From assembly GCA_963920635.1 (NCBI GenBank), contig OY987298.1:39587787-39651786 (forward strand): a stretch of 64,000 nt of DNA. The letters are read 5' to 3'. The stretch comes from Pseudeuparius sepicola. Its lineage: Eukaryota; Arthropoda; Insecta; Coleoptera; Anthribidae. A program made the position numbers and the translations under genes. Shown here one piece after another: positions 1 to 64,000 of the stretch. The stretch's first letter is position 1. Every line of letters starts with the position of its first letter. The notes under the pieces were generated by a model. It saw only the letters and a program-made list of their open reading frames with translations. It did not search any database and was not told the origin of the DNA.

Positions 1-2524
1 TTGAAATACATAACTACCCAAATAAACATATTTATTCATGAACTTACAAAATTTGCTACAAAAACTGATGGTAAAAAATATAAACAAACTGCCTTTGGAA
101 CATTTTTAGAAAATAACGATTTTTATCGATACTATCGAATAAATAAAAAAACGCACTTTTATTAATATGCATATGCATACATAGTAAATCTCTATTCTTT
201 TCAATCTACTAAGTATTGGCTATTGGATATAGTAAGCCTTACTGGCACTGGCCAAACATAAAAGGAATGCGCACCATCACAGGAACAGTCCAAGAAGGCT
301 AACTTAATTCACAACATATTCTTGAGTCGATATAGAGCACAATAAATGAATTAACAATGATGCCGATAAACTTATTTTCAAATATTTTCACTTACAATTC
401 GAAAATAGGGAGTCGGATATTTCCCTACTTTACACGCACTTGCTCTAACCGTTGAGTGAATTATTCCTCACTCAACTCTCTAACTGATCATAGCTGTTTA
501 TTCAACGAAAGCGCGACATCAAATGACCAGCTCAAGTTAAGACACCAGGCACCAGGCCCAAAGACGCCCCTCTACAATATATATTTTTATTTAAAAAATT
601 TTGATTTTGTAAATTTAATTACTTGCGTTTAATACACCGGAATGTTATTAAATGCCCTATTCATTGGTAAAATATCTGCATTCTAGAAATTTATATTTAA
701 AAAGCGTATATTACAATAGAATATATCAAAATTTAATTAAACGTATTTAATAAACAGTAAAAAGCAAATGATTAAATATAAAACTTTGTATATTACTATT
801 TTGTAATATAAAAATATGTTAGCTGATATTGACGGGTGTTATAAAATTAAAAATAAAATGTTTTACATTTTAACATATTTTCGTTAAAATACGCATTTTT
901 GTATATTAGGTATCTGATAAATTTTGCTCCGTATTTACCCTCTTTTTTAATAAAAAAGTTACAGAGTTGCGACTGTGCGAATCTATATTTCACACATAGT
1001 TCTTTTTCTTTGTATACCTAGAGGTCATTTTATTAGAGTATCTATGGGAGTATCCTTACATTAAACAATTTTTATCAATGACATTTTCAATAATCCTCTA
1101 CCTAGATTCATTAATTCCTTGTACTATCTCCTTAACCTGTCTCGCTTTTGTACCAACTTGCATGGGGCTAACGACTCAAAAATAAGCCACAGGAAAAGCC
1201 GTTCGTAGGACGTGGTAAGCACATCGTTCGGATGCGAGGCACGTACGTTTTTAAGTAAAACAATTAACGAAACCCGGTCCGCGTCATGTATCACCGATAT
1301 AAAACACACCAAGAATTAAAGTGATTTGCACAACCAGAAGGGCGTTAACTTTAGAAGCCGCATTTTATTTACACCGGGATTTACACGCGACTAGTCCAGA
1401 ATTATGGCGGTGTACTGCGAACTTTTATCACAAAATGTAATATTGAAGTTCTTACACTGTCAGTTAGTTAGTTAGGTCAAATCAGCTTAAGTATACATCT
1501 CACTGTCAACGCCTACTTGATTCGTGTGATTCCAAACTGGGATTGACAAATAAATGAAGATAGGCCGATTTTTTATAAAATATATGTATTATAGACTAAC
1601 TTTTAGTTCTGAAAAACTTTTACTAATAACTTTTTTCCATATATCTTCACAAATAAAGGTATATAGTTTACCGAGGACTTACTATATGTATAGTCTAAGT
1701 ATTAAGTATACCTACCTAAATGAAATCTGTAGTTTCCTTCTCAGAGTCATTAAAAAAGTTACGAAAAGAACTTCGAGAAAAGGCGCTTTTAGTGATTTTC
1801 AATCTCTAGAATCTTCTACGATTGAACAGGTCACGAAACAGAATGTTTCAAATTCAGGTGGCAGTGAGTGATGTAACTTAATGCAACTTTAAATGGATTA
1901 TACCGGTGTTGGGACTGGTCTATTAGGTAAAGGAGGATGGTAGAATTAAGATTAAAAATATATCAACATAATAAGAATTGCTTAATTTGATTTACCTATT
2001 GACCTGCTTATCAGTTAGTATTGACTGCAAAATAGAAATATTCTATGTTAATTTGAGCAGTGAACAAAGTTCTTCTAGCAATGAGGCTTCAAAAGGCATG
2101 AGTAGAGCCTTTCACACTTTTTTTATACGTGCATCATGAATATGAGGAAACTAAAGCTCAACAATATTTTTTCCTGATTTATTAGACCTAAAAGGTGCTA
2201 AATTCTAATAGTAAAATAAAAATCCCTATGGACGCAATGTCGGCTTAGGTTTTAGCTTTGTTGTCAACGTTTTGCTGTTATATTTATATTTCAAGTTTTT
2301 GAGATTCAGACAGAATCTTCGATTTTACAAATTTTGAAAAAATGAGAAACAACTGATTTTACTAAGAAGGGGCGCAGAATTAAACCAAACTTTTCGGCCA
2401 TGGTCTTCTCGAAAATGGCTTTAAGTTATGGTGTTTGCTTTTCCCCAAAAAAAAAAAATGTTACTGGCGAGCATCCCGCGGTTGCTACAAGGCTAGTACA
2501 ATAATTGTATTATGTTTCAATTTA
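1..2524. other. AT-rich stretch without recognisable gene
   Basis: Short open frames occur on both strands here, but none has a recognisable motif, a plausible splice pattern or clear protein-like composition. The stretch is AT-rich and I see no paired terminal repeats. A host regulatory or intronic role cannot be excluded. Confidence 0.5.
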
Positions 2525-4357
2525 TACAGTGTGTACCAATTTGATACTGGACACCTCCATGAAGGGCAAGGAAAACAAGTGGTATCTATTTTTTTATTGG
2601 TAGTCCCAAGGAAGAGTATCTCGTAGGGGGTGGTATTTGGATGGGCTAATTATTTCATGGCCTGCTAGAATTTTTTAAAATAGCAAATTTTCAAGAAACC
2701 CTATTAGGGTTGTTATTAAGAAAACTTGTTCAGAATAAAAAACTGAATAGATTTGGAAAATTTAAAAAGTCTAGGCCAACTTTTTAGCTTTTTCGTCTTT
2801 TTATTCCACTTTTTTCTTATAAATTTGTCCTTTCTGAAGCTTTTACGTCAAAATATTATTAAGGAAACTTGATTATCGTGAAAAAATAAAATTTTGACGT
2901 GAAAGTTCCAGAAAGGACACTTTGTTAAGAAGGAAGTGGGAGATAAATCTAAAAATCAAAGTAGGCGTAGACTTTTGAAATTTTGCGAATCCACTGAGTT
3001 TTTCATTCTGAACAAGTTTTGTTAATAACATTTAGTCCTAAAAAAATCCCTAATGGAGTTTCTTTAAAATTTGCTATTTTAAAAAATCATAGCAGGCCAT
3101 GAAATAATTACCCCATCCAAATACCAACGCCTATGAGATACTCTCCCTTGGGACTAGCAATAAAAAAATAGAGACCATTTGTTTTCCTTGCCCATCATAT
3201 ACACAGTGTCCAACTTTAAAACTGTACAAATCCGTAAAATCTTCGTTTTTGGAGATAATCGCCTAAACTTTTTTTTTGTTTGAAAGGCCTTCAAAAACCG
3301 CTTCTTTTGACCTTCCTGCCATTTTCAAAATGCAAATCCAGGGCTGGCTGCCATTTTTTTATACCCACGATTTTCACGAAAACCATTTAGCGATTTTTTT
3401 ATTTAAAATCTGACCCCACAGCGTTAATCAGAACACCCCAAAACCTTTATGTACCAAATTTGAATAAAAAATATAGAGAGAGTTCCATTCTGCAGGATGT
3501 CAAATTTGAGCAAATTAGGAATTTCAAAGGCATCTTCCAAGTTAAGTATGCCATGGAATCCCCTCAAAACTGTTGAATGGTCAATAAGACCACTCAAGGT
3601 GTTGGTGTGCAAAGGTCCAATACAAAATATACAGATGTGCCATCTCAAATTACTGAATTTTTTGAACTTTGTACGTGTATAACAAAACCGCTCCACACAC
3701 TATAAACGAACTAAAACTAAAAAATACAGAAGCCTGCCAGTCAGTATGTTCATATCAGTTAAGGTAGCTATAGTGTGCCACAACAGGAAACGAACAGAAA
3801 AACTATCATCTTAGACAGTGACTTTGTTGAGAAATGTCCAATAATTTAAATTATTTTTATTTGTTGATTGGCATTTTGTAAAGAAATAAATTACTTTTGT
3901 GTTTATTAATATTTTTTCAATGATGAAGTTTAATAAAAATTCAGAATTTTGAAATGGCTCCATGGCACATTTGACTCGACATATTGTCTTTAAATTTCCT
4001 ATTTTGCTCAAATTTGAGACCCTACAGAATGGAACTCCCTGTATATTTTTTGTTCAAATTTGGTATATGGGGGTTTTGGGGTGTTCTGATTAACGCTATG
4101 TGGTCAGATTTTAAATAAAAAAAATCGCTAAATGGTTTTCGTGAAAATCGGGGGGATAAAAAAAACGCAGCCGGCCCTGGATTTGCATTTTGAAAATGGC
4201 GGGAAGGTCAAAAGAAGCGGTTTTTGAAGGCCTTTCAAACAAAAAAAAGTTTAGGTGATTATCTTTAGAAATGTGAAAATTTTACGGATTTGTACAGTTT
4301 TAAAGTTGGACACCCTGTATTTCTGAGGTGTCCAGTATCAAATTGGGACACACTGTA
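2525..4357. mobile_element. Composite foldback element (outer copy)
   Basis: The ends are inverted copies: the left begins TACAGTGTGTACCAATTTGA, and the right ends with the complement of nearly the same sequence (TCAAATTGGGACACACTGTA). Inside, 2551-2858 and 2885-3196 form one pair of long inverted arms. A second complete foldback (3199-4320) sits in the right part. No transposase is present, so this is a non-autonomous DNA element. I infer that the second foldback inserted near the right end of the first. Confidence 0.7.
3199..4320. mobile_element. Foldback element, family A (nested copy)
   Basis: The arms are roughly 3199-3560 and 3990-4320. They begin ATACACAGTGTCC and end GGACACCCTGTAT, and share long inverted stretches such as GATTTGTACAGTTTTAAAGT on one strand. 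Related sequence occurs at 21439-22046 and as a single arm at 33990-34370. The centre (3560-3990) carries short open frames with no recognisable domain. Confidence 0.7.
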
Positions 4358-5790
4358 TAATGTTTAAACGTAAAACAAAAAATGCCAGGCGGTTCTTGCG
4401 GTTGCAAGTACCAGCCAGGCCATGGTAAAGATGTCATAAGAATGGCAATTCCTAACATGCCCCTAGCTCCTATAATACAAGTCTGTACTTTTAAGGGTCT
4501 ACCACCGCGGTTTTCTCACTTATTTTGCGCCACACAAAAAAGTAACGTAGGAAGCAAAAATGTGGCAATTTTGGACAGATGGTTGACACTAGAAAGAAAA
4601 TCGGCATCCATGCCCAACTTGTCGTGCAATATAATAAAAACTGGGAGTAAGTAAAATATAGGTACAATTTTCAGAAGAAAAATTCTATAGCCGTTTTCGA
4701 AAAAAAAAACGAAAATAACTCGGTATAAAAATGTCCTATTGCCTATTGACTATTACAGGCCTGGTAAGGCAATGCCACTTTTATGGCTATTTTGATGAGT
4801 GTTTTATTCTGACATCTATGGTACAGGATATGACCGACTTTTTTGGCTAGTATTGTAAAAAAATTAAAGTATGAGATTCCCCTACTTCCATGTTTTCACA
4901 AAATTTAAGCAGTCGTATTTTAGGCAAGCCTACTTTTAAATTTATTGTCAATATCTCAACCCGTTCTCTCAATCCGTTCGAAGGTTATCGATCGAGTACT
5001 CAAACTTTGTTTTCCACGTTATAGGAAATCATTTTGTTTTTGTTTTTGCCGAAACATCAACACAGATTTCGACAGCTGCTTTTGTAGAACGATAGAAAAA
5101 TCTACTGGGGCAAGGAAACGACTTGAAATTTAAATTTGCGACCCCCGAAAAGGATCCCGGCTAGGATAAGAAACACGAATACTTACATCTCACCGCTTTC
5201 GCCTTGTTCTCACGTAATATATCGAAGTGTATTCTTCCACCCGTTATCCATTAGACATTGGATCCTACCTGGTTGAAACCTCGGACATTCCCTTAAACAA
5301 CCCTTGTAGCTTGGTGTTGGTGGAAGATAAGTGATTTCACGAGGCGAGTAATCCTTTTACTTTCTCGTGGATTTGCTCAAATTTGATGTGCTGAAGTCGA
5401 AAAAGGCCACAGACCCGAAATTGACGAAGGAGGCTCGTCGGGTCGCCTCCTACTGCCATTCTTAAGAATGATAGCGCAGCCGCAAGCGCGCGTTCCCCTA
5501 AGGGGAACCGCGCCTGGTGCCTAAAAGACCGCCGAGGATGCGGTGAGATCCTCAACCTGCGGGCGGGGTGGGGGGTCACCCCCAAGCGCCCGGGGTAAAG
5601 AGCCCCAGCCGGCACGGAAGTTATTAGGGATAGGGATGTCCGGGATTTCAACCGGGTAGAAAATAATCCAAACACAATAATTTAGTTCAAAAAATACAAT
5701 AGTTTCATTTATTTACATTGCATGAAAATGCACTTTTTTGGCCGAGGCAACTCGGGCCATTTATTGGGCGTTGCCCCATTCGTTAAAATT
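4358..5790. other. Non-coding stretch with GC-rich block
   Basis: 4358-5140 is AT-rich and shows nothing recognisable. About 5400-5640 is markedly GC-rich compared with its surroundings, with short hairpins such as CCCCTAAGGGG. It may be the edge of another element or a CpG-rich host segment. I found no motif that would identify it. A 112-codon minus-strand open frame lies here but looks like a by-product of high GC content. Confidence 0.4.
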
Positions 5791-5798
5791 ATTGTAGT

Positions 5799-6241
5799 TA
5801 GGGATGCGAAAATAGTAAAAAGTATCGATACCGATACCGATTACCGATACAGATACTTTTTTACCAAGTATCGATTCCTACCGATACTTGTCTAAAAAGT
5901 ATCGATACTTTTAGGTATGGGTATCGATTTCCAATTTCTGGCCAGACTTCAGATGTGAGTGGTCCAGTGGTGCCACTAATGCACTACGACTCGAATTACG
6001 CTTACAAGAAACAAAACGGTCTAAAGATTCCTACGATTCCTACGTAAATAAATGCTCGCTTTAGCTAAGGCGTAACAGATGGCGGTGGCAACTGACAGTA
6101 TAATAATTAATTATTTTCGATACCGATACCGCTACGAAAGTATCGATACCAACTTGGAATCGTTCTAGAACTGTCGATACCAAAAATAATCGATACTGCA
6201 GCAAAAGTATCGATACTTTCGAAGTATCGTTAGCATCCCTA
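5799..6241. mobile_element. hAT-type MITE with 8-bp target duplication
   Basis: The element starts TAGGGATGC and ends GCATCCCTA, a perfect short terminal inverted repeat. It is flanked on both sides by ATTGTAGT (5791-5798 and 6242-6249). An 8-bp duplication is the hallmark of hAT transposition. The interior is full of CGATAC/GTATCG motifs in both orientations, which are candidate subterminal transposase-binding repeats. It has no coding capacity. Confidence 0.9.
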
Positions 6242-6447
6242 ATTGTAGTATCCGAGTCCAAAAAAGAGCTTAGGCATAGTGCCAATGTATATGTATGTAT
6301 TTTTCCTGCTACCGACAATAATTTCAGATTGTGAGTAATAATATTCATAATAATAAACAAATAAACTTTGTTCAATTACTGAAATTGATAATCAGTGATA
6401 TCAGTTTTAAATTTAAGAGTGCAACGAAAATAAAAAAAATTGGGCTT

Positions 6448-6518
6448 TGTGTGAGATTGGAACTCGGGACCTACGAATAACTAGTCGCGTGGTCTCACCT
6501 TGAGGTTATTGAGGTGGT
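6448..6518 (-). repeat. Possible tRNA-derived SINE remnant
   Basis: Read on the minus strand, this stretch resembles the middle and T-arm of a tRNA. A candidate B box (GAGTTCCAATC, at 6455-6465 on the plus strand) is preceded by an anticodon-arm-like segment and a weak A-box-like segment. No cloverleaf closes properly and there is no acceptor stem, so a functional tRNA is ruled out. A decayed SINE head is the best guess. Confidence 0.3.
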
Positions 6519-6790
6519 GCATGTCAAATTTGCAGTTAGGCGGCTCTTATTTGACGCCAGGGAAACATTGATTTTTGTTCCAATGTACTTAGATACACGA
6601 GTGAGTCAGAATGTATAGTAAATACTTTAAAGGGGTGTTCGGCAGGTGGTTTTAAGGGGGGTTTTCGTATAAAATTTTTCGATTTGGGCTCTCCTTGCCA
6701 AGTTATTCCGGTCTACAGGGTGACCCTACTGTAAGATCTTTTTTTCCTGAAGGTGAATTGTTGTTATCTGAAATTTTTGTTGTTTTAATG

Positions 6791-7502
6791 TACAGGGTTA
6801 TGCACATAACATTTTACCCCCTTAACTCTTTTATTTTTCGTGATAGAAAAAAATGGTAAAAAGAAAAGTTGTAGGGAATTTTATTGTGAGTTTAAGGAGC
6901 ATATCAGATCTGCAGATATACAAACCAAACCTTTGTTTTTTTAAATAGAACACCCTGTATGTTATTGTTTTTGTCAAATCTATTCTTCATTCCGATTCCA
7001 ACTATATATATATATATATGTCATATGTTTGGTTCAATGGTTTACTCGCAATTTGCTTTTAAATACTGGATTATCATATAGGTACCTATTAGTTAAATAT
7101 CCAGATTGCCATGAAAAATAATAAACTGTCATGATAACAAAAGTTTGAAATTTGAAAGAACAAACGATATCAACCAATTAAAACAGAAGATAACTGAAGA
7201 AATCCGACTCCTCAATGAATCCGGCTCAGTAATAAATTTTAAGAGAAGCCTAGTTAAGCGAGATAATCTCTGTCTTGCGCAGGATGGAGGCGTCATCGAA
7301 CATCTTTTATAGTGCAGGTGCTAACTTCATAGTAGTTTAATATAGGTCTAATTTCTAATTCATCAATAAATCTGGTTTGTTTTTATTCTTATTATTTTTT
7401 ATTTATTTATTGCAAGAAACTACAAAACTAAACCTACAACTGTCAAATGTCAAACTTTTGTTATGACAGCAAATTCCAAGTAAACCATTCAACCAAACAT
7501 AT

Positions 7503-7557
<55 letters not shown>

Positions 7558-7787
7558 TTGGAATCGGAATGAAGAATAGATTTGAAAAAACCAATAATAT
7601 ACAGGGTGTTCTATTTAAAAACACATAGGTTTGGTTTGTATCTTGACAACACCCTGTATATCGGCAGATCTGATATACTCTTTAAACTCGCAAGAAAATT
7701 CCCTACAACTTTTCTATTTACCATTTCTTTCTATCACGAAAAATAAAAGAGTTAAGGGGGGTAAAATATTATGTGCATAACCCTGTA
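6791..7787. mobile_element. Foldback element with TACAGGGTTATGCAC ends
   Basis: The left arm (6791-7060) and right arm (7465-7787) are long inverted copies that include TACAGGGTTATGCAC, a run reading GAGTTAAGGGGG on one strand, and a second internal ACACCCTGTA/TACAGGGTGT pair at about 6950 and 7605. The loop (7060-7465) has no recognisable gene. An AT dinucleotide array at 7506-7555 lies in the right arm, and its mirror in the left arm is much shorter. Confidence 0.75.
7506..7555. repeat. (TA)n microsatellite
   Basis: About 25 AT dinucleotides in an uninterrupted run. It lies inside the right arm of the foldback. The matching position in the left arm (about 7003-7018) has only about 8 units, so the array expanded in one arm. 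Confidence 0.95.
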
Positions 7788-7850
7788 CAATAAAAATAAT
7801 TAAATTGTTTGACGCTTGAAAATTAAATTATAAGACCGGCCAAAAAAACA

Positions 7851-8520
7851 TTGCTTACCAGAGAACACAAAGTTCAGAGATTGAATTTTGCAAGACTACA
7901 TCAGAATTGGACCATCAATGATTGGAAACAAGTTCTGTTTTCGGATGAAACTAGAGTTAGCCTTAAAGCTCCAGATGGACGTAAGCGGAGGCGAGGAGAA
8001 AAATTTGCCAGCTATGGAATATTTCTCCTAAAATAGGTACCTTTTGGTGGTGGCTCTAAAATGTTTTGGGTGGGAATTTGCTGCGATGCTCGTACGGAGT
8101 TGGTCCATATACGTACGAGGTCTATAAACGCGCAAAATTACTTAGACAACATTATTGTCGAACATGTAATGCCTTGTGCTCCGATTGTTGGACCTAATTT
8201 TTATTCATGCAGGAAAACGCTCGTCCCCATGTAGCTAGACATCAAGTTATTGGCTACCTAAATGATGTTAATATCCCTTTATTACAGTGGCCACCTAACA
8301 GTCCTAATAGACCATCTATGGGACTATCTAAAAAAAAATATTCGAAATCGTAGACCCTGTCGCTAATCACAACCAACTCACAGAGGTCGTTATTGAAGAA
8401 TGGGAGAATATTCCGCAAGCTTTTGTTGAACACTTGAGATCAAGCATGCCTCGACGCATGAATGCAGTGATAAGTAGAAGAGGGATAAGTAGAAGAGGGC
8501 CTAGATGGTATTATAGTGAT
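7851..8520 (+). pseudogene. Tc1/mariner-like transposase remnant
   Basis: The first part is open (7851-8035) and contains WKQVLFSDETRVSL, which has the first catalytic Asp setting of Tc1-like DDE transposases. Further on, in shifted frames, come GGGSKMFWVGICCD, then a segment ENARPHVARHQVIGYLNDVN that matches the second Asp block, then WPPNSP. The C-terminal tail reads EEWENIPQAFVEHLRSSMPR. Several stops and frame changes separate these pieces, and the second catalytic Asp and the third acidic residue are lost or obscured. The N-terminal DNA-binding helices are not visible. A dead copy. Confidence 0.85.
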
Positions 8521-8540
8521 GTTGTATTGCTGTTTTTTTT

Positions 8541-10242
8541 CTTTTTTTTAATTTGGAGTTATGCTAGCTTATTTATGCATTTAGTCATGTTTGACTAATT
8601 TGTAGGTGTTCATTATCATTTCAATGTAAGTTAGTTTTATTTTGTGTTTTTATTGTAAATGTTTAGATTAATTAAAGTGGTGCGTTAATTTTGTCCAGGA
8701 GTTTATATAAAAATTTGTAGGCAAATTTTCATACAGTTTATAATACTGCGCTTCCTTGTATTTCTCCGCCACTGGCAAACTGCATTCCATCAACCACCAT
8801 GCCCGCAGCGCACCGACACACAGATCCCTGCCCTGCAGGTACCCTCCGAAATTCGATAGCCACCGTCGCGCATCCCAAACAGGTGTCCGGCATTAGTGGG
8901 CCACTTTTTAATGGGCCCTAAGCGTTGCCAAAAGGGCATCCCCCGACCAGAAACGAGTATTTAGCCACCGGTGATTTATTGCGGGCGATTTCGCTGAAAA
9001 AAGGCCCGTTTTCTGGAGATGTCGGCGGAGGAGGGCCGAACCTTATACAGGTCGAGTCAAAATTGTATACCTGATAATCTCGAGTAGTGTTATTGCATCT
9101 AAAAAACCGTTTATGGCTTAGGCCGTTTTCAGATTGACCTACGAAGATATTTTGTGTGAATGACACTATGCTCCGATAAGTTTGAGGGTCACCTAGGTTC
9201 CTGATAAAGTTAAAGCTTTTGCTTTTATGTATAAGCATATAGAAGAACCTTTTGCGACAAGAAGAACAATTAGATGTTAAATTGTTGACCCTCGGAAAAG
9301 AGCCTCACCAGGATAACGTGGCTCCATCGAGACCTACTCGGGCTCGACGTTGCCACATTAAACTCGATTCAAACTAAACGCAAGTTGCTGCATGGCTAAA
9401 GCGTGATACGCACGTGATCGGCTTGCTATTGGCCAGCCGGCAATAAAGTCTGGCCCGACGGGCGAGTGCAGCGAGACGGTGTTTCTTACAGAGGTGTATC
9501 GAGTTGCAAGTGCATGGACCTTTATTTTTTCCGATATAATTCTTTCGCTGTTTGCTAATTGTTAGAGCGTTAATAGTAGAAATTTGCAGGTAAGTGAATG
9601 ACTAGGTGTGCCATAAAAGTTTGTTTTTAAAGTTCTTAATACTGGGGCATATTTTAATATTGTATATTATAAAATTCATAGAGATCGTCCTTAATGAGGC
9701 CCTGTCTCGTATTAGCCCTCAGAATTGTTCACGTGCTTCCATCGTGTAAATGTTTACGTGCCAGTTGCATTTAGTTTGAATAGAGTGTAGACCCGCAGCG
9801 GACACTATTTGCTTGACTGTACTATTGTGGATATGGCAACGGCGCTTGCTTTTTCGTTCGGCTTGGCCTACTATACGGCAAACACTACGCGGATTTATTC
9901 CCGCTAGGCATTTTAATAATTGCTCTCATGAGGATTGACTTCCTAGTCGTAGTAGATTCTTCTATGGTATAAATATACACTTTTCACAGTGTACTTGAGT
10001 CTCACAACACGTGAAGCGTTTTACATTTTTTCTCAAAGATGTTAGGTTTCTCTGGACGGAATGGTTTCAGTTGTTGGCCCCAGATAAGTGCTCCATCAGA
10101 GCTTGAGTGACTAATTTAAAAAGGAAACTGTGTACATACATTATATTGTACAGAGTAAAGAAAAATACTCTAAACCTTAGGTCAGTAAGTACCTATTCAT
10201 TATACAGATGTTCCATAATCAACACACAGCCTACTTCCACTG
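8541..10242. other. Non-coding stretch, includes repeat family C
   Basis: No gene is recognisable. The 8760-9020 part is GC-richer than its surroundings. Two short blocks (9262-9365 and 9815-9870) have relatives at 18828-18910 and 18980-19036 and are listed separately as family C. Confidence 0.5.
9262..9870 (+). repeat. Repeat family C, copy 1
   Basis: Two blocks are related to 18828-19036: one around TTGACCCTCGGAAAAGAGCC...CGTTGCCACAT and one around GGCAACGGCGCTTGCTTTTT. The order and orientation are the same in both places, but the spacing differs (about 450 versus 75 bases). No coding potential and no terminal repeats are seen. Confidence 0.5.
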
Positions 10243-10927
10243 ACTATACACTGTGTCCCGGATAAGAATGAACAGCTTGGGGATATTGCAAACGGTGAGA
10301 GATAGGGCAACGGTTAAATGGGGAAAAAGTTGCGCAATTTTGAGGTCAATAAAATGGCACAGATTTTTAATATCTTTTTTCGTTTTTGATTTATTTTGAA
10401 AAAAGTAAAATTTTGCGTTTTCGATTTTATTTTTTTCTGAAGTTGTTATCACAGATAGAGAAAAAAGAAAAACTCTTTCTTATGGCACTTTTTAACGGGC
10501 CTTAAGATGCTGTTTTTAGATTTGTTCTACAACGTTTCGTTTTTGAGAAACCATCTTCAACTTTATTTTTTTAAATACGGACCTGGATTTTTTTTAGTAG
10601 ATTTTGAAAGCACTTTTCATTGCAAATACCATGATGTATGACACGAAATATTTTTAAAATGTTTTGAGACAATTATAGTGAAAATTCTGAAAGTGCTTTT
10701 CTTTTTTCTCTATCTGTGATAGCAACTTGAAAAAAATAAAATCGAAAACGCAAAATTTTACTTTTTTCAAAATAACTCCAAAACAAAAAAGATATTAGAA
10801 ATCTGTTTGTGCCATTTTATTGACCTCGAAATTGCGCAACTTTTTCCCCATTTAACCGTTGCCCTAATTCTCACCGTTTGCAATATCCCCCATGCTGTTC
10901 ATTCTTATCCGGGACACAGTGTATAGT
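10243..10927. mobile_element. Foldback element with ACTATACACTGTGTCCCGG ends
   Basis: The two arms, about 10243-10475 and 10690-10927, are inverted copies over almost their entire length. They begin ACTATACACTGTGTCCCGG and end with its exact complement. The loop is about 200 bases. It has no coding capacity. Open frames here are by-products of the arms. Confidence 0.85.
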
Positions 10928-12375
10928 CACGTTTAGTCAACCATTCAGGCTTATTATTCTTTTGGGTGGAATACGAGATACCTACCTATAATAATTTTGA
11001 GGCTCTCTTTTGGATCACCCTGTATAGTTAAGGCTCGGCAGGTGGGCGAGCCCGGGCGTATTTTATGCAAAACGGAATGGGGCTCGTCTCATCCGAGACG
11101 TTGCGTTGTTTTAAGGAGGAATTGATATTCCGGAGATAAGTTTACCTTACGCTCTATTTGCATTCCAGATTTACCATTCGCCGTATAACACACGATCACA
11201 GTTCCAGCAAAATTGTCTATTCTCTTCGAGTGCTCAAAAATATCTAGATATTACATATCTACCCACTCGGAGCAACCGTTTCGTTTCAGACAATACCTTA
11301 AATAGGTTTCTTTGTTGACATATAACGTGCATGGATCGGTTGGCACTGATTTTATTTTATTAATTTTCAGAAAATTTTCAGAGAAAATCATTAAAAGCCT
11401 TGGCAATGTACCCCAGGTTGAAGCAGTGTATATGAGGCGTTTCTGTTTTAAATGCAGAAATTCCTAGGATGAGTAGAATACCAATAAAATATTGACACTT
11501 TGTTCTATATACTTTTTTATATGTTATATATTATGTGTGTTAAAAATTTTAAATTTTTTTTGTATAACTGTAAATCAAAAATTTAAGTCGGGTCGGATAG
11601 CTGTGATACAGGAGTATGCTTGATGATGATGATCTTTGTGAGGAGTTCAAGTTCAAATAACTTCTAAACCGTCAAACTTTGGATAAACCTATAGGATTAT
11701 TACCCTATGTATATACTAGTGATGTAATCGGTATAAGGCTTGGTTTGGATTAATGACTCGGGAACACCCTGTATACATACACTACACACCTCAACATTAT
11801 AATGAAAATTTTTCAAAAAGAATTAACTTTTTCTTTGATTTCTTGAATATGCGAGCATATAAACATTTTAAAATTGATGTATATTTTTACGTCCGTTCCC
11901 TAACATTTTTATGTGCCTGTTGTAAATCTTGCACCGCAACATTTACATTGCGCAATCCCGTTTACGTCCTGGAAAGGCATTAACCGCCTATACATTATTC
12001 CAGTTCATCAGCAATTTTTTTTTTTCAAAAAACGAGACAATAAATCAACTAGTTTAAGGAAGACGTGAATATAAGTCGCGCAATTAACCCAACATCAATT
12101 ATATTCCAATAATCGTAAATCTGCTCATGACAAACAAGATAAAAAGCCCCGAGCACAAACAGCAATTTTTTATTTTAGCCTGGAAGAAATACACCTCGTC
12201 ACTTTAATGAATTATATGGAGAAATATAACGAGTTTGTTTATTATGTTTGTATTATATTATAAAATATTCACAATACATATTATGAAGTATGACCAGAAT
12301 TGGGATTTACAAGAGAAGAAAATGACAAAAAAATTGACAAAATCGTACTTTTTTTTGGATTTGCACTCCAAAGCA
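10928..12375. other. Stretch without recognisable gene
   Basis: AT-rich DNA with isolated CACCCTGTAT-type motifs (about 11020 and 11765) that look like single ends of foldback elements whose partners I could not find. No domain or exon is recognised. Confidence 0.4.
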
Positions 12376-12640
12376 TACAGGGTGTAACTAAACTGATGGT
12401 CAAAAATGAAACCACGTATTCTTGGAGTCAAAATAAGGGCACTTCTTCGTATATTTTTTTCTCCTACGGGCCATAGTTTTTTTATACAGAGCGTAGAAGT
12501 TTGGAGAAAAATACACATATTTCTTAATATTTCTAGAAGTAGACGAGATATTTTCTTCAAACTTGGCGTGTCACATGAGCAGATGAGCCGTCAAACTTAA
12601 GGTTGACATGAAGCTTCTGAGGCTCCTAGTTGCGGAGATA

Positions 12641-13481
12641 CAGTGCGACCTCGATAATCCGGACTAATTAAAACCGCGGTGATCCGGATAAGTAAATAAT
12701 TCGGATTACTGAAGAGGGACAACTTTTGTATTGAAAAGGGAAACATTTATTATAAAGCAAATAAAAAATAGTACATACAAAATTGGGACATGCCTGGATC
12801 GTTGCGTACAAAACCATGCATACAAACGAGTCTATATTTCTGGATGTTCGGCTTTTCGTAAGGTTTTTCTGGCGCCAGGACCGGAATCACATTTGGCAAT
12901 AAATCTAAAAGAAGTTACACGTCCATAGTGAATGTAGAAAATGATCTTTAAAATAAATCATACATACTTTTTGAGTTTCTCTTTGTTCTTTTTTATATCC
13001 GAAATTGTTGATGTTCCTACTCCGTATTCATTTGCCAACATTTTTCCACTTTCACCACGAACTAATCTTTCTAATATATCGGACTTTTGTTTTATTGTCA
13101 GTGTAATATGTTTTCTTTTGGAAGGCATTTTAATATATGTAATAATATAGTAAAATAACATGATGTTGTACTATGTGACAACCACCAAACAACTAAACAG
13201 TTATTAATCTTCAGACACAATGCGGTTGAGGCAAATCAAAACCACATAATATGTACTACTTTATGTGAATCCCAGAAGTTAGATTGGAAGTTAGGGGAAT
13301 CCCTCACTATCGATTTCAGTTTTCCTATGCAGTTTGAATGAAATGGGCATTTAAAAACGCAGGTCCGGATTTCCAAGCACCATCAAATCCGGATTATAAA
13401 GTACACAATGTAATTGAAATGCTTGTCCGGATTATTGAAGAATCCGGTGTATAGGAGATCCGGATTATTGAGGTGCCACTG
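12641..13481 (-). mobile_element. Tigger/pogo-like transposon, deleted
   Basis: The left end reads CAGTGCGACCTCGATAATCC and the right end is the complement of a near match (ending GGATTATTGAGGTGCCACTG). Both are flanked by TA (12639-12640 and 13482-13483), as expected for the Tc1/mariner-pogo superfamily. CCGGATTAT motifs recur near both ends. Only the first part of a transposase frame remains (12958-13128, minus strand), so most of the coding region was deleted. Confidence 0.85.
12958..13128 (-). pseudogene. Tigger/Jerky-like transposase N-terminus (CENP-B-type HTH)
   Basis: The frame starts MPSKRKHITLTIKQKSDIL and continues with LANEYGVGTSTISDIKKN. This is the helix-turn-helix found at the N-terminus of Tigger, Jerky and CENP-B proteins, which binds the element ends. 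It stops after about 57 residues, before the second DNA-binding half and the DDE catalytic domain. I chose the Met at 13128 because the family usually starts at MxxKRK; an upstream Met at 13161 only adds hydrophobic residues. It lies inside the Tigger-like element on the strand expected from its ends. Confidence 0.8.
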
Positions 13482-13750
13482 TACTTAGTTCAGAAAAATG
13501 TGAATACCCTGTATAATCGCATTTTTTAAATTTGTTTTGTGTGGTGAATAGAATGGTTAACAAAAAGTATCTCTTAGTATTTTTTCATATTCGCAGCCGT
13601 TTCTTAATTATTTTTAAAGAACGGCAACGCTGCAATGAACAATAGTCACTTTAAGAATAAATCTAGCAATCTGTGGATGTCAATTAAACTTTATTTAACA
13701 AAATACAAACGCAAAAATAATAATAAAAGAAACGTATTGCTATTAGAAAA

Positions 13751-13834
13751 TTAAATTATTAAATGTTCGAAATAACCGCCGTCTCTTTCAATACACGCAA
13801 CTATGCGTTTCCGCATGTTTGCCATTCGCAAGTC
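13751..13834 (-). pseudogene. C-terminal tail of an IS630/Tc1-type transposase
   Basis: The minus-strand frame reads MRKRIVACIERDGGYFEHLI before a stop. Short tails of this form (R-x-C-I-x-x-x-G-G-x-F-E-H-L) close the transposases of one insect IS630/Tc1-type group. The same remnant occurs in the second family B copy (33266-33345), partly rearranged. It suggests that family B derives from an autonomous element of that group. No catalytic domain is present. Confidence 0.45.
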
Positions 13835-14430
13835 CATGGCAAAAGTGCATATCAGTCAATTCTTCAAATGAAAATATAATTTTTCAAAATATTGATACTG
13901 AGGTGCAAAGTTGGCAGCCAAATGATTCAAATAATGCCAAGTTTAATTGACATCCACAGATTGTTAGATTTATTCTTAAAATGACTTTTTTATTGCAGCA
14001 TTGCCGTTCTTTGAAAATAATTAAAAGACGGCTGAGAATATGAAAAAATACAAAGAGATACTTTTTGTTAACGATTGAATTTACCATTCAAAACAAATTT
14101 AAAAAAATGCGATTATACAGGGTATTCATATTTTTCTGAACTAATTAATTTTACTAACACCCTGTATCTCCGCAACTGTGAGCCTCAGAAGCTTCAGGTC
14201 AACCTTCAGTTTGACGGCTCATCTGCTCATGTGACACGCCAAGTTTGAAGAAAATATCTCGTCTACTTCTAGAAATACTAAGAAATATGTGTATTTTTCT
14301 GCAAATTTCTACGCTCTGTATAAAAAAAACTATGGCCCGTAGGAGAAAAAAATATATGAAGAAGTGCCCTTATTTTGACTCCAAGAATACGTGGTTTCAT
14401 TTTTGACCATCAGTTTAGTTACACCCTGTA

Positions 14431-17400
14431 TATACCTAATATTTTGAACTTGAACACACCTTGAAAAATACTTCACAGCCCTCGTACTAACGCATTAATC
14501 ATAATGATTGTTCAAAAGGTTTAATTGAATTTAGTATGTTTTTGACGGGTTGGTGAATTGGTTAAAAAACACAATGGATAATATTTCTCAGATCTCACCC
14601 ATATCATTCAAACCTTACTGAGATATTGAGCGAGAGGGACACCGGCTAAGAGATGTACGCTTTATAATGACCGCTAGCCATCCCAGCAACAACAAATCTG
14701 GCCAGACAAGCGGAACCCGCTTTTCGATGCTCTGTCGAGAACGACTTTTCTTATGCGACTGTACTGCGTCTCTAATGGGGTATAGTGATTCTGTTGTATG
14801 GAGACCTGGCCCGTCCACCTGTTTGGCTAAGGATGAGTTCACACTGTCTGTAAGGAGACACGCAATCATCCGATATAGTAAATTGCTTCCTTCAATCAGA
14901 CAAAAAGTGATAGCAACCTACATTTTTTGAAAGTGGTCAATTATTTATTTATAATATTCCATGATCAATTAATTGCTTCGGTAATTAATTGATTCCTTAT
15001 ATAGTAAATTATTTATTGTCAGCCTAACTATAATCATCACTATCATCGTCAAGAAACCAATGAAAATCGCGAATTCTAGAATTTTTATTGTTCGATATAT
15101 TTTAACAAACCTGCAAGACTAGATTTAAATTAGATTTGATTGAAATTCTGAGGAATTAATACCCATTCCTTATTCGAACTCCTTGGTTGCTTTAGCAGTC
15201 TCTTCGGCCTTTATTGGGATCTCGCTGTTGCTATCGATCAAGAGAATTCAAGATTAATCATAAAGTTAATAGCTGTTTGCTCTTGCTACTGAGCCAGTTT
15301 TTTTGTTAATCTAAATAATTAAAATACGCATAACTTAGCTAGGTATGTTTGTCTTGGCATTACATAGAAATAGTTATATTATTCTTTATTCTTTGTTCAA
15401 ATATCGAATGATCGAACGCTCTTGAGTTTGCAAAAATTATTATCTAAGTATTCTATACTTACTGCTCACATGGAACACAAGTTACAGTGGGCTTATGATG
15501 AAACATGTTTCTACCGAGTGCCTAGACAAAACATGTGCACTATTATAATCATCAATAATCGCCCAGTCGGAATAGTAGTATGTCTATGAGATTTAAATCT
15601 AAATCTAAAAATATATAATGCGGAATGCAAGCGCGGACATACTGTATATACTTTAAATTGAATTCTATAAGTTCAATTTGTAGGAAGATCACTGCCAGAA
15701 GGTCGTCCACCTTATAATATTTTCATGGGCCCCCAAATTTCGAAGCAACCATATCGCACCTTCATAAGTATAATACCACATACCTATATAGCTTATAGGT
15801 CTGTGATAATACCAACTGTTAAAGCAACCGAGGAACCATTTGTGAAATTGTATGTTTCTATTTGTCCAACGTTAAAATTTGCATATTATTTATACTATGT
15901 ATTATGGAAAAATTATCGAAATACTTTGGAGTTGGTCAAGAGCAACTAGCTCCTATACCTAGGTATAGCTCCTATATTAAGGTATAGGAGTCCTATACCA
16001 AGATATAGAGACTAATAAACGCCTTTTTCGTTGGTAAGAAGTTGCCGAGAATAAAAACTTATGTCCACGTGACAGATATTAAGCCCATCTCATTTCTTTC
16101 ATTACTTTTCATGGTATTGTTAATTTCCCAATACAAAATTTGAAGCATAGGTCAATTGACATCAAATTTGCCACATTATCAAAATTTGTGTCTTTCCAAT
16201 CACTTCCTTTTCTTTCACACACTTCATTCTTAGCTGTTGCCAGCCAATAATCACCATAACAAACAGAATTTTTACCCATAAAAATCGGCAACGTTCAGTC
16301 TTTAATGACCTGTCTTTTGATATCGACCCTATTTTGTATGGCTACTTGTTTGCAGTGTCCATACGCAGATGTTCCAAATAAAGCGAATGTTTTCCAACCC
16401 TACCCATTCACTTGACAGATGCTAATGTTTGTGTCTACATTATTTATAACAGATGATAAAATTTCACGTCCCCAATAGATTTTTACAGAAAGAAAGTTAG
16501 CGGCTTTATGGGACTATAAATTTTGGCAACTGGTAATATCCACCCATCTAAGTTCTAATGAATGTGCCGGTGTTTTCATATTTAAATCGTTCGAGAAGGT
16601 AGACTACGACAGCTGTTTCCCCTTATTAGGTTCATCAAGGCAGCCATAACTTTCCCGAACGACTCAAACCGAAACGGTAGCACTTATAATAGTGTAACTT
16701 GCACTTGGAGGTGAGAAACCAACCAGTGGCGCCATCTAGTATCAAGCTGATAGTACCAGAGCCGAAATTTCACAAAACATAGTAAACACCAACAAGAAAA
16801 AGTCAGGTTGGTGTTGAATCCAGAAAACTACAAAATAATGTGAAGAAGAAGCGACACAGGAAACAGGCTCATTGGCCATTCACCACTGTATCTTCCAAAT
16901 TTGTGGAAGTCAACAAGGATTTGATTTATAACCGTGGCTTCTTTCAATTCCGTCCGTTTCGTGTGAACAAACCTTAACAGGGTATAGTTGTGACGTCATC
17001 GTCCCCTCCGCCTCTTCACTCGTCCCTCTTAGGCAAACAGCTGGGCCGTATTGAATTACATTCAAAGAGGGCCTGGTCTACCAGCTGGGCAAAAGGTGGA
17101 GCCAAAGAGATTAATCGGGAACAGTGGATTTGCTGGCTTATACGCGCGTGAGCTAGAACGCTCGCGGTAAATCGGATTGGGATTGATTTATTTTGAAAGC
17201 TTGGATTCTTCTTTTTTTCTTCATTATAGGTTGGTTCCTACAAACCCGTTTGAATGACACACTTTGCATTTTTGGTGTTAATCACTGGTTCCAACAGAAT
17301 CTTTGTGGAGTTGTGGACTGTCAGAAAACCTAAAAACTTATGACGAACCATATAATAATTCTCACAGAATTATGTCGATGGCTGCATTGAATAAGCATTT

Positions 17401-19619
17401 GAAATTTTTATTCAAATAGTAGTTTGTGATTATGCCATTTAAAAGAGTACATTTTCTACATTTATATACAGAATGTCCCACTTAATTATACCTATTTACC
17501 TGTATACAATTTTTATTATAAGCCGATTTTCATATATTTTTTTGTTAAATAGATCTTCTATAAAGGTATCGGAGGTACATAATATGCGACTTTTAAAAAT
17601 CTAAGTCAAGGCCTTAAGCTTAAGTCAAAAAGCTGAGTAGTAATATTTGTAGCGACTGTTTTAGACAAAAACCGATATTCAGTACAGTCTCAAACCCAAG
17701 AGCCAAGAATTGAATACAGATTCATTATTCGCCTGTTTATTTCAATGAAAGTACTCTTATTGTAGACTATCCTATGCAAAACTGGGAAAATCTCTTTCCG
17801 TAGTACGGGGTGACCTTTTAAAAAGTTTCAATGGGCTATATCTCCGAAAATAAAAAAGATAAAAAATCGGCAAAACCCGTTTCGGTAGTATGGAGGGGGG
17901 ACCAAATTGGAATATCAAGTGACGCCTCCCCAGCAACCCCATAGGCCCCGCCCACCCCAACTTTAATGTCTTAAATGGCAACTCCCCACTTGTATAATAC
18001 ATTGTATTCTAATCTCAAGGAAATTGGGACACCTTGGTTTAAAACTGTATAAAACTATTCTACCAAAATTTCAGGTCGCTGTAGGCCTTGACTTGTCTTA
18101 AAGTTGTACCACGTTTCAAAGGAGTCTGGGTGACATGTGGCTGTACAGCCACGTCGAAGTAGAGGTATCCCAATATACAGTGCGGTAGTCAAAGATTCCA
18201 AGGAACCAAGGGTCAAGTGTTCGAACAGTTTAAGTTTTTTAAAATGAAGTTTCTTATTACACCTTGTAAATATTCATTTGTTTTGATTTATTTGAACTCC
18301 ATCTTCTGAACTCAGTCTGCCTGTCGTGGTCTGTACACCTCCGAAAGGCCCATGCAAAATTTCCATTAGATATTTGGAAAGTAGTTTACTATTGAAAAAC
18401 AAAATTTTTTGTATCCCATGCCACGAGAAATTTATTTTTTATATTTTATATTCCAGTGCTGATTTTTTACAGTAGGCTTTATAGCAAACTATTTCTCTCG
18501 AAATGCTATAATATAATGATGTATAACTTGTAGTTGTCAGACTTCAAGGTTATTTATTTACAAATTCTGAAACTTTATACACTGAATGCTAAAATATCTA
18601 CCTCGTTTATAATATCAGGTATTTTGGTTACAGGTTACATAATATCCGAAATTAAGTTTAAATCTAAACATCGCTGTATCTTTACCAGCGTCCAGAGATA
18701 TACTAATAATACTAGACTTTGTCTTTACGAGCAACCTGCAGAACCGTAGCACGTAGGTATGTAGACAGACAACCGCGTATGGAAGATGGCGTAGAAGAAA
18801 CTGCTACGAGGAAACCAATTACAATTTATATGTTAAATTTTTGACCTCCGAAATAGCGTCTCGATATAACGTATAGCTGCAGACCGACTCGGACTTACCG
18901 TTGCTACATCTAGCACCACAACACTTTTGCAACCGGGCTCACCAATTATCCGCATTTGCACATTTTTTGGTTTTCGATGCGAGCTTGACTGTAGTGTTGT
19001 GGAAATGGCAACGGCCCTTGCTTTTTCGGCCGGTTTAGATTGACCTTCTTGTCGTAATTAGTTTCTTTTCTTGTAATCGGTAGGAGGCGTTAATTTTGAA
19101 ATGGTTGTTCTTCCGAACTGTCGTCCTGCCGTCGATTTTTTGCAGACACCGCTCCGCGCCGTAACCATTTGATGGGATTATGACAAATTGGTGGGCGACA
19201 GTTAATTAAAGGCGATGAGGAAGGGGGATTTTAATGTAATTAAGGCGGCAGGTGTGGCCCTGGATCCGCGCACAATGCAAACGATATTTTAATTACGCCG
19301 GCGTCGTCGAGATGGACTCGTTTCGGCAGCGCCGTCGGTGACGCTAGACTCCTAGTGTAAAACAATAGTGTAAGCAGTAGCGTAACTACAGGGTGTTCAG
19401 AGTGTGCGGTGAACACGGCCCCAGAGCTGCTAGGGGCCCACCGCCACCAAGATTCATGCAGGGCGCATAAATTTCGGTTTTTCCGATGCGAGCCGATTGA
19501 CGTGGTGCTGCGTAATAACCGACGAGTCACAATCTCTAATCGGTTACATAAAAATTTCGCAATAATAAAAATGCAAGGGTAGTACAAAAAATGTATAATA
19601 ACTTAAGAGTAAATGTACC
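14431..19619. other. Long stretch without recognisable gene
   Basis: I see no conserved domain here. Small perfect palindromes occur (CTATACCTAGGTATAG near 15952 and GTGGCTGTACAGCCAC at 18137-18152). A second copy of repeat family C lies at 18828-19036. A minus-strand open frame at 16109-16291 has protein-like composition but no recognisable family. A single foldback-type end occurs near 17466. Confidence 0.4.
18828..19036 (+). repeat. Repeat family C, copy 2
   Basis: Two blocks match 9262-9365 and 9815-9870 in order and orientation, for example GGCAACGGCCCTTGCTTTTT here against GGCAACGGCGCTTGCTTTTT there. The space between the blocks is much shorter than in copy 1. Nothing identifies the element class. 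Confidence 0.5.
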
Positions 19620-20252
19620 TACAGGATGATCCAAACAAGACGCCCCAGGCCTACTGCGAGAACACGAAAATTGGAAATAAAATTTCGAACTATAAGGCCC
19701 AATTATGACCGAAAATTTGCTTTTTTGTTGTTTGGGGAAATGGCCGATGTGACGTCAACATTTTCTCGCAGAAGCATACAATTTTTTTCCTAAATATTGA
19801 AAGTCCTTATCATTCTCAACAACTTTTATAGGAAAAGATTTTCTGTATCTTTTATTGTTCAAAATTTACAATTGATAGTTAGAAATTATTTAAGAGAATG
19901 TTAGGTTGTCTTGTGCACCCTTAAATTTTTTCAACTGGAATATTAAAAACAATTTTTGTAACAAACTATAATAGCAAACAAGTCAGTAACAAACACAATT
20001 CAAAAATTTAAAAAGTACTCCAGTCGAACAAATTTAATGGTGCGCAACGCACCCTAACATAATCTTAAATAATTTCTGACTATCGCAATTGTTTTCATGG
20101 CTAGCTAGATTTCGGAAAACCGATCCTAGTGAATAGAAAAAATTCCACGTTTTTCATTCCATTCCATTTAAGAATTTGTTTTTTGAAATTTTATTTTCAG
20201 TTTTCGTGTTCCCGCAGTAGGCTTGGGGCGTCGAGTTTGGATCACCCTGTAC
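19620..20252. mobile_element. Foldback element with TACAGGATGATCCAAAC ends
   Basis: The left end reads TACAGGATGATCCAAACAAG. The right end is a near complement, finishing GTTTGGATCACCCTGTA. Arms continue inward, including an inner pair around 19870-19935 and 20030-20095. No coding sequence. Confidence 0.8.
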
Positions 20253-20374
20253 AGGACGTGCATGTGATTCAACATTTTGACCTATAAAATGGCGTTTTTC
20301 GACCTGTCGTGAGCAATGTGCAGTATTTTTCACTGTTGGTCAATACAAAGTTTAAGTTGGATTCTCTATGCACC

Positions 20375-20702
20375 TACAGGGTGTCCCATTTTCGCTACTT
20401 TTGCGAGGTATCTCGGTTATTTTTAGAAATAGGGAGTTGCGATTTTCGGGACCTGACCTACTTTTTCATAAAAAGAAAGGCTCGTTTACAGAATTTTCAT
20501 GCGGCCTCCTTAGTTTTTTAAACACAAGGTGGTTTTCATAATTTGCCATTGTCAGGTACGCTAACTTGTTGAAATGGTAAAAATCGATCGTTATAGATTT
20601 TTTCACGTATAATTCAGTGGCGTACACGGGCTTTTTCTAGGAGGTAAGAATTTCAAAATATAAATATAACTTGCAAAATTATCGAAAATGGGACAGCCTG
20701 TA
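20375..20702. mobile_element. Short TIR element with TACAGGGTGTCCC ends
   Basis: The left end TACAGGGTGTCCCATTTTCG is mirrored by CGAAAATGGGACAGCCTGTA at the right end. The interior is about 290 bases with no gene. It is another member of the TACAGGGTG-ended group. Confidence 0.75.
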
Positions 20703-21438
20703 CAATGTTTGCCATTGTTACGCCACTTTCAAACATAAAAAAAAACAGGGGCCCACCTGAAATTTTGAACACGGGCCTACTCTTCCGTAGTTACGCCACT
20801 GAGTGTAAGTACAGCTATAACTTTTTAAATATCTGGACAACAATATTATTTTTGATTGGCAATATACGGTTCTCATCAACACCAACCAACCATCAATGTT
20901 CTCAATCTTCTAGCATCATAAATATTATAGCAGTATTTAGAACCATTGTAAGAGATAGGAGACTGCGGGGACTGAATTGACCCCTGATTCTTATGTCCTT
21001 TAAGAAATACAGAATCGCGACACTGCTCCTAATTATAATAGCTGTATGATTTAATAATTGTTCTTTGTTCTATAAATCATTGAGGATAACTACGGTTTCC
21101 TAGGGTCTTCCGTAGTATTTTCTTGAACAAATGCGATTCTAGTAAGAACTATAGACGAAAATGCCAATAAAATGAAACTGATAGTAGTAAGTGTTATTCC
21201 TCCCCGCACAAGCATGTGGTAGCTTTGTAGCTTTGTACCTATTTCTAATTTGGAGTATTTTGAAGTTGAGAATTCTTGCTATTGATTATTATTATTATCT
21301 GGAAGGTGCACATAAATTACAATCTTAAGAGTTATCTCTATCTGGTTTGTTGACGGATGCCCAGACTTGTAGAGGGTAAGATATCTCTTTACATATATTC
21401 TAGCATACCTATGAACAGTACGCGAGTGCAATAATACC
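20703..21438. other. Stretch without recognisable gene
   Basis: AT-rich, with a GGGGCCCACCTG...TACGCCACTG block (20740-20812) that is distantly related, in inverted orientation, to 19378-19445. No coding features. Confidence 0.4.
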
Positions 21439-22046
21439 TACAGTATGTCTGGTTTTCCATGTTAACACCCCTGAAAGTCTAAGTAAGCTGGAGGAATTGA
21501 ACAAGGAATTTATTTTATAGATATGTCCCTGAAAGGTCATTTGCGAAGTATTGGTTTGGCATTGCCGCGAAAACCTGACCTACTGCGATTTTTTAAAAAG
21601 GCGGCCCGCGCGTTTTTCAAAAACCATATTGGGCATTTTTTTATTTAATATCTGTATATTTTTGTATAGAATCTTTGCACATCAACACTTTGAATGGTCC
21701 TGTTGACCATTCAACTGTTTTGAAGTAAATCTATAGCACATTTGAATCGCCAGATGCCTTTAAAATTCATATTTTGCTGAATTTTGACACCTTTCAAAAA
21801 CGGAACTCCCTCCTCTCAAATTTGGTATATGGGAGTTTTGGTGTGTCCTGATTAACGCTGTGGTGTCAGATTTTAAGTAAAAAATGCCTAATATGATTTT
21901 TCGAAAAACGCACCCCTTTAAAAATCGCAGTAGGCCAGGCTTTCGCGGTAATGTCAAACCAACACTTCGCAAAAATTGCCTCGTTTAATTCCCCCCGACA
22001 ATTTAGATTTTCAGGGGTGTTAACATGAAAAACAAGACACACTGTA
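21439..22046. mobile_element. Foldback element, family A copy 2
   Basis: The left end starts TACAGTATGTCTGGTTTTCC and is followed by ATGTTAACACCCCTGAAA. The right end is the mirrored TTTCAGGGGTGTTAACAT ... GACACACTGTA. Internal sequence (for example TTGGTATATGGGAGTTTTGG) is related to the 3199-4320 element, so the two share an ancestor although the outermost 30 bases differ. No coding sequence. Confidence 0.75.
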
Positions 22047-22111
22047 TATTAAAAAAAAATAAGAATTGTAATTTTAATATCAGATTGTATTTATCGTCCA
22101 CATCAATAATT

Positions 22112-22490
22112 ATTATCTTTGTATAACAAAAATATCTGGTTTCTTGGACAAATATAATTTTACTTTTAAATCATGCCAACGGTTCGACCCAGTTCCGAGT
22201 CATCATCAGGGCTAAAAACATCATCTATAAACCAGATACACACACTTTTTATTATTACGATTAATATTTTACCAATTCTCTGTGTCTTTAAAATTATCGG
22301 TAGTATCAATTTTGGCGTTATTATCGAAACAACGAGTACCTACCTATTTCTCCGCCGACACGAAGTATTCTGACAGTGGTGCCAAGTGAATCATTTTTCT
22401 GTCCGAGTTTTTTAAACGCTGGCGAGATTTAAAAATAAAATTATATTTGTCCAAGAGAGCCGATATTTTTGTTATCCAAAGATGATAAGT
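22112..22490. repeat. Inverted-repeat unit around a hammerhead-like core
   Basis: Arms of about 60 bases (22112-22170 and 22430-22490) are imperfect inverted copies that share AACAAAAATATC and CTTGGACAAATATAATTTTA. Between them lies a hammerhead-like core (22182-22209). This arrangement is compatible with a fragment of a Penelope-like element, a group known to carry hammerhead ribozymes in its terminal repeats, but no reverse transcriptase is visible. Confidence 0.45.
22182..22209 (-). ncRNA. Hammerhead-ribozyme-like core 1
   Basis: On the minus strand the order is CTGATGA, then a 5-bp stem (GACTC with GGGTC) closed by a 6-base loop, then GAAC. The known core is CUGANGA - stem II - GAAA, so one core base deviates. 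I could not identify stems I and III with certainty. It may be a decayed ribozyme. Confidence 0.4.
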
Positions 22491-23133
22491 TAAGTTCAGT
22501 TTATATTAATATTAAAACCTTGCACTCGGAGACTCGGAGTTGTAGAAAAATCTAATTTCTAAGGAAGTTTACAGTTTCTGTTTTGGCTATAAAGCGCTCG
22601 ACCACAACCTTCTCAAGCTTACAAGCCCTGTGCAAACATGTGGCAACGCCGCAGCGGGACGGTTCAACGGGTCTATGCAGTATAGAGCAGTCTGCACTTT
22701 GGCGTAGTTTATCTTTTCTAATAGATGTTCAACCCTCTTTTTAATTATAATTAAATACATTTGTGAACTTTGTTTCAATAATTGGGTACCTAGAGCGAAT
22801 TCAAATAGAAAAGTACATGTACGTCATCGACCAGGCTGCGCGAATGTTTGTACCATAGGCGTATCAATTTTAGTCATATTCTAAGTAGATACATAAAATG
22901 TATAAAAATAAGTATGAAATGTTTTGTTGGCTGTAAAATTTGTTTTCAATGCTTACGGTATGGACGTTTTATTTGAAAGAAAATAAAGTGGGGTGTTACT
23001 AAAAAACATTTTCTGCTATGCTAATTTTATTCCAATAAATTTATTATGCACTAAAAAAGTACCTATATAAAAACTATGAAAATTGTGTGTACACAAGCAG
23101 CACATATAATATAGTATATGATAATATAATGTA

Positions 23134-23803
23134 TTATAATGGTTCTATTCCCGCGAGGTCGTCATCAAAATGTGATTGCCAGTCGTCTTCGTCATCGTCA
23201 GATTCTTCCGTGTTCACTACAAATACTAAATCTTCAAGTGCTTCATCTAGGAGATGCTCTTTTTGGGTATATTCATCTATAATTTTCTCAGAGTGCTCAC
23301 ATACAGACACCCAATCAGCTGGTCCTATTTCCCCAAATCTCTGTCTTGCTAATGCTTCGACATCATTTAATTTAAATGAAACATTTCTTGTGGCAACCCA
23401 GTTTTTCATATTGGCCCATATTTTCTCGATTGGATTGAACTCTGGATGGTATGGAGGTAATCTTAATACACGATGACCATGTTCGGTCATAAGTGTATCC
23501 AATTTGTACTTACGATGTTTACTTTTATGCATCTTAATGTATAATGTATAATTGTATAATGTATAATTCTGGTTTTGTTAATGTGGGATCATGTGCAATA
23601 TTTCTTTGTTCAAGCCAGATTATCATATCTTTTTTTAAAGTCGCAGTAGTTGGGTCTTTGTCATATGCAACGTTATGATATGAGGCATTATCTACTACCA
23701 GCACAGATCTCGGAGGCAGATTTGGTAGTAACTGTTGTTTTACCCACTTCATAAAATTGTCATGGTTCATTTCGTCGTGATATTCGCCCGATTTTGTACC
23801 TAC
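23134..23803 (-). pseudogene. DDE_3-type transposase, C-terminal exon, frameshifted
   Basis: The minus-strand exon begins after a TTTTGCAG acceptor at 23804-23811 with the frame VGTKSGEYHDEMNHDNFMKW, then LPPRSVLVVDNASYHN, which holds the second catalytic Asp. After a 15-bp tandem duplication (23539-23568) and a one-base frame change it continues GHRVLRLPPYHPEFNPIEKI, which holds the third catalytic acidic residue. The tail is rich in Asp and Glu (EESDDDEDDW), typical of this insect transposase group. The first catalytic Asp and the DNA-binding helices would be in upstream exons, which I could not identify in 23804-24110. The copy is broken but not very old, since long frames remain. Confidence 0.85.
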
Positions 23804-24117
23804 CTGCAAAACCGAAATATGTTGTAAATAGAAAAAATGTAAATTTTATAGGTAATGTATAATAATAATTTAATAATTAAAATGCAAAAAGAAAATATAT
23901 AATTAACATATTAATGCAATGAATGGTAATTTGAATTATATTATTATAATCCTGAAGAGATAGGTATAATGTACCAGGAATATCAGGTAAAAACATAATA
24001 ACTTCAAATCTTTGACCACAGGCACAATACACAATGAGCTACCAGCAATACACTATCACACACGATGCACCAGGAAACACTGCCACTTTCGCAATAAACT
24101 GCATCAAACGCGCCTCT

Positions 24118-24126
24118 CCTTTTATA
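24118..24126 (-). promoter_or_regulatory. TATA box of the transposase gene
   Basis: TATAAAAGG on the minus strand, about 140 bases inside the element's transposase-proximal end and about 310 bases upstream of the surviving exon. Position and orientation fit a core promoter for the transposase. Confidence 0.55.
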
Positions 24127-24267
24127 GTTTATGCACCCGTCGCATGACCGAGTACCCGCCTATGCGGCCGACCCACCCCTTCAAAATGGACTCGCCCGGC
24201 AACCCGACGGAAATTCGTCCCCGGCGCAGAGGATGACGTACATGTACTTCTCTATTTGAATTCGGTC

Positions 24268-26351
24268 TAAGTAAGTAGGTACATTTGTTTAACAGAAAAT
24301 AAAACCAGTAACAAGTAACAAAAAATACACAGAAGTATAAGTATTTATAATAAGTACGATTCCTGGCGTGGACAAGTACATTTTCTACAAATAATATGGT
24401 AAATTTGGGCAAATAATAGAGTGGACTAAATTTTGTTGTAAGTCGAACTTTTATAGAAATGTTTCACTTTTGCACAAACAAAACAAATTTATAAAAAAGC
24501 TGTCGCCAGCACTTCGGGCTGTCTGTTTCCACCCAGAGTCACACTGCCTCGTCGAAGCAATCTGGCGACGCTAAGCACTACCCGCACTAGGCAAATTAAT
24601 TCTGGTAAATTTCTTGTAAAATCAACTGACAGGCAGTGTCAGGACACGCGACGTGGATTCGCATCCCTTGTTGCCAGTTTCCTCTACTTCAGGGCTTCTC
24701 ATCGAGTCGGCTGTGGCTCGGCACTACTCCGCCACTGGAGATCAGTCATGATGAGGTAACGGAGGTGAACCGTGAGCCGGGCGCTGTGGCGCTGTTGCCA
24801 AACGTCTTTACTCTTAAATACAGACACATGGTATATTAACTGAAATGCGGTGTCTTCTTAAAAGTTAGGATATCGGTGCAAGTACAATTATTAATGACAA
24901 CCTTGTCGTCAATGGTGATCGAATATTGCACGGAAAAAAAGTTAATTCTTCCCCAAAAATTTTTAATTACAACTAATTTGTTTTTAATTAATAAAGTTTA
25001 TGAAGTAGTGGCGTTGCGACTATAGTACGGGCAACTTTTTTCAGGTTTCCCAAAACCCTGTTAATAATGTCGTGTTTTCCAGACAATTGCCATACTAAAA
25101 GTGCAGTAAAATGAAGTAAATTTGCATTATACGTCGCCCGTAAACCTGGAAATAAAAAAGTCTTTACGATGTGTGTGAAATGTTAATTAATCACACAAAA
25201 TATTAAACCGCCGCGCGGCATGCAAATTAGTAGATACCGTAAAAAAACCACCATCTCGTATGGTAGTTATATTATAGGTTTCCCCGGCCAAAAACTTTTT
25301 TGCGAAAATTTTTGTTCGATATAGAAATGCCCCAAAATCAACCACTTAATTACCTAATTCTGCGGAGGACACTCTATGTTTTTCTATAAGGACATGTTTA
25401 CTTGCTATGGCTCTGAACCGAACCAAAATTTGAAGGCCAACCATTCGAAATGCTTCGAACGTCGCCACTACGGCCCTATATCAAAGACGATCCCAGCCTA
25501 CCTATAACCTGAGGTAGAGGTAACTATAACGTAAAATGCGGAAACGATACACTGTTTCCGCACGACCCCGCCATTTTAATCAAGTATCTATAGATCCGAA
25601 ATATAAAACAGATAAGTGCATTCCATTTCTAAGTACCTACCTCCGGAATAATAACAGAAAAATGCATGTAAGTTAGTTTACGATATTATACCGCTTCCTG
25701 TTACCATTTCTAAAAATTTAAAAGCTAATTTTCTGTTTTATGGCAGTAGATATATATTCTTACTGCCGATAACGAATGAGATCTGTATATAATACTTTAT
25801 ATGCGCTTGTCGTTTTAAAGCTTTTAGTCATCTTCAGACAAAGGCTGTAAGTTATTTGTGCTATGTACTAGCGACATAAAAGTTTATACGTTTGGAAATT
25901 AACATTTTTATGATGATTGTATTGCTATACACATTTCTTTTAAAATGTAGTTTTATAAGTGGCTTTATAAGCTTACTCCTGAAAATGAACAATAACTTTA
26001 ATAATCTCGTTATATTGTTGGGAACTTCTCGAAGTATTAACGAAACTGCAGCACGAAATTGTGACCAACAGTGCAAAAATAATAAAAACTCCAGCAGACT
26101 TCAAATGAAAACAACGAAACTGTTTACATAAGGAGATTGCAGATTGTCCAATAATAGTTCAATAAATTTAAATTTAAACATATTTTTGCTACTTTTAATA
26201 ACTAATTATTTCAATATTCCTATAGTATAATAATTACATAGTACATAGAACGTCTATTTTTTCACCAGTTTAATATGTTTGCTCTTTTGTAGACAGTATT
26301 ATTCTTCTCGTTGATATTGTTGTCTTGGATTCAATATTTATATGCATAATA
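24268..26351. other. Stretch without recognisable gene
   Basis: AT-rich apart from a GC-richer island at about 24640-24800. Short open frames occur but none has a recognisable domain. A sequence reading CTGAAGATGAC on the minus strand (about 25825) resembles half a hammerhead core but lacks the GAAA part. Confidence 0.4.
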
Positions 26352-27227
26352 TACAGGGCGGTTCAAAAAACATTGCACAAGTTTCTAAGGCTGAAAGAAC
26401 GAGGAAAGATAAGACGAAAAGTTCATATAAAGGTGGGGTCAAAAAGGCATAACCTAAAAAGATACAGGGTGAATTTAAATTTTATTTTACATTTTTGGAA
26501 ATAACTTTTGAACGAATTGAGAGATTAGCACGAAATCTGGTAACTGGGGTTATTTTTGGGCGAAAAATTCAAACATTGGCATAGCTTTGATGATATTTTA
26601 CAGGGGGTGCCACCTACTGAATTTCACGTGATTTAAAACGTCATGAATTTTTTGGGTCCAGGTTTATTATTTTTCCTGACGTAAACATGTTTTCCTCTGA
26701 AGGTTTTATGCGAAAAAGCTGTACTTTGTGGATGTCTCTAGGGGCAACCGTTTTCGGAATATTTGTTCTTTAAAATTATGTAACATTTCTGTCAAAGCTC
26801 GCAATTCGTTCAGAGTATTAGATTTTGACTAGTAAAACGCTTTTTTTTTTAATATTGTTGGTTATTTGATACAGGTTTTTTAATTTTTTTTATTAGTTTT
26901 GTCCACATACAATAATTATTGGAAAATTTATCATTTTGTATGTTGACAAAACTAATAAAAAATTGAAAATGGTTTATTAAAAAACCTAGACCGACACTGG
27001 TCCAGAAATAGAAAACAATTAAAATCGTTTCACTGTTGTCTGTCTTAGTCAACACGAATGGCTAATCTCTCGATTCGTTCAAAATTCATTTGAAAAAATA
27101 TAAATTAAAATTTAAATTTTAGCACCATGTATTGTTTTAGGTACGCGCTTTTGACCACAACTTTATATGAACTTTTCGTCTTATTTTTCCATGTTCGTTC
27201 AGTTGTAGAAACCTGAAACACCTTGTA
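26352..27227. mobile_element. Foldback element with TACAGGGCGGTTC ends
   Basis: The outer arms (26352-26540 and about 27055-27227) are inverted copies that share TTCATATAAAG and a GAACGAATTGAGAGATTAGC-like stretch. A second inverted pair around the TTAGTTTTGTC/GACAAAACTAA motifs (26895 and 26945) forms an inner hairpin. No transposase. Confidence 0.75.
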
Positions 27228-28170
27228 TACCAATAGGATCGTCAGCCAGTGATGATTCTTTCTACAAATTCTTCAGTCGGAAATCTTGTCAAGACATGGT
27301 GTCGCCCTATTAGTTAAATCGACCTTATCTTTCGTGATAGTCGCGATACTGAGTTTTCGAAACAAATGTCATAGCTCGAAGTCAGGCGAACAGTCAGTCA
27401 ACAAGGTAAGAAACTAAAGAAAACAATTTTTAAGCGTTTGAGTGTACCTATATCTACTTCTGGATGTTCACAAAAATCTTTTAAAACGCCACAAAAAGGC
27501 CGTAAATAGCCCCCAAATTAAATATGTGAAGTTAGTATATTATGCAAAAAACAATATTTTCTATTGAAAAAAATTTCACTTGTCACATAACTGAAAGCGA
27601 GAGCTTGGGTTTTGAGAATTTTTAAATGTTTAAATTGTTTTTAAACGTCTATATTTTAGAAACAAGTTTGTGTCTAGTGCGCGTGTGTCCTGGCGGAGGG
27701 GAACCGCCCAGGTGCTATTATGGCCTCTGAGTGGGAACCGTGCCGTTGAGGAGTATTGGTGCCCCTCGCGCCGACGCGTGAGCGCTGTAAAGGGAATTTT
27801 CCCCCCGGAATGGACAGCGGAGCCTGAGACACAGACGGGTAAACTGCTTACGGGAGATCCGCGAGTTCTGACGGTCCGGGTGGCTGGAAGCCATTCCCGT
27901 TGACCACGTTCGGGTTTGTGTATTTTGTATTCACCATTCCCCTTGTGCGCAATAAATCAGTGTTGTAACGTACTCGAGGATTTTCGTTATCGATCCACGC
28001 CCTGATACGGTTCCTATTCGGCCTTTCACGTTGCCGATCAACTGGGACCTCGTCAATATTTACATACTGAGGTGAGTTTTCATTTTGATTTCGTAAAAAT
28101 ATCCTAAATACCAAATATTGGGTCTGTTTATATTATATTACACATATTACAAAAGCCAGAAAAAGAAAAT
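27228..28170 (+). other. Possible non-coding exons, GC-rich block
   Basis: A donor-like CAACAAGGTAAG ends a segment at about 27404. An acceptor-like TATATTTTAG lies at about 27660. It opens a GC-rich block that ends at a donor-like CTGAGGTGAGT at about 28072. The block contains no long ATG-initiated frame on the plus strand. These could be 5' untranslated exons of a host gene or part of an element leading into the THAP remnant at 28171. I cannot decide. Confidence 0.25.
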
Positions 28171-28430
28171 GTCACCATAACAACATTTGCTTTGCCTCGG
28201 AATGAAAATTTGCGCCAAAAATGGATTCGTCAAATTCCAACTGAGATTTAATTTCTAAAAACTCCTTAAGTATATGTGGCTAACACATTTTCAAGAAAGT
28301 GAAACAATTAAAGTGGACAAATGTGTTTCGGGAGTAAAATACCTATAGAGAATATCACCTAAGCTAAAGGAAAGTGCTGTCCCAACAATTTTTGAGAATG
28401 TGCCAGAATATTTGAGGGCAGTGCCGTTTA
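28171..28430 (+). pseudogene. THAP-domain remnant 1
   Basis: The frame reads TTFALPRNENLRQKWIRQIP and then a stop. It continues in pieces with LTHFQESETIKVDKC and finally ESAVPTIFENVPEYLR. These match the F-x-x-P...R..W, the C..HF block and the AVPTIF box of THAP zinc-finger domains in order. The start of the domain, with the first zinc-binding Cys pair, is not visible, and two stops interrupt the rest. THAP domains in insect genomes are often the DNA-binding part of P, Kolobok or related transposases. I cannot say which. Confidence 0.75.
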
Positions 28431-29124
28431 ACTCTCAGTCCAAAACAGCTGAGGCAGGTTGAAAATTTTGAAAAAACAATTAGAGAAAGCCTGGATGCAC
28501 AAAACCAATAATGTAATAGATGAAAGAATACTCGCCAAATTGTTACAAAATTTGTTTTTTCTACTTATCTCCAAAAATGCTTTTTATTATATAGGACTAA
28601 GTTGTCACGTGACTACGCGATTATGCGTTAGCGCCATGGCCTGACTTTATCATTGGCCTCGCTCAGTTGAGAAGCGAGCATACCCCATTGCTTTTCCGTG
28701 TTCCCACAATATACGCCGTAAAGCTGCGGGTGACAGCGCGCTGTATTGTGACAATGATACGACATGTTCCAATCGATTGTGGTTACAATTGAAAATTCGT
28801 AAAAACACCTACCGTGGCTAAATCATCATAGATGGCTCTGTATATTGCTGTTCGAAAGAGACATAGGTAAATTTGCCCCACTCTGTAAAGTAGGGTGGAA
28901 CAAAAATGACGAACAATTTTTTTTTAATATCATATTGTAATAGTGCAGAAAAGTTGCCTATCGGGGTTGTAACAACTAGGTGTTACTAAAAAAAATCTAT
29001 TAAAGAGATGCGGAGAGCAAGTTTTTCTCTTGGAACCAGTTATGAGGCGATCAAATAAAAGATGAAAAGGACAAAGAAGTGTATTTCCGTGTAAATAATT
29101 TAATTAAAAATCATGGTAAAGCGC

Positions 29125-29148
29125 TTTCGGCTGTTAAGCCATCTTCAG
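29125..29148 (-). ncRNA. Hammerhead-ribozyme-like core 2
   Basis: On the minus strand: CTGAAGA, T, then GGC-TTAACA-GCC as stem II, then GAAA followed by GCGC. Position 7 of the hammerhead core tolerates any base, so CTGAAGA...GAAA is a full match to CUGANGA...GAAA. The palindromic AGCGCT after GAAA could be a short stem III, as in dimeric Penelope-type hammerheads. Stem I partners were not confirmed. Confidence 0.5.
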
Positions 29149-29664
29149 TACCACCTAAAAAGAAAGTATGACATAAAATAGGGGGTTGGAAAAAGATAAC
29201 TATGGAAAAACTAAATTATTTTAACGTCATGTCATACTCACTTGTCAAGTGTGTACAGGAAAACCATAGCAGTTCTAGGGCACTGTAGGCCAATAAGTAG
29301 GTAAATCTGACAACTATGAATATAATAATTAAAAATCACAAAAAATATATAAAATCAGAAACATATTAAATTTTATGTTGAAATAATAAATTAATTTTAA
29401 GTAAATAATATTGATAATTATAATTAATTACATGATATATTTTCACAACAGACATTTCCTGAGAACAAAATGGCAAAAAGGGACTTGCATCTAAACAATT
29501 TTTTTAGATATTATTGGATATTAGATTGATACAGGAATTTGTTTTATTTCCATATCGTAAAATAATTGCTAACTAATTTCCAGTATTTTGCACAATAACA
29601 TTATAAAACATTGTTATTATGATGCCAGTTAAAAAATCCTTCGTAATATATTGCTTACCTTCGT

Positions 29665-29700
29665 CACAGAAAAACAGCAAGCGCTTGCTGTTTTTCTGTG
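29665..29700. repeat. Perfect 36-bp palindrome
   Basis: CACAGAAAAACAGCAAGC is followed directly by its exact reverse complement, with no spacer. No gene flanks it closely, and the surrounding DNA is AT-rich. Confidence 0.95.
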
Positions 29701-32700
29701 CCTTTGTGGAACCAATGATCTGTATAATATGTTATAATATTATGTTATATTCGCCGTATTTTATATCCGCAATAGTTTTTCTAAATAAACGATTGTAAAG
29801 TAACAGTAAGTGTGTCTTATTTCCTATTTTTACTGAAAAAATTAATATGTTGTAATATTAAAGTCAAAATACCTATTATCTAAAAAGTTTTTAATGATAA
29901 TTCGGTTTATTTTGCGTATATTATAGGTTAATGCCTAGATATACTCCAACCAGTATAACAGAAATCATAAAAATATAATGTTTGTTCCCAACTAATTTTA
30001 TTATTTTTTAAAAATCTTTCGCCACTGGCGTATTAAATATCTGGTCGGAATTGTGTCAACCACAAAATATTAGGTTAGATGTCAACCTGGGCCGCGATGC
30101 TCGGAGTCGGAATTATGAAGTTCTCTCTCTCTTTTTTCTCTCTCGCACTCATAGCAATGTTTGATACACAACAAAAGCCTATTCAACAATGAATGGTTGA
30201 GTCTCCCTTGTTCATAAGTCTATGAGCATAAAGCATTATACAACAGTAAAAACCCATAAAATAGAAGATCACACCAAGTCACATTTTAAAAACTTTAAGA
30301 TATTAACAAATTATACAACTGTGGGCAGCCAAGCTACCCAAATTATTTAAACAAAAGACCAGCAGAAGTGCCAAATGCATCGTTCTAATTATGGAAATAA
30401 GTAGGCAACAATGCCATCTATCTTTGGTAAACATTTCGTTCTGGTCGGTTAAAAATTAAAGAAGTTATAAGGTTGTTTCCCTCTGAAGTGAGACAATCTG
30501 TATATAGAAGATAGAAGTATCTAAATTTATTATATTATGCATTCTTTGTATAGGGGGTTGAATGAACCCTATTGTAGACAAGCTGCATTTTTACTCCTAA
30601 ATTTATTTTTGGGAATTCGGTCAATTACCGGTTGGCGGCTAAACCTGGGCCGCCTGTCCGGGATCATTGACAAAAGAGAAATTATCCCCTTCTTTTTGGT
30701 CATATTTTAGTAGAAGCAATTTAGCTTCTGTAACGGCGTATCAAAGGCTATGCACCAAATCTGCGGTTATATTTATAAAACAGCAGTAACTGGTTCGCCT
30801 TCCGTCCTTTTTGTCCACTCCTTGCGCTCGCAAGCCGACGAATGTCGGGAATAATTTTGGCAGGCATTTCTGATGGTTTTTTGATGTTTAATTATATTTT
30901 TACGTGCTCAAATTGTTTTATTACGGTGGGCTTTTGGCCAATTATGAATTTAACCGTCGCCCCGAGTGTTATTTTTAAATTTACTTCTGTGATTCCCGAA
31001 GTTATGACGCGACACTTACAGGTTTAAGGACCCTAAATAAAATTAAATTTACTGCTACGGTCCTTTAATTTGACAAAACTGCGTTGATGGCGGAATTGCT
31101 GTACAGTAGTCGAAGCGTATTTATTTTTTCGAGGTGACGTTTTTATATTCCTCCCGTCTCATATTTCAATTTTAGAGACTGTTTAGGAAGAAAAATTATG
31201 AGTTCGTTCATTTCTATAATCTTATTTTGATCTCACGAATAACACATCTACTGCAAAATCGTACACAATTTGGTTGATTTATTGTTAAAAAAATATCGGA
31301 CAAGTTACGAATTAATAGGTAGGTATCTTTCCAAACAGCCAGCTCTACAAAATATTTCAATAAGATTTACCGACAATTTGTTAGCTGTATACCTACTTAG
31401 AAACGTGTTTACATTTTTTTGAAAAATTTGATACCGACCAAGAAATTAAAATGGTTTGTTTGAAAAAGACAACACAATATTCACTGCTTCTTGCGACAAC
31501 CTGTAAATTACTATGCACTTTACTTTCTTAAAGGATAATTATTTAACATCGACAAATTTTAGGATTGGATTCGAAAATTTGATAAGCCCTACAAAACAAA
31601 ATTATGAATACTCAGTAGTTGTATTTTTTTGCCTTTTTGATTCATCCAGTTCTCACAGCATGCCAGGTGGCGGTCACCAACACCGCTTCCAAAAATAAAT
31701 AGTTGGCTGCACTCCGACCTCCCTGGTCGAATTGCCGTAGTGTGACCAGGTCACTGTCACCGATGTTGGTGATTAAAGTGATTTTCAGGAAATTCGCGCG
31801 TGTGCGGCTTCTGAAAACGGGACAATAGCAAACAATCACATTTCAGATTTTTTGGAAAAAATCCAGGCGAACTGTTTCTCGAAACAGAGGCGGGAGGGAA
31901 ATATCGAAACATATTTTCAGCATCACTCGGCCACACTGGTCGAAAAAATGGTTTGTATCGCCGTTTTTATTTATCAATTTTTAATTGTTATTTATATTTT
32001 CCTTAAACTTTTTTAAAACATGTAGGTATTTTTCATGGGATTTAAGAGAAACAAAAAACCAAAACCTGCCAAAATATAAAACGAAGTCAACCAATTGTGG
32101 GTCAAAGTAAGAAATAACGCGTGAACGACTTGTATACAGACATTTTTCACCTTGACTCTCCCGAATATCAGATTTGGTAGCATCATTGACTAGTCACTAG
32201 TGACTAGTGACTAGCACTAGTCACTGGTAGCATAAAGAATTAAAGAACCCCTTAATTAAACGATTTTTGATTTTGGAAAACAAATTGTCCTCTTCTTTTG
32301 TTGAACAATGTTGTGTTTGATATTAAAGTTCGTTTGGTTTTTTTATATTGTAGAAAAATGTGAACAAAACATTTTACATCAATACAAAAAGCAAAAATTC
32401 GTCAAAAAATATCGTAAGACTTCTTGAGATGTAGCCTACAATATTGAAAGTATAAAGTGTACAGGAGTTTTCAATGACTATAAATATAAAAAAAATATAT
32501 GACTTTAAATTTGCCCTGAAATATGTTTATTTCGCAGAAATCTGACCCCGTTTCTATCTCTTCAGAAATCTACGTCACTAGAGATATTAGAATGAAACTT
32601 TCGGAACAAATTCTAATCTAACGAAATCTCCATTTACCTACTCTAAATTGAAAAAATCTGGTATATTAAATAATTACTGAGATACAAATATGTTGCCAAT

Positions 32701-32729
32701 GTGAAATGTGGCAAACATAATATTGTATA

Positions 32730-33937
32730 TACAGGGTGTAACTAAACTGATGGTCAAAAATGAAACCACGTATTCTTGGAGTCAAAATAAGGGCACTTCT
32801 TCATATATTTTTTTCTCCTACGGGCCATAGTTTTTTTTATACAGAGCGTAGAAGTTTGGAGAAAAATACACACATTTCTTAGTATTTCTAGAAGTATACG
32901 AGATATTTCCTTCAAACTTCGCGTGTCACATGAGCAGATGAGCCGTCAAACTTAAGGTTGACATGAAGATTCTGAGGCTGCCAGTTGCGGAGATACAGGG
33001 TGTTAGTAAAATTAATTAGTTCAGAAAAATATGAATACCCTGTATAATCGCATTTTTTTAATTTGTTTTGAGTGGTGAATAGAATGATTAACAAAAAGTA
33101 TATCTTAGTATTTTTTCATATTCACAGCCGTTTCTTAATTATTTTTAAAGAACGGAAACGCTGCAAGTACAAGAGTCACTGCAATCTGTGGTTGTCAATT
33201 AAACTTTATTTAACAAAATACAAAAGCAAAAACGATAATAAAAGAAACGTATTGCTATTAGAAAATTAAATTATTAAATGTTCGAAATGACCGCCGTCTC
33301 TTTCAATACACGCAACTGCATGTTTATTATTGCCATTGGCAAGTCCATAGCAAAAGTGCATATCAGTCAATTCTTCAAATGAAAATATAATTTTTCAAAA
33401 TATTGATACTAAAGTGCAAAGTTGGCAGCCAAATGATTCAAATAATGCCAAGTTTAATTGACATCCACAGATTGTTAGATTTATTCTTAAAATGACTTGT
33501 TTATTGCAGCATTGCCGTTCTTTGACAATAATTAAAAAACGGCTGAGAATATGAAAAAATACTAAGAGATACTTTTTGTTAACCATTGAATTTACCATTC
33601 AAAACAAATTTAAAAAATGCGATTATACAGGATATTCATATTTTTCTGAACTAATTAATTTTAATAACACCCTGTATCTCCGCAACTGGGGGCCTCACAA
33701 GCTTCATATTAACCTTAAATTTGACAACTCATCCGCTTATGTGACACGCCAAGTTTGAAGAAAATATCTCTTATACTTCTAGAGATACTAAGAAATATGT
33801 GTATTTTTCTCTAAATTTCTACGCTCTGTATAAAAAAAACTATGGCCCGTAGGAGAAAAAAATATATGAAGAAGTGCCCTTTTGACTCCGAGAATACGTG
33901 GTTTCATTTTTGACAATCACTTTAGTTACACCATGTA
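32730..33937. mobile_element. Foldback element, family B copy 2 (uninterrupted)
   Basis: The arms start TACAGGGTGTAACTAAACTG and end with the complement of a variant (ACCATGTA). Sequence and order match 12376-14430 without the Tigger insertion. An inner pair of TACAGGGTGTTAGTAAAATT / complement motifs lies at about 32997 and 33660. The middle holds a remnant of a transposase C-terminus (33266-33345). Confidence 0.85.
33266..33345 (-). pseudogene. C-terminal transposase tail, second copy
   Basis: Homologous to 13751-13834. The segment corresponding to ERDGGHFEHLI and a stop is preserved. The upstream residues are rearranged by a small deletion around the repeated TTTATTATTGCC stretch. Non-functional. 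Confidence 0.4.
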
Positions 33938-33989
33938 TATCAGTATCTCCTTCTATAACTACATATCTTTATTTTTTGAGATATTAGCC

Positions 33990-34370
33990 AGAACCTTTTT
34001 TGTGTAAAAGGTCTTCAAAAAAACGCTTCTTCTGACTTTCCTAACGCTGTCAAAATACAAATCTAGGACAGGCTGTGATTTTTCTATACCCTGGACTTTC
34101 CCTTAAATCATTTGGCGATTCTTTTTATGTAAAATCTTACACCACAGCATGACACCTCAAAACCTGCATATAACAAATTTGAACCAAAAATATTCAGGGA
34201 ATTCCATTCAACAATGTGTGTCAAAGTTGAACAAAATAGGAATTTTAAAAGCATGTGAGGAGTCAAGTGTACCATGGAATTCCCTCAAAACAGTCTAATG
34301 GACAACAGGACCGCTCAAGTTGTTGGTCTGCAAAGATTCAATAAAAAATATAGAGGTTGTTGTTCTTTGT
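33990..34370 (+). repeat. Foldback family A, single arm
   Basis: The sequence is related to the left arm of the 3199-4320 element, including the AAGGTCTTCAAAAAAACGCT segment, the TGGACAACAGGACC segment and the TTGAACCAAAAATATTCAGG segment. I found no mirrored arm downstream, so this is a truncated copy. Confidence 0.65.
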
Positions 34371-34921
34371 GCAATCCCAAAATGCAAAATTTTTGACTGA
34401 AAAACTTTTTCGAAAAGGTCCACAACACCTTTGCGCTTAGTTTAAACTGAAAGAACTCAAATAGTTATAATGGGTTAGGTATCTGACATCACTGCGATGG
34501 ACTGTTTGTAAAATTGTAAAATTTTAAAAATTTAAATTACATTACTATCATCCTTGTTATTGTAATATTATAATTATAATCTTAAAGAAGTTGGAGCTTA
34601 TGTTGCCAAACGTACCCTCTTTCCAAATCAGTGACGTCAGATATGTGATTAAACAATAAAACTCCCAAATTTGTACCCTAAAGCGAAAAAAAAAAAATTA
34701 AACCTATTTTGGTACTTATCTGACAAAGAATTTGCTTATTCGGAAATCTTTTTTAATTATTCAATTAATATTTTTATTTAGTAATAATGGTGTGGAACTC
34801 ACTTTTTTGTTGGCTCAGAAAAAATAAAAATTGTTTCCATTTTTTACTGTTAAATTAATTTCCAAATTTGCGACAGAGCCGACTCGAACATCGTTCAAAT
34901 CGAAAAATTAAATGTTCGTTA
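34371..34921. other. Stretch without recognisable gene
   Basis: AT-rich, no motif recognised. Confidence 0.4.
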
Positions 34922-35697
34922 TACAGGGTGTAACTAAAATGCTTGGCCATATTTTAGTGGCGGAATCTACGTTCCAAATTGGCAAAAAGTTCATATTAAC
35001 GTCCGAACACATTTCGTTTTTGGATAGAGGTTGTTAAAAGGTAATATAAAAAATATGGATCAGTTTAAATTGCAGTATCAAACAGCTTAAGCGATTTTGT
35101 TAAATTGCATGTATTATCCATGCAAATAGTAGTAGGTAACGTATTTATTACATTAAATTACAACCCACGGTCAAGGGTCACCTTTGTGGAAATTTGTTCA
35201 TTTATTCACGTCCACTATTATTATTATTACTATTATTAAAAGTGATGTATATGTAATTTAGTGAATAAATTATTGTTATTATTATGAAATTGTTTGCGAT
35301 ACATTTTGTCAAGTACCTCAAAAACTGTGAATCCCAAGAATATGTATCAAGAAAACATTTTTTGTAAAGCTTTGAGTTCTCTCATAATAATGAGCCAAAT
35401 TTGGTATACATGGAATGGGGGCGAAAATTGCCAGGTAAACCACTGGGCATACGTGTCCTTGTTAGTATACAAAATATATGGCATGTACATTGTACAAGTA
35501 CAATAATCGTACACCTGATAAAACCAAAACCAAGATCTGATTTAAAAGAATCAATTTTTTCATTATCTTTTAACACCCCGTCTATTGAAAACGAAGTGTT
35601 TTAGTACCTACACATATAATATGAACTTTATTTGGTAATTTGTGACGAAGAATCCACCATTAAAATATGGCGAAGCATTTTATTTACGCCCTGTGTA
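34922..35697. mobile_element. Foldback element with TACAGGGTGTAACTAAAATG ends
   Basis: The left arm begins TACAGGGTGTAACTAAAATG and continues GGCCATATTTTAGTGGCGGA. The right arm is the mirrored copy, ending at 35697 with CGCCCTGTGTA. Arm length is about 110 bases and the loop has no gene. The first 15 bases are shared with family B but the rest is unrelated. Confidence 0.75.
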
Positions 35698-36203
35698 CAG
35701 ATCGCATCCCCGTCAATAGCTATAAATTCTCGCATCCACCGAACAAATTATCAGAGCTGAAATAACTACGTTCGACATTTAAAATGTTCATTAGCCCTGA
35801 AATTATCCGCATCCGGCGCGTTAATAAATATATTCGGACGTTCCCGGTACAAATTCCCAGCATCAGCGGAATGCCGGAATGCCTGTGATATTGCGTTCGA
35901 AAAACTAACGCGCATAGGTACGTTTCAGGTGTTCAAACAAATGTGTCATCGGAATGCAACCCATTCCTCGCTTGATGAGAACCGGCGATTTTTCTATGGG
36001 CCGTGGCCGTATATAAAAAATGATGGAGCGGCCGCCGATCGGGGCGGTGGGACCGCTGTTGGCTCGGCCTGGACCCAGGCGCAGCGGCGGCGGTCCAACG
36101 GGGACTTTACACACTTGTAATTATTCATATCGCAACGTTGCCAACTAGAGGGCGCTTTATATCCTTCATTTAACCCTTCAAAGCCATAGCTTTGTCATAA
36201 ACG
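35698..36203. other. GC-richer stretch
   Basis: About 35800-36110 is GC-rich with GGCGG-type runs near 36030-36100. Open frames on both strands overlap here and none has a domain. It could be a CpG-rich host segment. Confidence 0.35.
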
Positions 36204-36210
36204 CCTGTAG

Positions 36211-36393
36211 CGTTGACTGACGTATTAATAAAGACTGATGCTCACGGCTGTCATGTTTGACAGTTCTCTGGCTTACCATGCGCTTCCCGGAGACAAAATA
36301 CAATGCAAAATACATTGCTGACCATAGGCGCCATCTACTTTCCTGGACATGAAACTATAGCCGTGAGAAGTCTTATTAATACGTCAGTCAACG
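36211..36393. mobile_element. MITE with 20-bp TIRs and 7-bp target duplication
   Basis: The left end CGTTGACTGACGTATTAATA is matched exactly in inverted orientation at the right end, and pairing continues inward (CTCACGGCT / AGCCGTGAG). CCTGTAG flanks both sides (36204-36210 and 36394-36400). The 183-bp element has no coding capacity. Seven bases is close to the 8 typical of hAT, so the superfamily stays open. Confidence 0.85.
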
Positions 36394-36559
36394 CCTGTAG
36401 AGTCCGACGCTGTCGGTCCCCTTGGTGTTTATAGTCGCCGTCAATGTTGTCTATGTAGTGCAGCAACTGCGTCCAGTCGGCTGCTCTTAGATGGGTGACC
36501 GTTGCGATCTACGCAAACTTAACATTTACATCTTTTTTATTTATAGAATTTAAAGGCGC

Positions 36560-36955
36560 CTAGATTTTGTTCCGGTGGTATGACATTGGAAATATTGCCA
36601 AAAAAAAGATAAAACAGCACTAATTAATTTCGAGCTACCGAACAAATGCGCATCGCTTGCGGAAAATATACCGAATATATATTAATATAAGGAGGATTTA
36701 ATTTCCCAAATTTTCCAACTTATTTGCAAAGAGCAACTTTTCTTAAAATTTATCCGACTAGATTTGGTTCCGGTGGTATGACATTGGAAATATTGCCAAA
36801 AAAAAGATAAAACAGCACTAATTAATTTCGAGCTACCGAACAAATGCGCATCGCTTGCGCAAAATATACCGAATAAATTAATTTAAGGAGGATTTAATTT
36901 CCCAAATTTTCCAACTTATTTGCAAAGCGCAACTTTTCTTAAAATTTAACCGAAA
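36560..36955 (+). repeat. Tandem duplication, 198-bp period
   Basis: Two adjacent copies, each about 198 bases, share TTCCGGTGGTATGACATTGG at the start and CCAACTTATTTGCAAAG near the end. They differ by a few substitutions and a short AT indel. This could be the minimum unit of a satellite or a simple local duplication. Confidence 0.9.
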
Positions 36956-37610
36956 GTTTTTGTTCTGTAAATTCTTTAGTGCAGTCCCTAACCCTTCCCT
37001 ACATGAGTTTTTATAGTTCTTGTAGAATCCTTTGGCAGATATTCTCATTACCATTATATGACATTACTAAATGCTGCATAGACCCCCTTCAAGAATATTG
37101 AAAATTTTTGGCATTTAAATTATAACTAGGTATTACATATGCCATTTTGGCTGAATAATTTTTATAGAGAGATATGGTTATTGATACAAAAGTATTATTG
37201 TAGCGGTCATTGCTGAATACAAAAAAAGCAAATCAAAGGAATCGGTTGGAAGATGTATACAACCTAGATATTCAGAAACACCGATTTTCCAAATAAAATG
37301 ATAATTGCGCCATCTACCACCGAATAGATGAACTATCGGCGAGCGCCTGTCTACCCACTTTGTTCGAGCAGGTTTGCCTGGGAATTCTGTCCAGAGACTC
37401 ACAAATCGCGAGACATTAGACGTGCCGCCGTGATTCCCTGCCTTTGTGTGTAGATCTTTGCTTATGGATACCTATGCTTTGGAAACCCCTTATGAGTTAT
37501 AAAAAATAAATAATTACGCTCATATGGTGGACGAACAAGCGTTACTAAGATAATTAATTTATTGCTTAGCAGTTTTCTCTGTATGCTGGCGTATAGCAAG
37601 AAAATGAAGT
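36956..37610. other. Stretch without recognisable gene
   Basis: AT-rich, no motif recognised. Confidence 0.4.
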
Positions 37611-38432
37611 ATTCAGGGTGTTCCGCTTAAGAACCGACGCAGAGCAGGAGCTTACCTCCATACTAAGTTGCACCCCTGAGAAATTATAGGCCTTGAAAGT
37701 GCGGGCTTTGAAATTTCGAAAAAAAATCAATCTAATTTATTTTTGAACTTGGAAAAACCTAATTTGGTACACGTTGTGGGTGTATTGCAGATGTGATATT
37801 TAAAATCTTTGAAAAGTCAAAAGTTGGCTATGAAATTAAACGTCAAACTTGAATGACAACCATTTAATGGAAAAAGGATTTAAACAACAGGAAGAACAAT
37901 ATAATTTGCAATGAAGAGTTATTTTATAAATTGTTAAAAATGATCACCGTTTTATTTTCTTGTTTTATTCCCGTTTCTTTTTGATTTTTTCATTCTTTTT
38001 CCATTAAATGGTTGTTATTCAAGTTTGAAGTTTCAGTTATTCGCGTGTTTGGCGAAACCTATAAAGTTTTTCGAAAAATTAGAAGAGTAGAAAAGTTTTA
38101 GAATTAAATTCTTCATAACACAAAGTCCAACGGACAAAAAAGTTCTGTCACATTTTTAGGGTGTTTCAGCCCTTTAAAATAGTACAAATGAACTATGTTT
38201 TTTGACGATTAATGTCCTTGGTACACCCACAACGGGTAACCAAATTTGGTTTTTCCAAGTTCAAAAACAAATTAAATATTGATTTTTTCGAAATAACAAA
38301 ACCCAATTTCAAGGCCTATAACTTCTTAGGGGTCCAACGTAGTATAGAGGTAAGTTGCGTTAAATCACCTTATTTTGGGATCCCCTGTATGCTCCTGCTC
38401 TATGTCGGTTCTTATGCGGAACACCTTGTATT
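37611..38432. mobile_element. Foldback element with ATTCAGGGTGTTCCGC ends
   Basis: The left end (ATTCAGGGTGTTCCGCTTAA, then GAACCGAC) mirrors the right end (GTCGGTTCTTATGCGGAACA, then CCTTGTAT). Inner arms include an inverted pair around CCATTTAATGG (37860 and 38005). No transposase. Confidence 0.75.
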
Positions 38433-40155
38433 TCAAAAAACAATAGGTATTGGCCAAAGCCCTCGTCTTAAGTTTCCTATAATTACATGCCAACTGCTTG
38501 CATGAGAATGGGTCTGCAATTTTTTATATGCCTTAGAATTATCAGCTCCTTTTGTCTCAATGCCAGAACGATAAAAAAGAAAATAGCGCATCTTGATACC
38601 ATTATCTTTCGAAAAAGTCCGCAAAGCAAATTTATGAGGCATCATAAGTTCTTAAAACGGTTTATTGTGACTTGGGGGCATTGTTTCATTGCCAAAATAT
38701 GCAAAGCAGGATTTATAATCTACGGGCAATAGGTTGTGTTACAAAAGTCCTACCCCAGGTTCCCTTTTAGTTTCAACGCCAATTACAATAATTATTACAG
38801 CCATAAAAATAATACCCACAATCAGTAATAGTGATTAACAGGTAGGTACATTAAAACACAAAATAAAATGATGCTATCAACTAATTTTAATGAAAACTGA
38901 AAAAGGCTCTAAGGAATTGTTTGAAGAAAACATATTATTTGTGGCAGCGAAAATTATAATATTACTTCTGCTGCTCTTTATTGTCAAGTTCAAGTACAAC
39001 GCAAGGCACTAGAAACTCTGGAACTCCAGTGCCTATCAGTGCCTATAGAATAATACAAGTGCCATTCATGTTTGAAAAACCTGTTTGATTATTTTTGTCC
39101 TGGCCGTCGTTCGACGTCAATGCTTTCAAAGTGCAAAGTTTCTTTGTGTTGGCACTACCTACTTGGCACTCAATCTTCAAAGGTATTGGCATCGGTCTTC
39201 TTGGTTCTTGGTGGCTCAGTGCCTAAGCTTCAGCTACGGAATTTGTACCAGTATTTGCAAATAAAAATGATTTTAATTGAAAATATGCTAAATGGAAGCT
39301 TATCTCATATTTAAAATTTACCTTGAATCAAGTAAGTGATTTGTTTTCTAAGCCACAAGGAAATATCGTCTTGAGTTGGCATTGTTAGCGATCCCTGTTT
39401 ATTTTTTATATTATTCAATGAATTCTCGGCAATTTAGAATATCATTGCTTCGCTCAGGAAAATAATACTCTTTAAAATATTTATTATTGTTATTATCGAC
39501 AAAATTTGGACACCCTATTTGAAGAAAATCAATTCCCATTTGGCATTTTTTTCTTCATTTTGAATGTACAATTCATCAGTTTTTGTACATTGAAAAGATG
39601 CACCAAGATTATGAACCTAAAAGACTAAAAAGATAACCTCAAAAAAGTCACACACCTGACACCAGTGCCAAATTTTAGTTCAGCGCAGTGTGATTACTTT
39701 GGGAGATATAGCCGAAATTCAATTTCAAAAAGAGGATTTAGTCGCCCTGTAGATATTTGGAAAACAAAAGAAGATAGGGCCATACTGGAGAGGATAAAAC
39801 TGAGTTTTTTTTCGAAGATCTGTTATATCCCATTAATTTGGGCACACCCTGTATATAATTTTGTAATATATGGTAATAAGATTAGTGGAAAGTCTTGATT
39901 CCTGCCACTTTTTTATTAAACTTTAGTAAACCCTTTATCCAAAATATAATAATTGTGAACATAATAAACTGAATAAATATGTTAATACATCTTAACAGAT
40001 GGTCCGAGTAGCATACGTGCTCGGGCAATCCCTGTTAATTTTATAAATATATTTATTTATAGTATTCCTCTGCACATATTAATAATACCTAATTCTAGTG
40101 CTTTCTAGTTATCGGTTCTATAAAAAAAGTGAAAAAGAAGTAAAAAGTCACAAGA
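38433..40155. other. Stretch without recognisable gene
   Basis: AT-rich. A single CACCCTGTAT-type foldback end lies near 39845. Open frames are short and unrecognised. Confidence 0.4.
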
Positions 40156-40452
40156 ATGAAGAAAAATCTGAATGGTGGCGGCTTTCAACATAATATAAGG
40201 GTGGGGTTCAGCAAAGTGCAGCAAATATTCGTATCTTCTCACGTGGGCACAATACAGCAGGACTTACAAATGGGCATCAAGGATCTCAAGGATCAGCACT
40301 TGTATAATGCAGAAAATCCAAAAGTGCGAGCAGAGACTAAGATATGGCCACTCAAATCTGTCAAAGAGGAAGACTACATACATCCAATTTACAAGCATTT
40401 ATTGAACATGTCAGAATTGCTCAATTACCTCATTCATGTTCCTGACTTTTGA
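40156..40452 (+). CDS. Small hypothetical open frame, 98 codons
   Basis: An ATG-initiated frame of 98 residues (start MKKNLNGGGFQHNIRVGF, end ELLNYLIHVPDF). The composition is protein-like: mixed charged and hydrophobic residues, no low complexity and no membrane segment. I recognise no family. No TATA box is obvious. It sits between decayed transposons, so it may itself be a remnant exon of one. The alternative is a chance open frame. Confidence 0.25.
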   Translation: MKKNLNGGGFQHNIRVGFSKVQQIFVSSHVGTIQQDLQMGIKDLKDQHLYNAENPKVRAETKIWPLKSVKEEDYIHPIYKHLLNMSELLNYLIHVPDF

Positions 40453-40661
40453 AAGACAACGTATCTGCAGCAGCAAGTGCAATGCGACCTCAAAAATCGC
40501 CGCATAGTCAGACAAATAAATGTCTCGATAAAGTTTTCCGATAATATATTCATTACGATTCAGCATATCGCGGCAGTAAAGAGAGCAAACTATATAAATA
40601 AATTAATAAGTAATGAATTAATTTGCTTTCAAAATCTGGCAGTCGCAGTTAGTTTGGGATA

Positions 40662-41593
40662 GAGGAAAGTACCCTAATATGAGACCACATTAAATTTTGT
40701 TCTGTATTTTGTCCTATAATATATTATAATGCGCAAACTTACGTAGAATACGTTTAATATAGTCTCTATTTTCACTGCAGTCTATGTAGGATTGCCAAAT
40801 ATTAACAGTTGTTGCGTAAATGAGAATTATGAAAAAAAAGTCAAATCAATTTTCAAAATTGGGTGCCTAATATGAGATAGTCTCATATCCAGGTTTAACA
40901 GAAACACTACTTGCCACAAAATAATTTTTATTTCAAAAACTTTAAAAGAATATCAAATTAAGCTAGTATACCTACAACAATTTAGTCACATAACACTTGA
41001 CACACTTAACTGGTTCCTAATATGAGACAGTCTCATATTAAGGTTTAACAAAAATACAACTTACCACAAAATAATTTTTATTTCAAAAACATTAAATGAA
41101 TATCAACTTAACACAGTATACAACTCTTTAATTATATAACACTTGACATTCTATGCAAATTATTAGTAATCTAAATTGGATGAAGTGAGTCTCTTTATAT
41201 TAGGAACACTGGGGTGTCTCATATTAGGAATCCGAATCCGATATAGATTTTTTTGCCATCGTTAACAAATGTTATTAAATGCGTTATATAACTACTCTAA
41301 TTATAAAATAACTTTTATTCAATACAACAAGATACAAAAATATATTAAACACTTACCACGTTATTCAGAATTACATGGTAAACGAAGCTCTTTAAAAGTT
41401 TGTGCACGTACGGTTGAAGTAAACAATGCCGTTCTTAACCTAAAAATTTAGATGAGCTAGACACTGCACTACATGTGGCGACTTACACCATTAGTGGTTA
41501 TTTGAGACATTGCCAGCTAGATGGAGACTCTTACTTTAATAGTTAGTGTGGGGTCTCATATTGGGAACTGTCTCATATTAGGGTACTTTCCTC
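40662..41593. mobile_element. TA-flanked TIR element (GAGGAAAGTACCC ends)
   Basis: The left end GAGGAAAGTACCCTAATATG is mirrored exactly at the right end. TA flanks both sides (40660-40661, 41594-41595). Inside, an imperfect tandem repeat of about 150 bases (copies near 40866 and 41012) carries CCTAATATGAGA next to TCTCATAT, so the TIR motif is reused in the interior. No transposase is visible. The TA duplication suggests the Tc1/mariner/pogo superfamily. Confidence 0.85.
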
Positions 41594-43095
41594 TAAGTGT
41601 AAGGCCATAAAACAGCCGCAAATACCTTCCAAGTCAAACACCTAAGTGAAATACAAAAAAATAAAACATTTTTTTGCAGAAAAAAAATCGTATTTAGCTT
41701 AGCTACTTACCAATATTAATTACCACAGTAGACATGAAAAATAAGTTATACTTTCAGTGTTCACACATTAGGTGTTATAAAACTGAAAGAACATTTGTAT
41801 GCAGCGTGTTGCGAAAGACATTGACTTATCACTCGCCCTAGAAATTTTACAGGGGCACCTAATTCCCTGTTTATATTTTGCATTTATTATAGTACGAATT
41901 TTATTTCAATTATTACATTATTATTACAAGTTGCTCTAGACTTAGGTCTATATATTTTGGTTACATTTTGAAAATACTATTACTATTACGGCCCACGTCG
42001 CATACTTTTATATTATAGGTGCAAAAAGATTAACCCTGGACCCATATTGTACAACGGTTACAGCAATTAGAACTAATGAATAAGTTTAAAATGCGGAGAC
42101 GGTTACCATACAGGAAACTGTCGAGCTAACATTATTTAGCTGTAACGAAAATCATAAATGAACGTAATGTATTAAAGGTGCCTAACAACCGGAATTGGAT
42201 GACTAAAAGGATAGGTACCGTTTGAATATTTGCATGAGAAAGACATAACACATGTCCTGGGTCTGGTCTGGTGGAACTCAAAAATAATCTGCGATAAATT
42301 TTGATTGCACTTTTTTAAATCTGAGACTGCAATCTTATATAATTTTGTATTAGCATGTCAATTAAGCTAGAATACATAACCTCTTACAGGATCTATCGCT
42401 TCTATACAGAGGGAAGTTTGTAAATTGCACCTTCATACAAGAGAAATCCGTCATGCGTTCAAACTCCAGAAAAGGAAGCTGACAATCCGCATTCTCCGAA
42501 AAAAGATTCTTCCCAATATAACAGGTTCATATTACATTTTTAGTACCTAAGGTATTCGAGCCCCTCTTGCATATATTGCCTCCAGCTTATATATCGCTTT
42601 GGATGTGATATAAAATCACTTGAGTGGAACTCTCGCAGCATAGATTATATTCGCCGAGTGCCAGATGTTAAAGGACTTGTTACGGATACTATGTGTATAT
42701 AAGACGGCTATAAAAGTGCAGTAATGTATTTTCTATTGCGTTGCGCTTCGTTGCGAGCCCGGAAAAAGAATAAATGCACATATGATTTTCTTGTGTGAAA
42801 ATATTCTAGTCGAAATTCCAGTAATTGCGATATAGTGACACGCTCGGATACCCGAACAACAACGCCCTGCAATTTGAATTTATTTGAATTATTGCCGTGC
42901 AACTAGCAAAGTTTATCTCGTTGTTGAAAGCGTCAATATAGCAGTGTCATAAATTTCATTTGCTACACTGCTGGGAGAACTTGATATTTATAAATATTTA
43001 CGTATATAAAAATATTTACGTATAAAGAACGTACAGAGGGGTATACCTATATATTCACTAAGGATTCCCTGTTAACATTATTTTTTTGCCCTAGA
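41594..43095. other. Stretch without recognisable gene
   Basis: AT-rich, no motif or repeat pair recognised. Confidence 0.4.
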
Positions 43096-43411
43096 AAATC
43101 ATGGTAAAATGAAGGTTTTAGGGAATTTTCTTGCGTTTTCGGATGAATCTTTGCAGATCAACACTTTGAGTGATCTTGCGCTGAATGAATTGATGAATGG
43201 AATACGAATTTTCCTGGAACAATTGAATTACGGTACATTAACTGGAGTAAGTAATTTAATAATTATTATTATTATTGTTATAATTGTGAATCTGTATAAT
43301 GGTTAAATAATGCTCTCTCCAAACCTTTAATTCAAGCATATTTAGACGTCGAAAGACATAATAATAATATTATAAGTGGAAAAGAGTTCCTGTCAGATAG
43401 AGATATTCCGG
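43096..43411 (+). other. Possible pair of exons
   Basis: An acceptor-like TTTTTTTGCCCTAG ends at 43095. After it the frame reads NHGKMKVLGNFLAFSDESLQ and stays open to a consensus donor GTAAGT at 43247. A second segment ending CATTCCG-like at 43411 is also followed by GTAAGT. The two do not join in one phase with the splice sites I can see. No domain is recognised. They could be exons of a host gene or of a decayed element. Confidence 0.25.
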
Positions 43412-44076
43412 TAAGTAATAATAAAACGTAATGTCTTTTGTGTTATTACAATATTTTATTCAAAATAAATTTTTAGTCGATTTTAGGTACTGCATCACCA
43501 TTAACAAATATATTCGTTATTACAATTACAAAGTGTTTTAAAATTTAAAAAAAACATACTCATTAATTCAATGTTCAGTTTTTAAAATATTAACAAATAT
43601 AATACCTTCATTAATTCAATGGTATTAACAATCCTGCACAGATAGAAATACAATTCTTCATAGAAAAATATTTGTTGTTTGATCACGAATTATTTGTCAG
43701 AAATAATATATATTTCGGTAGAAAGTATATTATTTAAATAAAGATTTTTTTTTTCAATTAAAAAATAAGTGCTTTTTGGGTGAAGTATTTGATTCTTTTG
43801 GCACATTATTGTTTAGTGGAAGCATTTATTATTTTCCTCAAATAAGGTATTATTTGGTGCAAACAAGAATAATTTTTATTTATAGTATTAGCTTTCGTTG
43901 TTTGGCTCAACCACATTGTTATTTGGTTTAAATGTGACCTTATTTGAGTTAAATAATACTACCTATCATTTTTATGGCTGTCTCGCTCCAGAGAATGAAA
44001 GATAGAAAGAAAGAGAAAATATGGGAGGACGAGGGCGCACTCTAGTGTCGGCGTTCAGCGCTATTCCGTGTCCGTG

Positions 44077-44115
44077 TAAGCACAGACATATATAAGCGAA
44101 GCTATATAGGTCTGT
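44077..44115. repeat. Imperfect hairpin CACAGAC...GTCTGTG
   Basis: CACAGACATATATAAGC is followed after GAA by a near-complement (GCTATATAGGTCTGTG). The TATATAAG inside could act as a TATA box. The hairpin lies upstream of a GTAAGTAAGT motif in a GC-richer part of the THAP element. Confidence 0.6.
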
Positions 44116-44523
44116 GGTGTAAGTAAGTACGCGTCTGCAGTCTTCCTAGAGGTTTTGTGCGAGCAGTTTTATTATTATTAATTTATAGCCGCCGATTAGC
44201 CGAGTGTAGTGTGGTGTGGTGTATTGTAAGTATTGTAAGTAGGATACGCATAAACAATAATGGATATACAAATCTCAAAGAACTACTTGAAATGTATCAA
44301 ATAGGCCTGTAATTATATTGCGATTATAACCATAAATATCGCCGTGAAAGTGGGGTGTCAAAAGGAAATTTGAAAATTCACTTTCTCGGAAACTATGTCC
44401 GACCTCAAAACACCGAGGTCAGATTCGTGTTCAGGGCCCTCGAAAATAGGGGGGTAGCCAAAATGTCAAGAAAATCGGGCGGTGCATACACTAATTTCCT
44501 TAATTACCAATGAAGGTACTTAC

Positions 44524-44693
44524 ATGATGAGAACACAGTTGGTATTGCTGTTTTCTTTAGCCCAGACTTCGACTGATTTGCAAACATACTATTTTCAAAG
44601 TGCATTGAACAAACTTTATAATTAATAAAAAGCTGTGTGGGTGTTTTTTCTAACAAATCCTGCCTTCCACACTTTCTCATCCATGCATAACAC
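44524..44693 (-). pseudogene. THAP-domain remnant 2, exon 2
   Basis: The frame reads CYAWMRKCGRQDLLEKTP and then VCSMHFENSMF, followed by KKTAIPTVFSS. These are the W, C-x2-H-F and AIPTVF boxes of a THAP zinc finger, in order. The exon begins after TTGTTTCAAG on the minus strand and ends at a consensus donor GTAAGT (44518-44523). It joins in phase to the exon at 44868-44963. THAP domains bind DNA; in mobile elements they serve as the specificity part of the transposase. Confidence 0.75.
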
Positions 44694-44867
44694 CTTGAAA
44701 CAATTAAAAACAATAGTTAGGTAGGTATTATCAGTAGGAAACCATTTGTGGGTTTTCTGGGGTAGGTAATACTCCAGTAAAAGGGGTAGTACGTAGGACA
44801 TAAAATTTATAATAAGGATATAATATTGTGGTAACAAGGTAGGGACAAACTACACATAGGTACCTAC

Positions 44868-44963
44868 CTGTTTTCATCAGCAGGTATTTTGAAAAACTTA
44901 TCCCAACATTCCTCGTGTTGTTAGAACATCCACGAACACAGCAATATTGCGGGCCATTTCGTC
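44868..44963 (-). pseudogene. THAP-domain remnant 2, exon 1
   Basis: On the minus strand, QYCCVRGCSNNTRNVG has the C-x-x-x-C start of a THAP finger and is followed, one base out of frame, by DKFFKIPADEN. The frame change falls in a run of T. A donor (CAG, GTAGGT) follows at once. Exon 2 continues in the second of these frames. The first Met is not in the same frame, so this copy is decayed. Confidence 0.7.
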
Positions 44964-46202
44964 ACAAAACCTAAGCACAAAGTGGGTTTTCTGGGGCACA
45001 ATGCACTAGTGTAAACACAGCAACGAAGTATTCGAAGTAACAACACAAGCAGTGAAGTTGAGCTGAATACATATTGTACACCTTATCTGGTCCCTGTTCT
45101 GGCTACTTTTATCACAGTCATGATAATAATACTGGGCTTTTTTACTTAGAAATTGGTAATCGTTTTTCGTTTTATTATTTACGTTTTATAAGGGGCTTAA
45201 CCTCAATTGAACATGCTGACGCTGTCTGGCGTCTGGAGTTAGGTGGCGCGCCAGCCGTAGGCCACGAACGACGTTGCCGGACTTCGTCAGCTTTTATGCC
45301 TGACAATTTCCTTAAATTCATTTAGCTACTTTTATCGCCTTCAATTTAATATCAACCAAAATACTATCAAGGACTAACATTTTTATAAGTAAATTATCAT
45401 CGATTTCATTTTATACTAAGTTAATTTGCATTATATTTTTGTGGGTTGCCTTGGTTACCGGCTCCCGACTGGACGATCTGGCAGTACCGCAAGAACGGAA
45501 TCTGTGGCGCCGCGCCGTGCTGTTGTCAAGCATTCCGCTTTCATAATCAAGTCCCAGAAAACGGGTCAGGTTGTGGGTTTTCTGGGCTCAGATAAATAGA
45601 ATAAATGGTTCGTAAAACATTATAATTTTACTACCGGCACACATTAGATAATATTAATTGCTTTCATATTTATTTTATTGGTATACGTACCCAAAATGAA
45701 TAAATGATAGTGACAAATATGTTGACATGTTTTAACCTTTCTAAGGATCTGGCGGCCTGGCAATACTCTCCGTCCCCACCGCCTCATAAAAATACCCCTC
45801 TGCCCTCTTAAATTAGCCAAGTGCCACTTCTGATTCGTCCTTTTCTGGGCTTTAAATGAATAATATTTTATTTGAGTGAATACCCTGAATGGGTAATTCA
45901 ACCCATCACAGTTGTTTTACGCAACTTTCTTAATTTTTTAAATAGAATAATTGTTTTTAACGTTGTAGATTTGTTCCTTCGAAATATATCATTTATTCAA
46001 TTCAAATCGTTAGTATTTTCATGGGATTAAAAATTAATTTCTTCCAAATAATATTTTATTTGTCTCAAATTAAATGTTGCTTTTAAATTGAAACAATCCA
46101 AATGTTTTATTCAAAGTTAGTCTACTGTTCGCCATATACAAGAATCAAATTTGTTTGAGTTAAATAAATTTTATTTGATTCAAGTATCTCTTTCTATCTG
46201 TG

Positions 46203-46967
46203 TGTGTAAAAATATTTATAATTTAAAAACGCATTTATCAATTCAAAGTTCAGAATTCATACTATTTATTTACACGTTCATTGATTTAATGTAGTTAGTT
46301 TTTAAAGTTCTCGAATGAATAGCGCCTACATCAATTCGTTCGTAAAATCAATAAACATCTACATTGATATGGAAATTAACGAACAGAATATTAATAAACA
46401 TTTCGTTGGCAAAACTTTTTTATTATTACCTAGTTTTTCCGTTCAATGTAAATACCAAATAGTATAAAAACTCGTAAAACCTATTTAATATGGGGAGCTC
46501 AAAAAACCCCCATTGTTGAGGCTCACACTCACAGTATCCCAACCTGCCATAGGACTTGAACAAAGAACCAAGTATAGAATATAGGCATTGTTGCGTTTCC
46601 GAGATGCAAGGGAATACCGAAGGTCCCTACCGATTAAGTAATGAGTTCAATATCGAGAGCCGGAGTTCTATAAGATAGTTGGGTGCCGTCTGCAAGCATA
46701 TCCCAGTTTAAGTTCCGGGAAGTATGGCGTATGGCATTCAAAGTTATCAAGCTTTGCCCTGCTTTACCAGTTGCCAAATGTACAGAGAAATTAACCACGC
46801 GCGCAGCAATTTGCAAACGAATTGACGGGGCAGGCACGTAACTCGCCGCGCTTCTCCAACCGCGGCAACTGATTGGAAGGAATCTCTGAACGTTTAAAGG
46901 TACCATATACATATAGCACCCAAAGTGTAACAGAAATATGTAGCAATATTGTATTTGTGTATTCCTA
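46203..46967. other. Stretch without recognisable gene
   Basis: Lies between two TIR elements. Open frames exist but no domain is recognised. Confidence 0.4.
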
Positions 46968-47484
46968 CACTGAAAGAATCCCGCCAAGTGAGTTGCCTTG
47001 CTAAGATTTTTTTAGATATTATGCTGTCATAGAAAAAAAATGGTGTGGCAAGTAAATCTGTTTTGCTAAAAGTTCTTTGCTACCACAGCAAAATTTTTAA
47101 TTGCGGTTAAAGGATAGGTCACTAGAAATTCCTTTTAGTTAGCCCATACTTACTTATATGAAGCCAGTCGTTTTGTTACTACAGGTGAGTGCAGTCTGCT
47201 GCAATGCACTCAGCTGTGATAATTCAGCTTCGTTGTTTTTCGTAATGTGAGAACGGAAAGTGACCCGATTTAAATTACTATTAATAGAATTATTGGGGTT
47301 TGGACATTACATTGCCGTCTTTGAGGATAAGTAAAAATTAAGATTTTAATACTTAATGTCTGCTTGGTATAGCACATTATCATTATTCGTCGCGTCTCCG
47401 TCCTTCTATGATCTCTGGTAGGTAACACTTTTATATGGGTCACGCACACGGTTCAAAATTTATTGTCAGATTTTCGTAGTAAAA

Positions 47485-47619
47485 ATGCCGCGCGACATCA
47501 AAAGAAAGGAGTATGAAGAGTTAGTGAATCTTAAGAAGAAATTTTCGAGATTAGAAAAAGTTTTTCGTCCTGAAAGCAGCGAATCGCCAACAGAAGGTCA
47601 GTTATATTTTTTGTTGTAG
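47485..47619 (+). pseudogene. DIRS gag N-terminal remnant
   Basis: A 44-codon frame, starting MPRDIKRKEYEELVNLKKKF and rich in Lys and Glu as a coiled coil would be. Its position just inside the left DIRS margin suggests the start of the gag-like protein. The frame ends shortly after a donor-like GAAGGTCAGT. The assignment rests mainly on position. Confidence 0.45.
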
Positions 47620-47645
47620 ATTTTTAGGTGTCCTTCCTATGGGTA

Positions 47646-47860
47646 CAGGGTGTAGTACGTTTTGACTACCGAGCCAGCAAGCGTTTGCTTGCACTTAAGT
47701 ACCAATAATGAATTTGTCTAGCAGGGATGTAGTACGCTTTGACTACCGAACCCGCAAGCGTTTGCTTGCACTTAAGTACCAATAATGAATTATTTGTCTA
47801 GCAGGGGTGTAGTGCGTCTTGACTACAATAGCCCACAGACGTTTGTCTGTCAGTGCATTC
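47646..47860 (+). repeat. Three tandem units with a conserved hairpin
   Basis: Units start near 47651, 47728 and 47808 (periods 77 and 80). Each begins TGTAGT and is followed by a stem with a GTTT loop. In the first two units the stem is GCAAGC/GCTTGC. In the third it is ACAGAC/GTCTGT. The sequence therefore changes but the pairing is kept. Confidence 0.8.
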
Positions 47861-48029
47861 AGATTCCATCGTGCACTTCCGGTAACTGTAAAATCATTTC
47901 GTCTTCTATTTTCACATAAAGATAGGAGGAATACTTATTTTGTGTGATTGCCCCCGTAGCTTCAAGTTTTTCCTCGTCCGAGGATTCGAGAGACGAACAA
48001 CAGGAAGTGGTTCCTCCGTGCGCAGCATA

Positions 48030-48455
48030 GTATTGGAGACACCTACTCCAACTTGGAGCTTTCTCGGGAAAAATCCAAGTGTTGTTCCTCACGAGGGACC
48101 AGAGCTCCATGAAGAATTAGTGGCTCGTTGGACAATATACCTGCGTTTTCCCGTTGATAGTCGGAAGGACTTGTGGGTAAATATCTAATCCCTTCAAATT
48201 CTCCTGCACTCCACCCTCCAAAGCTTAACGAAGAAGTAAAAGACGATATTGCCAGCTCAGATTCAGAAAAACGATAACTTTCTGTGCAACCTACAAGAAC
48301 AGCTTGGCGCCGGCATAACGGCAATTGGTCAAGTTTTAAATTTAAAACTCGTAGATGATCAGAAATTACAAAAGCTTGCGGATGCAGCTCAGCTAATTGC
48401 CAGTACTCATCATGCCTTGTATTTTAAACGAAAATTTGAGATTCAACCTCAATGA
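48030..48455 (+). pseudogene. DIRS gag-like remnant
   Basis: Two frames carry recognisable pieces: ELHEELVARWTIYL, then LNEEVKDDIASSD, then LQEQLGAGITAIGQVLNLKL and LADAAQLIASTHHALYFKRK. The pattern Q-x-x-L-G-A-x-x-x-A-I-G and the following helical DAAQL...LHH block are typical of arthropod DIRS gag-like proteins. A frame change occurs near 48269. This copy cannot make the full protein. Confidence 0.7.
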
Positions 48456-48779
48456 TGAAAGTAAGGGGCAGCCCAACAGTACAGATAACTTTCTTTTTGG
48501 ATCTGAGTTTTTATAAAAATTGAAATCTTGTCAAAATATTCACAAAGCAGCGGAAGACATAAAAAAAGCCGAGGAGAATATTTACGCCCGCCACCGACAG
48601 GGCCTTCAGGGTCATCACAGCAACATTTAAACTCCAATTAAGCGTCCCCCATTCAAAAAAAGGTGGAAAGGGAGGAACAAATCTCCTGCGCCACGAGAAC
48701 AGTCATACAGGAAGAAGACCGTGGAAGCAAAGAGGGGCCAATTCTACAAGCATCAGAGCTCGAAGTACCACAAATAGAG

Positions 48780-48868
48780 GTAAAGAGTCCGAGCGCCGGC
48801 AGGATAAAATATTTTAAGGACAGGTGGAACGTCTGCCGGGCACTCTAGGTGTTATGCAATGGATATAA
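48780..48868 (+). pseudogene. DIRS reverse transcriptase, N-terminal piece
   Basis: The frame SAGRIKYFKDRWNV matches the (P/S)AGRLKYF...W block that opens the DIRS reverse transcriptase. The provirus follows at 48873, directly after the TGTA target. The rest of the enzyme lies beyond the provirus at 57533-57925. Confidence 0.75.
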
Positions 48869-48872
48869 TGTA
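48869..48872. other. Provirus target-site duplication, left (TGTA)
   Basis: TGTA precedes the 5' LTR here and follows the 3' LTR at 57529-57532. A 4-bp duplication is usual for errantiviruses. It shows that both LTRs belong to one integration event. Confidence 0.95.
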
Positions 48873-49155
48873 TGTTATATCCGACCTCAAGCATCACCTT
48901 GATCAGAACCTTGTTTTTACCCTTGATTCTGTTTACTGTTGGATATTATGTTCTCATTCTCTATTGTTCAAGATGCTTACTACAAAGATATCATTTTCCA
49001 TTGTATATTTTTCTAGAATGATTACTAGAACATATCATATTCCTTTTGAGTATTGTTAAAACTTGCTTACTGCAAGAATTGCAGAATTTGATCTTCCCTT
49101 TGTTTATTATATTCTTTTCCCATGAGAACCACAACACCTCAGCAGAACAGATTTG

Positions 49156-49163
49156 TATAAATA
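49156..49163 (+). promoter_or_regulatory. LTR TATA box
   Basis: TATAAATA in the 5' LTR, about 130 bases before its end. The same motif lies at 57407-57414 in the 3' LTR. It would place the start of the genomic RNA some 25-30 bases downstream. Confidence 0.7.
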
Positions 49164-49239
49164 GGACCTAGTAAAGTAAGAGTGTCAATTCTAGTCTTGT
49201 CTGTAGTCTAAGCCGAAACTCTGTAACTCGCGTTACTCA

Positions 49240-49245
49240 AATAAA
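49240..49245 (+). terminator. LTR polyadenylation signal
   Basis: AATAAA lies 40 bases before the end of the 5' LTR. The corresponding stretch is deleted in the 3' LTR, the copy that would normally direct 3' end formation. Confidence 0.75.
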
Positions 49246-49288
49246 AGTTTTTTAAAAAGTCTTCGTCTTCACGTCGCCCGTAACAATT

Positions 49289-49306
49289 TGGTGTCAGAAG
49301 TGGGAT
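49289..49306 (+). other. tRNA primer-binding site
   Basis: TGGTGTCAGAAGTGGGAT starts three bases after the LTR. TGG pairs with the CCA end of a tRNA. From memory, the next bases match the 3' end of a leucine tRNA. The position and the TGG are certain; the tRNA identity is less so. Confidence 0.8.
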
Positions 49307-49313
49307 CCTCGAT

Positions 49314-49452
49314 AAAAGGGTCTTCAACGAGGGAGATCCGGAGGCACTTAGAAGGACAGTCTCCTCGGGGGTCACCACACCACTACGATTGGAGCCAGCT
49401 GAAAAGGGTCTTCGACAGGGAGATCCGGAGGCACTAAGAAGGACAGTCTCCT
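49314..49452 (+). repeat. Two direct repeats in the proviral leader
   Basis: Copies 49314-49365 and 49402-49452 share AGGGAGATCCGGAGGCACT and GAAGGACAGTCTCCT. They lie between the primer-binding site and the first ATG, where packaging or dimerisation signals are found in related elements. A role is inferred only from position. Confidence 0.85.
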
Positions 49453-49500
49453 GAGGCCAGCATCCAGCAACAACAGCAGCATCAACGACATCCAGCGAGC

Positions 49501-49521
49501 ATGAAGTTACTTCTATTGTAA
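49501..49521 (+). promoter_or_regulatory. Leader ATG exon with splice donor
   Basis: A short ATG frame runs for six codons and stops at TAA, which lies inside a consensus donor GTAAGT (49518-49523). The exon end (49517) leaves two bases of a codon. The acceptor at 55201-55202 supplies one, so the spliced frame enters env. On unspliced RNA this is only a six-codon upstream frame 100 bases before gag. Confidence 0.75.
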
Positions 49522-49623
49522 GTGAAAAACTTGAAGTGAATTTTATTTGTGATTTTTTTGAACTTTCTACGTTGCTATTATTGAACTTTATACGTTATAA
49601 CGATATTACCTTTTCATTTCAAC

Positions 49624-50820
49624 ATGCCGGATAACGAAGCTATAAACTCTAATGTAAACAATGAAGCAAACGCTTCAAATAACGACGAAGTACCATTTAA
49701 ATTAAGCGAAATATTTTCTATCATCACTGAATACGATGGGGATCCAATCAATTTAAATACTTTTATCATTGCATGTGATAGGGCCATGTAAATGACTGTT
49801 GGCGACCAAGCCATTTTACTAGTAATAAAAATTAAAAATCAATTAAAGGGACGTGCAGCCCAACTCATTAATTCAAGAGACTTGAGTACCTGGAGGGAAA
49901 TCAAACAATTACTTAACGTTCATTTCGGAGATCCTCGCGATCTAACTTCATTAATTCAAGATTTACAAAGAATGTGTCAATCCCAAAATGAAAATGCTTT
50001 GACTTTTGTAGGCAGAGTTCAAACTCACTGCTCAAAAATGTATGCCCCAATAGGAAAACAAAGCCTTCTCACTAGGGAACAAAAAGAATCGCAAGCTACA
50101 TTAATCGATAGCATGTGTCTAAATACAGTTTTGACAGGTCTAGAACCAAGAATACGGCATCTAATTCGTGCTAGCAATCCACCAAACATGATGGATGCTA
50201 TAGCTTTAATTAAGAGAGAATTGCAACTTTCTTATTTAGAAAATCAAAAATTTCAGAGGCAAAATCGTGTACCAGTCTTCAATAATAATGTAAAGAGAAC
50301 TAATAATAGTTTTCCAAAATTTTGTAATTATTGCAAAAGAAATGGACATACTATCAACGAATGTCGAACAAAAAATCAAAATAATTATTACAGAAATGGT
50401 CCAAATCCTTCTAGCTTCTCTAACAATTTCCAACATAACTCCCAAAGAAATAATTTCTCCCAAAATAGGTTCCATCAAAGACCATCTTTTCCTCAGCAAA
50501 ATAATTTTCAAACTCCTTCTTTCCAACCTAGGAACCACCCTCAAAACTTCCAACCAAGAAATCAACCTCCTAGAAATTTTTCTAATAATGCTCCAAGAAA
50601 TAACTTCCCCAGAACTTTTAATAATAATTCAGGTTTCCAGCCATCTAATCAAAATTTTACTCCTAGATTCCCAAATTCAAATCCAAATAACCAAAATAGA
50701 ACTCCCCAACAACTTTATCTGGGCCAAAGCGAAAATTTTCAATTAACAGCCTCGGACCAGAATCCTATTCCGAACTTCAAGAATCTTGGTATGACCAATA
50801 CGGACCAAACGTTTGCATAA
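49624..50820 (+). pseudogene. gag: Errantivirus gag, with premature stop
   Basis: Gag forms the capsid and binds genomic RNA. The ATG at 49624 is followed by 55 codons and then TAA at 49789-49791. The same frame resumes at once and is open for 342 codons. The second part has a capsid-like helical region and one CCHC zinc knuckle (C-x2-C-x4-H-x4-C, 50323-50364), then a long Asn/Gln/Pro/Phe-rich tail. Upstream, the only other ATG is the short leader frame. The stop probably abolishes normal gag, unless it is read through or an internal Met is used. The 3' end overlaps the pol frame. Confidence 0.93.
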
Positions 50821-51323
50821 ATACCGTTGACAATAGTAACTTATATTATATTAAAGATAATACCGATAAGTACAAAACTTTAATTGACACAGGAGCTGGT
50901 ATTTCAATTTTCAAACCAGAGACGGTTCAGCAATTTTTAAATCGATGTCCAGAAAATTTTCAAATTAAAGGTATTTCTGGCCAATCAATTCCTATTACTG
51001 AAGCGGTATTTGTTTCTTTTACGGGTCCTCTTTCTCCTCATAAAGTTTATATTTGCGATCTAGATATAGGATTCGACGGAATTTTAGGAGCTGACTTTCT
51101 AGAAAGGTACGGTGCAATAGTAGATTTTAGGAATAAACAATTAATTACGTACTATAAGGTACACGAATCACTTAAAGACGGAGATGAATTAAACGAGTTA
51201 ACGAATAATAATGATAATAATAATCGAGTCGTTTATAAAAGACAAGTTAATGTTGACGAAAGGTACGATAGCCTCCATATAAACGAAATAATAATAATAA
51301 TAATGATTATACGGAAAATATAA
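50700..51323 (+). pseudogene. pol: Errantivirus pol, protease part
   Basis: Open in the -1 frame relative to gag from 50700. The aspartic protease signature LIDTGAGISIF has its catalytic Asp at 50886-50888, and the second conserved block ILGADFLERYGA follows. The frame overlaps gag by about 120 bases and lacks its own ATG, as expected for a frameshifted product. It ends at a stop (51321-51323) just after a run of ATA/AAT triplets, where the frame is lost. RT continues in another frame, so the polyprotein is cut after the protease. Confidence 0.9.
50733..50739 (+). promoter_or_regulatory. -1 ribosomal frameshift site
   Basis: The heptamer A AAT TTT, in gag codon phase, lies 80 bases before the gag stop and inside the gag-pol overlap. 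It has the X-XXY-YYZ form of -1 slippery sites. Slipping there moves ribosomes into the protease frame. I could not verify a downstream pseudoknot. Confidence 0.7.
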
Positions 51324-52141
51324 ATAATTTTGAAAGCGAAAATACGAGTTATAATATAAATAAGGTTACGATAGAACCGCGTTGCGAGAAAATATGCAGG
51401 TCTCATACGAATAGATATACGAATAAAGAAATGATTTTATGCGCACAACGAGTAGAAAAGGTATACGTGCCAAATGCTATAGTAAAAATAAACGAAGACG
51501 GTAATTTTTATACGACAATATTAAACGCTAATGCCATAACAAAGGATATTTGTTTCGAAGAATTTGAATTTGAGCCTTACATTAAAGAAACGAACGCTAG
51601 TACTAATATTATTTGTAATTTTAATAAAACGAAAAGCAGAGTAGAAGAAATAAAAGAATCATTAAGGCTAGAACATTTAAACGAAGAAGAAAAAGAATTA
51701 ATTACTAATTTATGTTTGAATTTTGAAGATATATTTTACTTTGACGGAGATTTCCTAAGTTTCACTAATGAAATAAAACATACTATCGATACAGGCGACA
51801 CTAAGCCAATTTTTACTAAATCTTATCGATATCCACAAGTTCACAAGGAAGAAGTAAAAACACAAATTAATAAAATGCTTTCTCAGGGAATAATTAGACC
51901 TTCTGTTTCACCATGGTCGTCCCCAGTATGGGTCGTTCCAAAAAAATTAGACGCTTCAGGCAAACAAAAATGGAGAATCGTAATTGATTATCGGAAATTA
52001 AATGAATTAACAGTTAATGACAGGTATCCACTGCCTAATATTTCAGATATATTAGATCAGTTGGGTAATTGCCATTATATTACTACTTTAGATTTGGCTT
52101 CTGGTTTTCAACAAATTGAAATGAATCTAGAAGACATTTAG
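51324..52141 (+). pseudogene. pol: Errantivirus pol, RT fingers and first palm part
   Basis: RT copies the genomic RNA into DNA. This part holds [14 protein letters not shown] and [13 protein letters not shown], with the first catalytic Asp of RT. Its frame is two ahead of the protease frame, so a frame change lies in the triplet run around 51286-51305. It ends at TAG (52139-52141). A further one-base frame change follows in a T run at about 52153, before the rest of the palm. A functional RT is not possible from this copy. Confidence 0.93.
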
Positions 52142-52809
52142 AAAACTGCTTTTCCGTTGAAAATGGTCATTTTGAATATTTACGTATGCCCTTTGGCCTT
52201 CGTAATGCGCCCTCAACTTTTCAGAGGGTTATGGATAATATACTAATGGGGATACAAAACGAAAAGTGCTTAGTTTACATGGACGACATTATTATTTATT
52301 CTTCCACAATTAATGAGCATATCTCTCGTATTACTGAAGTTTTTCAAAGATTAAGAAATTCAAATCTAAAAATACAGCCAGATAAGTGTGAATTCTTACG
52401 AAAAGAAGTAATTTATTTAGGACATGTTATTACACCTGAAGAGGTTAAACCAAATCCACAAAAGGTACAAGCTGTTATCGATTTTCCTCAACCTGCCAAT
52501 ACTAAACAAATTAAACAATTTTTGGGTCTTACTGGTTACTACAGGAAGTTTATTCCAAATTTCGCAAAAATGACAAAGCCTTTAACTCGACTTTTAAGAA
52601 AAGACGTACCATTTATTTTTGATAAAGATTGTCGTGAATCTTTCGAACAACTTAAAAATGCACTAATAACTTCACCAATTCTAATATATCCTAATTTTGA
52701 AAAAGAATTTGTTTTAACTACAGATGCAAGCGCTTTTGCTGTAGGCGCGGTACTTTCGCAAGGACCTATTGGAAATGATCTTCCCATAGCATACTTTTCA
52801 AAACCTTAA
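52142..52809 (+). pseudogene. pol: Errantivirus pol, RT palm and start of RNase H
   Basis: Begins within ENGHFEYLRMPFGLRNAP, then has the catalytic YMDD (52276-52287), the thumb (LGHVITPEEVKPNP, QFLGLTGYYRKFIPNF) and the start of RNase H with its first Asp in LTTDASAFAVGAVLS. It ends at TAA in an A run near 52802. RNase H continues in another frame 11 bases on, so this is the third frame change in pol. Confidence 0.93.
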
Positions 52810-52820
52810 GTCCAGCAGAA

Positions 52821-55157
52821 ATGAAATATAGCGTTATAGAGAAAGAACTTTTGGCAATAATTGCTGCCGTGAAAAACTATAGACCTTATCTTTTCGGACG
52901 AAAATTCTTATTGGTTACAGATCATAGACCTTTAACCTGGCTTTTCTCAATAAAAGATCCCGGTAGTCGTTTAGCACGTTGGCGACTTAAATTGGAAGAA
53001 TATAATTATCAAATAATTTATAAACCTGGAAAAATTAATCGAAATCCCGACGCTTTATCTCGAATCAAAATCAATCATATAAAAGAAGCTGTTTCCTTTC
53101 ATACTTCCCTAGACGAACCATCTACTTCCCATGATAATCCTCAAGACATTGACCCGCCTATTGACAATAATGAGACTGACGAAATTGCTATAATCTGTAA
53201 TGAATTTTACAGATTTTTTGATTTATACAAGACGACTTCAATGATCGACTATTCTAAAATCCAATACACAAATAATCAACTTTTAGACAAAACACACAAA
53301 GACATTGTACTAATTTTTCAACAAGACAAATTAACAGACCTTCACGAAAAAGTTATTGATGATTTACTTGAGCTAAATCCTGATTTTAACTATAATAAAG
53401 CAAATGTTCTTTCCAGTCAAACCGTAGCTAAAAGAAAATATTATATAATTCCTGTTCGTTTTAATTTTGAAACTGCAATACAAGTACTTTTCATATCTCT
53501 TTATTACAGTAAATATATATTCGAAGAAAATAACACTTATTACATTGAAAACAATCCAGATTTTCCAATTTTAAAAGTGTTTAATTTTTTGTTCTCAGAC
53601 AAAAACTTTCAATTAACAATTTGTCAGAACATTGTGACTATACCAGACGAAGACCAAATACCTATAATAATAGATCAATTTCATTCAGGCAAGACAAACT
53701 TACATCGAGGAATAAACGAAACAATTAGACGCATCAAACAAAAATATAATTGGACAGGACTAACTAAAGACGTTGAAACATTTATTCGACAGTGCGAAAT
53801 CTGCCAAAAGACAAAAATTTGTAGACAAAACTTGGACAGTCCCTTAGTCATTACCGAAACTCCTAAAACTCCTTTCGAAGGAATAAATATTGACATTCTA
53901 GAAATCCCAGTGAAAAATAATATCCTTACCATAAGAGACGAACTGACAAAATTTACCCAGGCTTATGCACTTCCTAATAAAACAGCGAGATCTGTAGTAG
54001 ACGTTCTTTTACTCTATTTTCAACATTTTGGAACTCCTTTAAGAATCCATTGCGATGTAGGTAAAGAATTTAATAATCAATTAATGAAAGATCTTTGTAA
54101 ATTATACAATATAAAATTAACTTTCTCTAGTGTTAGTCATCCGCAATCAAATGGCTCCTTAGAAAGATTTCATGCCACCTTAACTGAAATGATACGCGCG
54201 TGTAGTACAGAAAATCCTAACGAACACCCATTTCAAGTGCTTCCTTACGCTTGTATAGCATATAACAATTCTATAAATAAAACACACGGCTTTACTCCTT
54301 ACGAATTGCTATTCGGTCACACCTCGTCTCGACCTCCAGAAGTTTTGTATAATCAGCAAGAATTAATCTCTAAGTACGTTCGCGATTTAAACAATAAAAT
54401 AAAGCATTATTATGAAGTGGCAAGAAAGCGTACGGATATGCGCAAGCAAAAAGCAAAACAGCGATTTGATACACACGTTTCGGAGCAGCGACAATTTCGC
54501 GTAGGAGAAAAGGTTTATGTCAAGGAGTCCCAAATAAATAATAAACTAGCTAACAAATTTAATGGACCCTATAAAATTAAAGAAATTTATACGAATTCAG
54601 CTTTGCCACATAACCCAATTACTAATCAAACTACAAAAATGAATTTTGATATGCTAAAGAAATGTCACGAATTGGAGGAAGAAGAACTAACGGTTAAAGA
54701 ATTCTTTTATACTCTAGATCGAAAAATTCCTATTGGAAATAATAACGTTTCCATTGAACTGGGCAATTTATTTGATGCCCCTGAAAATATTTCCTTAGCC
54801 CTCTGTGTATCTAAAGACCTAGAAATGAATGCAGGAATTGCAAAAGAATTTAAGAATAAATTTGGACACGTAGGTGAACTAAAAAATCAAAATAAGTCAA
54901 TTGGTGAAATAGCAGTACTTCAACTTCCGACAAGAAATATTTATTATTTAATAACTAAAGAATTTTTCCATTATAAACCAACTTATGCTAATTTATTTAA
55001 TTGCTTAAAGGAATTACGAACAATGTGTCTCGAGAGCACTGATGAAAAAGATAAAATTATAGCTATACCCAAGTTAGCTTGTGGATTAGACAAATTAGAT
55101 TGGGACACAGTTCTCCCTATGATCAAATATATTTTCAAAAATACTGATAAAAAATAA
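52821..55157 (+). pseudogene. pol: Errantivirus pol, RNase H end, integrase and macro domain (778 codons, open)
   Basis: An uninterrupted frame. Residues 1-60 finish RNase H (Glu9, Asp34). Integrase follows, with a zinc-binding H-x6-H-x29-C-x2-C (His288, His295, Cys325, Cys328) and the catalytic triad Asp358, Asp412 and Glu448 with the canonical 35-residue spacing. The GPY/F motif is at 582-584. Residues 643-773 are a macro domain (separate entry). RNase H degrades the RNA template and integrase inserts the DNA copy. It has no ATG of its own role; it is the tail of a broken polyprotein. Its openness contrasts with the three breaks upstream. The stop is followed almost at once by the open env frame. 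Confidence 0.95.
54747..55139 (+). CDS. TARG1/OARD1-like macro domain fused to the pol C-terminus
   Basis: Residues 643-773 of the open pol frame. It starts VSIELGNLFDAPENISLALC, passes MNAGIAKEFKNKFG (ADP-ribose loop), GEIAVLQLPTRNIYYLITK, KPTYANLF and ends in IPKLACGLDKLDWDTVLPMI. This is the order of the macro fold in the ALC1/TARG1 class, which removes ADP-ribose from acidic residues and DNA. In that class a Lys in the YYLITK segment and an Asp in the CGLD segment catalyse the reaction; both are present (Lys713 at 54957-54959, Asp757 at 55089-55091). Known: the family's chemistry. Inferred: that the viral domain is active and released from, or tethered to, integrase. Confidence 0.88.
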
Positions 55158-55158
55158 T

Positions 55159-57075
55159 TTGTTATTTCGAAACAAGTTCCTAATTCTGAATCTTCGTTAC
55201 AGATTTTCTTTGTTCGCTACCGCTATGGCACAATATACACTGCGACCAATTAATAACACCATAGGCGTGTTCTATCAAGAGCAATCCGGACTCAAAATTT
55301 CTAATGACAAGTGGAGTTTATTGGTGTATAAAGACATTTCATCTCTAAAAACAACATTCGAAAATAATAATAAAATTTTAGAAAATATGCAATTTATAAT
55401 TCAACCAAAAGACGTACGAATGGCCGCCTTTCTAAGCGAAGTTAAGTCACATCTCACTTTACTAAATCAACTTTCCGAAAACATTGCGCTCAAATTTGAA
55501 GAATTAGCTATTGATGTAAAAAGATACAAAAGAGGTTTAATTAATGGTTTAGGGTCAGTTTGGAAATTTATTACCGGAAATTTAGACGCTTCAGACGGAC
55601 AGTATTATAACGATTATATCGACAAAATTAACAGAGACGAACACGAATTAGAAAAATTAATGAAGAAACAAATTTTAGTAACTACTTCAGTTATCAAAAA
55701 TTTTAATGACTCTATCAACAAATTACAAATTGATGAAATTACTTTTAATAATGACATAAAACAAATCGAAAATTACATTTATAACATTTCTGATAATTTT
55801 AATTATTATACTGCAAAATTACAAGTTTTAGAGATGGCCGAAAGACTCCTAGAATCCTATACCTTTATCGAAAGCAATCTAAATGACATTCTAAACTCTA
55901 TTACTTTTGCAAAGTTACATATCATTCACACGTCAGTTATAACTCCTGAAGACCTGGTTCATCATTTGCAAATAATCGCTCACACTTTAAACAAAAATAA
56001 TTTGCCCTTAACTCCTCAACTTCTAAATGTTGCAACTTATTTTGCTTTTATAGAACTAAAGGTTTTTCAAACAGAAAATAGGCTTGTTTGTATATTAGAC
56101 ATTCCTTTAGTAGAACCTCAATGGTATACTCTTTATAGAATTTATCCTATTCCAATTTTCGACAATAAAACTGGATTTTATCACATGGTATCCACTGATA
56201 CTAAATTTGTAGCAAAAAGCGATGACCCGACTCTCTATGTACTTCTCTATGATATAAAAAATTGTAAAGAACTAGCATTTGATTTAATAATGTGCAAAGA
56301 TTTATATCCTACTCCTATTGACTCACATTCAAGATGTGAAGCTCAATTATTAGAGGTAAAAACCCATTTACCTAATACTTGTGACATAGTCACAATTTCA
56401 ATTGAAAGTTACAATGTACAATTGATTCAAGAGAATCAATGGTTAATAATTTTAAGTGAAATATTTCCTATATCTATTAAGTGTAAACATCAAAATCCTT
56501 TGACTATAATGCTAGACAAAACTTCAATTTTAACGTTAAAATCCGAATGCATTGCCTATATTGGAAGTACTAAAGTTCAAACGAAAAATTTAAATAAATC
56601 TAATCAAACCTATAAATTTCACCCAATTAATATACCATTTGAATGTTGCAAAGAAACTCCAAATAAATTAAAATTTCCTGGCTTAAAACCTTTACAACTA
56701 AATAAATTTAATTATGACGATTTAAATGTCGCAAAGCATAAATTAGACGAATATGCAAAGGATCTTGATAATATTATTAACGAACAAACTGTAAATAAGT
56801 ATACGCCAATATTAACATATCTATCCATTACTTTAATCATACTTTTAATTATTGTGTACTTTTATTTTAAATGTAAAAAGTCTAGGAACATTAAAATAGG
56901 CATTATTACTACTAATAACGGAGACGATCCTCCACAACCTCCTAGAACTCGAAATCGCGTTTTTCAAAATTTAAGAAAATTTGTTACTGTCAAAAGAAGA
57001 CCTTCGTATAGATTGGACGAACCTCGCGAAGAAGAAGAAATTGAACTAAATTCTAATACTAAAACATATGCCTAA
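55159..57075 (+). CDS. env: Errantivirus envelope (F-like fusion protein), open frame
   Basis: Open for 638 codons without interruption. The first ATG is at 55225 (616 residues), but the frame is open upstream and a splice acceptor (CTTCGTTACAG, ending 55202) lies within it. The likely start is therefore the leader exon at 49501. A basic cleavage site RYKR (55522-55533) precedes GLINGLGSVW, which resembles the fusion peptide of errantivirus and baculovirus F-type proteins. A membrane segment lies at about 56806-56868, followed by a basic cytoplasmic tail of about 66 residues. Function by family: membrane fusion. It remains open although gag and pol are broken. Confidence 0.93.
   Translation: MLFRNKFLILNLRYRFSLFATAMAQYTLRPINNTIGVFYQEQSGLKISNDKWSLLVYKDISSLKTTFENNNKILENMQFIIQPKDVRMAAFLSEVKSHLTLLNQLSENIALKFEELAIDVKRYKRGLINGLGSVWKFITGNLDASDGQYYNDYIDKINRDEHELEKLMKKQILVTTSVIKNFNDSINKLQIDEITFNNDIKQIENYIYNISDNFNYYTAKLQVLEMAERLLESYTFIESNLNDILNSITFAKLHIIHTSVITPEDLVHHLQIIAHTLNKNNLPLTPQLLNVATYFAFIELKVFQTENRLVCILDIPLVEPQWYTLYRIYPIPIFDNKTGFYHMVSTDTKFVAKSDDPTLYVLLYDIKNCKELAFDLIMCKDLYPTPIDSHSRCEAQLLEVKTHLPNTCDIVTISIESYNVQLIQENQWLIILSEIFPISIKCKHQNPLTIMLDKTSILTLKSECIAYIGSTKVQTKNLNKSNQTYKFHPINIPFECCKETPNKLKFPGLKPLQLNKFNYDDLNVAKHKLDEYAKDLDNIINEQTVNKYTPILTYLSITLIILLIIVYFYFKCKKSRNIKIGIITTNNGDDPPQPPRTRNRVFQNLRKFVTVKRRPSYRLDEPREEEEIELNSNTKTYA
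55192..55202 (+). promoter_or_regulatory. Env splice acceptor
   Basis: CTTCGTTACAG, 22 bases upstream of the first env ATG. Together with the donor at 49518 it would remove gag and pol (49518-55202) and join the leader exon in phase with env. Confidence 0.7.
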
Positions 57076-57112
57076 TTTAATGTCAAAATTTGTTAACACA
57101 AATTTTTAATAT

Positions 57113-57123
57113 AAGGGGGAAGG
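57113..57123 (+). other. Polypurine tract
   Basis: AAGGGGGAAGG directly before the 3' LTR. This is the usual primer for plus-strand DNA synthesis in retroviruses and LTR retrotransposons. Confidence 0.9.
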
Positions 57124-57528
57124 TGTTATATCCGACCTCAAGCATCACCTTGATCATAACCTTGTTTTTACCCTTGATTCTGTTTACTGTTGGATATTAT
57201 GTTCTCATTCTCTATTGTTCAAGGTGCTTACTACAAAGATATCATTTTCCATTGTATATTGTTCTAGAATGATTACTAGAACATATCATATTCCCTTTGA
57301 GTATTGTTAAAACTTGCTTACTGCAAGAATTGCAGAATTTGATCTTCCCTTTGTTTATTATATTCTTTTCCCATGAGAACCACAACACCTCAGCATCACA
57401 GATCTGTATAAATAGGACCTAGTAAAGTAAGAGTGTCAATTCTAGTCTTGTCTGTAGTCTAAGCCGAAACTCTGTAACTCGCGTTAAAAGTTTTTTAAAA
57501 AGTCTTCGTCTTCACGTCGCCCGTAACA
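57124..57528 (+). repeat. 3' LTR (405 bp), polyadenylation signal lost
   Basis: Same ends as the 5' LTR (TGTTA...TAACA). The TATA box is at 57407-57414. Eight bases are missing after 57486 (GCGTTA joins AAAG). This removes the AATAAA found in the 5' copy. TGTA, the target duplication, follows at 57529-57532. Confidence 0.97.
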
Positions 57529-57532
57529 TGTA

Positions 57533-57925
57533 TTAAAATACCGTTTAAAAAAAGCCACAGCACAGTTGCGCATTAAAAATCCAAGCTGTCTCCAGAATAC
57601 CGCCCTCAAAGTTATGTTTTATCAAAAATAAATTACAATATTACTAGAAAAAATTGCTATCTCAAAATGTCCCTATAATAAAAATGTATTTTTATCGTCA
57701 TTTTTTCTTATTCGCAAGCCTGACGGTAATTACAGATTTATTTTAAATCAAAATTAACAACGAATCAAAAAAATTAAATAAATTTATTCTTGTAGACTTT
57801 AAACTAGATAGGATTACCGGACAGTTATTCGACTCATATCACAAAATTCCTTTTTAGCCAAATTAGATCTAAAGGACGCTTATTTCTTGTTCCCTATCCA
57901 CCGAAAATATAGAAAATATCTTAGA
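57533..57925 (+). pseudogene. DIRS reverse transcriptase, palm piece
   Basis: In two or three frames: FFLIRKPDGNYRFILNQN (57699-57753) and LAKLDLKDAYFLFPIH followed by RKYRKYL (57852-57923). K-P-D-G-x-Y-R-F-I-L-N and L-D-L-K-D-A-Y-F are RT blocks typical of DIRS. Numerous stops occur. It is the continuation of 48780-48868 on the other side of the provirus. Confidence 0.85.
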
Positions 57926-57949
57926 TCGTCTTAAAATATTTAGAAAGAC

Positions 57950-58500
57950 CTATCTCAGAAATTAGTGATGTTACTGGCGCTCATGTCGGCGTCGAGAGTG
58001 AAGACCTTGTCAAAAATTCAGCTCCGTAATATTATTCGTTTTGATGACAGACTAGAAATAAGAATTTCATTGCCTATAAAAACATCCAGACTTAACAGAA
58101 AACAGCCTGTTCTTCTGTTCCGTATTTTAAAGAGAATCCAAAACTATGCGTAGCATCGACAATAGAATGCTACATTGCAGTTACAAAAACATTTATAGTA
58201 GATGACACCCTCATATACACTTACCCGAGATCTTATCACCCAGCCTCTACACAGACAATCTGTATAGAAGGGTAAAATAATTATTGTCAAAAAGCGGGAT
58301 TGACACCTCAAAATTTAGTAGTCATTCCGTGCGACATGCTACAACATCTACAGCGTTCCGATCAGGCGCAAATATAGATTTTAAACACAGCAGGTTGGAC
58401 AAAAACTTCTCAGACATTTAGCATATTTTATAATAAACCGGTCATTAACAGTAAAACTGCCTTTGCTAAAAGCGTCTTAAATACTACAGAACGCTCGTAG
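57950..58500 (+). pseudogene. DIRS tyrosine recombinase remnant
   Basis: The frame LLALMSASRVKTLSKIQLRN (57968 onward) has the box I Arg. RLEIRISLPIKTSRLNRKQP follows. A later frame has SSHSVRHATTSTAFRSGA, with the H-x-x-R of box II (His at 58323). The tail FYNKPVINSKTAFA, in another frame, supplies the catalytic Tyr (58429-58431). The enzyme would have integrated DIRS circles without target duplication. Stops at several points make it non-functional. Confidence 0.85.
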
Positions 58501-58916
58501 CCTACCCTAAGTATCTACTTCGTATGTTTAGTTAGTTTTTTTTCTTCATGTTAAATTAGTGGTATAGTGATATAGTTGGTAAAGTTATAAAATTGTTTAT
58601 GTGTTAATTACCTACTTTGTTCGTTTTTTGTTCAAAAGTTAATAAGTCTTTTTTATGAATTATTTTTCTATGGAATATTTACCTATCAGGTATTTTCTGT
58701 AACGATAGATTCCACTCGTTGCATTACTATAATATACGGAGACGCGACGAATAATTAAAAAATTGATCGACTTACCTGTAAGGATGATCAATTTTAATTA
58801 TTCGAGCGTCGTAGTTCTTCTATGATCTAATAACCCAGCCCTCCCTTGACCCTCGGCGATTGTTAGCTCGCTCAAAAATGAACTGATTACACCGGGTTTA
58901 TCGGGGGCCGGCTGGC

Positions 58917-58944
58917 GTTTCGCTAACCTTGTTAGCATCATCAG
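58917..58944 (-). ncRNA. Hammerhead-ribozyme-like core 3
   Basis: On the minus strand: CTGATGA, T, then GCTAAC-AAG-GTTAGC as a 6-bp stem II, then GAAAC. Both conserved core strands are exact. A plausible stem III (GCC-AGCC-GGC) follows, but it lacks the expected closing GUH cleavage triplet, so activity is doubtful. It overlaps a larger palindrome. Confidence 0.5.
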
Positions 58945-58987
58945 GAGATGATTAAGAATCATCTCCTGATGATGCTAACAAGGTTAG
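58923..58987. repeat. Hairpin with 31-bp perfect stem
   Basis: CTAACCTTGTTAGCATCATC and onward (58923-58953), loop AAG, then the exact complement (58957-58987). The left arm is part of the hammerhead-like core. A duplicated and inverted copy of a ribozyme fragment would explain it. Confidence 0.95.
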
Positions 58988-59522
58988 GTTAGGTTGCGCA
59001 TTGAGTGCAAAAAACAAAGTTTTGGTGTATGGAGTTAAGCAAAAGAAGTGTCATTATTATTATAAAACTCATAGCTAATATATTTGCTGAAATACCTAAG
59101 CAATTCAATTACCATTACTGACTGGACTCATTTACACCAACAAAAATTAATACAACCACAAATAAATTATTTGCTATGGTAGGTAAGCAACTCACTTGTG
59201 GTTAGTGAGCAGCTTGATTATCATTAATGAACTGCTTCAATTACAGTAACAAAACCTACATAACCACAATCAAATCATTTGCTATGATAGTTAAGCAACT
59301 CACTTGTGGTTAGTGAGCTGACTCACTTGCTTTAATACAAGGTTTGAATTATCACAGCATAGTGATTTTCAACAAATCTGCTTACTTACTGCAATTGAGT
59401 TGTCTTTAGCAAAGCACGCTTTGCTGCGGTAGCAAAGTAACTCACTCGGCGCCTATTTAATGCAGATATTTTGCTGCGGTAATTGAGTTCTTACTAATCG
59501 TAGCAAAGTAATTCTTTCAGTG

Positions 59523-61117
59523 TATGCAGCGCAGAAGTTTGATATCAGTGATATTAGAGTTGTTGCTATGATGATGATTTGATATTTACATTAGCTTCTC
59601 ATGACGGTGAATCTGGGACAACCATTATATTAGCATATCAAGCCCAAAAATTATGTTATTTATTTTTACAATATTACATTTGTTGCCATTTTTCGCCGCC
59701 CTCTTAGCGAATAATAAAATATAGCTAGCAGTTACCTACTTCTTCTCAAAATCTGAAACTCTGAAAATGCGAAACTCTGGTTTAGCCAGAGGCTGCAACT
59801 AGTGGGTGTAATAAACAAAATAAAACAATACATGCTTTTTATTGTGGATTGAAAATTATCTAGCCGTTTTACACATATTTATAGGTAGTACTCGCATATG
59901 GCAAATTCGTAGATATATAGAATAGATATACCATTTGGCCATTGCCTGAAACTGAAAGATGAAGTGATGAACCTACATCAGTTATATTTTATTTTTTAGA
60001 TTTCTAAAAATAAGGTAGACCCATTTAATCCATATTCCATTAGCCATTTGCTCTTATATATGGTCAATAAATTTCTAACCTCCATATCACTTTTCTCGAT
60101 TGTTTTTCAGCCCATAAAATAAAGTAATCCTTCTTGGTTTGCATTACGATTGATCTGAAAAGAAAAGATAATTGTAGGCTAGATGTAGAATAAATTTAAA
60201 TTAAAATAAATGTCTATTGATAGTGAATTTTGGGTTTGTCTGGCAATACGACTTTTGCGGGCGCTCTGAATGGATAATTTGGATTTGCTCGCATTATGTT
60301 CGACCGCAACTTAGATTAATTAGTTTTGGATGCTAATCCGATATTTTAGAGGCATTACTTGTATTTCCTAACGGATTTTGAGTTTGAGTACTACATCGTA
60401 GAGGATTTGCAGGGCTTTGAACCTAAAGCTAAAATAAATATTATAGGTAGGTATCCTTACAGGCCTGAATTTACAATTAAAAATCCATTAACTTTTTTAA
60501 AAATATATATAAATCAGGCTAGCGCAAGGGTTATGCAACAACTGTGAGATAGATATCTATCGAAACTGCATAAAATAGCTAATTTATTGACGCCATGGCT
60601 TAGGTACTATAAATGAGTTATACTTTTTTTAGGTGCAAAGAGAATTTTCGGGTTTTTAGAAATATCTCAGACATTATCGTATCTTTAGAACTAAACGTAG
60701 ACCGATTATAATAAACCAACCAATAAGCAAAAGGCAATTTTTATAATTAAAAAGAAACTGAGTCAAATAAGATATTTCCGAAATTTCGTACTTGCAATAA
60801 TTATTGTGACTTTAAATATTTGTGAACTCATTATTCCAAGATAAAAAGTCGACCACCCGCTAAACCCCAAACTTTTTCACGATGCTAAAAAATATATCAA
60901 TCAATTTTGTTCCATATTTTTTTGCCATATTTCGTTTTCGCTTTCACTGTCAGTCCTTTAAAAACGCAAACTTTTGTTCATATACAGTTCTCTGAAAAAT
61001 GAATTTACCAATACACTTAAAATTGTTTAAATGCCATAAATAGGCTAAGTTAAATCTGAAATACAAAAAACAAACAAACAAAATCAATAACTGTGTAGAA
61101 AAAATAGCGACAAGTAC
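59523..61117. other. Stretch without recognisable gene
   Basis: AT-rich, no domain or repeat pair recognised. Confidence 0.4.
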
Positions 61118-63418
61118 GGCTGCCGCCAATTTGAACTTGCAAGACCGTCTGAACTCTATGCCGGTGACATCCGGCAACACCGCCGTTTCCAGCCCCGCAC
61201 ATCGCGTCTCAAAAGAGAAGACGGTGAAGGTAATAGTCGGGGAGCTGAGAGAAATGCAACAGTTTTAGGAAGGCTGGTTTTTTGATACAGTGTAGTATTT
61301 AGGGTGTATAAGAATAGTCTGCCGTCAATCAGCCAGTTTCGTTAGCGTTTGGGGCAGGGGCGGCTTCAAAGTTGTAAAAAAACCAAGTATGTCGCAAATG
61401 TTTTAGAAAATCTAAAACTTGGTTTATTTAGTAGCAAGACAACTAAACAACGATGTGGATGTAGTCAGCCTTGAAAATATTGCAACAAGCCGCGTCAGCA
61501 GCGCTTCAAACTCATAAACAATATACAGGGTGTCTCACCACGAACTGCATCGATCGATATCACAAAAAGTAAGCATATAATTTTTTTGAAAATTTGGCAG
61601 CCGACCAATGTCAATGAGTACTATTCATTTAAAGTATTTTAAAAATGGCGGCACTTCCTGTTACACCGGAAGTCGATGACAACTTCGTTATTTTAAATGG
61701 AACACCCTATATTTTATTGCATTTTTGAATTCTACGGAAAATTCTAGGTACATTTCGTGTATCATGTCCTATACCTAAATTAAACCGTTTTCGAGATATT
61801 TGCCATTTTAGAGAAAAAATGACAGATGCATACCCGTACTTAATTGACAGTTTCTTCATAACAAATACATATTTCTTAACGCGCTCTTGGCATTTTGCAG
61901 TCAAAGGCTTGGTGCAGAGAAATACCATAAAGAAAATTTCCGAACTTGTACAGTTTCAAATGGAAACCCCCATTTTTTGGTTGTAGCCGTATTCAGCACA
62001 AAAAATTAGGGAAAGTTTGTGTGTAGTTCCCTATACCTAAATGTTAGCATTTTCGATTTATTTACAAAAAACTAATTTTCCACTTCTTCATCAAGGGGAG
62101 GGGGCGTTTTCTTAAGTTTGATGAATCTAGTTGGCCATGGCTGATTATACGATTGTCAGAGAATGAAGAAATGTCATTTAGTTTAAAATTATTGTAAACA
62201 GTGCCGGCACGGTTAAATTACACAAACGAAGACTATTCAAATTTATTTATTATTTATTTATTACATTTGCTGATAATAAATAAATTTAAATATTAAATAG
62301 TCTTTGTTTGTGTAATTTAACCGTGCCGGCATTGTTTACAATAATTTTAAACTAAATGACATTTCTTCAATCTCTGACAATCGTATAATCAGCCATGGCC
62401 AACTAGATTAATCAAACTTAAGAAAGCGCCCCCGTGATAAAGAAGTGGAAAATTAGTTTTTTGTAAATAAATCGAAAATGCATTTAGATATAGGGAACTA
62501 AACACAAACTTGCCCTAATTTTTTGTGCTGAATACGGCTGCAACAAAAAAATGGGGGTTTCTATTTGAAAATTTTGAGTTTTTGGCATTTTTTGAATTAA
62601 TATTTGAATAATTTTTTGTGAGCACCCGTACAAGATCGGAAAGTTTCTTTATTGTATTTCTCTGCACCAAGCCTTTGACTGCAAAATGACAAGAGCGCGT
62701 TAAGAAATATGTAGCCGTTATGAAGAAACTGTCAATTAAGTACGGGTCTGCATCTGTCATTTTTTCTCTAAAATAGCAAATATCTCAAAAACGGTTTAAT
62801 TTAGGTATAGGATATGATACATGAAATGTACCTAGAATTTTCCGTAGAATCCGAAAATGCAATAAAATATAGGGTGTTCCATTTAAAATAACGAATTTGT
62901 CATCGACTTCCGGTATAACCGGAAGTGCTGCCATTTTTAAAATACTTTAAATCAATAGTACTCACTGACATTGGTCATCTGCCAAATTTTCAAAAAAACT
63001 CTCTGTTTACTTTTTGAGATATCGATCGATGCAGCTCGAGGTGAGTTTGAAGCGCTGCTGACGCGGCCCGTTGCAATATTTTTAAGGCTGACCACATCCA
63101 CATCGTTGTTTAGTTGTTTTGTTTCTAAATAAACCAAGTTTTAGATTTTCTAAAACTGTTGGACATACTTGGTTTTTTTACAACTTTGAAGCCGCCCCTG
63201 CGCCAAACGCTAACGAAACTGGCTGACTGACGGCAGGCTATTCTTATACACCCTAAATACTACACTGTATCAAAGAAAACAGCCTTCCTAAATGTTGCAT
63301 TTTTTCGTCACTCACCTCTCGGACTATAAAGAAGACGAAAGCGGCTGGCGGCTAGCTATGTAGCCGGATGGACTCTCAGAAACCCCCAAGACATTGCAAG
63401 TTCAAATTGGCCGCAGCT
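61118..63418. mobile_element. 2.3-kb foldback (near-palindrome)
   Basis: Two arms of about 1.1 kb (61118-62233 and 62313-63418) are inverted copies around 62268. Examples are CGGCTGCCGCCAATTTGAAC at the left end, mirrored at the right, and GTGCCGGCACGG / CCGTGCCGGCA near the centre. The arms contain internal TACAGGGTGTCTC and ACACCCTATA motifs. Differences between arms include an extra TACAGGGTG segment in the left arm (61524-61545). No intact frame is present. Confidence 0.85.
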
Positions 63419-63545
63419 GAATTCGCGGAACGCTGTCTCGCCCTCGTCACTGGGTCTAATAATTCTTTAATTGCTGTTCTTTGTGCATATTACCACATCA
63501 GTTTTGCATTTATTTCGGCGCGAATTTAATTTAAAGCAGATTTCT

Positions 63546-63980
<435 letters not shown>

Positions 63981-64000
63981 GGATATATAATCACTTTATT

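What the first reader, a model, noticed from the sequence alone, without database searches (positions are those of the whole stretch)
54747..55139. Macro domain of TARG1/OARD1 type encoded in an errantivirus pol
The pol frame runs without a break from integrase through the GPY motif into a macro domain that keeps both residues used for catalysis in the TARG1 class (Lys713 and Asp757 of the 778-codon frame). Retroviral pol is not expected to encode an ADP-ribose hydrolase, although macro domains are known countermeasures in several RNA viruses. Inference: the domain was captured from a host OARD1-like gene and may reverse ADP-ribosylation at integration sites, on the viral DNA or during host defence. 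I do not know whether it has been described before.
Basis: partly seen in the sequence, partly recalled or inferred. Interest (0 to 1): 0.92.

Follow-up and report, generated by a model that had tools for sequence, protein, structure and literature searches.

The report
Retroelement polymerase carrying an ADP-ribose eraser
A virus-like element in this genome carries, fused behind its integrase, what looks like an enzyme domain for removing ADP-ribose tags, and related elements carry the same domain at other places in their polymerase.

The parts
48869..48872 (.). left copy of a 4-bp target-site duplication (TGTA)
   Evidence: sequence printed
48873..49285 (+). 5' LTR (begins TGTTA, ends TAACA)
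   Evidence: direct repeats D2/D4; LTR-LTR alignment 413 columns, 7 mismatches, one gap
49792..50820 (+). gag ORF (Retrotrans_gag E 0.0028, below its cut-off)
51431..52141 (+). pol piece: N-terminal part of RT
   Evidence: RVT_1 E 2.2e-8
52186..52809 (+). pol piece: C-terminal part of RT and start of RNase H (separate ORF in this copy)
   Evidence: RVT_1 E 2.5e-23, RT_RNaseH_2 E 3.6e-18
52821..55157 (+). 778-codon pol piece: end of RNase H, linker, integrase, macro domain
53064..53648 (+). RNase H-integrase linker (aa 82-276), possibly a decayed macro domain (suggestion only)
   Evidence: P0012 linker E 2.8e-6, macro profile E 0.41; profile scores above 100 of 100 shuffles but probability 19%; fold prediction unusable
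53649..53816 (+). integrase H2C2 zinc-binding domain (aa 277-332)
   Evidence: PF17921 E 3.5e-16
53871..54266 (+). integrase core (aa 351-482)
   Evidence: PF00665 aa 351-441 E 5.4e-10; local profile 351-482
54564..54572 (+). GPY motif of the integrase C-terminal region
   Evidence: read; motif name recalled, also in PMC2774666
54738..55154 (+). TARG1/OARD1-type macro domain (aa 640-778), last strand clipped in this copy
54957..54959 (+). codon of Lys713, aligned with the catalytic Lys of TARG1
   Evidence: Lys84 as catalytic residue from PMC8501950
55089..55091 (+). codon of Asp757, aligned with the catalytic Asp of TARG1 (Asp125, number recalled)
55159..57075 (+). env ORF, baculovirus F-type
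   Evidence: PF12259 E 3.5e-37
57124..57528 (+). 3' LTR
57529..57532 (.). right copy of the target-site duplication (TGTA)
   Evidence: sequence printed

Best explanation
An errantivirus family of this (unnamed) host has gained a TARG1-class macro domain at the C-terminus of Pol, right behind the integrase. The domain travels with integrase and RT into the particle and the pre-integration complex, and there removes ADP-ribose that host transferases put on the element's DNA or on proteins around it, by the Lys/Asp mechanism of TARG1 and DarG. Shown: domain identity, predicted fold, catalytic residues, fusion in the family, a deficit of non-synonymous variants, recurrence at other Pol positions in related elements. 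Inferred: that it is active, that it stays attached to or near integrase, and that nucleic acid or nearby protein is the substrate.
Against: No activity data; substrate unknown. Non-synonymous variants near the active site occur in the integrase-chosen copies, and the sister-family copy has Gly at the Asp position, though its frames are broken. Stops in the domain do occur: 2 of 150 rows and 1 of 150; 8 of 40 integrase-chosen copies have no macro match. The window against the other 27 loci shows 4-6 non-synonymous and 0-14 synonymous differences, so dN/dS from 0.08 to 0.75 and undefined for one; this copy is decaying. On the macro tree the well-supported branches do not rule out a single origin of each position.
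Confidence: 0.6

Rival explanations
1. Reader, not eraser: the domain binds ADP-ribosylated chromatin and steers the integrase to sites of PARP activity, as the chromodomain may do behind the integrase of chromoviruses.
For: Same place behind the GPY module as the chromodomain (PMC2774666, passages). A macro-domain protein, ALC1, is listed as solved with a PARylated nucleosome.
Against: A reader would not need both catalytic residues, yet they are kept in nearly all fused proteins. In 17 of 26 pol-like proteins the domain follows RNase H and in 4 it precedes RT.
Confidence: 0.15
2. Counter-defence away from the integration complex: the domain strips mono-ADP-ribose placed by host antiviral transferases on viral or host proteins, as the macro domains of several RNA viruses are thought to do (recalled).
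For: Viral macro domains are among the fold matches. Different places in Pol suggest that presence matters more than position.
Against: The closest relatives are TARG1 and DarG, not the macro domains of RNA viruses. Which antiviral PARPs this host has was not looked at.
Confidence: 0.2
3. Passenger or read-through: a host fragment fused by chance, without function.
For: The window copy is damaged in RT and at the domain's end; some other copies have stops or lack the domain.
Against: No stop in 150 of 150 scored places; domain in frame past the window's stop in 26 of 26 other copies; non-synonymous deficit; recurrence in 26 pol-like proteins.
Confidence: 0.03

Closest known systems
Human TARG1/OARD1/C6orf130 (4j5r, 4j5s)
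   Different: Free-standing host enzyme; here part of a retroelement Pol
DarG macrodomain (5m3e, 5m3i)
   Different: Bacterial antitoxin, 23-25% identity
Errantiviruses (gypsy-type Ty3/gypsy elements with F-type env)
   Same: LTRs with 4-bp duplication, pol order, GPY integrase, Baculo_F env
   Different: Macro domain behind the integrase. In two recent papers on insect ERVs the terms 'macro' and 'ADP-ribos' have 0 occurrences in the main text (PMC13172572, PMC12992720; term search only)
Chromodomain integrases of chromoviruses
   Same: Extra module behind the GPY/F module (PMC2774666, passages)
   Different: Chromodomain, another fold and a reader, not an enzyme (recalled)
Fish epsilon-like ERVs with macro-domain ORFs (Basta et al. 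2009, J Virol; not held; seen only as cited in PMC4977317)
   Same: Retroviral element with a macro-domain protein
   Different: Described there as additional open reading frames in ERVs of ray-finned fish; macro class and any fusion to pol not checked
Macro domains of alphaviruses and rubella virus
   Same: Viral macro domains of the same fold
   Different: 9-17% identity in the rows shown

Membership tests
TARG1/OARD1-class macro domain | Sequence and fold closer to TARG1 than to other macro classes | tested here: met
TARG1/OARD1-class macro domain | Catalytic Lys and Asp | tested here: met
   Lys713, Asp757
TARG1/OARD1-class macro domain | ADP-ribosyl hydrolase activity | not testable with these tools
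   needs a biochemical assay
TARG1/OARD1-class macro domain | Complete fold including the last strand | tested here: inconclusive
   clipped in the window copy, encoded in 26 of 26 other copies
Errantivirus (Ty3/gypsy with env) | LTRs and short target-site duplication | tested here: met
Errantivirus (Ty3/gypsy with env) | RT-RNase H-integrase order with H2C2 and GPY | tested here: met
   RT in two ORFs in this copy
Errantivirus (Ty3/gypsy with env) | F-type env downstream of pol | tested here: met
   PF12259 E 3.5e-37
Errantivirus (Ty3/gypsy with env) | Place in an RT or integrase tree with named errantiviruses | not tested
   the integrase tree held only the window and 22 database proteins found by their macro domain
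Chromodomain integrase | Chromodomain behind the integrase | tested here: not met
   Pfam scan up to E 1 lists the macro domain and no chromodomain there

The most novel reading that the evidence does not exclude
TARG1-type ADP-ribose erasers are a recurrent, exchangeable module of Ty3/gypsy Pol in insects and perhaps beyond, gained or moved several times, because hosts ADP-ribosylate retroelement DNA or integration complexes as a defence; the retroelement enzyme would then be an anti-defence counterpart of DarG acting on its own cDNA. Older copies of the module may survive as decayed macro domains between RNase H and integrase.
Probability: 0.2. Interest if true: 0.9.

Novelty: new variant of a known kind. 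Interest (0 to 1): 0.75.

Why it matters
Macro domains are known in RNA viruses, and a review mentions macro-domain ORFs in fish ERVs, but my searches listed no report of one fused into the Pol of Ty3/gypsy elements. If active, it makes a question testable: does ADP-ribosylation of DNA or of integration complexes restrict retroelements? It also shows why such a fusion can be missed: in the whole 778-aa pol piece the Pfam macro model stays below its cut-off, and only 2 of the 26 pol-like proteins (P0022, P0029) carry PF01661 in the precomputed annotation.

Tried and rejected
Read-through or single-copy artefact: rejected. Viral contigs: the window domain alone gave no relative; a seven-row alignment gave 97 places, 80 loci kept, of which four were used as distant rows in one tree, where they did not form one side of a branch; the other 76 were not examined. 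Host OARD1 gene of this genome: searches with P0003 and with the macro domain of P0001 returned element copies among the 150 scored of 845 and 871 candidates. Rows that looked different were fetched: three proved to be the same family, as did two more (L159, L160), and one was the sister family. Most rows were not fetched. No host gene was seen; that is no evidence of absence. Host order by telomere repeat: not completed. Second domain of the P0024-type proteins as query: not completed.

RNase H-integrase linker as a decayed macro domain: macro-profile match of the window linker not significant (E 0.41); match to the P0012 linker E 2.8e-6. Window linker alone against intact macros: probability 0.9%; with P0012 30.7%. 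Three linkers: score 26.9 against a maximum of 21.3 in 100 shuffles, probability 19%; against the decayed domains of P0001/P0010 34.6 against 21.6, probability 53%. Fold prediction mean pLDDT 48.5, not used. Two other linker groups gave no macro signal. Kept as a suggestion only.

Window and sister-family macro domains as one clade: AU p 0.043; marginal, and the pair was named after seeing the data. Second domain of the P0024-type proteins against the decayed domains of P0001/P0010: 18.6, below the shuffle maximum of 23.1, so a shared tandem origin is not supported; against intact macros 38.1 with a shuffle maximum of 17.5 (50 shuffles each).

Counts first spoiled by frame-shifted copies and redone: the upstream counts (without L006) and the macro counts (without L122, L123, L142, L156). 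L007 and L009 are the same copy, seen only at the end: 25 macro-chosen loci are 24 copies, 24 loci are 23, and the 27 other loci are 26; a duplicate adds no variant codon. The 40 integrase-chosen copies were picked by hand from 150 rows, avoiding copies already fetched and leaning to those not in the list, so they are no random sample.

Papers: 10 searches of open-licence PMC text, seen as listings. Searches held 46 and 3,367 papers, 20 listed each. Absence from this library is not absence from print.

Full report
What is there. Between LTRs at 48873-49285 and 57124-57528 (413 aligned columns, 7 mismatches, one gap; TGTA on both sides) lies an errantivirus-like provirus with a gag ORF, RT in two ORFs, a 778-codon pol piece and an F-type env ORF (Baculo_F E 3.5e-37). 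The 778-codon piece runs from the end of RNase H through the integrase (H2C2 E 3.5e-16, rve E 5.4e-10) and its GPY motif into a macro domain. This copy is damaged: RT is in two ORFs, and the pol frame ends early.

Is it a property of the family? The genome (769 Mb, 16 contigs) gave 886 first-look candidates. Of the 150 scored, one of them the window, none had a stop in the domain; the other 149 are 95-96% identical, many within open frames of 1498 aa. Other queries did turn up a few stops: 2 of 150 rows, 1 of 150. I examined 28 loci, which are the window and 26 other copies (L007 and L009 are one copy). All 26 read the domain for 147-156 codons including the last strand; the window stops at 139. 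In 20 of the 26 the frame is also open over the whole upstream stretch held (166-500 codons); in L002, L003, L004, L005, L006 and L028 it is broken upstream. Because these were found by the domain itself, I also took copies by integrase core: 40 hand-picked of 150 scored of 5527 candidates. A macro match is present in 32 of 40; 17 of 40 are open in one frame from integrase into the domain, and 14 of these end at or within a codon of the family's usual stop; Lys and Asp are kept in 17 of 17.

Is it under selection? With about four non-synonymous sites per synonymous site, neutrality predicts about four non-synonymous variants for each synonymous one. Macro-chosen loci (25 loci, 24 copies): 18 synonymous and 10 non-synonymous variant codons, p 3.3e-7. 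Without L006, the 150 codons upstream show 21/11 and the macro domain 16/9. Integrase-chosen intact copies (13): macro 19/26, p 4.5e-4; integrase C-terminal part 13/11; integrase core 13/0, chosen by that core. The first sample favours conserved domains and the second leans against them; both show a deficit. Between two subfamilies (L003 against L007), dS is 0.15 and dN 0.009; the window itself against the others shows 4-6 non-synonymous and 0-14 synonymous differences. Variants are shared by descent, so the p values are only a guide.

Where else does it occur? Three protein searches returned 45 proteins in all. By local profiles, built in part from these proteins, 26 are pol-like, with RT or RNase H and integrase matches: 17 have the domain after RNase H (H2C2 follows in 15; P0016 and P0043 show no integrase), 5 after the integrase, 4 before RT. 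Thirteen have no RT or integrase core match, though P0038 has Pfam gag and integrase-C-terminal matches, and six are small proteins. Sources name an organism for 15 of 45. Among the 26 pol-like proteins only 6 are named: beetles Harmonia axyridis (P0001, P0014) and Rhynchophorus ferrugineus (P0026), aphids Uroleucon formosanum (P0016, P0043) and Sipha flava (P0019), all with the domain after RNase H. The Lys is kept in 26 of 26, the Asp in 25 of 26 with one truncated. P0001 and P0010 carry a second, decayed macro domain just before the integrase (1.4e-7 and 7.6e-15).

How did it get there? The window's genome holds a sister family (L158, L161). Its integrase part is 71% identical to the window's over 353 aa, the RNase H-linker stretch 58% over 254, the main RT pieces 67-74%, env 41-57%, but the macro domain only 52%. 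There the domain lies before RT, behind a protease-like stretch that I recognised by eye, and 133 nt separate the integrase match from the env match, so no macro domain lies there. In that copy the Asp position holds Gly and frames are broken. In the integrase tree the after-integrase position needs at least three changes on well-supported branches, the long row P0015 included; changes may be gains or losses. In the macro tree of the same 23 rows the well-supported branches do not rule out a single origin. In the larger macro tree the window family lies with P0037, P0001 and P0014, whose domains follow RNase H (support 91/90). So the module has probably been gained or moved more than once; whether by capture from hosts, exchange between elements, or both, the data do not say. 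Holding window and sister domains as one clade has AU p 0.043, which is marginal.

How it may work. I think it most likely that the domain is an active ADP-ribose hydrolase carried on or beside integrase. The kept catalytic pair speaks for erasure rather than mere binding. The neighbourhood of RNase H and integrase, and the DNA-directed activity of TARG1 and DarG, make nucleic acid or proteins of the integration complex plausible substrates. That is inference; a reader role like the chromodomain, or counter-defence elsewhere in the cell, stays open.

Novelty. Macro domains in viruses are known. A review states that some fish epsilon-like ERVs have additional ORFs for macro-domain proteins, citing Basta et al. 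2009 (PMC4977317, passages; the original is not held). Ten searches of open-licence papers listed nothing on macro domains in errantivirus or Ty3/gypsy pol (long lists seen only in part), and a term search of two recent papers on insect ERVs found neither 'macro' nor 'ADP-ribos'. I therefore call it a new variant of a known kind.

Noticed in passing
L158 and L161 (G000:C10:7322572-7329961): Sister errantivirus family in the same genome with the macro domain before RT; this copy has broken frames and Gly at the catalytic Asp position.
   Followed up: yes
window 53064-53648: The RNase H-integrase linker may be a decayed macro domain; signals are above shuffles but weak, and the fold prediction failed.
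   Followed up: partly
G000:C9:4193610-4327449: Array of integrase matches at a mostly regular spacing of 6,013 bases; three fetched units (L130-L132) have no macro match.
   Followed up: partly
P0013, P0020, P0024, P0025, P0030, P0032, P0036: Proteins of 877-1012 aa (the named ones from beetles) with an intact TARG1-type macro domain and a further stretch that as a group resembles macro domains by profile; no RT or integrase match. Possibly host genes.
   Followed up: partly
P0038: Longhorn beetle (Aromia) protein with SAP, gag-like, integrase C-terminal and macro matches but no RT.
   Followed up: no
P0040: Macro domain in a protein with a GDSL-lipase match below its cut-off and no RT or integrase match.
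   Followed up: no
window 61278-63277: About 2 kb of nested inverted repeats, 86-97% complementary, like a foldback element.
   Followed up: no
window 63434-64000: Long TAGA tetranucleotide repeat.
   Followed up: no
window 23134-23532: 132-aa ORF on the minus strand whose motif recalls a mariner/Tc1-type transposase end (recalled, not searched).
   Followed up: no
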